DNA from: Crossaster papposus
Taxonomy: Eukaryota > Echinodermata > Asteroidea > Velatida > Solasteridae
Assembly: GCA_037893245.1 (NCBI GenBank)
Contig: JBAIAA010000021.1
Coordinates: 434,001 to 498,000 of the forward strand
DNA length: 64,000 nucleotides
Direction of reading: 5' to 3'
The position numbers and the translations under genes were made by a program. This document shows, piece after piece, positions 1 to 64,000 of the stretch (the first letter of the stretch is position 1; every line of letters starts with the position of its first letter). The notes beneath the pieces are model-generated. The model was not told the DNA's origin and searched no databases. It worked only from the letters and a program-made list of their open reading frames with translations.

Positions 1-292
1 GAAAGAGTGTGATTTTTGTTTTCACGAAGGGACGGACATCTTTGCATTTTAGACTCGCTTCCTTTCCTATGACAAATTACACGGCGCAGTGAATTATAAA
101 AGTAAGTAAAAAGTAAGTAAACTGAAAAATTCGTTTTCACGAAGAATAGTGTATATTTGCTGATAATTTTAGCTAAGAAACTAATTTTGTTTGCAATAAT
201 CTCGAAACGTTGACATGCCCGTCTCTTTCTGAAACAGGTGACGTATATTAATGCAAATAAGTTCGAAGGAATTTCAATGTGAACCAAGAAAT

Positions 293-356
293 GAGCAAGG
301 CAGGATTTGAACCTGCTACCTCCGGATCTGTGCTCTACTAACTGAGCTATCTTACC
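293..356 (-). repeat. tRNA-like SINE head or tRNA pseudogene
   Basis: Read on the minus strand this has a tRNA D arm (GCTCAGTTAGTAGAGC) and a T arm (GCAGGTTCAAATCCTGC). The stretch between them is about 8 nt too short to form a full anticodon arm, so it cannot fold as a working tRNA. The most similar sequence is the longer tRNA-like unit at 593-664. It is best read as the tRNA-derived head of a SINE or a decayed tRNA copy. Confidence 0.6.
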
Positions 357-592
357 CTAGTATTATGGTGGTCTCCCATAATTTTGTTGTCAGTATCTTT
401 GTTCGAGGGCGCTAGTCAGAAGTCATAAACACCAGCATTCCGTGTGGCCTGGAATCACTCTCAATTTTACGATACAACCCGGGAAGCGACATTGTGGGGA
501 TCACTCAGAGAGGATAGGCCTATGACATTTTATCTTTAATACACAAATAAACCATAAGGGAAACTGACTAGGTAAATTTGCATGAAAGAAAT

Positions 593-664
593 TGGCAAGG
601 CGGGACTCGAACCTGCGACCTCCGGAATACTAGCCTGCCCTCTACCAATTGATATATCTTGCCC
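593..664 (-). repeat. tRNA-like SINE head, full length
   Basis: About 72 nt on the minus strand. The acceptor ends pair (GGCAAG with CTTGCC), there is a degenerate D arm and a good T arm (GCAGGTTCGAGTCCCGC). The anticodon region (CTAGTATTCCGG) resembles the Thr(AGT)-like heads seen in many SINEs, but the anticodon stem is imperfect. Two such units about 300 bp apart in the same orientation fit a SINE family better than a functional tRNA gene. Confidence 0.55.
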
Positions 665-762
665 TGTGTTACTAAATTGTTTAGTATTTTTGGTCGCAGT
701 GATTAGCAATTTCGTCAAATATAGATATTACAGTCATCAGGTAATGAAGTTTAATAAAGCCC

Positions 763-781
763 CCCCCCCCCCCCCCCCCCT
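763..781. repeat. Poly-C run
   Basis: About 19 consecutive C residues, capable of G-quadruplex formation on the minus strand. One of roughly a dozen G or C homopolymers in the window. The surrounding 670-1036 has no recognisable gene. Confidence 0.85.
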
Positions 782-1036
782 CCAATTCCGACCTATCCCA
801 CCCCATCTCACCCCACCGCGGCTTTCATCAAACCATTATGAATTAAAATATCTAGGCATGGTCTATCCTCATACTAGCGACGCGTTTGTCCAGGCAATAC
901 TTAAATTCCCCGCCGACTCCAACGGGCGCGATACAAGGCATAGAAATTAAACAAAGATGAGAAATTCCAGCATCTTAGTCCACTGTAGGCCTACATTGCT
1001 GTATAACAAACCGCAGAAAAAGCAGAAAAATCTACC

Positions 1037-1417
1037 TTAAAGGGATCGTAGACGTTTGGTAATTGGAACCCATTGTTTGTTTCAATCCTATATAGTTATA
1101 GATATATACCATACAAATATAACCTGTATAAATTTCATTTCAAAAGGTGGTAGCGATTTTGAGATATTGCCAAAAATCTGGAGCTGTTATGTCCACCCAG
1201 GAAGAATAATCTGCATTGGAATACACCATCTGAGAGACGTCACTGCAGTAACGCTTCTCAGATTCAAAAGTGATATCTTTTTACATAACCGCAGTACTTC
1301 GAAGTGAACAGTTTCTAAAAATGCATTATACTATCCAAAGCTGCTGTACTTCATACCAAAAAGTTTGTATTGCTATTAATTTGTGGAGTAATTACTAAAC
1401 GTATACGATCCCTTTAA
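1037..1417. mobile_element. MITE family A, copy 1 (TTAA ends)
   Basis: A 381-bp element with about 28-bp terminal inverted repeats starting TTAAAGGGATCGTA and ending with its complement, so the target looks like TTAA. No coding capacity. An inverted copy of the whole element lies at 6698-7093, with the same internal words (for example GAACCCA near one end). A TTAA target suggests a piggyBac- or Kolobok-mobilised element, but no transposase for it is in this window. Confidence 0.8.
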
Positions 1418-1639
1418 GTCAAATAAATAAATTCATGCTGAATATGTAACATTATCTTTGTCTTACTAATAAAAGTATAATAACAAAAGCCAAATGTAAC
1501 CAGTCGTCATTTGGCCAAAGATTGGACGGGGCCCAGCTGAGAGGGCCGTATTGTTTGGCACGGCTTCTGATTGAATAGGAGACGTACACTGTCTATCGTG
1601 TTGTATGAAATCGTCTAAAACGAAAGAACACTATTAAAA

Positions 1640-2510
1640 CGTGCAATAACCTGAATAGGGCGGGCGAGGGATCGATCCGCCATTATTGTTGCTTGGTCGT
1701 TCGAGGTTGTTTTGCCACCCAAAAGAAAGAACTCCTTGAATCGATTCGGGGAGGAGAAAGTCAACAAAAAAAGCAAAGTCACGTGGTCAGAAAAAAAAGT
1801 CTTGTTGGTCGCCCGAAAACTATTCAAGGTCTAGAAAAATAAATGACGCGATAGAAAAGCTTTACAGGAAGCTTATTGCCAACTCTGACACTAACTTGAG
1901 CATGTGATTGGAAACCGAACGATGTATTGCTTATCCCTGATGACAGTGCTGAACCCATCAATTCCAATACGAATAAATATCCACACACCCAAGGGGGTTA
2001 GGGTTATAAACACAACGGTGATTTCTTCAAAGTTCAAATCTGCGATGGCCCTGTAGCCAAATATTTACCCATCTGCCCCACTAGGGGCAATACAAAATGG
2101 AAGCAATATCACGACAAGCATTTTAAACATCATCGCTCAAGCTTTACTTCTGTACTCGAAGCTGTGCCACGCAAAATTACCTCTCAATCTCATTATATTC
2201 AATATCGTTGACAGTTCGTGTTGTCATTTTTAAAGCTATAATATTAATGTAAAGACTCCTCCTTATAGACGATTTTTTACTCTGACATTCTCATTTCTGT
2301 TTTGAGAATGGAATCAACGAGGGTGAAAATGATATGAATGCATATGCAATCCCCCGATTGTTCGTGACTTTATTTGGCGTTGCATGACGACAATTAAATA
2401 AAATTAATGAATAGTGCACCTAAGCGCTTAACGTTTATCCAGAATCTCACAGACCGATGAGGTTATCAGCTTACGATAAAACATCAGCCAATCAAAGGCT
2501 ACGGTTAGTA
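1640..2510. repeat. FReD upstream repeat, copy 1
   Basis: Non-coding segment directly upstream of the FReD gene. Its parts recur at 15369-15560, 15990-16440 and 17615-17990. The last 80 bp, including the words CAGAATCTCACAGACCG and ATCAGCCAATCAAAGGC, recur before the second FReD copy at about 58414-58500. It is therefore either a duplicated host segment or an old interspersed repeat that travelled with the gene. Confidence 0.7.
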
Positions 2511-2893
2511 ACAGCGGGAATATTGATCAATTACTAGCCACTGACGTGAATGACGTACACACTTGGATAACCAATCAAAGAAAATAAGAAATGCACGTCG
2601 TCTGCTCCAACCCATTTCTTTCTGTAAACTATACCAAGTCCAACCATCGCCAGGCCTCTGTATTGCAGGAGCAGAGCATCCCAGCATTTGTACAGAGAGG
2701 ACAGCAGCCGAAAGCAGTACGGCTTGACTTTTAGACGTTGGACAACCATTGTGGATAGTTCAATCAGACACGACAAATCGCTAGATTTTCTCGCCCGATT
2801 TCAACAGTAATACTTTGCGCACATTATACAAAAAGAAATAAAACAAACTGAGATCGACGTTAAGTCATGTGATTTTAGCGAATCTCTTAAGTA

Positions 2894-3940
2894 ATGGAAG
2901 CAATGGCGAAACCGACCTTTACTGGGTTGCAACTATTTCCCATAATATTCATCATAAGTCAGGGAGCTACTTCGTCGGTATCTGGATGTGAAACTTCTTT
3001 TGCAGGGAAACATGCGTTTTATGCCGCAGAAAATCGCGCCCTGAAAGGGTTTGCGTTTGCAACCAAAATTGTACGATCTCGTGTCATCTGCGGACGTGAA
3101 TGCAGCATGGATCAACATTGCAAATCTGTTAACTTTAATGACTGCAGTAACATGTGCGAGTTAAATCTTGCCATAAGACGGCAGCATCTCGACTACTTCA
3201 ATGCAACTCAAGGGAGCGTGTACTTTGATGCAGATGAGGACACATCTCGCTACTCACTGGCTGATAGTTCCTTGAATCGCTACAGAAGTTGCACGATGCT
3301 CTTAGATGCTGGTTATCGTTCAAGCGGTATCTACACAATCTACCCAGAGGGATTCTGCAATGGCGGTGTTCGTGTCTACTGTGACATGGAAACTGACGGC
3401 GGGGGATGGATCGTGTTTCAGAGGCGACAAGATGGCAGCGTAGACTTCTACCGTGACTGGGCCGACTACCAGTCTGGCTTTGGCAATCTGTCCGGTGAGT
3501 TCTGGTTGGGAAATGACAACTTGGTGACTCTGACGTCTGATGATTCACGTGGATCACGGGAGCTACGAGTTGACTTAGAGGACTGGGACGGTAACACGGC
3601 ATGGGCAAAGTACTCAGATTTCCACATATCACCGGGTGAGTACAATCTGACCTATGACCAATACGATGCAAGCAGCACTGCCGGTGACTCTCTTGGGTAT
3701 CACAGAGGGCGTCCCTTTACGACAAAGGATCGTGACAATGATGATAAACCAGAAAGTAATTGTGCACAAATGTGGCCAGGAGCCTGGTGGTTTAATGGGT
3801 GTTATTGGTCTCATTTGAATGGTGAATATTACCAATATGAGAATCCCGGTGATACCAAGGGCGTACAATGGAGTACATGGAAACCGCGTGATTATTCTTT
3901 GAAAGCATGTAGCATGAAAATGCGTAAAATTGGACCTTGA
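2894..3940 (+). CDS. Secreted PAN/apple plus fibrinogen C-terminal domain protein
   Basis: Predicted secreted 348-residue lectin-like protein, intact in one exon. Residues 1-30 are a signal peptide with hydrophobic core LQLFPIIFIISQG. Residues about 32-120 form a PAN/apple-like module with six cysteines (32, 66, 70, 76, 84, 88). Residues about 131-345 are a fibrinogen C-terminal domain with the hallmarks CNGGVRVYCDMETDGGGW, VFQRRQDGSVDFYRDW and the calcium and ligand region TTKDRDNDD followed by NCAQ and GAWWFNGCYWSHLNG. The pair C290/C303 matches the conserved FReD disulfide. Potential N-glycosylation sites are NAT (103), NLS (199) and NLT (251). Family members (ficolins, tachylectins, intelectin-like FReDs) bind acetylated sugars on microbes; that role is inferred here. 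The start was chosen because it gives the signal peptide; a second ATG lies three codons in. A Tc1-like MITE begins 34 bp after the stop, so the 3' UTR and poly(A) signal must lie in or beyond it. A decayed paralogue is at 58876-60389. Confidence 0.9.
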   Translation: MEAMAKPTFTGLQLFPIIFIISQGATSSVSGCETSFAGKHAFYAAENRALKGFAFATKIVRSRVICGRECSMDQHCKSVNFNDCSNMCELNLAIRRQHLDYFNATQGSVYFDADEDTSRYSLADSSLNRYRSCTMLLDAGYRSSGIYTIYPEGFCNGGVRVYCDMETDGGGWIVFQRRQDGSVDFYRDWADYQSGFGNLSGEFWLGNDNLVTLTSDDSRGSRELRVDLEDWDGNTAWAKYSDFHISPGEYNLTYDQYDASSTAGDSLGYHRGRPFTTKDRDNDDKPESNCAQMWPGAWWFNGCYWSHLNGEYYQYENPGDTKGVQWSTWKPRDYSLKACSMKMRKIGP

Positions 3941-3973
3941 ACGCCGTATCATATATTATGATATTGTACATTA

Positions 3974-4540
3974 TATAGGTTTTTCCGGCCAACTTTAAAC
4001 ACACAAAAACATTTAAATTAACACCAGGCTCATTCAATTTTGTTTCAAAATGAATGCTCCGTTGCATCAGCATTCAGCGACAAATGCAGTTAGCATTAAC
4101 TTGCCAAATAAGATCATTCAAATTCACGAGGTCGTCAACCATTTAATTTCATTAATGGCAAACATTTTTTTAATTGTTCACATTCAAATTCGTATTTACC
4201 TATATAAAGACAAATTCTGATATAAGAAAATACAGAATTAGACTAATTCGGCGTTATACCTTTAGTAAAGCATTTTTGAACGAAACAAAACGCGATTAGA
4301 AAAGAAACTGTAAAATGTAGAATCCACATGAAAAGAACCACCTTTTGTTTTTAATTTTATAACGACCCCCTGAGAGATTATAAGCTTTTGTTTCTTAAAA
4401 GCATTTCATATTTTGTTATTTGACATGGTCCGAACATTAGCAGAAATAAGGAATAAAACATAAACCCAAGTGCAAACGATCACAAGAAAATAGCGTAAGA
4501 ATTTGTTACATGGTACAGGCTTTAGCCGGGAAAACCTATA
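3974..4540. mobile_element. Tc1/mariner-like MITE (family G)
   Basis: About 567 bp with terminal inverted repeats of the type TATAGGTTTTTCCGGCC at the left and CCGGGAAAACCTATA at the right, flanked by TA. The interior is rich in scattered TTGAATG/CATTCAA words. Positions 4380-4440 match, inverted, 38229-38290 in another family member. No coding sequence. It belongs to the same terminal family as the transposase-bearing element at 41183-43252. Confidence 0.65.
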
Positions 4541-5331
4541 GTAGAAATGTTACTGAAGAATGGTGAAACTGTAGTCTTGAATGCCTATTAATGAAATAGA
4601 ACGACTAAAACGAACCCTGAATGATAAAAACGAAATCATGTGTGAACAAACACTAACAAGAAACCCTAGTTTCATTGGATTAGGGGGAAATGTGTGAATT
4701 TGAATGCGTGTTAATGAAATTGAAATAATTTGTGATGAAATTGGCCGGGAAAACCCATATTAATTTCAACGCGTTTAAACGCGTTTAAAAGAAATAACAA
4801 GACGGTATTTAGAAAGGTGTTTCAATGTTAAAGACAGGTTTAAAATTGGCCCACAAAAAAACCCAGTTTTGGGCTATTAAAACAAAAAACAATTATTCAA
4901 ATTCACGAACTCTCACGTTCAATTCCGTATAGACAAAAATTACAAGCTTTTTCCGAACCAATTTAGTCATTTATCATTCAATGTTAAAGTGTGGTCATTC
5001 TGTTTAAACATTGGATTTAGAATATATTTGTCATTACAGAATATTCGTCATTACAGATCAAAAAATGTTAAATTTGTAGATGAAAAAAAAACATTTTTTA
5101 AAATAGCCGGGAAAACGTATATAAAAATATAAATTTCAAAGATAAGTTTTTTTTCTGTCCAATTATTGTCAAAATGCGTACGATACTAAATGAACGTGTC
5201 GTTTCGGACTTGCAAGCCGAGCAGAACGTTAGATCATTAGACACGTGCAGCACTTAAAATTAATCCACGAATTCAGCTATGAAGACAATATAGTAAAGAT
5301 GTTTTTACCCCACAAATTCTCTTGTTTAAAA
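4541..5331. mobile_element. Fragments of Tc1-like family G
   Basis: Contains two further right-end-like termini (about 4742-4760 and 5105-5122, both with GCCGGGAAAAC) without matching left ends, plus many TTGAATG/CATTCAA words. Most simply, these are nested or truncated family G copies. No gene seen. Confidence 0.45.
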
Positions 5332-6086
5332 TATAGGTTTTCCCGGCCAATTTCGCAAAATGTTCATTCACTTCTGAAAATCGGGCCTTCGTTTTCGTCT
5401 GAATCTGGATGCACGTCCTAATTTCCATTTTCAATTCAGCGAAAGTTATCAATTCGTTTTCATTGTCCGTGCAGCTGGTATTAAGAAACAGACGGCCAAT
5501 TACGTTACCTGTGCATTCATTTACGCAAGCACACAATTTCGCGCGGAATTTGGGAATACAATTTCGTGACTGTTCAAACAAATGTACGCTTTGTTCATTC
5601 AAAATAGCAGGTTACATCACAGAATTCCAAACCTGCTACCAAATGTTATAACATCAAGCAGATATTGAAGCGTATTGCCACTCTTCATTTGACTTCAATC
5701 AACCCGTACGTAATGGCAGCACGAGGCCATTATAGACGAACCTCTAATGTCGACAGAAACCGTCTCATTGATGCCTTTGAGAGTGGTGCAGACTGCCGAT
5801 ACTCTCGGTATAAATCGATCCACTGCAAGAACAATCATAGGGACGTTTGTACGTGAAGGTCGCAGAGACCAACTTCCGATAGGTGGAGCCAGAAACCGAA
5901 AAGTTGACGAGGACATGCGTGCAACACTAAGGGGACTTCTTGATGAAAATCCATTATTGACTCTGGTGCAAATGAAACAGCAACTTGAGGCTCGCCTTCC
6001 TCATAAACCGACTGTGTCTACAAGCACCATCGCTCGCACCTTGAACGGCATGCTAATGACACTTAAGCTGGCCGGGAAAACCTATA
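5332..6086 (+). mobile_element. Internally deleted Tc1-like element with partial transposase
   Basis: A 755-bp element with both family G termini (ATATAGGTTTTCCCGGCC at the left, GGCCGGGAAAACCTATA at the right). It keeps the 5' half of a transposase gene and has lost the catalytic DDE part. The coding fragment runs directly into the right terminal repeat, so the deletion joined coding sequence to the terminus. The full-length relative is at 41183-43252. Confidence 0.75.
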
Positions 6087-6097
6087 TTATCATATGA
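5747..6097 (+). pseudogene. Tc1/IS630-like transposase, N-terminal DNA-binding part
   Basis: An open frame of 116 codons matching the N-terminal helix-turn-helix region of Tc1/mariner-IS630 transposases, with DTLGINRSTARTI as the first HTH and PHKPTVSTSTIARTLNGM as the second paired-like HTH. The same protein, more complete, is encoded on the minus strand at 42253-42729, where the matching motif is PDKPTVSPSTILSRTLDGM. Here the frame leaves homology after MTLKLA and continues into the terminal repeat as GKTYIII. Upstream homologous sequence in another frame (5665-5760) suggests a frameshift near the start. With no DDE triad it cannot cut DNA; a truncated DNA-binding protein could at most act as a competitor, which is speculation. 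Confidence 0.7.
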
Positions 6098-6099
6098 AA

Positions 6100-6697
6100 G
6101 AAATGCAACATTGTATACGTGGCCTTTCGAGGTATGTTTACCATATACACAAATATTGAATTTACATTACCCCGACGCCAATTCCATCGTATGAATACTT
6201 TCAGAAACATTTCAAAGAATATGATGCTCTTGAATGAATTAATTTTGTGTTATTTTTAGCATTTGTGACCTGCTCCAACGAAACCCAAAGTAAGTCGCAC
6301 TGATGTGATTGACTTTATGTTACGACCAGTCAAAATAAAAATTAATTGTGAGAATTGAGCGAATTTTCGATTATGGATTAGGTAATATTACAATCATATC
6401 GCCTTCACTTTGTTATTTGTTTGCCAAAAAAAAGGTATAGTGGTGAAATCATGACGTCAGCTTATAAAATGCAATTGTGCATTTATATTGCAAAGGAAAA
6501 GATGCATTGATTTAACTCTTTTATTTCATTCACAGCTTTTCAACGTTATTTTGGAAGAAGAGTTATAAAAAGCCCACACAAACGAAATTAGAAATGAACA
6601 AACAAAATCAAATGTAATTGTTGAGTCAGTTTGATTTCAGTATCAATTATTCCTAGTTAAATTCCACAACAATTTAATGTTGCACAACAGCCGTCAC
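6100..6697. other. Intergenic, nothing recognised
   Basis: AT-rich sequence between the deleted Tc1-like element and the next MITE. I see no gene, RNA or clear repeat structure. Confidence 0.5.
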
Positions 6698-7093
6698 TTA
6701 AAGGGGTCTTATACGTTTGGTAATTACTCCAAAAATTATTGGCAATAAAAACTCACTTGGTAAGAGGTACAGCAGCTTTGGATAGTATAATGCATTTTTA
6801 GAAACTGTTCACGTCGAAGTACTGCGGTTATGGAAAAAGATATCACTTTTTATCCCAAAAAATTTGAATCTAAGAATCGTTACTGCAGTGACGTTTCTCA
6901 GATCGTGTATTCCAATGCAGATTATTCTTCCTGCGTGGACATAACCGCTCCAGATTTTCGGCAATATCTCAAAATCGCTACCACCTTTTGAAATGAAATT
7001 TGTACAGGTTAGTTTTATGGTATACAGTAGGATACTAAATAGGATTGAATCAAACAGTGGGTTCAAATTACCAAACGTATACGATCCCTTTAA
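6698..7093. mobile_element. MITE family A, copy 2 (inverted)
   Basis: A 396-bp element with TTAA ends and inverted repeats TTAAAGGGGTCTTATACG and its near-complement. Aligned end to end it is the reverse complement of 1037-1417, with moderate divergence. Confidence 0.8.
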
Positions 7094-7179
7094 AATATGG
7101 GGAAGTGTTGTTTCTGTTTCTCTTGTTAATAAAAAGTTGAAAATTGTTACTGTTGCGTAAACTAATATTACACAAATTT

Positions 7180-7400
7180 AGAGAATCAAGACAATTTTTA
7201 TTTTACATATTAAATTAGTCGATATAATTATTTATAATTTCCGAATTTACTGCAAAAACACGAAAAACAGCCTTCAACTATTAATTCGTCGTCTTTGCAG
7301 TGAGTTGAAACTGTCGCCCGTTATTCATTGATTTTATTGTCGCAACAACTCCTCGCTCAGGTTCTTTTCTTTCTAATTTGGCGGGTTACGAATTATGTTT
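7180..7400. repeat. Interspersed segment, paralogue of 46430-46660
   Basis: About 220 bp sharing long words with 46430-46660, for example GAGTTGAAACTGTC and TTGTCGCAACAA. In the second locus this segment follows a copy of 9560-10230, whereas here it precedes it, so the order is permuted. Confidence 0.6.
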
Positions 7401-7468
7401 TCAAAAATAAAGCCTAAAACCAGTGGCCGAACTAAAGTTTCAGTGACGGTATTGAGCGAACGAGTAAC

Positions 7469-7868
7469 TTAAAGGTAGAATATACGATTTGCGAATATCG
7501 AAACGTTTTACTACCGAATTATTAAGAAAAATCTTACTTATTTGAAAGTAAATAATGATAGTGGGTATACAGCCAAATGATTGCGCTAGATATTATATAA
7601 TTGTTACAGAAATGTCATTTCAAGATCGCCAGACGGCGATTGTGAAAAAGACCCAAGAACAACATAAGAACCACTGCCCGACGCCGGTTGAAAACGAACG
7701 CCGTTTGTCTTGCTTTCCTGGGCATCCATGATTGTAAAACTTCAAACAGGTCCATTAAACGATATTAACTATAAAATACAACCCCCCCCAAAAAAAAAAA
7801 AAAACAACACAACAATCCACCCATTGAAAAGAATTCAAGCAATTACCAATGGTGTATTCTACCTTTAA
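7469..7868. mobile_element. MITE family B (TTAA ends)
   Basis: A 400-bp element with terminal inverted repeats starting TTAAAGGTAGAATATAC and ending GTATTCTACCTTTAA, giving TTAA at both ends. It contains a C/A homopolymer tract at about 7783-7806. A lone right end of the same family (GGTGTATACTACCTTTAA) is at about 8470-8488. Confidence 0.75.
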
Positions 7869-8149
7869 CTTTTTCATTAGTGCCATTTTTGTTGGCAGCT
7901 AAAATTGCCTGTTTTTAATGTACTTGCATTATAAGGCAGTCTGTGAATTTTCATTAGCACATGACCTGCTATTTCCAAGAAATAAAAGGAAAATTTGGAG
8001 CCCGATCGACGTGATACGTGTGCGGCAATTGGAACATTTATCTTGGTGCATCGTACCCTGACTCGTTTATGTTTAAAATGATACGAGCACTTCGAAGCAC
8101 CAGTCTATACACTCTAAAAAATGTGTTTAGCGAGGAAACCCTTTTCTTG

Positions 8150-8254
8150 CTATCAGTTTGTAAACATGTTTAGAAGCTAAATGCACGCATCGAATTCCTA
8201 AACATTAACGTTTAATGGCTAAACATGTTTAGCAAACATGTTTACAAACTGATA
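8150..8254. repeat. Inverted repeat rich in TAAACA words
   Basis: The word TATCAGTTTGTAAACATGTT at 8152-8171 recurs as its complement at about 8231-8254, separated by about 60 bp that also holds TAAACATGTTTA palindromes. The 5' side (about 8105) starts TATACACTCTAAAAAA, resembling the start at about 17993, so both may be ends of one MITE type. Confidence 0.55.
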
Positions 8255-8261
8255 GGAAGCA

Positions 8262-8400
8262 CGGCAACGTTGTAATAAGGCACGATTTTGTGAAGCGCCG
8301 TTGAACTGTCTCAATATATTGAATATGTTTTTTTTCTGATGAGGTAACCAAACTGCTGGTCCATTTATTCCATGATTCAAAAACATCGGACAGATCAGAT
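8262..8400 (-). pseudogene. CR1-group LINE reverse transcriptase C-terminal scrap
   Basis: On the minus strand one frame reads NGPAVWLPHQKK and the adjacent frame continues HIQYIETVQRRFTKSC. Together these match the conserved C-terminal region of CR1/L2-type LINE reverse transcriptases, which has a similar VWLPH motif followed by an I-E-VQRR motif; compare PAWLPHTQKQ and ALERVQQRATRF in the LINE at 29.1-30.8 kb. A frameshift at an A-run separates the halves. The longer 224-codon open frame extending to 8903 is otherwise unrecognised. Confidence 0.5.
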
Positions 8401-8924
8401 AAACGATATTTTACAAACAAATACAACTCACCAAAACCACACATTTCTGATAATTCCAGCACGTACAAATGGTGTATACTACCTTTAATGTCAATGTATA
8501 CACACGTCGTGTTCGTCACATAATTGACATACAATACCAATGCATAAACGTCCACAAAAGGCAAACACGTTCCGGCTGGAACCGTCGATCGACTGCACCT
8601 AAACAGCTCGAATTGTATTATTGTGTTGTTTATGCCTAAACGTTTTGCAAGTGATTTGCATGTTTTCATAAAACACAAGTGACATTTGTGCGTCCCGCGC
8701 AAAGACAACTTGTAACAAGTTTTCTCCTGTGGGCTTCGAGCAGAGAAGACCAACATAAAATGGGTCTGAAACTCTCTGGATTTAAATAATGTAAACCACG
8801 TGGGAGAGTAACCTTCATAGAAACTCCCATTGAGTAACGTTGTAATGTGTTTTATATTTTTGTGAGATAATTTATGTGTCATTTTCGCGACCCTGCATTT
8901 CATTATTATATTGTCAAATTATAC

Positions 8925-9472
8925 TATAGGTTTTCCCGGTCTATTTCGGCAAACGAGCAGCCATTTTAACCACTGCGTCATACTATTTCGCGTGAAATCA
9001 AATACTGCTGAAAATTGTCATACGAGTTCGTTTTATGACTATAGGCAAGTGTACTATTGTGTCATTTGATTTCAGAAAATAACTATTAATTTTAACAATT
9101 AAACAAAACAGCATTCACATTCGCAGGAGCTGTTTCGAGGCGCGTGTTCGGTCATTCAAATTCATTATTGGGCAGGCATTTCTGCCATTTATGCAATCTA
9201 TTATTAGCACAGTTGATTGCCTCTTTACGAACTTGAAAACAATCTTAGCAAAAATCTCCAGTCGAACCAGCTTTGCTAAATTGAATGATTGTCCGTCACA
9301 AAAAACCGACAATATGCTAAATTTAACAAATTGAATGCCTCTAAACTAAAATGAATACCCTAATTCTAAACTTGAAACACTGCAAAAACTGGAGAGGCAA
9401 TATCGCTTTATTTCGAAAGCACTAAAATTTAAATGGCTGCTCATTTGCCGAAATTTACCGGGGAAATCTATA
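8925..9472. mobile_element. Tc1-like family G MITE, long TIRs
   Basis: About 548 bp bounded by roughly 40-bp inverted repeats: CTATAGGTTTTCCCGG with TTTCGGCAAACGAGCAGCC at the left, and GGCTGCTCATTTGCCGAAA leading to CTATA at the right. Non-coding. A third copy of the left terminus is at 13866. Confidence 0.75.
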
Positions 9473-9559
9473 ATAGCGTACGTACATGTAAAGTGCAGCT
9501 AGCCATGTGTTGACATTTAACCTTCATGTTGTATTGCTGTGGCATAATTGAACTACGCC

Positions 9560-10230
9560 TTAATAATACTGTGCATTTAATATAATAAGTGTAGTCTTGT
9601 AAAATTTAATTCAGGAGATCGTTGTCATTATAGAATGTAGTCTATGTTTTATTGCATATTTTGTTGAATTCTCGTCTGCTTTAATTAGAGGACCGTTCCT
9701 TTTTTCCCATTAATTGACGTGGGTGTGGTCTGCTACAAAAGGGCGTCGTCGACAGGATGGACCATTTAACATTTTCTTGAGGACGTACTTTTACCCGGAT
9801 ATGTTTTGTGCGGGATTTTTCTTCTACATGAGAACTACATGTACGCATTCGCTTTCGCGCATTTATTGTCGCGAAAGATTGATATAATTCGTGCCTATAC
9901 CCAGCATTGATGGACTTCATCGACAAATTTAGGTTACATTGTGTGGTGCGCAATTTTCATTGTATAATTCTATTGTTAGAATTGTGTTTAATGGTATTTG
10001 ACCATTTGTATCTAAGCTAGATCTGTTCAGTTTTTAGGCGGTTGTGCCTCATATGAACCTGTTGAAGATTATTATCAAATTATTTTAGAGCCAGTGCTTC
10101 AGTTGGATTGAGTGTTTTTAAGCCAAATATTATTGTTACACACACGTTAATATAACTCTAGGTTTTTAGCTAACTGTATTTTGCACTATAGTTCACACCA
10201 GAGTGTGAAGGATGTTTTATCAATGACTTC
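9560..10230. repeat. Interspersed segment, paralogue of 43253-43670 plus 46198-46400
   Basis: Closely similar to the sequence flanking the composite at 43671-46197, sharing for example GTGGTCTGCTACAAAAGGGC and GTCGCGAAA. The copy here lacks the insertion, so 10010-10030 preserves the empty target (TATCTAAGCTAGAT). No coding region is evident. Confidence 0.75.
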
Positions 10231-11264
10231 ATTGTCTTGGCATATTATTGTGTGACATTTAAATCTTTGTATAAAGACTATGTGAGTTGGAGATTTTTGA
10301 ATTAATTGCAATTGTACTTTTGTCTACAGTGTGGTAGACTAGATGGATTTTAAGTCAGTGATTTAGGCCTGATACTGTATTTTAACAAGTCATATTTTGT
10401 GTACATTGCCAGATATGTATCCCAGCCATGTCTGTGCCAGACTTTATTTCTAAGTCACATACATGTAGTGCCTTAGCTGAGACTATAGTTTGTGCATTCA
10501 CATATATTTTACTTGAATATGATAAAGATGTATGTCCTGTTTGTAGAAGTGTGGTAAATAGCATTGAAGCTGCATTGAATGATGAATACACTGCATTTTT
10601 GTAATTCTTTAAAAAGCCTATAGTGAAGACAGAATTACTTAATTACAGTCACCTGACATTATTACGTGTTGAGATGGTAGATACAATTTTGAACGAGGCT
10701 GAGCCACGTGTTATTGACCCAGTTTTAATTGAAGCTGCTAACTTTGTAATGTCGAGGTGACAGGATGAATTCGTGTTTCTCCTACTGTGAGTATTTTTAA
10801 TGATAGCCTTCATTCATGTAGTGAGCTTGAGTGCTTTAAAGTGTTATTTACTTGGTTTGCCAGATGGCTACACAATAGTGGTTACTGTTAACAGGATCAC
10901 AGTACAAATACCTCACATTCGGGGTGTTTGTCTATGCCAAGCACAATGCTTCGTATTTGTCTATGTACTGCTATTGTCAGCTCAAGTTGCCCCTGCATAA
11001 GTGGTTTTTGCTCTTCATGATTAAAAGAGATTTATCTGCACCGTATTGGCTCATTTTATTGTATAAAGTTGTATTTTTTTTCAAACTGAAAACTTGTCAT
11101 TCATATTTTTTGGTTAGAACTGTCTGTTGTACGAATTCTAATACGAGATGTAAATTGCCGATAATATACCGATGAAATATCAATACAAAATGATGATTTA
11201 ACAGGCAACTTTTATTGCCATATACATGTACTACATTTCACCTATAATGCACTTGTCAATTGAA
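10231..11264. other. Intergenic, nothing recognised
   Basis: AT-rich sequence with only short open frames of no recognisable content. No gene, RNA or repeat structure can be supported. Confidence 0.45.
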
Positions 11265-11515
11265 ATCCCGGCCCCTGGGTACCCGGGGATGGCCGGGACT
11301 TTGCTGCCTTGTGGCCGGGGAGTTGACCTTTTTCGCCCGGGTGTACCGGGCGTATGCCGGGACTTGTTGAGGGAGTTCACGCATGATAAAAAGCCGGGAT
11401 TCTGGGGCCGGGAGTTGGGCCGGGATTTGGCCGGTTTTAGCTACAGAGATGGCCGTGACTTGCCGTGGCCCTTCATCCACTGGAAACAGGGGCCGGGACA
11501 AGTAGGCCGGGGTAA
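11265..11515. repeat. Degenerate GGCCGGGA array
   Basis: A GC-rich island in AT-rich surroundings, made of about a dozen irregularly spaced copies of GGCCGGGA(C/T)TTG-like words in both orientations. It resembles the CCCGGGGA-studded MITE at 36977-37700 in style, but no terminal repeats are clear. Open frames on both strands here are by-products of the repeat. Confidence 0.5.
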
Positions 11516-11639
11516 ATACGTGCAAAGTCAATTACTGAGCGGTATCCAGCATACATAGCAACCACACAAGCCTCCCTTCAATATCGATATTTCCGTCATT
11601 ATAAACAACAAAGCAGAGTTGTAAGGAGTCACTGATTGT

Positions 11640-12760
11640 TGTGACTCAAGACTCTATTTTAAAGAATTGGTTTGTTTACAAAATACATTCCTAAACAAGA
11701 TTTAGGATACATGTTTCTTTATTAAGAGTCTACCATATCTTTAAAGACAATTTGTTTCTAGTTTCTTTTAAACATGCACATTTGACGTTTTGTTTTATAT
11801 CTTCAAGTTCTTCCCATGTGTATACACTCTAGTATGGTGTTCTATATGTGCCAACGATTATAGATAAAATCGGACGTTAAATTTCTTTTTTGCGTCGCAT
11901 TTATTTTTTGGGGGGTCCAATTTTTGTTTTGCGTGGCCTTTGTGTTAGCCTTTTTTTGGTAAGGTATTTAATTTGTTTTGGTCAATTTTATGGGGGACGT
12001 CACATTCTCTTTTTGTGTGGCCTTTTTTTTTTTTTTGGGGGGGGCGTCTTTTTTTTGGGGGGGGGAGGGGGCCGTATGATTTATTGTTGGCGTCGCATTT
12101 TTTAAGGAGCCCCTAAATACGGAGCCCCTAAAGGGACATTAACAACAACAATTCTCCCGTGCGCACGACATAATTAGCTCGTGCACACGACAATTTTTGT
12201 TTTTAATGTCTCTTTAGGGGTTCCGTATTTTAGGAGCTCCGTCAAAAAAATCCGACGCCAAAACAAACATTTTCCCACTAAAAATAAAAAATGCAACGCA
12301 AAAAAACCCCAAATCGACGCAAACAAGATCGAGAAACGTGCACCAACGTTGAACCAATGGGCGTATTTATTTTTGGCGTCGCATTTTTTCAAGGAGCCCC
12401 TAAAGTACAGAGCCCTTAAAGGGACATTAAGGGCCATTACGGAGCCCCTAAAGGGACATTAACAACAACAATTCTCCCGTGCGCACGACATAATTAGCTC
12501 GTGCAAACGAAAAAAAACACCCAAATCGACGCAAACAAGATCGAGAAACGTGCACGTTAAACCAATGCGCATAGGGGGGGGGGGGGGGGGGGGGGGGCGT
12601 ATGATTTATTTTTGGCGTCGCATTTTTTCAAGGAGCCCCTAAAGTACAGAGCCCTTAAAGGGACAATAACAACAACAGTTCTCTCGTGCGCACGACGTAA
12701 TTAGCTCGTGCACACGACAATTTTTGTTTTTAATGTCTAGTTTCGTTATGGCGCGATCAA
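11640..12760. repeat. Interspersed repeat C, copy 1
   Basis: Matches 40450-41130 in inverse orientation over its left two thirds. It has internal duplications built around GGAGCCCCTAAAGGGACATT and CGTGCGCACGACATAATTAG (about 12110-12200, 12395-12510, 12630-12720), T- and G-rich tracts around 11890-12075 and a poly-G run at 12576-12597. No protein is recognisable. Probably a non-autonomous transposon that has been internally expanded. Confidence 0.6.
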
Positions 12761-13390
12761 ACGCGAATATAGACGTGGCTTTGCGCAAGGATGAGCGGCT
12801 ATCCAGACGCAATGGGGACAATTAATGAACGGCGGACTCAGCCTAGGTAGGGGCAGCCTCGTTGGGTGAAAATGTACCACTGTTTTGTGATTGAGTGGTA
12901 GCTAAAATGTAACATAACAGAGCACTAATTGATTCTAATAAACCTCACAGTGTAAACATCTGTGAGAAAGGTTGGTAAATCAAACAGGGAAAACTGCATA
13001 CAAGTATGATGCGTGTTAACCCTGCGATTTATCACTTAGTGCACGTTGCTATCAAGATGTTCTAAAGGATCAGGTGACGCGCGCGTTGGACTGCCAACAA
13101 TGCAGTGCACAATTAACGTTCAGGAACGTCAATAAATATTCGAAGGTTTTTAACACATTCACAAGATATTTAGTGACAAGTGCCCAAAACTTACCCAGTG
13201 ATGGCTTTAAACTATAACCTACCACCGGAACATTTATCTTTGCAATTTCGTCGCAATACATAGCAAATATCTTCGCTTCAATGAAGAGCCGATGTGAAGT
13301 AGTGCTCCTGACCGCGTCTGACCGCGTCTGACGTCTGACCGTGTCTAATTATTATTATTATTATTAAAAAGCATTTAAATTTCTTGTTAT
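12761..13390. other. Intergenic, nothing recognised
   Basis: Unique-looking sequence with a small repeat of GACCGCGTCTGACC near 13308-13335 and an (ATT)n run at 13348-13366. No gene seen. Confidence 0.4.
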
Positions 13391-13519
13391 GTACATATTC
13401 AAGTTAGTGTGGAGACGGTGCCAGTTCAGTTTTGTTTAGATCCCTTCGAATTCGTTTTTAAAATTGAATGGTGTCGGAGTGATAGATTGTTAATTTTGAT
13501 GGTCACTCCGAAATCGGAG

Positions 13520-13676
13520 AAGGGCGGAGGTGAACAATAAATCCCCAATTTGCTTTTTTGTGCACCTTTCTATGGAACTAATCCCTATAGGACATTATCG
13601 CTGCCATGCTAACGCGCGCAACCCTGAACTATGCTCAGACACCCTGTTGCGCCGTGCTAGCGCCCTCTGTCGCGTT
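13520..13676 (-). mobile_element. LTR fragment, Ty3/Gypsy-like fossil
   Basis: The right edge ends GCGCCCTCTGTCGCGTTACA when written 3'-ward on the plus strand, the complement of the LTR edge at 60390 (TGTAACGCGACAGAGGGCGC). Similarity extends through ATGCTAACGCG-type words for more than 100 bp. With no internal region nearby it reads as a solo or partial LTR. The left boundary is uncertain. Confidence 0.5.
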
Positions 13677-13865
13677 ACAATATCTTCAGAAACTTTCACT
13701 ATCATACATTAATTATAATGCGAGTGCAGACGTAATAATATCAAATAAAACGTTATCACTGCATGGCTATGATAGCTCGCTTGGTGGCGGTTACAGTATG
13801 CTTTGTTTATGTTGTGTGGCGGCCAGTACGTACCCGGATGTGACAACTGACAATTAATAATGAAA

Positions 13866-13950
13866 TATAGGTTTTCCAGGTCAATTTCGGCAAACGAGCA
13901 GCCAGTTTAACCACTGTGCCATTCTATTTCGCGCGAAATTGAATGTTAAA
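13866..13950. mobile_element. Tc1-like family G left terminus only
   Basis: Starts TATAGGTTTTCCAGG and continues TTTCGGCAAACGAGCAGCC, matching the left end at 8925. No right terminus is found, so the element is truncated or interrupted by the following AT-rich repeat. Confidence 0.6.
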
Positions 13951-15229
13951 AACAATTACACAGGTTATGTAAAAAATACCATGTTTTATATGTACTATAC
14001 GAACTCGCTTGCTATAATGTAAAAAAACACATAACACTTGCTTGGTAAAAGGTTTCTTGGCAGTTGTGTAAAATGTTACCTGGTACTTATAGGTAATTAT
14101 ACTTTACACATTTATTATGTATTGACAGTTGTGTACAATGTTACCTAACTCTTATGATATATTTACACATTTATTACGTAAAAACTAGAAAAACATTGGG
14201 TGTACACAACCTTTGGATAAAAATTATATTTCACTCCCATGTTAAATAATACTTCAGTCCAGTATTTCATATATTTTCATGGTCATTTATGTCTCTCTCA
14301 GCTGATTTATCTTGTTGCGTCCTTCATCAATTAAGCGGGATCTTGGTTAGTCGACTCCGGGGTTTTCGTAACTTATAAAATGTTACGTTGCCTTGAATGC
14401 AGCAACATATGATGTCTGTAGTCCTGCACAGAGTAAGGAGCCTATTGATAGTGTATTGTTCTTACGCCAGCTCTGAGCCTTGCTATATTATGTGAGTCTG
14501 TCTCCGTGGTTTAACATGAGTAAACTCAGTCTCCGTCGACTTTCAGTTTCTCTGCTGCTACTGGCTGGACTGAGGTAATTGATTCCAGGTTTGTTTGTTT
14601 TTCGTCCAGGAAGACAACATCGTCTGCATAATTTTGGAAAAAAGTCGGAATCTAAATTTAAATCGGAAAGGTTTCACATAGGCCTACAGGTTGTGTGTAC
14701 AACCAAAGATCAACGTACATGTTTACATGCACACAATGTAGGTATGTACTACGCACATCTAGTCATGTGCACACATTATGCCTAACATAAGGCAATCGTA
14801 ATGAGTTAATTGTGTGGCCTTCACTACACAAATAGCAATATTCTGCAGTATCTTGTGGTCCAGGCATTTCTCGTTATTGCGAAGAGTATAACAATCACAA
14901 GAGGTTTAGAAAAACGTTACCTTCAAAGACTGCAAGCTGTGGCATGCCCCATTGTTCTAACAAACGTCTAGTGTTTATGTTTTCCATCTTGCTTCTCTGC
15001 GCTGCGCGCGTGTTGGCCTACGTTTTTACCTAACTTTAGTAAATGTGTACCTAATTTAGTACGTTTTTACATAATTTATGTCAATTGGCTTCTTTACTCA
15101 TTCAACATGTAATAAAGGATTTACGTATCTGCGAGGTACTTATTTTCCGGCAAGTTTTACCGAATTATGTTGATTTTTACTTAATTATTTTTACCTAATA
15201 TTTTTTTACTCGTCTTTTTGAGAGTGTAA
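13951..15229. repeat. AT-rich region with GTAAAAA / TTACCTAA words
   Basis: Both ends (about 13955-14200 and 15020-15225) are rich in short words such as GTAAAAA, TTACCTAA and GTACGTTTTTAC in both orientations, and the right edge reads CTTTTTGAGAGTGTA. This may be one large MITE with self-similar ends around a unique core (14290-15000). No gene seen. Confidence 0.35.
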
Positions 15230-15311
15230 GTAGTTTGCGGTAATACCACGGTAATACTCATCTCACTAAAGAGTATTACCTGAGTATTACGGTGGTGTTA
15301 CCGCAAACTAC
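15230..15311. mobile_element. 82-bp hairpin micro-MITE
   Basis: Two 30-bp arms starting GTAGTTTGCGGTAA that match at 28 of 30 positions, around a short loop that also contains GAGTATTACC. The small size and near-perfect symmetry are typical of a foldback MITE. Confidence 0.65.
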
Positions 15312-15368
15312 ATATATTATTGCCTTTTCGCCATGCAAACCTCCAAATCGTATTTAATATAAATTTCT

Positions 15369-15560
15369 TCACAAATGTCAAATCTGCGATGGCCCTGTAG
15401 CCAAATATCTTTCTCATGACATACTCTGACTATGTGCCTAATTTCATGCTTGTATTATCAAAGGCACAATTCCCCGAAATATTTCCCCATCTGCCCCACT
15501 AGGGGCAATACAAAATGGGAGCAATATCACGACAAGCTTTGCAAACATCATCGCTCAAGC
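15369..15560. repeat. Fragment of FReD upstream repeat
   Basis: Shares CAAATCTGCGATGGCCCTG, TCTGCCCCACTAGGGGC and CGACAAGC-type words with 2030-2150. Disconnected from the larger copy at 15990. Confidence 0.65.
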
Positions 15561-15989
15561 TTTAACTGATGGGACTGTTCACGACCAAATTTAGAAGTTG
15601 CCAATTGAAAGGTTTGTTGTTCTGGCCTGTTAGATAATCAACACATAGTTCCGGCTATACAGCCAGTTTCGAATATATATGGCTCGATGCAGCTCGATGT
15701 ATAAAGATCAGTAACACAATTAATAAAGAACTCAACCAGTGTAAATCGAGAAGTAGTATACAAGTTGTTAACACACAACCTACACATAAACTGGTGCCGT
15801 CAATTCCACCCCCCCCCCCCCCCAAGACAGGGAGACATATTGGTGAAGGTGGGTTGGTAAATAAACATGGCACAATGGGGGAATGGCGACACACAAATTA
15901 ATAGCAAATAATATAGTCTAACGAGCGCGTGTTTTTTTTTTATCTGTGCGGCGTTGTTGTCGTCATGAACTGGGAGATATTAAAACTAG

Positions 15990-17990
15990 AGGGATATTAA
16001 AACGTGCAATAACCGGAATGGGGCGGGCGAGGGATCGATCCGCCATTATTGTTGCTAGGTCGTTCGAGGTTGTTTTGCCACCCAAAAAAAAAGAACTCCT
16101 CGAATCGATTCGGGGGGGGGGGGGAGAAAGACGACACAAAAAGCAACGTCACGTGGTCAGAAAACAAGTTCTTTTTAGTCGCCCGATAACTATTCAAGGT
16201 CTAGAAAAGTAAATGACGTGATAGAAAAGCTTTACAGGGAGCTTATTGCCAGCTCTGACACTAACTTGAGCATGTAATTGGAAACCGAACGATGTATTGC
16301 TTATCCCTGATGACAGTGCTGAACCCATCAATTCCAATACGAATGGATGTCTACACACCCAAGGGAGTTAGGGTTATAAACACAACGGTAATTTCTTCAA
16401 AGTTCAAATCTGCGATGGCCCTGTAGCCAAATATCTTCCCATGGCATACTCGGGCGAGGGAGCGATCCGCCATTACTGTTGCTAGGGGTGCACCACTCTA
16501 ATTGAATGGAGAATTTCTACGCGAGCTCATCTGCATGAAATGTGCCCCCGCAATTTCTTTTGAAAAAGGGATGCCGTTTGGTGAAAGAAATGGTGGGATT
16601 GTGTAAATATAGCATAGGATCAACTCCCTGGTTTTTGAGCTCCAATCTGAGGGCAGACTTGACAAAATTACGGTTGAAAAATGGGTCCTAATTGCCCTAG
16701 AACGTGGAGGGATGCCATTTGTAAAATGGCTGCTTGCAGGCTCGGGAAGTATCACTTTTCGGGAGGTGAGTTTCTTTTAGTGTGAATATTAAAAAAATGT
16801 AATTGGCTAACCTACTAAAAATTGAAAAGAAATGGAAAGATAAAGACCAAGACAATAATCTGATTGTTGTTTAAGAAACCCCAGTGATGTCGGTGTGCAT
16901 GAAACTTGGTCGTGAACATTGCTGATTTTACACCGTTTTCAATGGGACTTGAATTAGGCTGGTGCACCCTATATTTTAAAATGGCCGCCTCCTTGCAGTC
17001 ATGCTGGCGGGGATTTAAAAACGTTTTTATTTGTTTACGATAGTGGTAGCAGACAAGAACAAGCTTCGGGAGACAATTTTTGGAGGCTACCTTTGATGGT
17101 CAAGTGACGCTTGTGCTTCTTAACTGTACGGCACGGCTACGGCTACGAAACGGTATTAATTATCTAGGTGATTTGTTACATTCCTTGGTGGGAAGTGCCC
17201 CTTTTTTGAGATTGGGTTTTCCACTCTCGAGATGGAGCTTGTCAACTGGAGAAATTTCTGCACTTGGCCTCTGCTGTTTGGGTGGGGGGGGGGGGGGGCG
17301 AGGCGTGGTGTCCATTAAAAACATGAGTGCTAACTAAATCTAAAACCTTCAATTACTATACAATTTCCTTTCCTTGCATTATATTTGTTTGTCGAATTAC
17401 ACCCCCACCTACCAACCTTAAAAAATTTAAATATTAAAAAATGTAATTGGCTAACCTACTAAAAATTAAAAAGAAATGGAAAGATAAAGACCAAGACAAT
17501 AATCTGATTGTTGTTTGAGAAACCCCAGTGATGTCGGTGTGCATGAAACTTGGTCGTGAACATTGTTGATTTTACACTGTTTTCAATGGGACTTGAATTA
17601 GGCTGGTGCACCCCTTGGTCGTTCGAGGTTGTTTTGCCACCCAAAAGAAGCTGTGCTACGCAAAATTACCTCTCAGTCTCATTATATTCAATATCGTTGA
17701 CAGTTCGTGTTGTCATTTTTAAAGCTATAATAATAATGCAAAGACTCCTTCTTAGACGACTTTTTCTCTGACATTCTCATTTATGTTTTGAGAATGGAAT
17801 CAACGAGGGTGAAATTAATACGAATGCATCGTGCAACCCCCGAATTGTCCGTCACTTTATTTGGCGTTGTATGACAACAATTAATTAAAACGAATTAAGA
17901 GTGCACCTCAGCGCTTAACGTTTATCCAGAATCTCACAGACCGATGAGGTTACCAGCTTACGATAAAACATCAGCCAATCAAAGGCTACT
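15990..17990. repeat. FReD upstream repeat, copy 2 (gene-less)
   Basis: Collinear with 1650-2510 except for a 1.1-kb insertion at 16485-17614 and an internal duplication of the GGGCGAGGGA-CGATCCGCC segment. Homology stops at about 17990 just before sequence that, in copy 1, leads into the FReD gene; there a TATACACTGTAAAA-type element begins. Homopolymers are at 15809-15824 (C) and 16113-16124 (G). Confidence 0.7.
16485..17614. mobile_element. 1.1-kb insertion with GGGGTGCACCA termini
   Basis: The left end reads GGGGTGCACCACTCTAATT and the right end AATTAGGCTGGTGCACCCC, imperfect terminal inverted repeats. Empty sites survive at about 1690 and 16055 (TTGTTGCT followed by GGTCGTTCGAGG). Inside, 16787-16972 and 17432-17616 are near-identical direct repeats of about 185 bp. 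Open frames within are short and unrecognised. A poly-G run lies at 17281-17299. Superfamily not determined. Confidence 0.6.
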
Positions 17991-17992
17991 GT

Positions 17993-18420
17993 ATACACTG
18001 TAAAACCCAATGTTTATAATCTAAACGCCCGAATAAACACCAAAACGTAACAGTTTATAAACGTTTTGACGCGGTTTTTTTAACAAATGCCATTTACAAC
18101 ATGAACACGTTTAAATTGAATCAGGACACGTGTTTAACAGTAAACACCACCAGTTAATTTTTAAACATGTTTTTCATTGGAACACATTATGCGTTTATTT
18201 AAAAACGGTCGGTGTTTAAGATGTAAACACTTATACATGTTTATTGGTGTTCTAGATGTTTAATTTATAAACATACAAAGTGTTTAAAGGACGTTTACAT
18301 TGTGTTTGGGTGTTTAACCTATAAATGCAATGACGTGTTTACAGCCTGTAACAGATTATAAACAGAATAACGCGTTTATAATTATTACTATGTTTAGGTT
18401 TTAAACATCCTAATGTGACC
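17993..18420. repeat. Self-complementary TGTTTAAACA-type array
   Basis: Starts TATACACTGTAAAACCC and then carries more than twenty TTTA(A/T)AC / GTTTA words in alternating orientation over about 400 bp. The pattern is not a regular tandem repeat. It resembles 8105-8254 and, in architecture, the other self-similar MITEs of the window. No right terminus identified. Confidence 0.55.
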
Positions 18421-19336
18421 CTTGTTTGTTTCACGGGCCAAGAAGGACACGGGGATTTTGCCTGACTTGCCTTTTTGGAATGTGGTTTATTGTCTGTAAA
18501 AAGAGAGAAAATAAAACATGTTGTTACGTCTTCAGCCATGAACAGAATGACGTGGCGGGCGAAGCCCGCAAAATTTAAAGAAAGTAGAGGGCGCAACGCA
18601 AGTGATTTGAATAACAATACATGCATCAAAGTAGACAGGCCAATACCAAAATGAAAAGTGGGGGGTTAATATATGACTCCTATGTTATACTTGTCACACT
18701 AATAAACATTATTTACAGACGTTTGTTTTGGTGGATTCAGGTGTTCATCAACATATTTAAGTGTGTTACATTTGACTGTAACACAGTTTCAAATGTTTTT
18801 TTTGTCATTCGCATGTACATACAAAATGCTACTCCTGTGAGAAATACATTACATCTTGTAGCTTTGGACAATTGTTTTGGATATAATCAAGGTTATTACA
18901 ATGCTTGTTTAAAAAGAAAGAACTATCCCTGATCAACGAAAACAGATAAACATGATAATCATGTACCCAGTTTAGGTTCAAACACTTCTTTATGTCATCA
19001 CAGAGTTCCAAATAATTGTACATGTAACTATTTGATTGATAAGTATTTTACAAATGTACTAACTCTTAATATAAAGAACACTCCTAACAAACAATCCTGC
19101 TAAAATTAGCAGACTCTTCTGACCACTATCTTTTGTTAATGACTTGTTCACCTTATTACGAGTCAATGAGCTACCATTTCCTTGCATCTAATAATGGACC
19201 CCCATCACCAATCACGAACACTGCCTGGTTGCCGTCAGTCCTCAAAACCAGCAGGCGTGGTGATCGTTATCGCCGCTTTTGAAGGAAGATTCTATTTCCT
19301 TGTCTGGTATATCCTAAAAATTAACAATGATACATT
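18421..19336. other. Intergenic, nothing recognised
   Basis: AT-rich, short open frames only. A small GC motif (GGCGGGCGAAGCCCGC) at about 18552 is a perfect short palindrome. No gene supported. Confidence 0.4.
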
Positions 19337-19724
19337 GTACTGTAACGTAGATTTCTCTGGGGTCGACTACACACACAAGAAGGACTCCTGACGCAAGTAT
19401 TCCTCTATTTCCGGTGATTCTCTGCCGTTTATTGTGATCTCTTGCCAACCAAACATGGACTTCAGGCTCACACAATCACGCGGTCTCTCGAACTGGTTAG
19501 AACCAGTTCGGCGCTTGCGCAATCCAAAGGCGGGTTTCCGGGGCGCACCAGCAGGAGCCACCAGAGCGATCCCACACCGTGGAATCGCTCCAGCGCCCTC
19601 TACCGCCCAACCGGCACGGGCGTTACACAGCCCCCCACGAAGACCTTGTTTGCCCCCAAACAAGACCATGGGCGCTGCTGCCGCACCCCGGCCAACCGCC
19701 CTGGAAAACGCATAACGCCAACAA

Positions 19725-19880
19725 TTACACAACAATTTACATTATACAATTTTACATTACAACAATTTACATTACAACAATTTACATTACACAATTTTTT
19801 ACATTCCAACAATTTACATTACAACAATTTTCATTACAACAATTTTCATTACAACAATTTTCATTACAACAATTTGGGGT
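19725..19880. repeat. ACAACAATTTACATT tandem array
   Basis: About ten copies of a 14-15-bp unit (ACAACAATTTACATT and a variant with TTTTCATT) inside the non-coding LTR element. Confidence 0.85.
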
Positions 19881-19911
19881 AAGCCCCTGGCCCCAGGACA
19901 CACCCCTGGCC

Positions 19912-20010
19912 CACCACGACTACGCACGGTGGCACACCACGGCTACGCACGGTGGCACACCACGGCTACGCACGGTGGCACACCACGGCTACGCACGGTG
20001 GCACCACGGC
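19912..20010. repeat. 23-bp tandem array
   Basis: About four copies of a unit containing CTACGCACGGTGGCACACC, inside the LTR element. Confidence 0.85.
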
Positions 20011-20022
20011 TAATGTTAAGAC

Positions 20023-20640
20023 TTGACTGCAAATGTAACTGCGACTGGCTCCTCTGACTGCGACTGGTGCCTTCGACTGCGGCTGGCTCTTGCGACTGCG
20101 ACTGTGGTTCCTGCGACTGCGACTGCGGCTGGCTCCCGCGACAGCGACTGGCTCCTGCGACTGCGACTGGCTCCTGTATCTGGTGCCTGCGACTGCGACT
20201 GGCTCTTGCGACTGCGACTGCGACTGCGCTTGGCTCCTGCGACTGCGACTGGCTCCTCCGACTGCGACTGGCTCCTGTGGCCGCGACTGTGACTGCCTTT
20301 TGCGACTGCGACTAAAAACTGTGACTGCGACTGGCTGCTCTGACTGCGACTGGTGCCTTCGACTGCGGCTGGCTCTTGCGACTGCGACTGTGGTTCCTGC
20401 GACTGCGACTGCGGCTGGCTCCCGCGACAGCGACTGGCTCCTGCGACTGCGACTGGCTCCTGTATCTGGTGCCTGCGACTGCGACTGGCTCTTGCGACTG
20501 CGACTGCGACTGCGCCTGGCTCCTGCGACTGCGACTGGCTCCTCCGACTGCGACTGGCTCCTGTGGCCGCGACTGTGACTGCCTTTTGCGACTGCGACTG
20601 ATTCTTGCGACTGCGACTGATTCTTGCGACTGGCTTAGAG
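20023..20640. repeat. GCGACTG array with 286-bp higher-order unit
   Basis: Built from GCGACTGCGACTGGCTCCT-like monomers. Two near-identical 286-bp super-units follow each other (about 20023-20308 and 20309-20594) and then decay into shorter monomers to 20640. All apparent open frames here (CDCDW- or ATATGS-rich) are translations of the repeat. Confidence 0.85.
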
Positions 20641-21364
20641 AGCGTGGGCGTCCCGGCGAGGCCCCGCCCCCGCTGCGCCGACGGGCACGGCTCGGGCTCG
20701 CTCCGAGTGTTGCGAGCCGTCTGCCGCGCCGCGGTCTACAGCATGGGCCGGGCCCCTCCGACTCCTCTTGCGACTGTCCCTTGTGACTGTCCCTGCGGCT
20801 CCGACTGGCTTAGAGAGCGTGGGCAACGTTGACGGATCCGCTCCATTGCACTGTGTGCGAAGCAGTTCTGCCCCCGTTGCGTCGACGAACACAACCCGCG
20901 GACGCTCCGAGTGAAACGACCCGAGTGAAACGACCCGCCGGCTGCGCCGTCGTCCACGGCCCTGGGCGGCCCTCCCGCCGTGGGGCGAGTTGGCTGCCGT
21001 GCTATCGTGTTTTTCTCAAAACATGAACACTTCACCTGGTCTTCTTAGTCCTCCTGCATGCCGACCGCTGCCACCAATGTAACGTAGATTTCTCAGGGGT
21101 CGACTACACACACAAGAAGGACTCCTGACGCAAGTATTCCTCTATTTCCGGTGATTCTCTGCCGTTTATTGTGATCTCTTGCCAACCAAACATGGACTTC
21201 AGGCTCACACAATCACGCGGTCTCTCGAACTGGTTAGAACCAGTTCGGCGCTTGCGCAATCCAAAGGCGGGTTTCCGGGGCGCACCAGCAGGAGCCACCA
21301 GAGCGATCCCACACCGTGGAATCGCTCCAGCGCCCTCTACCGCCCAACCGGCACGGGCGTTACA

Positions 21365-21990
21365 GTACTTATCAGGCAAACAACATTTACACACAAATAT
21401 TGAGGCTCGTTACTTTTCAGTGTAGCGATGTTTGCAAAGTGTAAAACTGAAGAACACAAGGGCATTTCCATAACAAACGCAGTACCCTAAATTATGGGTA
21501 GCCTTTCAAAGTACATTTATCTTGACATTCCCAAGCCGTTAGCGTAATTAAACACACCATTTATTTTGTTTGGCCTCACCAAAGTTTTCACTCACCATCA
21601 TAAAAAGTTGCATTGCGTGAGGGGTATTTATTCGACATGTTGTTGTCAAATGTGCCAACAATTCATTATGATTCAGGCACAATTGCAGAAAACCTTGGAG
21701 GGGGGTTTACCCTCTGCCAACATCTCCCCCCCCCCCCCGGTTCTTTGCGGGTTAACGCAGAACTGCTTATTGGTACAAAATGACCTGTTACCATGGCAAC
21801 GGGCTGTAGATTAATTTAAAAAACAATTGTTACTTAGTCCACAAGTCTTTTCATATCATAAAGTGCACATGGTTAACAATAGGAAAGGGCATGATATTGC
21901 ATTCAAAGCAGACATGGTCCATAGCTTTGAAAGCAAAATCACATCATGCCCTTTCCTAGTGTAAGTATTTACCTGAAATAATTCAACTTA
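21365..21990. other. Intergenic, nothing recognised
   Basis: Contains a poly-C run at 21727-21739 and a short imperfect inverted pair GAAAGGGCATGATATTGC / ATCATGCCCTTTCCTAG at about 21885-21959, which may be a small foldback. No gene. Confidence 0.4.
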
Positions 21991-21991
21991 C

Positions 21992-22102
21992 CTTTCCAGG
22001 CGAAGAGATAAGTGTCTCAACTGTTAACATGAATGCCTTGGACTTGACCAACATTTCATCAAACTGCTTTGCACCAATGAGCCTCTTGAACTCACCAGTA
22101 AC
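21992..22102 (-). CDS. Probable internal exon of an unrecognised host gene
   Basis: On the minus strand a 111-bp block lies between a good acceptor (TTTTACCCACAG) and a consensus donor (AAG then GTAAGT). It is open in phase 0 and gives 37 residues, VTGEFKRLIGAKQ with FDEMLVKSKAFML and TVETLISSPGK. Amino-acid composition and exact splice sites argue for real coding sequence. I do not recognise the protein. A second donor (CGTGTT then GTAAGT) at about 22221 lies upstream and could splice to it in phase, with preceding residues REYTDGRV. Flanking exons further 3' were not found before the LTR element at 21364. Confidence 0.55.
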
Positions 22103-22221
22103 CTGTGGGTAAAATAACAGATTTCAATGGGGATAACTATAAAAGATAAAGTGTTAAGATAGGGAAGATTTGAAGCTTGGCATGGACGCATGGTTGATGC
22201 GATAATTAAATTATTCCACAC

Positions 22222-22535
22222 TTACAACACGGCCGTCTGTATATTCACGGCAACTTCTTCGGAATGGTTTCTATCTTCGAGTCAGGCAAACTCTTGATCA
22301 ACTGTTGGTTTCGTTGGAAGCATTCCTGGAGCAGTAGATTTAGATGATCACTGTTCATAGAGTCACCCTTGGCCCATTCTCGCTGGAGTTCGGTGAGGTG
22401 GTACTCGTAGGTGGAGGCCTGCCAACCCATCAGGTGAGTCACACAGAATGCACGCCACACGAGGGGCTTTGCCAGCGTCACCTTGGTTGCCATTACCCAT
22501 TCTCTTTTCAGGTCGAGTCTTCTTTTTGTCAGCCC
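22222..22535 (-). CDS. Coding-like segment upstream of the 22-kb exon
   Basis: On the minus strand a frame reads KREWVMATKVTLAKP, then WRAFCVTHLMGWQ, then ELQREWAKGDSMNSDH and stops at about 22245. It looks like genuine protein sequence but is unrecognised. It does not run in frame into the donor at 22221, where the frame compatible with the next exon reads REYTDGRV. Either a small intron or frameshift lies near 22240-22290, or the locus is a pseudogene. Exon edges are therefore uncertain. Confidence 0.35.
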
Positions 22536-22899
22536 AACGCAGATGTCTTATGCGTTGGCTGAGACACTTGATGAAGGAAGACTGCAAGCAACAGGCAATA
22601 CACGAGTTTCTCAATATTGGAACCATTTTAAGAGGAAGGTCAACAGAAAACTGCAGAAATAATGACAAACAAAATCAATTTCAAGATGGAATTTAGTGAA
22701 TCAGGGATGATAACAATTTTGAGAGATTTTTTTTTCATTCTTACCCATTTTTTTCTCTCTTTCACGCCGAACACTGGGGAAAGCATGTGTGGCGGAAAAT
22801 TAGAAAATTGTGTAGGAAACAAACAACCACCAACTACCAACTGTTGTTTATTTTCGGGGCTGTGTAATTATAATTGTAGTTGACTTAGTCCCGACCTGA

Positions 22900-23379
22900 A
22901 ATGTGTCGTGCCCCGTTGGCTAAATAATAATTTAATAAGCCTACGCGTTTCGGGAAAACAGTCCAATCTTAATTACACGGTCCAAGATAGCGCTGCCACC
23001 AGGCGGAAAATTTATAGGCACTAAACCCCCGGAGTTTCGCCTCACCGGTTCAGTATTTCTTGATCTCAGGCTCTGGTTCGTAGTCACAATATATGACCCA
23101 GTGAAGAAGTATAACGTGCAGTAGCAAACAGTCTCTATTTTACTAAGGACAATTATGACACTAAAAGGAATTCACTCTTCAGGCAAATATTCAACACAAC
23201 TCAAGAATATTATTGATTTAATTCTAATCCACACACATCACAGATGTGCTAAAGCTCAGTCAAGTTCACCTATATAATTACTTAAAACTTTAAATATGGG
23301 CTGAGGAAATACAATGCTCTCTGCACTGGCTAAGAACGAGCCTTATTCTCTGAATTAATTCACCAAGTCGAGGATGCAA
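22900..23379. other. Leading edge of the 23-kb repeat region
   Basis: Partial similarity to the tandem units that follow (GCTCTCTGCACTGG and related words at about 23311), otherwise unrecognised. No gene. Confidence 0.35.
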
Positions 23380-24180
23380 TCAAAGATAGTGCTCTCTGTA
23401 CTGGGAGGAAAATAATCAGTCTCCAAGTTATACCCCTAAACAGCTTAAATAAATCAACCACACAGGCAATCCTTATGCCTCTTAATCGGAATATCACTAG
23501 GTAAATCCTATGCCACTCGAAATAACTATCACTCGGCAATCCTATGCCCTCTAAACAAATTTCCGCTAAGTCAAGGCCTCTGACTAAGTCTGCCAGTAGT
23601 TTCTTGAATCTCCTTAGCACGTGGAATAACTTAGATGAACTTAGATTATTTTATCAAACTCCTCCATTCCATTAATAAGCAGGCTAACTCACGATGTATC
23701 CTCTGAACTCGGGTTCAGCTCCTCAGCTCCTCAACTCGCTCCTCTAGTCTGCTCCTCGACTCGCTCCTCTGCTGCTCCTCAACTCGCTCCTCTGCTCCTC
23801 GACTCGCTCCTCTGCTCCTCAAAGGATAGTGCTCTCTGCACCGGAAAGAAAATAACCAGTCTCCAAGTTAAACCCCTAAACAGCTTAAATAAATTAACCA
23901 CACAGGCAATCCTTATGCCTCTTAATCTGTAATACTACACTAAGCAATCTCTTTGCTCCTCACAATAACAATCCGCACTAGGCAAACCTTTGCCCTCTAA
24001 ACAAATTAACGCTTAGTCAAGGCCTCTGACTAAGTCTGCCAGTAGTTTCTTGAATCTCCTTAGCACGTGGGATAACTTAGATGACCTTAGATTATTTTAT
24101 CAAACTCCTCCATTCCATTAATAAGCAGGCTAACTCACGATGTGACGATGTATCCTCTAGACTCGGGTCCAGCTCCTCAG
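23380..24180. repeat. Two-copy tandem repeat, about 445-bp period
   Basis: 23380-23735 and 23825-24180 are close copies sharing AAACAGCTTAAATAAAT, GGCAATCCTTATGCCTCTTA and GCCAGTAGTTTCTTGAATCT. They are joined and followed by CTCCTC-rich simple sequence (23700-23825 and 24165-24310). Non-coding; could be the interior of another non-autonomous retroelement, but no terminal repeats were found. Confidence 0.75.
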
Positions 24181-24489
24181 CTCCTCATTCGCTCCTCTTA
24201 GTTTGCTCCTCAACTTCAATTCTCCTCACTCAGCTCCAATTCCAGCTCCTCCAATTTTATCGTCTTCTCCCTTCCTCCGTTTGCTTCTCGAATGGTTGCC
24301 TCAACTATAGCTCCTCAGCTCCTCTGCTTCTCAGCGATTGGCAGCGCAGCGCCAAACCAACACAGAGCAACTCCAAACCAACCAGATCAACCAAGACAAG
24401 ACCCCGAATTCACCAAAATGTGCCCCTTTTATACGGCTTTGAATCGCGCGCCTTACGCGCGTACTTTTCATGAGCGTAGTAAATAGGCC

Positions 24490-25867
24490 ACGCCCACAAG
24501 TTGCAAAACAATGAAAATTACTATGCACAACAAAGTTTTCGTTCATCAGTAAATCAATTATTTTAACAGTATATTTCTCAATCAAAGTATTCACATATTC
24601 TTTAAACTCTAAACTTTCATTTACACTTAAAATCCAACTTCAAAGTTCCCAAGGTTTTTCCAAATAGAAGCAAAAACTAAGTTTATGACAGCACGTAAAC
24701 ATTACCTACTTTCATTGATAAAACTTATTGATGTCACCCTCATAAATATTCATGACCGAAGTCACGGCACTAAGCAGACGAAAAACATAGACAAATTGGT
24801 AATTGAATCCCTGCTCAATGTTCTTCCTAAAAACTTAACTAAAAGACTGAATTAGATAGAAATTAACTCAAGACAACTTTCTAGTATATAAATTATAAAT
24901 TCTATAGTCTAAACCAAGAAATAATCCTTTAAAACTTGGAACCAATCCGTATCGACTTTAGAGATTCAGAAGGCAGCCATCTTGGATTTAGAAAACCCTA
25001 TTTTTAGAACACATTATAAACACGTGCAAACAGCTGACATGTATCGTGTATCATGACGGTTGGTAAAATCTATTTCGAATTCTAGCGATAAAATATGGTA
25101 TTAAACAGTCATAATCTAATCTAAAGGATGTAATCTAAGGTGAGCTTGTCCAGATATAAAGGTGAGTTTTAGGAAAATGACCAGGGGGGCATTTTCGTCA
25201 CACATGGAACACCTTTTCCCCAATGCAGCAGTATTCTCCGGGACTGTTCAGACTTGGGTATTTCCCCATGTAGTAGTTTGCTGCCTCCGAAATCAGCTCT
25301 CTCCAAACCACAACCTTCTTTCCCGATGAAATATGTTGTAGCACCCGTGGACTCTGCAGAAGGCCTGAACACTGACAACAAAGTGCACGGCCTAGCTATT
25401 GCCCCCCCCCCAAAAAAAAAAACACCAAAAAAACAACAACAACAACAACAACAATTGCACAAAGCAAAATTAACTCACGTTATTGAAAATTGCACAAATT
25501 TGGAAATAGATCTCACAGAAAAAGTAATGTGTGGGCAGGCCTAGGTCAGCTACTCACAACGGGTGCCTATTTAGGGATAAAGCAACGTTCAGCCAACACA
25601 ACAACAGCGTGGCCGAGCCTTGGCTGTGCAATACTTAACAATACAGATCATATGTGTGTACACGAACACATAACGACAGTTGCAGTTGGGGGAAATAAAG
25701 CATGCATGCAATGATATCGATAAGAGAAGAAAAACCATGTCAATTGTATAGACGGTGTATGTGTTGCTTGGTAAAGTACCGGTACTGGAATAAATCGCGT
25801 ATTTTGTCACGAAAGGATTAAACCACAGCCAAATTAATAGACTGCTATACATAGACCCTATCCCACC
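24490..25867. other. Intergenic, little recognised
   Basis: AT-rich. 25169-25440 has a minus-strand open stretch with plausible protein composition (RADFGGSKLLHGEIPKSEQS) but no clear splice sites, so no exon is called. Contains a C/A tract and (CAA)n at about 25401-25452. Confidence 0.35.
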
Positions 25868-26413
25868 ATAACACGAGAAGCACGCTCGAACGCGCACTTA
25901 TATTATCACTGGTAAATGGAATCAATGCCACACAAAACGTTACGTGGGTACCAGGGAAATTGTAGCGAGCATAGTTAGACCTTTAGCGGCTTCGTCATAA
26001 TAATAGTCCAGGAAAAATACGTTTTGACCTCAAACAAATTGCAACAGATTGTTTTTCACCACAGTGCACTTCTATAAGGTCCCTAGAATGACATACTAAA
26101 AATCTACAAAAATCCAAGTGGTGGAAATATGACTAATTTGCATAAATCGTTAATCCCTGCCACGTAATATATGTATTCCCATATTTGGGTATATATATAT
26201 ATTTTTCATTTTTTGAAAAGTTTATTTTGGTGATTATACTTACATATCCTTACTTTAATAACATTTTTCCTGGACTATTATTATGACGAAGCCGCTAAAG
26301 GTCCAACTATGCTCGCTACAATTTCCCTGGTACCCACGTAACGTTTTGTGTGGCATTGATTCCATTTACCAGTGATAATATAAGTGCGCGTTCGAGCGTG
26401 CTTCTCGTGTTAT
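25868..26413. mobile_element. Foldback element with 151-bp arms
   Basis: 25868-26018 and 26263-26413 are reverse complements at 150 of 151 positions (one difference, TAGTTAGACC versus TAGTTGGACC). They enclose a 244-bp AT-rich spacer. The outer tip is ATAACACGAGAAG. No coding sequence. The right tip coincides with the TTA target of the palindrome that starts at 26413. Arm identity implies recent formation or gene conversion between the arms. Confidence 0.85.
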
Positions 26414-28594
26414 GGCCCTGTCACACCAGACCATTTTAGGCCAACGCGTGAGTAACGTGTTGTAATTTTGGCAACATGCTGGCAAACGCTGACCAACGCT
26501 TGGCCAGCGTTAGCAACACGCTGAGCGCGTTACTCACGCGCTGGGACATGCTGTCACACGCTGAGGAAAACATATTTGTTTCAACATAGATACAATTTCC
26601 AGCGTTTGCCAGCGTGTGACCGCACACGCTGGCAGAGCGTTGGAGGTTTGTTACTCACGCGTCGAACACGCTAGACGATCGTTATCAACCCGCTACTCAT
26701 ACGCCGGCGCACGCTGGCGTACGCTGGCGTACTCTGGCGACACGCTGGTTATGGCCCTGTCACCCCAGAACGTTTTAGGCCAATGCATGAGTAGCGCGTT
26801 AAAAATAGTTGATACGCTGGCAATCGCTGAACTTTCACAGAAAAAGTCAAGTGGAACCGTGATTTCAGCCTGTCCATACAGATTGGTAACGGGTTCATAG
26901 CGTATGCCAGCGCGTGAGTATCGTGTGAGGAACGCACTAAGCGTGTGAGGAACGTATCACTGATTTATAGTAAAAATACGACAGCGGGTTGCCAGCGTGT
27001 GAGTAGTGGGTTGGTAACGATCGTCTAGCGCGTTCGACGCGTAAGTAACGACCACCCTGCGCGCCGCCAGCGTGTGCAGTCACACGCTGGCAAACGCTGA
27101 AAATTTTAGGTATGTTGAAAAATGTATTTTTGCCTCAGCGTGTTCCAGCGTGTTCCAGCGTGTGGGTAACGCGCTTAGCGTGTCGCGAACGCTGGCCTAG
27201 CGTTGGTCAACGTTTACCCGCGTGTTACCGATATTCCAACACGTTGGCCTAAAACGTTCTGGTGTGACAGGGCCATTAGTGTAGTAGCGCGTCAGCTTTT
27301 TATACAACTAACAATGTGGTCGTTGCAGTACGCTGGCGCGCGTTGAAACGCGCTACTCACGCGCTGGGCAGTCATTTATCAGTCGTCGAGCGCGTTACTA
27401 ACGCGTTTATCACGCGCTGGCGAACGCATTGAACCCGTTAACAACGCGTTATGGACACGCTGAAATCACGGTTCCACTTGACTTTTTCTGTAGAAGTTCA
27501 GCGTTTGCAGCGTATCAACTATTTTTAACGCGCTACTCACGCGTTGGCCTAAAACGTTCTAGTGTGACAGGGCCATAATGGCTGGCAAACGCTGAACTTC
27601 CACAGATAAAGTCAAGTGGAACCGTGATTTCAGCGTGTCCATAACGCGTTGTTAACGGGTTCAACGCGCGCCAGCGTACTGCAACGACCACATGGTTAGT
27701 TGTATAAAAAGCCGACGCGCTACTACACTAATGGCCCTGTCACACCAGAACGTTTTAGGCCAACGTGTTGGAATTTCGGTAACACGCGGGTAAACGTTGA
27801 CCAACGCTAGGCCAGCGTTCGCAACACGCTAAGCGCGTTACCCACACGCTGGAACACGCTGGAACACGCTGAGGCAAAAATACATTTTTCAACATACCTA
27901 AAATGTTCAGCGTTTGCCAGCGTGTGACTGCACACGCTGGCGGCGCGCGGGATGGTCGTTACTCACGCGTCGAACGCGCTAGACGATCGTTACCAACCCA
28001 CTACTCACACGCTGGCGACCCGCTGTCGTATTTTTACTATAAATCAGTGATACGTTCCTCACACGCTGAGCGCGTTCCTCACACGATACTCACGCGCTGG
28101 CATACGCTATGAACCCGTTATCAATCTGTATGGACAGGCTGAAATCACGGTTCCACTTGACTTTTTCTGTGAAAGTTCAGCGATTGCCAGCGTATCAACT
28201 ATTTTTAACGCGCTACTCATGCATTTGCCTAAAACGTTCTGGGGTGACATGGCCATAACCAGCGTGTCGCCAGAGTACGCCAGCGTATGCCAGCGTGCGC
28301 CAGCGTGTAAGTAGCGGATTGATAACGATCGTCTAGCGTGTTCGACGCGTGAGTAACAAACCTCCAACGCTCCGCCAGCGTGTGCAGTCACACGCTGGCA
28401 AACGCTGGAAATTGTATGTATGTTGAAAAAAATATGTTTTCCTCAGCGTGTGACAGCATGTCCCAGCGCGTGAGTAACGCGCTCAGCGTGTTGCTAACGC
28501 TGGCCAAGCGTTGGTCAGCGTTTGCCAGCGTGTTGCCAAAATTAAAACACGTTACTCACGCGTTGGCCTAAAATGGTCTAGTGTGACAGGGCCA
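26413..28594. mobile_element. 2.2-kb palindrome: two inverted copies of a nested MITE
   Basis: Flanked by TTA on both sides (26410-26412 and 28595-28597). Copy 1 is 26413-27575 and copy 2 is 27579-28594; they are inverted relative to each other and separated by TAA. Each copy is an outer MITE (termini TGGCCCTGTCACACCAGA) interrupted by an inner MITE of the same family: 26752-27277 flanked by TTA, and 27732-28255 flanked by TAA. Copy 2 has lost about 65 bp next to its inner-facing terminus. The interior is dense in self-complementary words such as ACGCGTGAGTAACG and CCAGCGTGTG. The uninverted single form is at 47218-48376. Open frames here are repeat artefacts. The 3-bp TTA/TAA duplications point to PIF/Harbinger mobilisation. 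Confidence 0.85.
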
Positions 28595-28597
28595 TTA

Positions 28598-29060
28598 GCA
28601 AGAGTAGGCTGAGCGCGCTCACGCGTCACACGGCAGCTACGACCCACGAGTTTAACCAACATTTACCTGCACCCGGGAGTAGAGTAACACACTCGAACAC
28701 ACCCAGTGAATTTCCAAAAGGGCGCGAAAATTCCCGCACATAGTTCAGCTGGCGTAAGTTAAGACATGGAGTGGTTTTTTTCTCCATGTCTATGGTTTCG
28801 GGGCGATTGAAATGGGCGTGTCTAAGAACGAGGGAAGGAAGTCATTCACGATAATTATTGTGAAGTTAGCGTGTTTTATACGGTGTATGTGCAGTTAAAT
28901 ATATATATATATATATATACATTTTAAACGCGTCACGGTGATAGATGTTCTATGATTAAACACAACCAAAACATTTAAACGTATGTCGATAAATACCTCA
29001 CACAAAGTGTTTATTAATTTTAAAACGCAATTAATCACGTTACGTTTACTCATTGTCTAC
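28598..29060. other. Intergenic with (TA)n
   Basis: Unrecognised sequence with an (AT)n run at 28900-28919. No gene. Confidence 0.4.
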
Positions 29061-29065
29061 TGGTC

Positions 29066-30940
29066 GCCTTCCATGTGGATAGAAGTTGGCTCATATTTCC
29101 CCTGTTTTTAAATCTGGTGATCGATCTCTAATTAGTAATTAGCGTCCTATTGCACTAACTTCCCTTGTTAGTAAGATTATGGAGCGATTGGTATATAATG
29201 TTGTTACTGCACATTTAACCTCAAATTGTTTACTTATGGAAACCCAACATAGATTTGTCCCTCGTAAATCGTGTGTTACGCAAGTCATGAACGTTTATTT
29301 CAACTGGGGTACCATTCTCGATCAACGTCAACCACCTAGCATTGACGCTGTTTTCCTAGATATGAGCAAATCCTTTGATCGTATGCCCCATCACATACTT
29401 CTCAACAAACTTGCTTCTAATTTTAATATCAATGGTGCTCTCTGGAACTGGATCAATAATTTCTTAGTAGGACGACTTCAAAGAGTTACCTTTCTTGGTA
29501 AGTCCTCATCGTAGTAGTAGTACATTTAGTAGTAGTAGTAGTACATTTAGTAGTAGTAGTACATTTATTTCAACGCTGTCCTTGGTCAAGGAAATACACA
29601 ATGTGTTTACAATAAGTTGAATTACAGTATTACAGGTTAAATAGTATTATTATATTGTAATAAATACTTATTAGATAACTTAAGGACAACATTTAGGTTT
29701 GGGTGAAGCAATAATGCTTTTGTGCCCTAACCTAGGGACAGACAAAGGGACAGACAGGACAAAGGACTTATAACAGAAAGAGTGTGCGTGCAGGTACTAA
29801 GCCATAACAATACAAAGTATATTACAGATTTTAAATAGTATGAATGTACGCATCAAGAAGTAGTTTTTTAAGTTTTTTGACAAATATAGTGGTCCAGTGT
29901 TAAGTCTGGCGTTCCCCAAGAAAGTGTGCTTGGGCCCCTGTTGTTCAATATGTTCACCAATGATATTTCATTTAATCTCCAATCTACATGTGTTCAATTT
30001 GCAGATGATGTATTAATTTATAGACCAATCAACTCGACCTTGGATGCGACTGCCCTTCAATCCGACCTTGATAAATTAAGCAATTGGAGTGTTACTAACG
30101 GGGTGACATTCAATACCACTAAAAGTCAAATTATGCATATAACACGCAAGTCTAATCTGATTCCACATGTTCATTCCCTTTCTGACTCCATTCTGCATCC
30201 TACCTCATCTGTTAAATATCTTGGTATCACTCTCAATTCCCAGCTTTCCTGGAATGATCATGTTAACACCACTATTTCATCTGCTAATAGGATATTGGCT
30301 CTTGTTAAAACTGTATCATTTAACTCTTCCACATCAGCTCGATTTTGTCTTTACAAAACCCTTGTTTTACCTATTTTAGAATACGGAATTCCAGCCTGGC
30401 TCCCGCATACTCAGAAGCAAACTCAAGCTCTTGAACGAGTACAGCAAAGAGCAACCCGTTTTATTCTTGGTCAAAGAGTTGGTGACATGTCATATCCCAA
30501 TCGACTTGAATCACTTTCTAACCACCGTAATTTCTCTTTTCTTTCCTTTGTCATCAAGTGTTTTTTTTAAACTCACTGATTGTTCTTCTACCGCCAGTAT
30601 TTATGTTAATGTTAGACATTCCTATAATGTACTTTTTACCCACCTTTTTGCGAGAACCCAGGCTCTTTATTTATCCCCAATCCATCAATTCCCTCGAATC
30701 TGGTCAGATTTGCCCAGTGGTATCCGTGACTCTATGCTGCTATCACCATTGCATAGTTTCATGCAGATCTTAAAGGTGGTCGTGTTACATCCTGATGGTA
30801 ACCGATAATTGCTCCAGCCCCTCTCACTATATGGGGATCTTCTCCGTTGTCTGCAGTTGATTAAGATGGTCGTATCGCTGTCGATGGCGGAGAGGGTTCC
30901 CATATTAATAGTAGTAGTAGTAATAGTAGTAGTATTTTGT
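29066..30940 (+). pseudogene. CR1-group LINE, reverse transcriptase region
   Basis: A non-LTR retrotransposon of the CR1/L2/Rex1 group, 5'-truncated. The reverse transcriptase begins around 29085 (HISPVFKSGDRSLISN), then RPIALTSLVSKIMERL, FLDMSKSFDRMPHHILLNKL (RT motif A), SGVPQ at about 29905, LGPLLFNMFTNDI, and the catalytic FADD at about 30003. The C-terminal region holds LPILEYGIPAWLPH and ERVQQRATRFI. Breaks: a stop replaces the usual Tyr before RPIA (TAG at about 29137), a 380-bp insertion splits the RT between 29509 and 29895, and a T-run near 30560 shifts the last part into another frame (IHQFPRIWSDLPSGIRDS). A (TAG)n tract at 30905-30936 may mark its 3' end. The endonuclease half is absent here. 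Confidence 0.8.
29509..29895 (-). mobile_element. LINE/SINE 3'-end insertion inside the LINE
   Basis: Begins with (TAG)n and TACATTTAG repeats and continues ACATTTATTTCAACGCTGTC, an arrangement typical of a microsatellite-tailed non-LTR 3' end in minus orientation. It interrupts the reverse transcriptase between the GKSSS and SGVPQ motifs. Length about 387 bp; target duplication not resolved. Confidence 0.6.
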
Positions 30941-31946
30941 ATTTAGTAATTTGTATTAGTATTTAGTGTTTACTTCCACTATTCATTTGTTTTTTATCTT
31001 GCCTCCCTTTATTGATTTGCCTTATCTAGCATATCTAGTTTTTGAAATTGTATATATCTATTTATTGTTTTTATAGTAAATTGTAGCATAATATTTTTTA
31101 TAAACTTATTTTAATTTATTTTTAATTTATTTTATTTGTTGTTGTAACTTGTGTTGCTCACTGGATGTGGGGTAGCTGGCCTACGGGCTACAGTATGTAT
31201 TTGCTTTTTCTACTCCTTGCCCATTCAGTGTGTATAGTCTTTTGTAATTCAACTGACGTACTGCTGTCAAGTTTTTTGATTGCATATTCATATCCACGAT
31301 CGACAGACAATTTCGCGACATTTTTGCACGATGGACGTTAACATTTGCGCAATAGCGATATGTTTCGGAGTGTTTTTACAGAGATAATGTTGTAATATTT
31401 AAGTATCGACAATGTGGAGCAAAGAAATTTGCCCAAAAGGCAACACGAAAGGTATAAATCATTTTTTTAACGTTCCTACCTGTGACTGCAAGGTGGTACG
31501 GTCGGCGCGCACGGAATTTGAACCCGAAAACAAAGCCGACGCTCAACTGGTACCACGTTTCCAGGAAACTCCGCCCGCAATAACCAAGGAAGTATAAAGC
31601 GGGTCACCAGCTCAAATAACACAGGACGCGCCGCCCAATCGCGAACAACAAACTCGGCCACCGAGCGAGCAAGGCGGATACAATTAATTTGCGAAGGCTT
31701 CGTGTTACGCAATAGCTGCCGCTTAATCGCGAACAGCCAACAATTCGCAACAGACATCGACATGCAATCGAAAAGCGTTTACGCGTTTATCGGTAACGTC
31801 CGTTTCTTTTAAATCTCACCTCGGACGAATACGATTTTTTTTAAATCTCATTCCCTGGGGGATTCCCCGTCGCGAACGATCCGGCACCCCGCCGCACCGA
31901 CGCCGGCGGCACACGCGCGCGGCGACGAGTCGCCCGACCAAAAGCC
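30941..31946. other. Non-coding, nothing firm
   Basis: LINE-flanking AT-rich sequence to about 31260, then moderately GC-rich sequence. A 61-codon plus-strand frame (31412-31597) and minus-strand frames are unrecognised. The GC rise leading to 31947 could be a promoter or 5' UTR region. Confidence 0.3.
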
Positions 31947-32046
31947 AACATGGCGCCAACCACGCGCCAAGATGGCGCGGCCCTGTGTTCCAAGATGGCG
32001 CGGCCCTGCGTTCCAAGATGGCGGCGCCCAGGGACAAGATGGCGCA
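31947..32046. promoter_or_regulatory. Cluster of YY1-like CAAGATGGCG sites
   Basis: Four copies of CAAGATGGCG(C/G) at 31968, 31991, 32013 and 32034, spaced 21-23 bp, preceded by CAACATGGCG at 31947. AAGATGGCGGC is the classic YY1 consensus. The array overlaps a degenerate tandem repeat with unit near CAAGATGGCGCGGCCCTG. Regulatory function is inferred only from the motif. Confidence 0.4.
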
Positions 32047-32249
32047 TTTGTCATCTTTTATAGTATAGATAGAGTATAGATGTAGACCTACGTATACAAG
32101 CTAATTATACCCAGCACGATATGTGGCAGAGGGGTTCCCCCCCTCTTATCCCTATACATTATACACACTCAACACTATTGTAACCTAACCCATCCCCCCC
32201 ATGAAACCTAAAAGGAATTCCTGAGATTCCGGAACACAATGGTCACAAC

Positions 32250-32490
32250 ACAAAAGAGGGGGGGGGGGGGGGGTTCTCTGACACATATCGCGCTTCATAT
32301 GAAGCTAATACATCAGCTACTGATTGCGTCGTTCTTCACATCCCCCGCGATTGACACAATGCGTTCAAGCACGCGTGACTGCTCAATTGTATTGCTGTTG
32401 AGCATGGAACGCGGGCAGAACAGGACTCGTGGAAGAGGACGGGGTAGTTAAACAACAATAGCCGCGTTCCTCCTGTTTCGACGCAGGGGA
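32250..32490 (+). repeat. Interspersed repeat D, copy 1
   Basis: Poly-G at about 32256-32272. The stretch 32350-32480 (GACACAATGCGTTCAAGCACG, ATTGTATTGCTGTTGAGCAT, GCCGCGTTCCTCCTGTTTCG) matches 58085-58240 in inverse orientation and parts of 36712-36965. No coding sequence. Confidence 0.6.
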
Positions 32491-32643
32491 AACATATGAA
32501 GCGCAATATGTGGCAGATTTTGACGGCGGCTGATCGCCGTTTGGGAGTTATGATACATGAGGTTTTTGTTTGTTCGGGCCGGGTTGATATACGGCTGGGG
32601 TTGCCGCTGGGCGAGATGATAGGTTTAGCTGCTTTAGTTTAGG

Positions 32644-32702
32644 AAAATGGTGGTTTACCTTGTAAACTAAGACTCTTAGTTTACAAGGTAAACCACCATT
32701 TT
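32644..32702. repeat. Perfect 28-bp-arm palindrome
   Basis: Arms 32644-32671 and 32675-32702 are exact reverse complements (outer word AAAATGGTGGTTTACC) with a 3-nt loop ACT. The loop is too short for a microRNA precursor. Perfect pairing implies a very recent foldback or an active extrusion site. Confidence 0.85.
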
Positions 32703-33870
32703 AAGAGGTACATTGGGCATTACATAAATAAGATTAATCTGGTCACAGTATTAATCGGATTTATGGAGCGCGAGTCGTTTACCTATGCAGGCAAATTCCG
32801 TTCAAAATTCTTTCGCTTGCAAACAACTACTTTGCAGCTGCAGTTATTTAGGGTTTAGTGTATGTGATTACGTAACATAGCTTTTGTGTAACACGCTCTG
32901 GCAAACGGGCTTTTGTCATGGGCTTTGCGGTCCACCTGGCTTGTGCAGTATTAAAAGGGACGGGAAACTGGTGCTTCACTTTAGTCCCGACTGCTCGTGT
33001 AGGCGGAGGTCACGGCGGAACGACATTTTTCCTCCTCCCTCCCCGCCTACCAAAAAGTCTTTGCAATCATATTATGCTATGTTATATACCTGTTGAATTA
33101 TATAATAATAATTATCTTATAATCACAACGAATTGTTTTCTTTTTCTTTCTGTATAGCAGTGAAATTGTTATTCATGTCCTCCTCCCTCCCCGCCTACCA
33201 GAACATTTGTCGCGAAGATATATTTTATTTGAATTAATATAATTATGGAAGTGGATTGGAGATTTTGCTATATTTTGTACCTAAACCATTTTGTGGTGTA
33301 AAGCTATAGAAGTACATATACACTGCTTAATTTCATTAGTTTGGTGTGCAAATTATTATGTTAATGTTTGCTACCTTCATAATTACGTCTTGCCTGCGTC
33401 TTTAATTTGATAAACATAAGTGTATTATATTGTTATCTGCTGATGATATCTACTGATGGCGGATTTGCCCCACGAAAAATGCGTGAGAAACCATATAAGT
33501 ATATCTTAGTTGACCCTATTGTATTTTATGCCCAAAATATGTGGCAAAAAACATTTAAAAAAGTTGTGAACAATTTGCTATAAATTACTTTATTAATTTC
33601 ATTAGAAATTAGAGTTATTGGTTTTATTAATGTGTAATGTAAATTAAAGTTACAATTTAATTATCACTAAAAGTAAATTAATCAGTTGGTCAGCACAAGT
33701 GTAATAAAGTACTGGCTGACCAACTGAATTCAAACTTAAATGGATTTTAATATTCCATAATAAAGGTGGACTCGCAAACCCCAAAACGTTGAAACGAAGT
33801 GTTTGATTTCTAAGACTCGTAAATCCATAAATATGCCTTTTGTTGCATATAACAGAGCCGATATAGCGCA
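32703..33870. other. Intergenic, nothing recognised
   Basis: AT-rich. The 22-bp word CCTCCTCCCTCCCCGCCTAC occurs twice (about 33029 and 33179). No gene, RNA or transposon structure can be supported. Confidence 0.4.
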
Positions 33871-33874
33871 GTGT

Positions 33875-34205
33875 GATTGTCCGTGCACATCGTTCGTTTT
33901 TGTCGGGCCTGTGTGCGCACTTATCCCCGGCCAACGTAGCCGTACCGTGCACGGTGTCATCGTTTTTGCCGGGCCTGTGCGCTAACTTATCCCATCCCCG
34001 GTCGGTCAACGAGGCCGTACTGTGCACGGTGACATTGTTTTTGATGCGCTGGTGCGCATGCAGTTTGGGATTCGGTACCGTTTATGCACGCATCAGACCG
34101 GCCATTGCGTTAATATTATTTCATAATTTTTGTATTTGTCCCGAGTCGAGTTGTCTCGACGGTCGACTTGTCTCGAGTCGAGTTGTTTCAACGGTCGACT
34201 TGTCT
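33875..34205. repeat. Short tandem duplications
   Basis: 33890-34065 holds two to three diverged units containing GTGCACGGTG and GCCGGGCCTGTG. 34138-34203 holds two units around CGAGTTGT(C/T)TC(G/A)ACGGTCGACTTGTCT. The 139-codon plus-strand frame across them shows no recognisable domain. Confidence 0.5.
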
Positions 34206-34298
34206 GACATTCTTTTTGATCTGCATTATGAAGAAGCACTTGGAGGCAGTCCGATCTGGGATTTCACGACACCTGTTATCTGCGGTTCGTAGATAGTA

Positions 34299-34427
34299 AT
34301 GATAGTGAAAGTGTTAGAAGAGCACCCAGAGTTTCAAGAAACATTCACAGATCTAGGGAGCAAATTCCAATTGCAAGAAGGCACTCTGTCATCTCTAGAG
34401 AAGTTTGTCTGCTTGCTGTACCCCTAG
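34299..34427 (+). CDS. Short acidic ORF, possible terminal exon remnant
   Basis: A 42-codon frame from ATG to TAG: VLEEHPEFQETFTDL, then GSKFQLQEGTLSSLEKF and VCLLYP. The pattern resembles C-terminal segments of uncharacterised invertebrate proteins in which a short alpha-helical segment ends in a conserved F-V-C-L-Y motif. The upstream in-frame stop at 34290 means any earlier coding part would need splicing. Function unknown; could be a transposon-derived scrap. Confidence 0.3.
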   Translation: MIVKVLEEHPEFQETFTDLGSKFQLQEGTLSSLEKFVCLLYP

Positions 34428-34429
34428 AA

Positions 34430-36711
34430 CTATGGGGCTTCCGACGCTCGAAGGGCGGAGCCCCAAAGATAGGGAGGGTAATTTAATTTTGTTTGTGCAT
34501 GGTTTCTATTGTTTAACCCTAACTCCTTACACAACAAAGGAAGTTGGAGGATTTTGAAGGAATTGTATTGTTCAATAACAATGGTGAGGGAGTTAGGGTT
34601 AACGGCGGTTAACCTGTAAAAACCACTCTTTAAAACCTTTGTTATTTGTTGATATTTACAATGTACATGTCCTCTGTGAAGCTGTGAACAAATTCTTCAG
34701 TGCTAACCAATTTATCACATCTCGAATATGTATGTTTTTTTTTTTAACATACTACATGTACATGTATTTGGCTGACTTATATGGTTTCTTTCTGCAACTA
34801 TACCCATCTTTGACTTTTAATGGCCCTTTTATTTTTAATTATAAGCTTCTTTTTTTACAAAAAAATTGTTATCTTTGAAACAAGTAGAGGTTTATTAAAA
34901 TGTTAATATTATATTTTAATATTAATATTATAATAACAACAATGGTCACGTGTATCAGTTCAGCAAAGGTTTTAAACAAGTTCCATTCAATTTTTTTAAT
35001 ATATTTTTTAGTAGGTTTTGTTGGCACGTATGGCAATCATAGCGCCCTGTGTGCCAATTTTGTTTCACAATTATTATTTTTGTGGTTCCATTTAACAAAA
35101 AAACAAAGATAATTTGCTGTTACCAAATTTTCAAAATCATAAACACTTGTTCTTTAATATAAAATGTATAGGATTTGTCATACAGGTGCCGCAGTGCTTT
35201 ATTGTTAAAACTTAAAGTGCCAATGTAAGGCCTCAAACCACAAAAGGTGCATTTTGGCATACGTGATTGTTAATAACTTTAATGAGGTATAACAAAATAA
35301 CTGCAGAATTTTTTGTGGAGAACTTTTTACCTTGTGTTTGTGATGTATTGAACCTCATATATGTGCATTAAAAAAGTAGACCCAGAGTTGCTGGAGCGAA
35401 ACGCATTTTACAGCCTGTTTTTCAGTGTCAGCTGAAGGCCTATTTATTAAGGCAAATATAAATCACAGGTGCTGGCACTTCGTTAGCTCATGGAGGAATA
35501 TTCCTCCATGTATAGAGTAAAAACATCTTTTATTTGAATAGCCTCCCCCACGTTCCCCTATTAGGTCAATGGGCAAGTAAAAAAAAATTCTTAAAAATAT
35601 ATATATTAAAGAATTGTATCTAAATGCTGGTACAATACCTGTCTGTTTGAAATATCTATGAAATTAATAGTAGTTACAACAACCAATATTATTTCTGTGT
35701 TAGTATTTCTGCAATAACTCTGCACTAGATAGCTCATTACACGTTAAGCCTTTTATTTTCTGTTTTGTTTTAATTCTAATGTACATTTAATGCTTTATTC
35801 ACGGGGGCCTGGCCTTGTACAAACTTCGGCTTCCTGTCAGCCTCCTCCAATCATTATCATTACACTATTTAATTTATGCTGTGTAATTTAATGATTCATT
35901 TCTGTAAAACTGATGCTTGGAAATAAATCAAATCAAATTTACAGGTATGGTACACCCCCTTTGGGGGGGGGGGGGGGGGGGGGGGGTGGTGGTGGTCAGC
36001 TTTCCACTGAGGCTGGAACGCGCCATTGTGTACTTCTTTGTTATGTAAATGTTGCGTTCCACCGCGGGCAGGTTATTAGCAACAGCAAAACGATTGAAAA
36101 AAGGCGACAAATAAACAGAAGCCGGGCGTAAAGAAAACCAAAAATAATTAGCCTGAAATATGTTTTATAGGATCGATCTAAAATCGGTCCAAACCTCTAC
36201 AAGATTTCGTGTGGCATACATGTACATGTACTGGTTTGTTTTCAATTAGTTTCGCACCGTGGCGAGTAATCATTGATGTTGTCATGAATTTATTTTGTCC
36301 GCTTTCGATGTTTTGTTTATATTACAGTTTTAAATATGGTCACATAATTTTTTTTTTTGCTTATATTTTAATAATAGATTCCGGGAGACGTACCAAGCCT
36401 GCTTTGCGCAAGCTGTTGCACCAATGCATATGACTTTTAGTTACTTTTTGTCTGCCTACGCACAAATTATAATTGCCACAGAAAATATACATCCAGGTTT
36501 GGAATAATTGTCCATTCTTCATCGTCTAGCTTTTGAAGTCTGGCTTTCATCGGTTTCTTGCGAGATTGCGTTAATGAGAATAATACTTAAATAGAAGAGA
36601 TAACAGTCAACGGGGAAGCAAACTAAACTGAGTGATACGATTCGACTTTATTTGGGATTTGTGAAAAGTCGGGGAATATACTCGGTCAATTCAGAACTGT
36701 TTACATAAGCG
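34430..36711. other. Intergenic, AT-rich
   Basis: No gene recognised. Contains an inverted pair CCCTAACTCC / GGAGTTAGGG (about 34513 and 34588), which may be the termini of a roughly 100-bp MITE, and a long poly-G run at 35959-35986 followed by (GGT)n. Confidence 0.45.
35959..35997. repeat. Poly-G run plus (GGT)n
   Basis: More than 25 consecutive G residues then TGGTGGTGG, the longest G tract in the window and a strong G-quadruplex candidate. Confidence 0.85.
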
Positions 36712-36965
36712 TAAAATTGACACAATGCGTCGAAGCACGCGTGACTGCTATATTGGGTGCGTTCGATTAGCTTACCCGGGGGAGTTAGAGTTAACACTCG
36801 GGGGATGGCACGAGGGGAAGCTAATCGAACGCAATCGTGTTTTCCACTAAATGTTCTGCATGGTTGTATTTTTTAGTTGCATGCATTTCAAATACAATTC
36901 TACAACAACAAAAAACCTACAAAATAAATAGCCGCGTTCCTCCCGTTCCAACCCAGGGGAACCGC
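36712..36965 (+). repeat. Interspersed repeat D, copy 2, interrupted
   Basis: Matches 32350-32480 at its left edge (GACACAATGCGTCGAAGCACG) and right edge (GCCGCGTTCCTCCCG). The middle is replaced by a micro-hairpin (36758-36833) and unrelated sequence. Confidence 0.5.
36758..36833. mobile_element. 76-bp hairpin micro-MITE
   Basis: Perfect 16-bp arms TGCGTTCGATTAGCTT and its complement, around a 44-bp loop containing AGTTAGAGTTAACACT. Inserted in repeat D. Confidence 0.65.
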
Positions 36966-36976
36966 CTGTCATTTTA

Positions 36977-37700
36977 AGCCCTTTTCACACTGCAGAGCGA
37001 ATCCCCAGGAAATAAATCCCCGGAAAATTCCCGGGGATTTTTTACCCCACCAACACCCCAGCAACCGTTAACACTAGACCCATTTGTAACTCCCGGGGAC
37101 ACTATTTCCCGGGAATATGCACGGTCGTTTCACACTGGCCATCAAACCCCGGGAAATGTGTAAACTGAGGGCGCCCATCAGGAAGTTCCCAAATGAATTG
37201 TGGGCGGAAGTCCAATCCCACAATGCCGCGCCGCGCGCGAACATTTTTATGCACAGGTTGCAGCTGTTGTTTACGCCGTGCGATATGCCACATTACATGC
37301 ATTAACGTTGACGTTATTTGTATACTTTTCAAACGTTATTGTTTGTCTTTTGTACTTAACTGTAAATATATTTACGAAAAGTTTGAAAGGTACTTTATTA
37401 CAATACTAAGTCACCGCGCGAATTATTTGGCGCGCTATTTGTGACCCTGTGACCTTTCGAGATTACCCGTGGACGCAAAAAGGTGGGGTAAGTTCGAACC
37501 CTGCCACGTTCACACTAGTTGCTTTTCCCCGGGAAAAACGTTAAACCCCGGGGATTTCTCCTTTAACCCTACAGGGGTAAATATTTCCCGGGGAAAAGCA
37601 GTTTCCCGGGGATTTCTTTGGTAGTGTGAACAGACCGACCGAAATTCCCCGGCAATTTCCCGGGGAATTGCCGGGGAAATCGTCTAGTGTGAAAGGGGCT
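36977..37700. mobile_element. 724-bp MITE studded with CCCGGGGA words
   Basis: Termini AGCCCTTTTCACACT at the left and AGTGTGAAAGGGGCT at the right. The flanks read TTA on the left and TGA on the right. Subterminal regions are packed with CCCCGGGAAA / TTCCCGGGGA words in both orientations; the core (37150-37440) is ordinary sequence. Non-coding. Resembles the other CACAC-terminated MITEs of the window. Confidence 0.7.
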
Positions 37701-37882
37701 TGACTTACCGCCTTTATTTACTTATTTCTGCTCTTATCGGCTCGATGTAGTCTCGGCAAAATAGTTTCCCTCTTCTCTCGTTTACAAAATACGATATTAT
37801 TTTTGTCCACGTAATTAATTCTGTAACGAAGATTTCTTCCGCCGCAAAAGACCGTTGGTTGTAATATAAACTTCATTTTATT

Positions 37883-38934
37883 TATAGGTATTTTGAATTT
37901 CAACTTCCGTCCGTTCAGATTAAACATAAGTTGTGGCTTGTTTATTCGAGGAAGCTGGAAATAGCTCTTTTACTGCCGTTTAATTTTGTCTTTGTTCGAT
38001 GCGTTTCCGATTTGTTTGCATTTCATTTACGTCATGTGTTTTGTCTTAATTGCAATAATTGTTCCTTGTGCTTTGTTACCCAATGATTAAAGTTAAAGCC
38101 TGTACCCTATCTAGAAGAAGTAAAGTTTAAAAAAGTTATGCATGATCATTTTTAAATGAAAACAATTTGTTTTCGCTATAGCCTTGTGATCATTTGCACT
38201 GGTCTTTATGTTTTCTTCTCTATTTCTACTAGTGTTCGGACCATGTCAAAATAAAAACTAAACAGTTTTTAAGAAAAACAAAAGCTTAACATGATGAGGA
38301 GGTTGTTATACAATTAACAAACAAAACATGTTCTTTTCCTATAGATGTTTGTTTACAGGTCTTGTTCTTTTTCTGTTTTATGTATATTTCTACTAATCGT
38401 TTCTTTATTTCTAATTGGTTTATTTAGCCTTCAATGTTATGACGTGTAAGGTATCTCGCCATGCATGTTTAGACGGAGTTGTAGTTATATCATCTCACAC
38501 ACTTTTGGAGAGTTATTTGGTCGACATTCGGTTATACTTAATACGGCCAGGCAGTTTTCGTTAAAAATCACTCTACTTGGAGGGATATAACGCAGAATTA
38601 GTGTACAAATAACTTCTTAAAATATCTGCCTTATATCGGCAAATACGAAATCAGAAAGCACATACCATAGGGACGAATTTGAATATAAACATTTGAAAAA
38701 TGTTTGCCAATTAAGAAAATTGATTAAATTGAATGGTTGACCAGCCTCTTGCTGCTGCCTTTTTTAAAATGATTTTTGCGACCTCATGAATCACTTTTGA
38801 ATTATCTTTTTTGGCCAGTACTTCTTTTGACTGTTGAATGCTGATGCAACGGAGCATTCATTTTCAAATGAAATTGAATGAGCCGGGTATTAAATTGAAT
38901 GAATTGATGCTTAAATTGGCTGAGAAAACCTAAA
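37883..38934. mobile_element. Transposase-less Tc1-like family G element
   Basis: The right end GGCTGAGAAAACCTAAA is a decayed family G terminus; a weak left end is at about 37883 (TATAGGTATTTTGAATTTC). 38430-38520 and 38600-38930 are collinear with 41745-41840 and 42900-43250 of the transposase-bearing element. The transposase region is missing, so this is an internal-deletion derivative. Left boundary uncertain. Confidence 0.55.
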
Positions 38935-39012
38935 TGAAAGGTCAGTTGAGGAGGCATATTACAGGTATCAGCCATACAGCAAGGGATTATATCCATTTTT
39001 CAAAGCGCAAGG

Positions 39013-39068
39013 CCACAGACTTTGTGATCTTTAGTCCGATGCTCTACCGACTGAGTTAAACCGGCCAC
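39013..39068 (-). repeat. tRNA-like fragment
   Basis: On the minus strand GGCCGGTTTAACTCAGTCGG then TAGAGCATCGGACTAAAGATC gives a D arm and anticodon-arm-like sequence. The T arm is not recognisable. Pseudogene or SINE head rather than a functional tRNA. Confidence 0.45.
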
Positions 39069-39069
39069 G

Positions 39070-39840
39070 TGATATTTAAAAAGATATTTCGACAAAGTTT
39101 TGTCCATGTATTAAATGGAATAAATATATGGTCTGACAACATCTTTGAAATGTTGTGAATTTGTTCTTTTTGTGCTGCCCTATATTACTTTAATTTGATA
39201 AAGTTTGGTCCCTGTTTGAGATGAGGTAAATTTAACTGGCCAATGTTTTTCTTACTACGCGAAGACAAAGGAATGTCAACAGTCCGTATATAATTGGTGT
39301 ACGAATTATAGTCCCTGCGAACATCAATACGTGCAGGTTGCGGGGAGAGATTATAGATTGTGGACTTGCACAAGTCCAATGTCCGTTTCGCCATTTCTGA
39401 ACAGAGCTTTATAGAGAAAGAAAATAGCAGAAAAATGAAGGGGGAGACAGCCATGAGATGCCTAGAATCAAAACTTGGAGTTAGAAAACAAATTATGGAA
39501 GCGAGAAAAATTAGTATTTAGCAAACGTTTTGTTAACTACACGAATACCCATTTTTCAATATGTCTGTTAGTAGTTAGTGGGGGGTCTGACAAAACCTTT
39601 CCAACCTCACGTTTGTAATGTACTACCGACTGTGGGCTTACTTCATGGGGGGTCTGACCACACCTTTCCAACTTAAAATTTGGTCCGGTTTTTCCTTTTT
39701 TGTAATGTACTGTTACACTACTTTCTTTGAAAAAGATGAGGTGAAATCAACTGTCTCGGGGGGGGGGGGGGGGGGGTTTTCTCTGGGGCAGACTGACCAA
39801 CTTCTTGAATGACTTGAATAGGCCTACTCATCAATCTTCA
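39070..39840. other. Intergenic, little recognised
   Basis: GGGGGGTCTGAC(A/C)A(A/C)ACCTTTCCAAC occurs twice (about 39579 and 39645), and poly-G lies at 39759-39776. No gene. Confidence 0.4.
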
Positions 39841-39844
39841 CGAC

Positions 39845-40320
39845 GAGAGAACATTAGGGTATCTCGAATGTAAATTGCAACCCCGCCACCATGTCGGTTC
39901 CTGTCTTTTCGGACAATATAATAATTTGGTAGAGTTATCTCATCGTCAGAGAGTGAGGCGTCGCAAAAAGTTTCGTTTAGACAGATGATGTCGAATTGAT
40001 TTCTAGACAATACAATCCTAAAATGGTCAATTTGTTTATATGGCTTTTCATATTAAGATGGGCGAATGAGAATGAGAAACTTTGATTGCAGATAATGCCA
40101 TAATTATGTTATGTTTATTTTAGAACCTTACCGTGTGGGTTGAGCAGCTCCCTGACAAGTTTCAGATGTTGGTTCCCCTCCTGGCCTCGATAATGTGTCA
40201 GGTGTGCTCTGGTCTGGGATACTGGCTGCCGTCGTTGATTGAGGTGGGTTTGATGCCGTTTCTGATGGAGGTACGGGTAATACTGGTTGGTCATTAAAAA
40301 TCCGTCGGAATATCACGGGT
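39845..40320 (-). pseudogene. LINE endonuclease fragment
   Basis: The minus strand at 39845-40090 encodes HLNMKSHINKL, then SRNQFDIICLNETFCDASLS and RKDRNRHGGGVAIYIRD. This is the N-terminal half of an apurinic-like endonuclease as found in CR1/Jockey-group LINE ORF2, with ICLNET containing the catalytic Glu and GGGVAIYI a conserved core. It ends abruptly at about 39845. Upstream (40128-40316) is a Pro/Ser/Thr-rich open frame that may be the linker or ORF1 end. It could be the missing 5' half of the LINE family at 29.1-30.9 kb, but that cannot be shown here. Confidence 0.7.
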
Positions 40321-40449
40321 CGCTGTAGTCCGCTTCCTCAGGACATCAGAGTACAAACTCTGGCCGAAAGGGGTTCTGTGATGTTGGATGCGACTATCAA
40401 AGGTCTTTGGTGGTTTACATCCAATGCTAACAGTATCGCCTAACTTAAA

Positions 40450-41130
40450 CATTAACGCAATTTGCTGCTAGAGGGCGCCATTTGACTTTAACCTGGCTTG
40501 CTTGCGCATTGGTTCAACGTGCACGTTTCTCGATCTTGTTTGCGTCGATTTGGTGTTTTTTTGCGTTGCATTTTTTATTTTTAGTGGGACAATATTTGTT
40601 TTGGCGTCGAATTGTTTTTGACGGAGCCCCTAAAATACGGAACCCCTAAAGAGACATTGAAAACAAAAATTGTCGTGTGCACGAGCTAGTTATGTCGTGC
40701 GCACGAGAGAATTGTTGTTGTTAATGTCCCTTTAGGGGCTCCGTATTTAGGGGCTCCTTAAAAAATGCGACGCCAACAATAAATCATACGCCCCCTAAAA
40801 AAAAGACGCCCCCCAAAAAAGGCCACACAAAAAGAGAATGTGACGTCCCCAAAAAAATTGACCAAAACAAATTAAATCCCTTACCAAAAAAAAGGCTAAC
40901 ACAAAGGCCACGCAAAACAAAAATTTGACCCCAAAAAAATTAAATGCGACGCCAAAAAGAAATGTAACGTCCAATTTTATCTATAATCGTTGACACATAT
41001 AGAACACCATACAAACTAAAGTGTATACACATATATGCCAAATGTGCATGTTTGACTCTTAATAAAGAAACATGTATCATAAATCTTTTTTAGGAATGTA
41101 TTTTGTAAACAAAAATATTCTTTGATATTG
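40450..41130. repeat. Interspersed repeat C, copy 2 (inverted)
   Basis: Inverse copy of about 11660-12365: shares GCGTCGATTTGG, GTCGTGTGCACGAGCTAG, AATGTCCCTTTAGGGGCTCC and GTATGGTGTTCTATATGTG-type words. Lacks the internal duplications of copy 1. Abuts the Tc1-like element at 41183. Confidence 0.65.
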
Positions 41131-41182
41131 TAATGTTGTGCTATGTTCTTATTTTTGTCCGTCAGCCAATGGACAATTGTAA

Positions 41183-43252
41183 TATAGGTTTTCCTGGCCA
41201 ATTTCAGCAAAAGAGCATTGAATTTCATTATTGCGCTTTCAAATTCACGCGATTTCTCTAACTCAATCAAACTAGGATTACTCTTTCGATATTATTGCAT
41301 TCAATTTCGTTTTCGTGCACCCATGATTCCTTTATTTTCATTCCATTTCGTTTATAGGCATTCAAGACTACAAGATCACCATTCATTTGTTGAATATCCA
41401 CCACCGTTTCCGGAGAGGTGCAATTCAGAGTCATCGAAGCGCACTGCGATTTTGTACCTATTGTTTTTTTCTTTTTCGTTTATGGGCAACGCATTTTAAC
41501 ATTTGAGCGTTCAAATTCAACATGAGTATGGTACGGCTAACATGCTTGCGTTTAAAGTTAGCGATAATGTTATTTTATTGGCAGTTGTGTGGCTTATCTG
41601 TCTTACGCGTTTCATTTAATTCTTATTGTTAGTCCTAATTGCAGATGTGTTCTTTTTGTTTTGTTACCCCATTAATTAAACTTTAAAATGTGTCTAAAAA
41701 ACGGCTGAATAAAGTTTTCTGGCACATAAATTGTGTTCTTTAACCTTCAATGTTCTGACGTGTTAGGCATCTCGGCATGTAAGTTTGGTTGTTGTTGTAC
41801 CATCTTACGCAATTTTCATGAGTTATTTGTCCCACATTTTGTTGAGCCACCTTTTTGAACGAGGTCACCCATCCACGGTTGAAGATTCACTCCTGCGTTA
41901 TGTGCTGCTTCTATGTCTCCTACTCGCTACTCGTAGCTGCTATTCTGGGAGGACCAAATCTCGCGTTTGACGCCGGCATTGAATGACGAATTGGCCATTT
42001 CAGTCATGTTCAGGAATGGGGAGTAGGGTGGCAGACGCTTCAACTGAATCAGCTGGTTGGTTCCTGCTGGGAGATGGGTGCGTACATGGGGTCCAGCATT
42101 GTCGTACACAAGAAAGACTGGTTCATCTGCGGGGAACATATTTTTGCACTCACGAGCTGTGTCCGCCAGAAACTCTTCAAATCTTTCTCCCGTGGTGGTC
42201 TCAAAAGCTATTCGCTGGTGTACAAGACCAATCTCTCCAGAAACAGCTAATGTCACATTGTAGTTGCGTCTGCGTTGTGCGTGTTCCAAGCATCTCGCTG
42301 GGGTACCGCGAGGTGCTCTTCCAAAAGACCGCCTCGTCCATTATGTTGTAGGCTGTAGCCAGTTTCGTCAATGAACACGCAGTGGCCAACAACTCCGTAC
42401 TGCATGAACCACTGCGCGTATACGCACATATCAAGTACCCGTTGCGAGTTACAGGCACTAGGCACGTCCTCTGCAAGTTTAAGGGTCATGGGCATGCCGT
42501 CCAGGGTTCTAGATAGTATAGTGCTGGGGGACACGGTTGGCTTGTCTGGCAGAGAACGTTGGAGCTCATATTTTATCTGGGTGAGAGTTAGTAGAGAATT
42601 GACGTTCAGCAATCGCTCAAGCTCATCTCGCATCTCCTCATCTACTTTAGTGTTGTATGCCCCTCCTGTAGGCAACTTCTCATGACGACCGGTGCGCAAG
42701 TATGTTGCCACGATGAACCTTGCATGCAATAGACCTCTCGATTCCTAGAGTGTCTGCCAATTCTAAGTAGTCAGCATGGTTGCCCTCGAATGCTTCATCA
42801 GACTTCCTCTATCTACATTGCTTACTCTTCTGTTATGACCACGGGAAGCAATGTTTGCTTCAAAATCGTATATTTAGTGAGAGGTAAACTCAGCAACAGT
42901 GTAGAAGTGATTTGTACTCATAATACCCTGCCTTTATATAGGCAGATACGAACCATAAAGCCCATACCACAGAAACGAATTTGAATGCAAACGTTTAAAA
43001 ATGTTTGCCAGTTGATGAACACGAATAGTCGACCAGCACGTTGCTGCTGGCTGTGACGAAATTGAATGAACTAAGTGACCATTTCAAATTGAATGATTTT
43101 ATTTGTCTAATGAATGGCCAAGTTTTGAAATTGAATGATTCCTTTTAACTGTTGAATGCTGATGTACCCGAGCATTTATTTTCAAGCGAAATTGAATGAG
43201 CCGGGTATTAACTTGAATGTTTTTTGGTTCAAATTGGCCGGGAAAACCTATA
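41183..43252 (-). mobile_element. Full-length Tc1/mariner-like transposon (family G)
   Basis: A 2070-bp element bounded by TATAGGTTTTCCTGGCC and GGCCGGGAAAACCTATA with flanking TA. It carries a decayed transposase gene on the minus strand (41927-42850). Subterminal regions hold many TTGAATG/CATTCAA words. It is the reference for the deletion derivatives at 3974, 5332, 8925 and 37883. Confidence 0.8.
41927..42850 (-). pseudogene. Tc1/IS630-like DDE transposase, frameshifted
   Basis: Read on the minus strand in several frames. 42740-42830 has ADTLGIERSIA (first HTH). 42253-42729 has a second HTH with PDKPTVSPSTI and RTLDGMPMTLKLA, then the first catalytic Asp in HCVFIDETGYSL. 41927-42289 has the second Asp in VFLVYDNAGPH and the final acidic position in PPYSPFLNMTEMANSSF. 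The DDE spacing and the YDNAGPH motif place it in the Tc1/mariner-IS630 superfamily. There are at least two frameshifts (near 42730 and between about 42253 and 42290), so it is inactive. About 300 residues in total, near family length. Confidence 0.8.
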
Positions 43253-43670
43253 TAATAAGTGTTGCCTTGTAGAATTATATTCAGGAGATCGTCGTTGTTA
43301 TATAATGTAGTCTATGTTTTATTGCATATTTTGTTAAATGCTCGTCTGCTTTCCATTAATTGACGTGGGTGTGGTCTGCTACAAAAGGGCGTCGTCGACA
43401 GGATGAAGCATTTAACATTTTTTTGATGACGTACTTTTATCCGGATATGTTTTGTGCCGGACTTTAGATGTTCTCCTACACGAAAATGTATGTACAGGCT
43501 CGCTTCCGCGCATTTATTGTCGCGAAATATTGATATGATTCGTACCTATACCCAGCATTGAGAGGACTTCATTGACAAAGTTCGGTTACATTATTTGCTG
43601 CGTAATTTTCATTGTATTATTCTATTGATAGAATTGTGTTTAATGATATTTGACCATTGTGTATATCTAA
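43253..43670. repeat. Interspersed segment, left part
   Basis: Copy of 9560-10015; continues after the composite at 46198-46400. Its junction with the composite shows the TAA target. Confidence 0.75.
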
Positions 43671-46197
43671 TACCCCTGTCACACCGGAGCTACGCTGCCG
43701 TTGCGCTCCCACGGCGACTAAAAAAATGCAGTAGAAGCGCAGTATGATCGCCAAGAGCGTAGTGGGAACGTAGTGGAGTCTACCTAGGTCGTGGAAGGGT
43801 CTCCATGGTCGCCTAACCTCGGCGATTGTTTTGAGCCTGCTCAAAACAATCGCAGAGGGTCGGCGACCTGGTCCAAAACACAGTGAGAGCGTAGTGGGAT
43901 CTCAAAGAACGTACTACGGACGTAGTGAAGTCTACCTGATACCCCCGTCACACCGGACTGGCGTCCTTACTGCGTCCTAAAATGGAGGACGTCGATGGTC
44001 GCCGTGAGAACTCCAATCCTTTTTCTTTAAAATATCAAGATTTCGGTCACCCGTCACACCGGGATCCTGTGCTCCGCGATCTGTACGTCTACTCGGCGTC
44101 CCCATGGCGTTCTCACCACGACCTTACCGCGTCCTTGGCGTTTCTATTGAGTTTGCACGGCGTCCCCACGGCGATCATCGGCGACCTCACGGCGTTTTTG
44201 GCGTTTCTACCACGACCTTACCGCGTCCTTGGCGTTTCTATTGACGTGGTGGGGTCGTGGTAAGAACCCCATAGACGTGGTAAGGACGCAGTAAGGTCGC
44301 CGCGGGGTCCACGATCCATTTATTCGCGTCTCCACGGCGACCCTACCACGTCCATACTGCGTCCCTAGGGCGTCCTTCGAGTTCCTACTGCGTTGCTACG
44401 GCGACCATGGCGAACCCAGGGCGATCCTACCGCGTCCTGAGCCAGGACGCCAAACCTCGGCGTTTACTTTGAACATGTCCGAAGTAAACGCCGTCGCTCT
44501 GCGACCTTCGGCGTCCTTGGGGTCCTAACGGCGTCCTTCTGCGTTCTCACCACGACCCCGCGGCGTCCATGGCGTCCCTACCGCGTCCTGGGTCGTCGTA
44601 GGAACGCAGTAAGGACGCCAGTCCGGTGTGACGGGGGTATGAGCGTGTCATGATCGTAGCAAGAGCGAGTTGGTATCGCCGTCTGCCCAATCTGCGACTG
44701 ATACCCCTGTCAGACCGGTGTGCAATCCCACAGCGACCTTACTGCGATGCAGTTTTCATCAAAAACGCAGTGGGGTTGCCAACAAATCCTGAAATCTATG
44801 AGGTAGGTAGCTCACAATACGCTCTTGAATCGCTCACTGCGCTCTCACTACACTCTCACTGCGACCTATGCGTTCCCAGTTTGATCATCGCCGCGCTCTC
44901 ATTGCGCTCCCACTACGCTCTACGCGATCTCGCTGCGACCAAGGCGACCTCGCTACGACCTCGCTACGACCTTACTACGCCCTCACTACGTCCCCACTAC
45001 GTTCTATGCGTTTGTACCGCGTTCGCGCGGCGACTATAAATACAGCGAGCTCGATGTTGCTGGATATTTGCTATCTGTTGTACAATTATTGTGTTCTGCC
45101 TCTCTACATCCATGGTAAAGAGGAGATGTACATTAGTATGTTGTGTGGAGGATATAGGCTGCATTTATACCATTTGTGGCCATTAGGCATGTAAAAGTCA
45201 GAACGTACAATACACGCAGTATAATCGCAGTATAATCGCATTGTGAACGTACAGGAAGCTCCGTAACATCGCCATGGACGCATTAGGGGCGCCATAGTCG
45301 TACTGGCAGCCCCATGTGGACGCAGTATGAGCGTGAAGAAGCCCTATACGACGTAGTAGAAGCGCAGTATGAGCGCGGTAAGAGCGTAGTGAGAGCGTGA
45401 CAAGCGTACAGTGGTCGTACTTCAGACGTACTTCAGTCGCAGATTGGGCAGACGGCGATACCAACTCGCTCTTGCTACGATCATGACACGCTCAGGTAGA
45501 CGTCACGACGTCCCAAGTACGTTCTTTGAGATCCCACTACGCTCTCACTGCGCTCCCACTGCGTTTTGGACCAGGTCGCCGACCCTCTGCGATTGTTTTG
45601 AGCAGGCTAAAAACAATCGCCGAAGTTTGGCGACCATGGAGACCCTCCCACGACCTAGGTAGACTTCACTGCGTTCCCACTACGCTCTTGGCGATCCTAC
45701 TGCGCTTCTACTGCGTTTTCCAACTTTTTTTAGTTGCCGTGGGAGCGCAACGGCAGCGTAGCTCCGGTGTGACAGGGTTATTACCACGGCTGTAGAGAGG
45801 CAGAACATAATAATTGTACAACAGATAGCAAATATCCAGCAACATCAAGCTCGCTGTGTTTATAGTCGCCGCGCGAACGCGGTACAAACGCACAGAACGT
45901 AGTGGGGACGTAGTGAGTGCGTAGTAAGGTCGTAGCGAGGTCGTAGCGAGGTCGTCTTGGTCGCAGCGAGATCGCGTAGAGCGTAGTGGGAGCGCAGTGA
46001 GAGCGCGGCGAGGAACGCATAGGTCGCAGTGAGAGCGTAGTGAGAGCGCAGTGAGCGAGTCAAGAGCGTACTGTGAGCTACCTACCTCATAGATTTCAGG
46101 GTTTTTTGGCCAGTTTTCGGCGACCCCACTGCGTTTTTGATTAAAACTGCATCGCAGTAAGGTTGCCTTGAGATCACACTCCGGTGTGACAAGGGTA
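43671..46197. mobile_element. Composite of three TACCCCTGTCACACCGG-type MITEs
   Basis: A 2527-bp insertion flanked by TAA (43668-43670 and 46198-46200); the paralogue at 10010 has a single TAA in TATCTAAGCTA. Z: left end 43671, right end 45780 (TCCGGTGTGACAGGG). V: left end 44702, right end 46197, partly outside Z. W: 43940-44639, wholly nested. Interiors are dense in GCGTAGTGGGAGCGCAG-type words in both orientations. All open frames within are artefacts of this repeat. 3-bp duplications suggest PIF/Harbinger mobilisation. Confidence 0.8.
43940..44639. mobile_element. Nested 700-bp MITE W
   Basis: Termini TACCCCCGTCACACCGGAC and its complement, flanked by TGA on both sides (43937-43939 and 44640-44642). 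The opposite arm of Z (about 45490) preserves the unoccupied sequence, reading inversely CTACCTGAGCGTGTCATG. Confidence 0.85.
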
Positions 46198-46660
46198 TAA
46201 GCTAAATATGTTCAGTTGTGACTCATATGAATATGTTGAAGATTATTATTATCAAATTATATTAGAGCCAGTTGTTTTGGCCTGTGCTTAAGTTGGATTG
46301 AGTGTTTTTGTGCTAAATATTGTTGTTACACACACGACAATGTAACTCTAGGTTTTTAGCTAACTGTATTTTGCACTGTAGTTCACACCAGTGTGTAAGA
46401 TATGTTACTATTGCCTAAAAAATATTACAAACATTAGAGAATCTAGACAATTTTGAATTTACATATTAAATTTGTCGATATCATTAGTTATAATTCCCGA
46501 ATATACTGCAAGAAAACAAAAACAGTATTCGACTATTATTCGTCGTTTTAGCAACGAGTTGAAACTGTCACCCGTTTTACATTGATTGTATTGTCGCAAC
46601 AAATCCTGGCACATGTTTCTAACTTGGCGGGGGACGAATTATTTCTTTCCAAACGACATC
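46198..46660. repeat. Interspersed segment, right part
   Basis: 46201-46400 continues the 10015-10230 homology. 46430-46660 then matches 7180-7400, which in the first locus lies on the other side. Confidence 0.65.
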
Positions 46661-47217
46661 CCAATGAATGAACTGTTGAGCGCCATGTATAGGTATATAA
46701 TACAATTATATTTTTATGATTCGTGGCTTTAAAGTTGTAAAGTCGGAAATCTCATAGCGTACATGTACACCCCATTAGGATGTTGTTTGGGAAAAGCAAG
46801 TATCAAATGGTATTCACTTGTCAGTTTCGACAACACACACAATTTAGAGCGTGTCGTCGTCCTTTGATGAGCGCTTAACGTAAAGTAAATGAAAAAATAT
46901 GTATATATATATATATATATATACACAAAAACACAAAACACTACTAGATATTGGGAAGAGGTACCAACAACATTTCTGGCTGTTATGCACATTGTACTTT
47001 TGCTTGTATATATTGCAATAGAAACAATAGTTCCAATGACCGATGACGTTGATTAAACTGAGTGACGAAAACTAATCCGTGGTTGAATTTTTTATTTCGA
47101 TTTCTTTGTAGTATTGTTGAGTGTGCTAGAATGTGATTCTATCGATGCGATTGGTAGCTGTGAGGCGATTAGGGCTTAAACGCGTATGGATGGCTGCAAC
47201 CTGCAAACTCGTCCTAC
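46661..47217. other. Intergenic, nothing recognised
   Basis: AT-rich with a (TA)n run at 46903-46922. No gene. Confidence 0.4.
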
Positions 47218-48376
47218 TGGCCCTGTGACACCAGAACGTTTTAGGCCAACGCGTCACGGAGTAGCGCGTTAAAAATAGTTAATACGCTGGCAAACGCTGA
47301 ACTTCCACAGACAAAGTCAAGTAGAACCGTGATTTCAGCGTGTCCATAACGCGTTGATAACGGGTTCATAGCGTTTTCCAGCGCGTGAGTAACGCGTTAG
47401 AAACGCGCTTGACAACTGATGAACGACTGCCCAGCGCGTGAGTAGCGCGTTCCAACGCGCGCCAGCGTACTGCAACGACCGCATGATTAGTTGTATAAAA
47501 AGCCGACGCGCTACTATAGTAATGGCCCTGTCACACCAGAACGTTTTAGGCCAACGCGTGAGTAACGTGTTGGAATTTCGTCAACACGCGGGTAAACGTT
47601 GACCAACGCTAGGCCAGCGTTTGCAACACGCTGAGCGCGTTACCCACACGCTGGAACACGCTGTCACACGCTGAGGCAAAAATACATTTTCCAACATACC
47701 TACCATTTTCAGCGTTTGCCAGCGTGTGACTGCACACGCTGGCGGCGCGCAAAAAGGTCGTTACTCACGCGTCGAACGCGCTAGACGATCGTTACCAACC
47801 CACTACTCACACGCTGGCGACCCGCTGTCGTATTTTTACTATAACTCAGTGATGCGTTCCTCACACGCTGAGCGCGTTCCTTACACGCTACTCACGGACT
47901 GGCATACGCTATGAACCCGCTATCAACCTGTATGGACACGCAAAAATCACGGTTCCACTTGACTTTTTCTGTGAAAATTCAGCGATTGCCAGCGTATCAA
48001 CTATTTTTAACGCGCTACTCATGCATTGGCCTAAAACGTTCTGGTGTGACAGGGCCATAACCAGCGTATCACCAGCGTACGCCAGCGTGTGAGTAGCGGG
48101 TTGATAACGATCGTCTAGCGTGTTCGACACGTGAGTAACGAACCTCCAACGCGCCGCCAGCGTGTGCAGTCACACGATAGACAAACGCTGGAAATTGTAG
48201 ATATATTGAAAAAATATGTTTTCCTCAGCGTGTGACAGCGTGTCCCCGCGTGTGAGTAACGCGCTCAGTGTGTTGCTAACGCTGGCCTAGCGTTAGTCAG
48301 CGTTTACCAGCTTGTTGCCAAAATTACAACACGTTACTCACGCGTTGGCCTAAAACGTTCTGGTGTGACAGGGCCA
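47218..48376. mobile_element. Nested MITE, single-copy form
   Basis: Outer element 47218-48376 with termini TGGCCCTGTGACACCAGA and TCTGGTGTGACAGGGCCA; inner element 47523-48057 of the same family flanked by TAA on both sides (47520-47522 and 48058-48060). Removing the inner element restores a continuous outer MITE of about 620 bp. Same arrangement as each half of 26413-28594. Confidence 0.85.
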
Positions 48377-48529
48377 TAAGGAAAGGCGTCAACGCAGGCG
48401 CGGTTCTAGAGCCAATATGTTACCGTGGCTAGACCCTTCGCACTCGACTTCAACTTATAACTTTCGCAGATCTAGTAAACTTATTTTTCAGAATGTACTT
48501 TATATTGACTTGTTTTCCCTTTTCTTTTG

Positions 48530-48705
48530 TGGGGTGGGGGGGGTGGGGGGGGGGGGGGGTGGTAACTAGACAAAGATGGGTTTGTTTGTTTTTTGTTGTT
48601 GTTTTGTTGTTGTTGTTTTGTTGGTGTTTTTTTGGGGGGGAAGGGGGGGGGGCTTAAGTTCCCCTAGGCGCCTTCAACCTCCCCCCCCCCCCCCCCCCCC
48701 GGTAT
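48530..48705. repeat. Cluster of G, (GTT)n and C homopolymers
   Basis: G-rich run 48533-48560, (TTG)n around 48591-48630, G run 48635-48652 and C run 48679-48701. Confidence 0.8.
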
Positions 48706-48785
48706 AAACGCGCATGCATTAACGTCAATACATTTTAATGATGAGCTCAGGGAGGTGATTTGGTCTCCTAATTTCTGATTGGTTG

Positions 48786-48820
48786 CAACAAAGTCTAAAC
48801 ATTGTGTTTAGACTTTGTTG
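48786..48820. repeat. Perfect 16-bp-arm hairpin
   Basis: CAACAAAGTCTAAACA and its exact complement around the loop TTG. Confidence 0.8.
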
Positions 48821-48897
48821 GTCAGCGCCCCAAAACACCCCTATAATAATGTAATACTCCCTTAATTGCACATGATCCCCAGATTGTGCCCCTTCCT

Positions 48898-48906
48898 ATA
48901 AATATA
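48898..48906 (+). promoter_or_regulatory. Possible TATA box
   Basis: TATAAATAT preceded by CCCCTTCC and followed about 30 bp later by purine-rich sequence. No transcript can be tied to it; it could equally be an AT-rich coincidence or lie in an old LTR. Confidence 0.2.
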
Positions 48907-48909
48907 TAG

Positions 48910-50800
48910 AAATCTGCCTTAGCCTTGAATGAGATCAAGACAGACACGTACACACGTACAACAGACAAGAGGCAGCACATAACGTAGTCACTAGTACCTG
49001 GGCGTTGGGACCTGTTGTAACCACAAAACAGATAGAAGGACTGGTTTCAAGACTAACAAAACAACAAGCTACCTCCTAGTTAAAGGGTATAACGCCCTAA
49101 AGTACACGCAAAGAAAAAAAACGCAACACGTACAATTTACATTTTTTTAAAGGAAATAGGACCGGCATTGTAAAAATGGTACATGTTCTAGATTTTGAGC
49201 AATTTAGAGATAAACCTTACGGCTGAGTGATTTGGGTGAGTTCCAAAACTGTTATTGTGCATTTTATGCTTTAATGGTGCACATGAGAGAATCCCCGACA
49301 AAGAGATAATCCCCCAGAGACACAACATCATCTGCTGAGGGTGGCACTAGAGGAAGAGTGGGCAGCTATCCCACAGGACCAGCTGCTGTAAAATCTGTAC
49401 TGTAAATCCATGACCTGAGGCGACGAATTACAGCTGTTCTTGACGCGAATGGAGGCCATGTTAATTATAGAACTGTAAACGCCACTTTTTGTGAGCAGTG
49501 GTGCTAACTTGTTTTGATTTTGTTGTTACAAATGAAATAAACAGTAGATTACTAGGCTAAAATGTCAAGGATATATGTGGGATTCAAACACATACATTTT
49601 ATTTTCACAAAATTCGGGCAAAACTATAACAAATAAATCAGTGGTCCCTTTTTATTTGTCCTTGAGTGTACTACACGTCCACAAGAGGCGAACATTTTAC
49701 GGCTGGAATCACGACTATAGCCAAACAGTTCGAGTATTAATGTCACAAAGTGGACCCTGAAACTCGTTCTACACAAAAATACTGCACAAAACGCCCCGTT
49801 TTTTTTAGGATGGTTGTGTGGATGTTTTTATCCTACTTTTAAATGTTCTCGCAGATTAACATAATTTCGTTCAAAACGCGTTTTTTAGCTAAATTAGGCG
49901 CTTCCAGTATGTAATTTCATTAAAGGTTTGTGGTGACACTATGTGGAAACTCTTGAGTTGTGAAGGTTTTGAAAAGAACCAGTGGTGAAACAACTCGAAG
50001 TTTCAATCAGTATGCTCTGATCGTCTTAAAAAAACCTCAATCATAAGACTTCATCTTACAAAGTGTCAACACATTTTGTTTCTCTATTTCTTGTTATTGT
50101 GCTAGTCGGTACTTTCCGAAGCCATAGGGAATATTTCCACCCTCTCTTCCCTTTCCCAGTCTTCTATGTCATGTTTTTCTTAGATTTTGCAATTCGGGCT
50201 CTGCGATACGCCATTCTTAGTCTGTCTATCAACGGCACACACATCGACTTCAAGTATTAATTGGGTGAAACAAACAATTTCGACCATTCCTGACCAAGGC
50301 CAATTTCACGGATTTTCTAAGCACAAAAATGTGCTTAGCACAACCTGTCTTTTTCGGTGAAAGCAGGTTACTAGTTAAAACTCCATGTGCTTTTTATGGT
50401 AAGCAAAAACCAGCTGAACACCAGTCACAAACAATGTATATATCACCTGAAAACTTGGTTTGTAACCCTGAAAAGTGACAAGTTTTTGTTGAAACCTGTA
50501 GTTGATTTCAATTTGTTTTTACAAACCTATACAAATAAATAAAACCCCGAGATAAAGCATGGTAAATTTTACAGAAATGAAATAGGAATTTGCAGAAGAA
50601 ATGAGGAATTGGAGGCAAATAAATGATAGAATGACTAGTCGAACGAATAGAGTGATATAAACTATTGAAGACAGCTTTGGTGTTTCATACACGAGTGGTT
50701 TTTACGCAGATTCATGAGAAATGAAAATGACCTCGCGCTTTATTGTTACCTAAAAAAGTAACAACGACATGACAGTAGTAGAGAAACTTCAAATTCACGC
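48910..50800. other. Intergenic, nothing recognised
   Basis: AT-rich sequence with short unrecognised open frames. No gene, repeat or RNA is supported. Confidence 0.4.
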
Positions 50801-50847
50801 GGGCCTTGAATCACGGCGTTAACAAGGGCTTCGATTCTGCCCTCAAA

Positions 50848-50921
50848 ATGATGAACGGTACCTCGAAGAAAATTCGTTATTTTCTAGAGACTCGTGGGAA
50901 AAGGAACCCAAAACTCTTGAG
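50848..50921 (+). CDS. Possible first coding exon of an unknown gene
   Basis: ATGATG opens a frame (MMNGTSKKIRYFLETRGKR then NPKLL) that ends at a consensus donor, GAG then GTAAGA, in phase 2. Upstream frames contain stops, consistent with a 5' UTR. No downstream exon was found before the retroelement at 52044, so support is weak. Confidence 0.22.
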
Positions 50922-51402
50922 GTAAGAAAATATTTATTTGTTGTATTGTTTTATTTTGTATCCCAAAAACCACACACACTAGAAAGTAATACATAATTAC
51001 GATTTAGAGACTTTTCCTGACATGCACTATTTATGCACAGACATGCGTGCATGAATTATAATTAATTAGGAAACTGATGTATAATCTTGACGTCGGGGTC
51101 TTAGATCCACCCATTTATAATAGTTTTCCCCTACCCGCCACAAAAATACGCAGCCCGGAATTCTTTAGTCAAGGTATTTTGTTTATCATTGCATAACTAC
51201 CTGTATATAATAAAGGAATGATTCTTTGCCAAGCGATCACGTGCCTCCCGAATAAGTTGGTACGCCTCGACCGATAACTCTAAAACAGTCTGCGCCAACT
51301 CTTGGTGGCTTTCCTTCGGACCTAGCCGACGGTGTCTCAATTCTAATAGACAGTTCTCGCTCTGCCTACCCGAGCCAAATCTCTCTCAGTATCGTAAAGC
51401 CT

Positions 51403-51560
51403 GGTTTATAGTCGGTCGCGCGACTGAAAAATTGACGCGCAATCATCCGATACAGACGGTTTATAGTTGTCGCTGAAGCCTCAGCGACTAGTCACTGGAG
51501 GATGCTGGCGACGCGCTACAGAGTTCAAATGATTGAACTTTGACATGGTCGCTGACCTCA
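51403..51560. repeat. MITE-like end with GTCGC/GCGAC words
   Basis: Starts AAAGCCTGGTTTATAGTCGG and carries repeated GTCGC / GCGAC words and a second GGTTTATAGTTGTCGC. Same architecture as other self-similar MITEs, but no matching right end. Confidence 0.4.
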
Positions 51561-51774
51561 TTGTACATGTATTTAGATTTAGAGAAAACTGAGCTTTATA
51601 GGTATCCAACAAGGCCTTTGAAGGTCTGCCTATGCTGTTTGTTTGCAGTTTTCCTCATATCAAGGGGGAAATGCAAACTTAAACACGTCCTTAAACCCCT
51701 GTAAAATATCAAGATTAACCGTGTGTTACCACCAAAGTGGTGAATGAACAAACCGTGACTTACATCTTATACAA

Positions 51775-51930
51775 CATATAATAATATTATTAGCAGTTAT
51801 ATATAATATATATAATATAATGGATACAATATAATATAATGGACACGTGCCCATTATTGGCGCATGCCCATTAAGGGCGCGTGCCCATTAGGGGCACGTG
51901 CCCATAATGGCACGTGTACGTGCCCAACAT
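51775..51930. repeat. AT tract and GTGCCCATTA array
   Basis: An (ATATAAT)n tract to about 51840, then five units near GGCACGTGCCCATTA with alternating spacers (51841-51925); contains CACGTG palindromes. Confidence 0.7.
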
Positions 51931-52882
51931 TAGCGAAGAAACGCACCTGTGGTGGCGAGGCTGTAATCATCCTAAAGAATACACTAAACCTAAACACGTA
52001 GTAAATTAAGTAATGTGGCGAGGCATCATAAAGATCGTTGCCGTTATTCCCTAATTCGTACCTCAACCGTGAATAAAGTATTTTCAATTACGCCTACCCC
52101 CCTCTTGCAGACCTGAAAGAGAAAACAAATATAATACACAACGACCTTGGGGAGCACCGAGCTTCAGTGGCAATGACGGAGCGGACTACGGTCCCTCATA
52201 AAGGAGAAGGCAACTTACCCCATGGAATCCCAAGTGCCTTACCAAGACGCCAAGTGGATTCGATATATTCGTAAAAAGGATATCTTTCTTAATTCCAGTG
52301 TAACATTCTTCTTACAAATCTTCCATCCAGGAACAGAACTAGAACATCGGACGACGTTCTCGTCGGACCGCAGCGGAAAGCAAGACGTCCGTCAGTTGCG
52401 TGTTGAACTCGGTCAGTGGCGTGGTCAGTGAATACCTTCGTTATTCACCACGGACCAATGCACTCTAACAGTACCTGCAAAGTATACTGTTATGCAAATC
52501 GGTCAGTCTGCTACCTATTGAAAATATAATTATTCCCTAATTCGTACCTCAACCGTGAATAAAGTATTTTCAATTACGCCTACCCCCCCTCTTGCAGACC
52601 TGAAAGAGAAAACAAATATAATACACAACGACCTTGGGGAGCACCGAGCTTCAGTGGCAATGACGGAGCGGACTACGGTCCCTCCCTAGGTCAGGCATTA
52701 AAGAACGGGCTGGTGAATAATATCAGATGAGAAATAAATTTGTGTACATTCAACATTTACATTCTGTACATTTATTCTTTCTCTCAAGGTACAATCTCAT
52801 TTTGATTATTCTTCCTTTATTGTATATATATGACATACAAAATTACACATTGATAGCATAACGCTGTGTCAGCGTCCTGTAA

Positions 52883-53818
52883 TCAAATACCTAAATTAAG
52901 GGAGACGGATAACCTGTCTTTCATACTGTCTTCAATGTAACCATCCTTAGCTGTTTCAGATCCCCATCGCCCATGTTTCTTAAACAGCCTGTCAGGTACC
53001 CCAACAGTAGCTGCAGCAGATGCACCGCCGCTACGTAGGCTATGTAGACCAAACTTCCTAGCCTCTAAGCCTACAGAGGAAAGGGCATTTCTGAACAATT
53101 CTAAACATCTAGTGTAAGATAAGTGACCAGAACGTAATTTATGTGAATTACTGGTTTTAAAATAGGTGAGGGGCCTAAACAGGAAATCTTCATCGGTGTC
53201 TGAACTCAACCCAGCTGCAGACAAATACCGTCTTAAAGCCATAATAGGACAGGTTGGAGTACCTGTAGCACCGACTAGAACCCAGGCGCCCTGTCTGTAT
53301 ATGTCTGTCTTACTTTTGCTGATGAAGATGTTCACGTGGGAGACAAAAAGCTGCAGGTCGCATATGCGAATGTTAATAAGTTCGTCGTGACGAAGGAAAC
53401 CTGTATAAGCTAATAAAATCATAGCACACAACCTTATCTCAATCAAATTATCAGAAGCACCATACTTGGCGATAATAGCTTTCAGCATGTCAGGAGTAAC
53501 TGGTTCCTTTTTTACTATAGGTTTATGCAACAGTTTCTTCAATCCTTGAAGAACAATATGTAAAAATCTAGAGTCACAAGGATTGTGACACACTACTGGG
53601 TTGCAACCATAACGCCATTTAATAGCATAAAAACTGGATTCAATTTTAGAGTATGGAGCGTTATCTTGATAAAGGTACATAAAATATCGACTGATGTCCT
53701 CAGTCCTTGGTGGGACTTGAGTTACCATGTTACGGCGACACCAATCCTCCCAACCTGCAAAAGCTCGATCGTACTTATATACAGTGTTCTGCAAGCACTT
53801 CCGCCAAAATCGAATCAT
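52883..53818 (-). CDS. Tyrosine recombinase part of the Ngaro-like element
   Basis: An open region of 311 codons. It shows the tyrosine recombinase signature: an arginine in LLAYTGFLRHDEL, the HSLRSGGASAAA box (H-x-x-R) and HGRWGSETAKDGYIE with the late His and nucleophilic Tyr. In the family this enzyme integrates a circular DNA copy without making a target duplication. Fossil element; not presented as functional. Confidence 0.85.
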   Translation of the reverse strand: MIRFWRKCLQNTVYKYDRAFAGWEDWCRRNMVTQVPPRTEDISRYFMYLYQDNAPYSKIESSFYAIKWRYGCNPVVCHNPCDSRFLHIVLQGLKKLLHKPIVKKEPVTPDMLKAIIAKYGASDNLIEIRLCAMILLAYTGFLRHDELINIRICDLQLFVSHVNIFISKSKTDIYRQGAWVLVGATGTPTCPIMALRRYLSAAGLSSDTDEDFLFRPLTYFKTSNSHKLRSGHLSYTRCLELFRNALSSVGLEARKFGLHSLRSGGASAAATVGVPDRLFKKHGRWGSETAKDGYIEDSMKDRLSVSLNLGI

Positions 53819-54378
53819 ATCCTTTTATATGGGAGGATCTGCAAATATAAAATAAACAAGATGTTTGTTCCACAAACACGAAACTTCTGGGAATATGAAT
53901 ATAAAAAATATAATTAATTAATAAATTAAAAAAGGATTATTTCATCCTCAGTGTATCCATTATACATGCTAAATCATCTCAAAGATCCAAGCGGTGTGTA
54001 AACTTAAAATTATCGGCTTTGTCAACGAGTATGACCTAGCCATCCAGTATAGCCACTGTATTGTGCTATCCAGCTATACAGCTGTTGTATGTAATCATAC
54101 GGCTCTATTTTCTATCCAGGCGGCTTAACCACTTAGCCAAACGGCTGGTATCTGCCCTTGCTACGACTCTTCTGTGTAGCCAATCAGCTTCAAAGTATTG
54201 GCCAAACGGCTTCATTATCTAGCCATGCGGCTCTGTTATCTGGCCAAGCGGCTAGTGTTTTGTCAGCGGCTCTACATTATAGCCATGCCTCTAGCAAAAA
54301 CGCTGTTCTACAACAGAATCGTTGCCAATTGAGTGGACTAAAATATGCAGTTTGGCTGAAACAATCAAAACTAGGAAC

Positions 54379-56453
54379 TCAAGAGTTCCCTAGTCTCCAG
54401 CACAAAACTGAGCTAGAAAATGTAGATGACCCAAAAATAGAATTTTGATTACGTCCATGAACGAAAATATTTGTGGGGTCCTGGAATCGGATCACATTTG
54501 AAACGAGTAGACTAAAACTACTGTACTCGGAAAACAAAAGTGGCCAAAACGGAGCCGATGGCCACTCTGGTACCACTAGCGTACCCACAGCAGAACATGC
54601 TTGTATATGCTTTAATACGTCACCGACCCGGTTAATAGGGGGCACCAACCAATTGTTATCCCCATTCCAATTAGTGGAAAAGGCATCTACCCTGTTAGAA
54701 TTAGGACACAGGAACTTTGAATTGAATACTGGTAATTTGGTATTAAGTTCATCCGCAAATCTATCAACTGTATGTGGCCCCCACAAATTATCAATGAAGT
54801 GAAAAAATTCTTGGGAGACACCCCAGTCGTCAAAGTCAATATCTCGACTAAGACCATCGGCCAGTGTGTTACGCTCTCTGGGGATCCATTGTACCTGTAG
54901 TGTAATCTTATTACGCCTACAGAAGTTGAAAATGTCTAAACTCAAACTATGCAATTCTGCAATCATACTTCCTTTGAAGACAATTGCTACAACACCTTTG
55001 TTGTCTGTGAACAGCTTCACTATCTTACCATACAAATTTGGCGCAAATGCTCGCACCGAGAGGTCCACTGCCTTCAATTCCCTCCAAGTCGAACTTTTCA
55101 AACTTTCTTGTGGGCTCCAATTTTTTTGAAGCTTCATGCTTTCGCAGTTTGACGACCAAGCTCCACAGCCAGTCTGACTGGCATCACAAAATGCAATAAC
55201 CTGAGGAACGGAATATTCAACAAGCATACGCTTAACGCTTATTAAGAGAACATAATTCATTTTTCCAAAAGAACATTTCTTCTACAACTTTGCTATCTTT
55301 CTGTAGACTGTACACTTTATCCCAATGTGTTCTAGTGATAACCTCATGGTACATGAACCTGGACTTCAATTGGGAAATAGCTCCGACTACAGGGGAAAGA
55401 GATGTAATTTTACCTGCCAAGGAAGCAATCTGCCTAGCAGAAACCTTCGGCAGAGATGTTTGAAATGAATCAATACATTTAAAAATATCAACAACCCGTC
55501 TTTGGGTGACTTTGATTGAACCTTCAATACCATTCCAAGTAATTCTCAACCAATCTAAGGCCTGTACTGGGTCCCACTGGGACTTCTCTTTGTCGGGAAC
55601 CAATCCTGCTGACAAGAGATCAACCTTGACAGATTCGGCAACATGCAAACAGGACTCCCTGAAATTTGTTCAATAAGACAATAAAATAACCTTTCGAACG
55701 CCAGTGCTGAACCAGTGGCCTGAGGCATTTAGTAAATATAAATGGAGCAGTTGACAGGCCAAACGGCAAAACATGAAAAGAGAAATACCTGGTTCCAAGG
55801 CCGAAGTCCCAACCAAAGCTGAGGAATTTGGTATGGTCTGGAAATATTTCAATATGGTGATACCCCGACTTGAGATCGAAGGTAAAAAGAAAATCACCTT
55901 GCTTAAAATAACTTAAAGCCTCATTCCAGTCTTCAAAGTGCACTTTCTCTTTCCAAAGAAACTGGTTCACAATTCTGAGATCTAAAATCAAGCGTAGTTT
56001 ACCCGAGGTTTGATTAGAAACTGACAGCGGATTAACAATGTGTGGAACATGAGAACATTCAACGATCAAACCTTTGTCAAGCAAATCTAAAATAGCTTCT
56101 GAAACAAAGGATGAATGCGATAAAGTAGACTTATTGTTCTTATACAATCCTGTAGGGGGAGTCTCAATAAATGGTAATTGATAACCAAGTTGGATCACAT
56201 TTAGAACATGCGAGGAAGCCCCAATGTCTTTCCAAAACTTTAGCGATGCACGGAGTCTGCCTTTAACAATAGGCTCGGAATTGCCTTGCTCATAATCATA
56301 ATAATTGTTCTGAAAAAAATGTGGGTCGTACCCTGAAGTACCCATAGGTGAAGCGCTGTGACCGGCCGGATCATGGCAACTTGTACTGGTACTTGAACTT
56401 GGAGCACCGACTGAAAAATATTCACTGGTAGTATGTTCCCTGCAAGGATCCAA
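54379..56453 (-). pseudogene. Reverse transcriptase and RNase H part of the Ngaro-like element
   Basis: The minus strand shows RT motifs (GKLRLILDLRIVNQFL, TFDLKSGYHHIEIFPDHTKF and VLPFGLSTAPFIFTKCLRPL) and RNase H-like motifs (VIAFCDASQTGCGAWS, KLFTDNKGVV, ERNTLADGLSR). Several reading frames are involved; the region is broken. Confidence 0.75.
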
Positions 56454-56846
56454 TGTTGTTGGATAAAGGGAGTCTGAAAGGTCGACAGGAGTAGAAGAAG
56501 TTTATACAAACCAAGATATAAGATAATTGTGAAACGGAACTTTTTAAGACCATTTCATTGAATAATGTGAGCAACAATATGGGTTTTGCAATACATACGT
56601 ACACACTAATAATGAATAGATGAAATTATAGCTTTCATCAGAAATATCTACGACGATATTGGTAGAATTCTTATTGGCATGGCACTGTAATGCACAATTT
56701 CGAATACTCGTTAAATTGTGATCATGATACAATTTGTATACAGTAACAAGAATTTTACCCCATCACGAAACATCCGTCTCCGGTTAAGGGAAAAACATAT
56801 TCATGCGTTAATTTCATCGATACAATGTATAGACTTCCATGAGAAA

Positions 56847-57257
56847 CTAATTACCCGAGTTAGAAAAATACTGGTCTCTGCTAATGCCAGCGCTGCTGGG
56901 TATAAGCGCCGCCATCTTTGCTGAATGAAGATGCATTTGATTGCTTCGGGCCTGGGCAATTTCTCCTCCAGTGCCCAGCTCTGCCACAGGCAAAGCATAG
57001 GTCGGTAGGTCTAGAGCCGCTAGCTGCGGGCCATCCTTGGGTAGCTGACTGGTTATACCCAAACGCATATCTATTTCGTGGTTGATTTGATCCACGAAAA
57101 ATAGAGGGGTCAGCAGAAGTAGCAGCACGATCCACGAGACGGCCGCGTTTGGGGGCACTTGACTGGCGAGAGGACTTGCCACGGCGCTTCTTAACAGCCC
57201 TGGCTTGGGCCTGACGGATGCGTTTCTCATCCTCGGAGTCGGATGCCAAGTCGTCAC
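56847..57257 (-). pseudogene. Zinc-knuckle (gag-like) part of the Ngaro-like element
   Basis: The minus strand has basic residues (VKKRRGKSSRQSSAPKRGR) followed by the zinc knuckle CFACGRAGHWRRNC (CX2CX4HX4C), as found in nucleocapsid regions of retroelements. Confidence 0.75.
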
Positions 57258-57451
57258 TAATATACTCCTCTACGGCCGTCCAGCCTAATAGTATTATACC
57301 ATTGATACAAAATTGTGAAATACATAGGTTAAATTACAAAACCTCAGCAAATGTTGGTTATTCAAGGGGAGATTAGTAATGACGCATTAATGCAGTCATC
57401 GACGCTAGTTGACGATTCTCGTATCCTATTTTCATTTCATTTTAACACCCA

Positions 57452-57937
57452 CTAACCTGCGTCCGACTTGTCGGCAAGTCGAATAAGTTTGTTGCGTTTT
57501 TTCAGCTCTGCCACGCCCTCAGCAATGGCGTCTTTAGCGCGGATTTGCTTACCCTGGTCCAGAAGAGACTCGGCGGACTCCAATTTTTCCAGCAAGGAAG
57601 AATTAAACTCAAATTGTGCCCGATTTCCTTTAAATCTAAAAGAAATCTCAGCTGATCTTTTGAGATGTTGCAACTCGTGCGTAGCCTCGGTTAGCTTTTT
57701 TTCGTTCTCGTCTTTGAGATCCGACATGGAAGCTACGAAAAACTCTTTTAACGAGTTGACTGCTTCCTTAACTGTATCGCCTACCACAACCGCCGTCAAA
57801 GGAGGCACGTTTGGGGCCGTGCCGGGTACACTACCGATGGGGATAATACCGGCAGTTGAGGCTTGTAAGTTAGGTTGAATGCGATTTTTCTCAGACATAA
57901 TTCGGGATATGTCGTGTATACAGAGCGCGGAAAGCAA
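57452..57937 (-). CDS. Gag-like coiled-coil part of the Ngaro-like element
   Basis: About 150 residues with a helical, charged region (DLKDENEKKLTEATHELQHL) and the stretch RSAEISFRFKGNRAQFEFN, which is typical of the first open region of DIRS-group elements. Role inferred from position and composition. Confidence 0.6.
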   Translation of the reverse strand: MLSALCIHDISRIMSEKNRIQPNLQASTAGIIPIGSVPGTAPNVPPLTAVVVGDTVKEAVNSLKEFFVASMSDLKDENEKKLTEATHELQHLKRSAEISFRFKGNRAQFEFNSSLLEKLESAESLLDQGKQIRAKDAIAEGVAELKKRNKLIRLADKSDAG

Positions 57938-58084
57938 GATGTCCGTCAGTTGCGTGTTGAACTCGGTCAGTGGCGTGGTCAGTGAATACCTTCGTTATTC
58001 ACCACGGACCAATGCACTCTAACAGTACCTGCAAAGTATACTGTTATGCAAATCGGTCAGTCTGCTACCTATTGAAAATATATT

Positions 58085-58240
58085 TCAGCCCTCGTCAAAA
58101 CGGGAGGAACGGGGCTATTGTTCTTAATTACCACCCCCCCCCCCCCCTTTTCTCCCGCGAGCACACGGCCCCGTTCTGCCCGCGTTCCATTCTTGACAGC
58201 AATACAATAGAGCGGTCACGTGCTCTTGAATGCATTGTGT
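58085..58240 (-). repeat. Interspersed repeat D, copy 3 (inverted)
   Basis: Inverse match to 32350-32480, including GTTCTGCCCGCGTTCCAT and CAATACAATAGAGCGGTCACG, with a poly-C run at 58133-58147. Abuts the A1 repeat of the Ngaro-like element. Confidence 0.65.
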
Positions 58241-58413
58241 TGAACGGCTGTGGATGACGACCACACAACGAGTATCCGATACATCGGATAATCGGTGGTT
58301 CGCTAAAAGTAGGCATATTAATTTTGATTTTAAGTTATACCAAGAACAAAATTAAACATAAAAAGAAGCTGTAAACCAGTGTAAATAAATGCAGAGTTTT
58401 AACTTTCAGTTTA

Positions 58414-58875
58414 ACGTTTAACGTTTATCCAGAATCTCACAGACCGGTGAGGTTATCAGCTTACGATAAAACATCAGCCAATCAAAGGCTACGGTTTGTA
58501 ACAGCGGAAATACTGACCAATTAATAGCCACTTACGTGAATGACGTACTCACTTAGATGACCAATCATATAGAATGAGAGATACACGTCGTCTGCCTCAA
58601 CCCATTCCTTTCTGTAAACTATACTAAGTCCAACCATCGCCAGGCCTCTGTATCACAGGAGCATCCTAGCATTTTGTATAGAGAGGACAGCAGCCGAAAG
58701 CAGTACGGCTTGACTTTTAGTCGTTGAACAACCATTGTGGATAGTTCAATCAACCACGACAAATCGCTAGATTTTCTTTCTGTGATTTTCACTATGTGGC
58801 GCACATTATACAAAAACAAATAAAACAAACTGAGATCGACGTAAAGTCATCTGATTTTAGCGAATCCTTTAAGTA
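58414..58875 (+). repeat. FReD upstream region, copy 3
   Basis: Collinear with 2430-2893 up to the FReD start codon (shared GGACAGCAGCCGAAAGCAGT and CGACAAATCGCTAGATTTTC), showing that gene and promoter region were duplicated together. Confidence 0.8.
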
Positions 58876-59347
58876 ATGGAAGCAATGGCGAAACTGACCT
58901 TAACTGGGTTGCAACTATTTCACATAATATTCATAATATGTCAGGGTGCTACCTCGTCCCTCTCTGGATATGAAACTTCTTATGCAGAGAAACATGCGTT
59001 TTATGCCGCAAAAAATTGCGCTAAGAAGGTTTGCGTTTTTAACCAAAAATGTACGATCTCGTGTCATCTGCGGACGTGAATGCAGCATGGATCGACATTG
59101 CAAATCTTTTAACTTTAATGACTGCAGTTAAATGTGCGAGTTGAACCTTGCCATAAGACGGCAGCATCTCGACTACTTCAATGCAACTCAAGGGAGCGTG
59201 TACTTTGATGCAGATGAGGACACACCTCTCTACTCACTGGCTGATAGTTCCTTGAATCGCTACAGAAGTTGCAAGATGCTCTTAAATGCTGGTTACTGTT
59301 CAAGCGGTATCCTCACAATCTACCCAGAGGGATTCGGCAATGACAGT

Positions 59348-59526
59348 CTGTAGGGGAATTTTCTAGAAGTTGAACAAATCACAAAAGATGGCGTCGCTTT
59401 GGTTGAAATGCTCACGAAAACACGATGATCCGAAACAGTCAGAATGTCACTTTCTTGAGGCAACTTATACTTATACGTTTCAGAAAGAGGCGAATACAAA
59501 AATGTGCCTGGTTGCTACAAGTCTTT
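59348..59526. mobile_element. Insertion 1 in the second FReD copy
   Basis: About 179 bp absent from the first FReD gene, lying between GGCAATGACAGT and TTTCTACTGTGAC. Edges read CTGTAGGGG and CTACAAG; family not identified. Confidence 0.55.
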
Positions 59527-59577
59527 GTTTCTACTGTGACATGGAAACTGACGGCGGGGTGGATCGTGTTTTATAGG

Positions 59578-59789
59578 CAGAGTTGTATTCGAGTCCCTGC
59601 AAGTCCTCCTAAAAGTCCAGTCACAAGTCCTTTCATAAAGCCAGTCATAAGTAACTGGTTAAACAATGACAAAGGAATGCTTTTGTCAAAGCTCATTGTA
59701 GTAGCTTGTGATTTGAATTGGAACTGGAGGACTTGTGATGGACTTGGAGGGACTTACAGGGACTTGTGATGGACTTGACTACATCCGTG
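59578..59789. mobile_element. hAT-like MITE in the second FReD copy
   Basis: A 212-bp element starting CAGAGTTGTATTCGAGTCC and ending GACTACATCCGTG, with AGTCC / GGACT words throughout. The 8-bp flanks are TTTATAGG on the left and TTTAGAG(G) on the right, the right flank later split by the next insertion. 8-bp duplications and CAG termini fit hAT. Confidence 0.65.
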
Positions 59790-59796
59790 TTTAGAG

Positions 59797-59982
59797 TAGT
59801 CTTGTTTGCAAGACGATGTAATATGCAGCGCGCGTAGGCCGCCGATGCGGGCGTCCTCTAACGTACGCCGTACCATGGCCATACACTCAATGACCTTCGA
59901 TAACGAAGGTCATTCGCGCGTGATCTACAGCGTACGTTAGAGGGCGCCCCGCATCGCGAAGATCGTCTTGCAAACAAGACTA
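59797..59982. mobile_element. MULE-like foldback MITE in the second FReD copy
   Basis: A 186-bp element with perfect 21-bp ends (TAGTCTTGTTTGCAAGACGA and complement) and an exact 9-bp duplication TGTTTAGAG (59788-59796 and 59983-59991). A second inner inverted repeat (GCGTACGTTAGAGG) makes it a near-complete hairpin. 9-bp duplications are typical of Mutator-like elements. Confidence 0.75.
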
Positions 59983-60389
59983 TGTTTAGAGGCGACAAGA
60001 TGACAGCGTGGACTTCTACCGTAACTCACTGGACCGACTCCCAGTCTGGCTTTGGCGATCTGTACGGTGAGTTCTAGTTGGGAAATGACAATTTGGTGAC
60101 TTTGACGTATGGATCATGGGAGCTACAAGTTGATCTACGGGACTGGGACGGTAACACGGCATTGGCAAAGTACTCAGATGTCCATATATCACCGGGTGAG
60201 TACACTCTGAATTATGACCATTACGATGCAAGCAGCACCGCCGGTGACTCTCTTAGGTATCACAGAGGACGTCCCTTTACGACAAAGGATCGTGACAATG
60301 ATGATGCACCAGAAATTAATTGCGCACAAATGTACACAAGAGCCTGGTGGTTTAATCGGTGTTTTGTGTCTCATTTGAATGGTGGATAT

Positions 60390-62733
60390 TGTAACGCGAC
60401 AGAGGGCGCTAGCACGGCGCGACAAGGCGATTATAGTTTACGGTTGTACGCGTTAGCATGGCAGCGATAATGTCTTATACAGCGATCATGCTCCGCCCAG
60501 CGTACACTGATTGGACAGTATGGGTCCCTGCTCTCCTTATGTATAGCGCGAACAGCGCAAGTACAAGGCTTGTTTGCATACATAAGTGTTCCCGCCATGT
60601 TGGGGATAAACTGGCTATTGCCGACGCAAGGGAGTTTGGACTTCCGTAAGCTAAGGTTATGTGTCAACGGTGAAAGGTTAAAATGCACAGGGAGTTTTGG
60701 CAAGCAGTTTATTGGCCGAGTAATGGTGACAAAGACTACGGAGATACCGCTGGGTCACGAAACCATTGTTTTAGGAACAGTCGGCCAATGGGAGGGACTG
60801 ACAGGACCCGTGATTGTGGAACAAGTCGAGTCTGGTGGTCGGCTTGGTGAGAAGGGCCTTATTATGGCTAAGGCTTTGATTGATGTGCCGACAGAATTTG
60901 TGCCCATTCGGATACTGAACCCAAATAGAGAAAAACGAGTCCTGCAGGTTGGGACCCTGGCTGCAACTGTTTCGCCTGTCAATGTAGAAACACTGCCCTC
61001 TCGTGGCAGTGGGGATACATTGAAAGTAGAGTCGCTTCCTAGTCATTTCAGCGATTTGTATGAAAGGAGCAAAAAGAATTTGGATCCTCAAGATCCTGTA
61101 AAGTTGAGGGAATTTTTGGTGGAATACCAAGATGTGTTTTCCGACGGTAATGATGATATAGGCCATACGGATGTAGTGGAACAAACCATCAACACTGGTG
61201 GCGCTAGACCAGTAAATCAAATACCCCGGAGGCACCCCGTTTGCAACAAGCAGGAAAAAAATCATCAGATGGACGACTTAAGCCGTGTTCGCACTGGATA
61301 AACATTTTGGGTAATTTGACCATGACGCCGGGTAACATTCCGATGGGTTGATCTTCCCACCGTCCACACTTGGATTTAATTGACGCGGGTAGAATTGCCG
61401 AGACGATGGGTAAACTAACCGAGCTGGCTCCAAAACAATAAAGAGGGCGCCCTGCGTGACCTATGACCGCGACTTGACGACCGGATCGTCTGTTCCCGAC
61501 GCTAGCTCTCAACATTATTTTCTTCGTTCAAGTCATTCGACCAAGTGATGGAAGATTTAACCGAGACGTCGCGTCCGCACTGAATTTTCTGGCTCGGTTA
61601 AAATGACCTGGTCAATCTTCCCGGGCACCTTTGGGTAAGTTACCTGTGAGGAAAGTTACTCGGGCTGTCCGCACTGGACTTGAAATGGGCAAGTTACCCA
61701 TTGGCTCGGTTAGTTTGCCCAAATTAAGTCCAGTGTGGACAGGGCTTAAAAGAGGCGTGGTTTAATTGAGCCATCCGATAGCTCATGGGCGGCCAACGTT
61801 GTGTTAGTGAAAAAGAAAGACGGTTCAAAACGACTATGCATCGATAACAGAGGTTCGAATGCAGTAACAATTAAAGACGCTTATCCTGTTCCGCTCGATG
61901 CGCTAGAGGGCGCTCAGTGGTTCTCTACCCTTGATCTGGCATCCAGGTACTGGCAAGTAGCCCTGGATAAGGATGCTGAACAGAAGTCAACATTCCTAGT
62001 GCGGAATGGGTTATATCGGTGGAAAGTTATACCATTTGGCTTGACCAACGCACCTTCCACGTTTGAACGTCTAATGGAAAAGGTGTTAGCAGGACTGCAG
62101 TGGGAAATGCTATTAGTCTACCTGGATGACGTCATCGTTTTTTGTAAAACGGTCGAGTATGAGTTGGTACGGCTGCGCAGATTGTTTGAGCGTTTAAAGA
62201 GTGCTATACTTAAGCTAAAGCCCAGTAAATGTTACCTCTTTCAGAGGTCGGTGACTTACTTGGGCCATATTGAATCGGCAGAGGGCGTTTCAACGGAACC
62301 CGCCAAAACCAAAGCCGTTGCTGATTGGCCAGTTCCGAAGAACGTCAAAGAAGTAAGAAGTTTCCTTCGAATGGCCTCGCTTCGAATTGTAGACGATTCA
62401 TTCGGGGCTTCGCAACCATTGCCAGCCCGCTGCATGCCTTGACATCGACGTCAAAGGAATTTATTTAGAATGATTCTTGTGAGGAGGCATTCGTCAGATT
62501 TCATAATTGACACGGATGCGAGTTCAGAGGGCATAGGTGCAGTTCTGTATTAGGTTCACGACGGTGTCGAAAGTGTTGTTGCTTATGCAAGCCGGAAGCT
62601 CAATAAAGCTGAAAACTTATACGGACAGAAGGTTCTGGTGAGGACAGACCACTCTTCCTTAAGATGGTTGACGAACATGAAGGGCCCGGAAGGTCAACTT
62701 GCACTTGGTTGGAGGTCGTGGCAGAGTATGACG
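60390..62733 (+). mobile_element. Ty3/Gypsy-like retroelement fragment A (fossil)
   Basis: Starts with an LTR edge TGTAACGCGACAGAGGGCGC and passes into pol-like sequence: a region between protease and reverse transcriptase (about 60600-61277), reverse transcriptase (about 61790-62440, with VVLVKKKDGS-like start and YLDD core in LLVYLDDVIVF) and RNase H remnants to about 62733. Gag, most of the protease and the integrase are absent. Broken: it is internally deleted, split by a MITE (61278-61749), and its frames are interrupted several times. Confidence 0.8.
61278..61749. mobile_element. MITE with TTAA edges inside Gypsy fragment A
   Basis: Edges TTAAGCCGTGTTCGCACTGG and CCAGTGTGGACAGGGCTTAA; interior rich in GGGTAA(A/G)CTAACC / GTTACCC words in both orientations. 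About 470 bp, non-coding. The same element occupies the same position in fragment B from 63730. Confidence 0.75.
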
Positions 62734-62752
62734 AGTCATGCAGGTTGGGACC

Positions 62753-63064
62753 ACTGACCTCTACACCTGGACGGACCATTGTCCATATTCTGCTGTGCTA
62801 ACACTTGAAGTCGGCGCGAACTGGAAGTGCAACATGGCGGACCCGAGACGTCACTGCTGTGAGCCAATGAAATGTCCAGGTGTGGAGGTCAGCGGATTTA
62901 TTCTGTACATTTTGTATTTATAAACATTACGTAATACGTATCGTACCAACACCTGGACATTTCATTGGCTCACAGAGTCACGTCGTGGGTCCGCCATGTT
63001 GCACTTCTCCGCATGCCGACTTAAAAATGAAACAATGATGATCTGTCCATGTATAGAGGTCAGT
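62753..63064. mobile_element. MULE-like foldback, copy 1
   Basis: A 312-bp element bounded by ACTGACCTCTACACCTGG and its near-complement, with the exact 10-bp duplication GGTTGGGACC at 62743-62752 and 63065-63074. The interior holds a second inverted repeat around CCAATGAAATGTCCAGGTG. Non-coding. Confidence 0.75.
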
Positions 63065-63079
63065 GGTTGGGACCCTGGC

Positions 63080-63404
63080 ACTGACCTCTACACATGGACA
63101 GCTCATCATTGTTTCACACTTGAAGTCGGCGCGAACTGGAAGTGCAACATGGCGGACCCACGACATCACTCTGTGAGCCAATGAAATGTCCAGGTGTAAG
63201 GTTCAGTGGGTACGGTACGTATGACGTAATGTTTATAAATAAAAAAATGTATAGAGTAAATCCACTGACCTCTACACCTGGACATTTCATTGGCTCACAG
63301 AAGTGACGTCTTTGGTCCGCCATGTTGCACTTCCAGTTCGCGCCGACTTCAAGCGTTAGCACAGCAGAATATGGACAATGGTCCGTCCAGGTGTAGAGGT
63401 CAGT
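63080..63404. mobile_element. MULE-like foldback, copy 2
   Basis: A 325-bp inverted relative of the preceding copy, flanked by GGACCCTGGC (63070-63079) and GGACCCTGGG (63405-63414), a 10-bp duplication with one mismatch that overlaps the duplication of copy 1. Confidence 0.7.
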
Positions 63405-63729
63405 GGACCCTGGGTGCAACTGTTTCGCCTGTAATGTAGAAACACTGCCCTCTCGTGGCAGTGGGGATAAATTGAAAGTAGAGTCGCTTCCTAGTGATTT
63501 AAGCGATTTGTATGAAAGGAGCAAGAAGAATTTGGATCCTCAAGATCGTGTAAAGTTGAGGGAATTTATGGTGGAATACCAAGATGTGTTTTCCGAGGGT
63601 AATGATGATATAGGCCATACGGATGTAGTGGAACAAACCATCAACACTGGTGGCGCTAGACCAGTAAATCAAAGACCCCAGGGGAACCCCGTTTGCAACA
63701 AGCAGGAAATAAATCGTCAGATGGACGAC

Positions 63730-64000
63730 TTAAGCGGTGTTCGCACTGGATAAACATTGTGGGTAATTTGACCATGACGCCGGGTAACATTCCGATGGGT
63801 TGATCTTCCCACCGTCCGCACTTGGATTTAATTGACGCGGGTAGAATTGCCGAGACGATGGGTAAACTAACCGAGCTGGCTCCAAAACAATAAAGAGGGC
63901 GCCCTGCGTGACCTATGACCGCGACTTGACGACCGGATCGTCTGTTCCCGACGCTAGCTCTCAACATTATTTTCTTCGTTCAAGTCATTCGACCGGGTGA
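63730..64000. mobile_element. MITE with TTAA edge in Gypsy fragment B, cut by window end
   Basis: Nearly identical to 61278-61548, inserted at the same position of the Gypsy sequence; right end lies beyond the window. Confidence 0.8.

Follow-up and report, generated by a model that had tools for sequence, protein, structure and literature searches.

An inverted dimer of a nested MITE in Crossaster papposus: a putatively transposed, PIF/Harbinger-like palindrome with an asymmetric centre

How does a genome come to carry, and to keep, a palindrome of some 2.2 kb in which each half is itself one MITE sitting inside another? The question is raised by a locus in a stretch of 64,000 nucleotides of Crossaster papposus DNA (hereafter the window, in its entirety). 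What lies there is a nested MITE in the form of an inverted dimer, whose parts are familiar and whose arrangement is unusual; Table 1 collects the coordinates.

Table 1. Positions within the window of the dimer, its parts and the other composite.
Feature	Position	Strand	Length (nt)
Inverted dimer (palindrome), whole	26413..28594	.	2182
TTA, left copy of the dimer's putative target-site duplication	26410..26412	+	
TTA, right copy of the dimer's putative target-site duplication	28595..28597	+	
Left half, a complete composite (outer element split by inner element)	26413..27575	+	1163
Inner element of left half, orientation opposite to outer, TTA either side	26752..27275	-	524
Lone TAA separating the dimer halves	27576..27578	+	
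Right half, a composite, inverted	27579..28594	-	1016
Inner element of right half, TAA either side	27732..28255	+	524
Asymmetric centre separating the 936-nt arms	27348..27659	.	312
Single composite, the only other composite found in the window, edges TAC / TAA	47218..48376	-	
Inner element of single composite, TAA either side	47523..48057	+	535

The locus runs TTA, left half, TAA, right half, TTA, with identical flanks for the dimer as a whole and for neither half alone. This arrangement, in which inverted composites are separated by a single TAA and bounded on both outer edges by TTA, had been described in a first-pass annotation and can be read directly from the sequence (flank CTCGTGTTA, element start TGGCCCTGTC ... 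element end GACAGGGCCA, flank TTAGCAAGAG); TTA accounts for 2.7% of trinucleotides near the dimer. Each of the inverted arms (26412-27347 and 27660-28595) measures 936 nt; they lie 312 nt apart and are 97.2% complementary (E = 0.0), the differences between them comprising 26 substitutions and no gaps (2.8%). The arms thus bear out the description of two inverted copies, although the halves are unequal, at 1016 versus 1163 nt. A fold-back element (25866-26415; 153-nt arms, 99% complementary, 244 nt apart) adjoins the dimer on the left. Its right edge is the dimer's TTA target, its own duplication may be TA, and the match extends, perhaps fortuitously, three bases into the dimer.

Each composite is built in the same way. 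Read inward from its outer edge, the left half presents an outer end of type X, then the inner element, and finally an outer end of type Y with its edge at 27575. The X and Y ends have a terminal repeat in common and diverge further in; inner and outer elements of the left half are 81.9% identical at their X-type ends and 87.6% identical at their Y-type ends. In all three composites the inner element occupies the same site, lies opposite to an outer element of its own family and is edged by direct TTA/TTA or TAA/TAA. The terminal motif GGCCCTGTCA occurs in 11 copies at element edges, seven of them in the dimer and four in the single composite, when up to one mismatch in ten is allowed; three further matches in the window are unrelated. 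One might also read the composite as two interlocked fold-back elements, and the matching arms do interlock, yet this reading was rejected because terminal repeats at either end and direct TWA flanks come together in the middle segment alone, which leaves the simple reading of two like elements nested in opposite orientation.

The dimer has the terminal inverted repeats and the lack of coding capacity that mark MITEs in general. Just two of its frames reach 90 codons (26565-26897 on the plus strand and 28110-28442 on the minus strand); neither has a Pfam match at E up to 0.01, and a coding function is not expected. The 64-kb window holds three composites at two loci, once at 47218-48376 and twice, inverted, in the dimer, just as had been proposed; a BLAST search of the window with the dimer (E up to 1e-5) finds these two loci only, and with them no lone, un-nested member of the family. 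The outer edges of the single composite, TAC and TAA, make an imperfect duplication.

Did the nesting occur once, or separately at each site? Trees were built from six X-ends (three inner, three outer) and five Y-ends (three inner, two outer), the right half's outer Y end being missing; one row carries one extra leading base, the dimer end having been set at 28595. Inner and outer copies separate with support of 100 in both trees, the left-inner and right-inner ends join at 97 and 92, and the left and right outer X-ends join at 99. The split between inner and outer copies shows that nesting was a single event, and that the composite, of ~1.16 kb, afterwards came to occupy two sites in the window as one unit. 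Between the flanks searched at the two loci, matches are short, reaching 64 columns at 83% at most, and do not fall at element edges, so that unrelated loci carry composites with matching inner and outer histories. The claims of the first-pass annotation that one MITE lies within another of its own family, and that the nested pair has since acted as one unit, thus stand on these trees.

The left half is 90.0% identical to the single composite when gaps are counted, with 80 mismatches in 1180 columns (~7% by substitutions). Against that single copy, the two halves of the dimer have in common 50 substitutions, a 20-nt indel and an 11-nt indel. A three-way alignment, with 186 gapped columns set aside, contains 918 columns that are alike in all three, the 50 in which left and right agree against the single copy, 3 in which all differ, and private columns numbering 20 for the left half and 10 for the right. 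Some of these private columns are misaligned at the right half's truncated end and some are flanking bases, and 6 left-right differences fall within the last 21 columns compared; for this reason the ungapped 26/936 is preferred as the measure of left-right divergence. With 2.8% between the halves versus ~7% between left half and single copy, the dimer would have formed after its lineage split from the single copy, unless arm-to-arm conversion has reduced the divergence. Patchy gene conversion between the arms was considered and rejected, the mismatches being distributed evenly along the arms (P = 0.81 for the largest gap and 0.64 for the variance).

Our preferred reading, to which we give a probability of roughly 0.58, is that a non-autonomous MITE of PIF/Harbinger-like (Tourist-like) type became an inverted dimer, moved here as such and lost its symmetry through later deletions. 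A composite at a donor site would have received, in the TAA duplicate at one of its edges, an inverted and near-identical second composite, giving composite-TAA-composite. Transposase supplied in trans would then have acted on the two outermost ends, both of the same type, and the dimer, at that point ~2.3 kb, would have moved to a TTA site with duplication of the TTA. Later deletions near the axis, of 86 nt and ~62 nt and both in one half, would have left an asymmetric palindrome that is easier to keep. Construction elsewhere, at a TAA site, is suggested by the axis itself, since in-place insertion into a TTA duplicate would leave TTA there.

Assembly at another site and arrival as one element is the weakest step of this scheme, and we hold it to be only somewhat better than an even bet. 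The mark of the dimer as a mobile unit is the direct TTA on both sides, three bases only, and there is one dimer in the window. What can be said against a jump as a dimer is that the evidence for it comes down to this three-base duplication plus one base, the TAA inside as opposed to TTA outside, and that sequential in-place insertion would account for the structure equally well had the axis undergone a T-to-A change. Moreover, the ends of the composite differ, so that a unit with two like ends may be a poor substrate.

Should the palindrome be credited to the genome at all? Long inverted repeats are prone to errors in assemblies, and an inverted chimera or collapse, arising in assembly or library, is an obvious candidate; the first-pass annotation had itself raised possible collapse. 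Ten of the 26 arm mismatches are CpG transitions, with 19.9% of sites in CpG (binomial P = 0.022), an excess of the kind that germline mutation, rather than sequencing error, should leave. These ungapped, CpG-rich substitutions between the halves, two deletions private to one half, the direct TTA flanks and the absence of mirroring in the flanks all disfavor collapse, and an artefact appears very unlikely. Fold-back replication or sister-chromatid fusion, events known to generate inverted duplications (PMC10622511 and PMC3315005, in the portions available), could in principle have mirrored the locus. Such a mirrored locus should show the left flank again beyond the right half, whereas a search with 25300-26412 finds nothing alike in the right flank (E up to 1e-3), and both breakpoints lie on element edges. 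Mirror duplication of the locus is disfavored by flanks that are not mirrored, and we accord this origin the least credence of any.

More serious is the proposal that the dimer was built where it now lies, a composite inserting at TTA and a closely related, inverted composite then inserting into the right TTA duplicate, with the central TTA subsequently mutated to TAA. No jump of a dimer is required, a single base separates TTA from TAA, and MITEs are said to insert commonly into members of their own family (PMC3695323, in the part available, citing Jiang and Wessler 2001). This route does demand a substitution at that very base, for which the left-right divergence suggests ~1-3%, and specifically to A; it also demands near-identical siblings, the window's only other composite being ~7% away by substitutions. 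We consider it doubtful, if the most credible of the rivals. Two excised or sister-chromatid copies might, on the other hand, have been ligated at the same terminus via a near-self-complementary TWA overhang and then integrated, which would account both for the one TWA at the axis and for the near-identical halves. Such an overhang is an assumption, and TTA is complementary to itself at two of its three positions only. The product has the same structure as insertion into a duplicate, from which the present sequence does not separate it; this ligation seems to us improbable.

The asymmetry of the centre stems from two losses in the right half. It lacks 86 nt internally, a stretch whose two ends each carry TTGAA in the left half, as well as ~62 nt (a hand count) at the axis, starting 3 nt from the axis TAA and taking with it the right half's axis-side terminal repeat. 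A copy that had inserted on its own should have required the lost terminal repeat, so the ~62-nt deletion most likely came after the dimer had formed. Both losses fall in the same half and within the central fifth (231/1163 nt), although with two events the clustering near the axis is weak (~0.2 x 0.2 = 0.04). The losses fit the center-break mechanism (Cunningham 2003, as cited in PMC3315005), in which an extruded palindrome suffers deletion at its tip, though a pair of events is a small sample. The 312-nt centre keeps an 84-nt inverted repeat and, as single-stranded DNA, is predicted to form a long hairpin (z-score -19, with 0/100 shuffles as stable), a result that only restates the inverted repeat. 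Because the centre still folds, the asymmetry has reduced the palindrome without abolishing it. The earlier expectation that so long a palindrome should be unstable is softened by the asymmetric centre and the 2.8% arm divergence.

The window holds repeats of other kinds as well. Nested inverted repeats with 11-bp tandem units occupy 43723-46110, perhaps another nested fold-back element (44885-45118/45781-46014 at 96%, 44778-44876/46012-46110 at 95%, and 43723-43899/45543-45719 at 93%), and an array of ~19-bp units at 20012-20632 is organized as two 286-bp copies, 98% identical. A dispersed duplication (2425-3830 and 58415-60390; four listed stretches, 90-93%) covers a frame with PAN and fibrinogen_C matches, the fibrinogen match being partial in the second copy. 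Its spacing grows by ~570 bases before the last stretch, which implies that the second copy holds an extra piece. On the minus strand, frames at 52886-57994 match a reverse transcriptase and, weakly, RNase H-like and Dam-like domains, with a clear phage-integrase-type match, and suggest a DIRS-like retroelement; the window contains reverse transcriptases and a DDE_3 fragment. A tRNA model match at 293-356 (minus strand; 30.9 bits versus an Rfam gathering threshold of 29), unreported by ARAGORN, is perhaps a tRNA-derived repeat.

To which superfamily does the element belong? Duplications of TWA typify PIF/Harbinger (PMC4482050, PMC2213677, in the text available), and two of three independent insertions here show one, namely that of the inner element (one event, present in three copies) and that of the dimer, the exception being the single composite with its TAC and TAA. 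If the duplication is TWA, the terminal repeat starts TGGCCC, whereas PIF/Harbinger terminal repeats usually, though not absolutely, begin with A or G (PMC4482050, same portion). By its TWA duplications the element would thus work like a Tourist-like member of PIF/Harbinger, its formal membership being tentative. Autonomous elements of the superfamily encode a DDE transposase and a Myb/SANT protein, and no partner of this sort was recognized when 30 of the window's 109 listed frames were scanned.

The interest of the locus lies in the readable order of events, together with a possible mobile palindrome; the parts and the process are of known kinds. One window offers a series running from nesting, through spread of the composite, to an inverted dimer and then to deletions near the palindrome's centre. 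A bolder suggestion, which we regard as speculative and rather unlikely when taken whole, is that the dimer is itself a mobile family, in which MITEs inserting into their own target duplications give rise to symmetric elements of growing size, from solo through nested to palindromic dimer, with every stage able to jump by its outermost ends and with one-sided deletions at the axis letting the palindrome survive. If there are other dimers in the genome, self-insertion into target duplications can make large transposing palindromes, and these would also be natural examples of genomes defusing a palindrome.

The terminal and subterminal sequence has no match in viral contigs or in prokaryote genome contigs, which is what animal DNA should give. 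A literal literature search with the terminal motif returned only mouse stem-cell and embryo topics, to judge by titles and abstracts, and a combined query for nested palindromic MITEs returned no match. Among the matches listed, as far as their available text goes, nested MITEs appear and an inverted dimer of a nested composite does not. A MITE with ends from two subfamilies is described in the accessible part of PMC1562414, which, like PMC9179366, has no bearing on the dimer.

The closest kin are the Tourist-like MITEs (PMC2836001, PMC2213677, PMC3695323), which in the available portions of these reports are likewise non-coding, with terminal inverted repeats, TTA/TAA duplications and same-family nesting; precise excision and a 9-bp target preference are also described (PMC2836001). 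In what those portions cover, the present element stands apart by its TGGCCC start, by a nested composite as the spreading unit and by an inverted dimer whose axis carries a single TWA. Like our dimer, double Ds of maize, of the hAT superfamily, combines two elements of the same family in inverted orientation, with extra ends. Double Ds is mentioned, and nested Ds is described as chromosome-breaking, in the available text of PMC3260210. The dimer differs in its superfamily and in adding nesting to a head-to-head arrangement. In coral CMITE-IN, too, a MITE inserted into a pre-existing element gives a new, apparently mobile composite, one that, unlike this dimer, has piggyBac-like TTAA and a MITE flanked by direct repeats, with no inverted dimer in the part of the source available (PMC2872659). 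The Atlantic cod elements gadMor-hAT-1784 and -8043 are also nested or tandem, palindromic, non-autonomous and >1 kb, and as described in the accessible text (PMC12368964) they differ from this dimer in belonging to hAT, in their internal tandem units of ~167 bp and in their location at inversion breakpoints.
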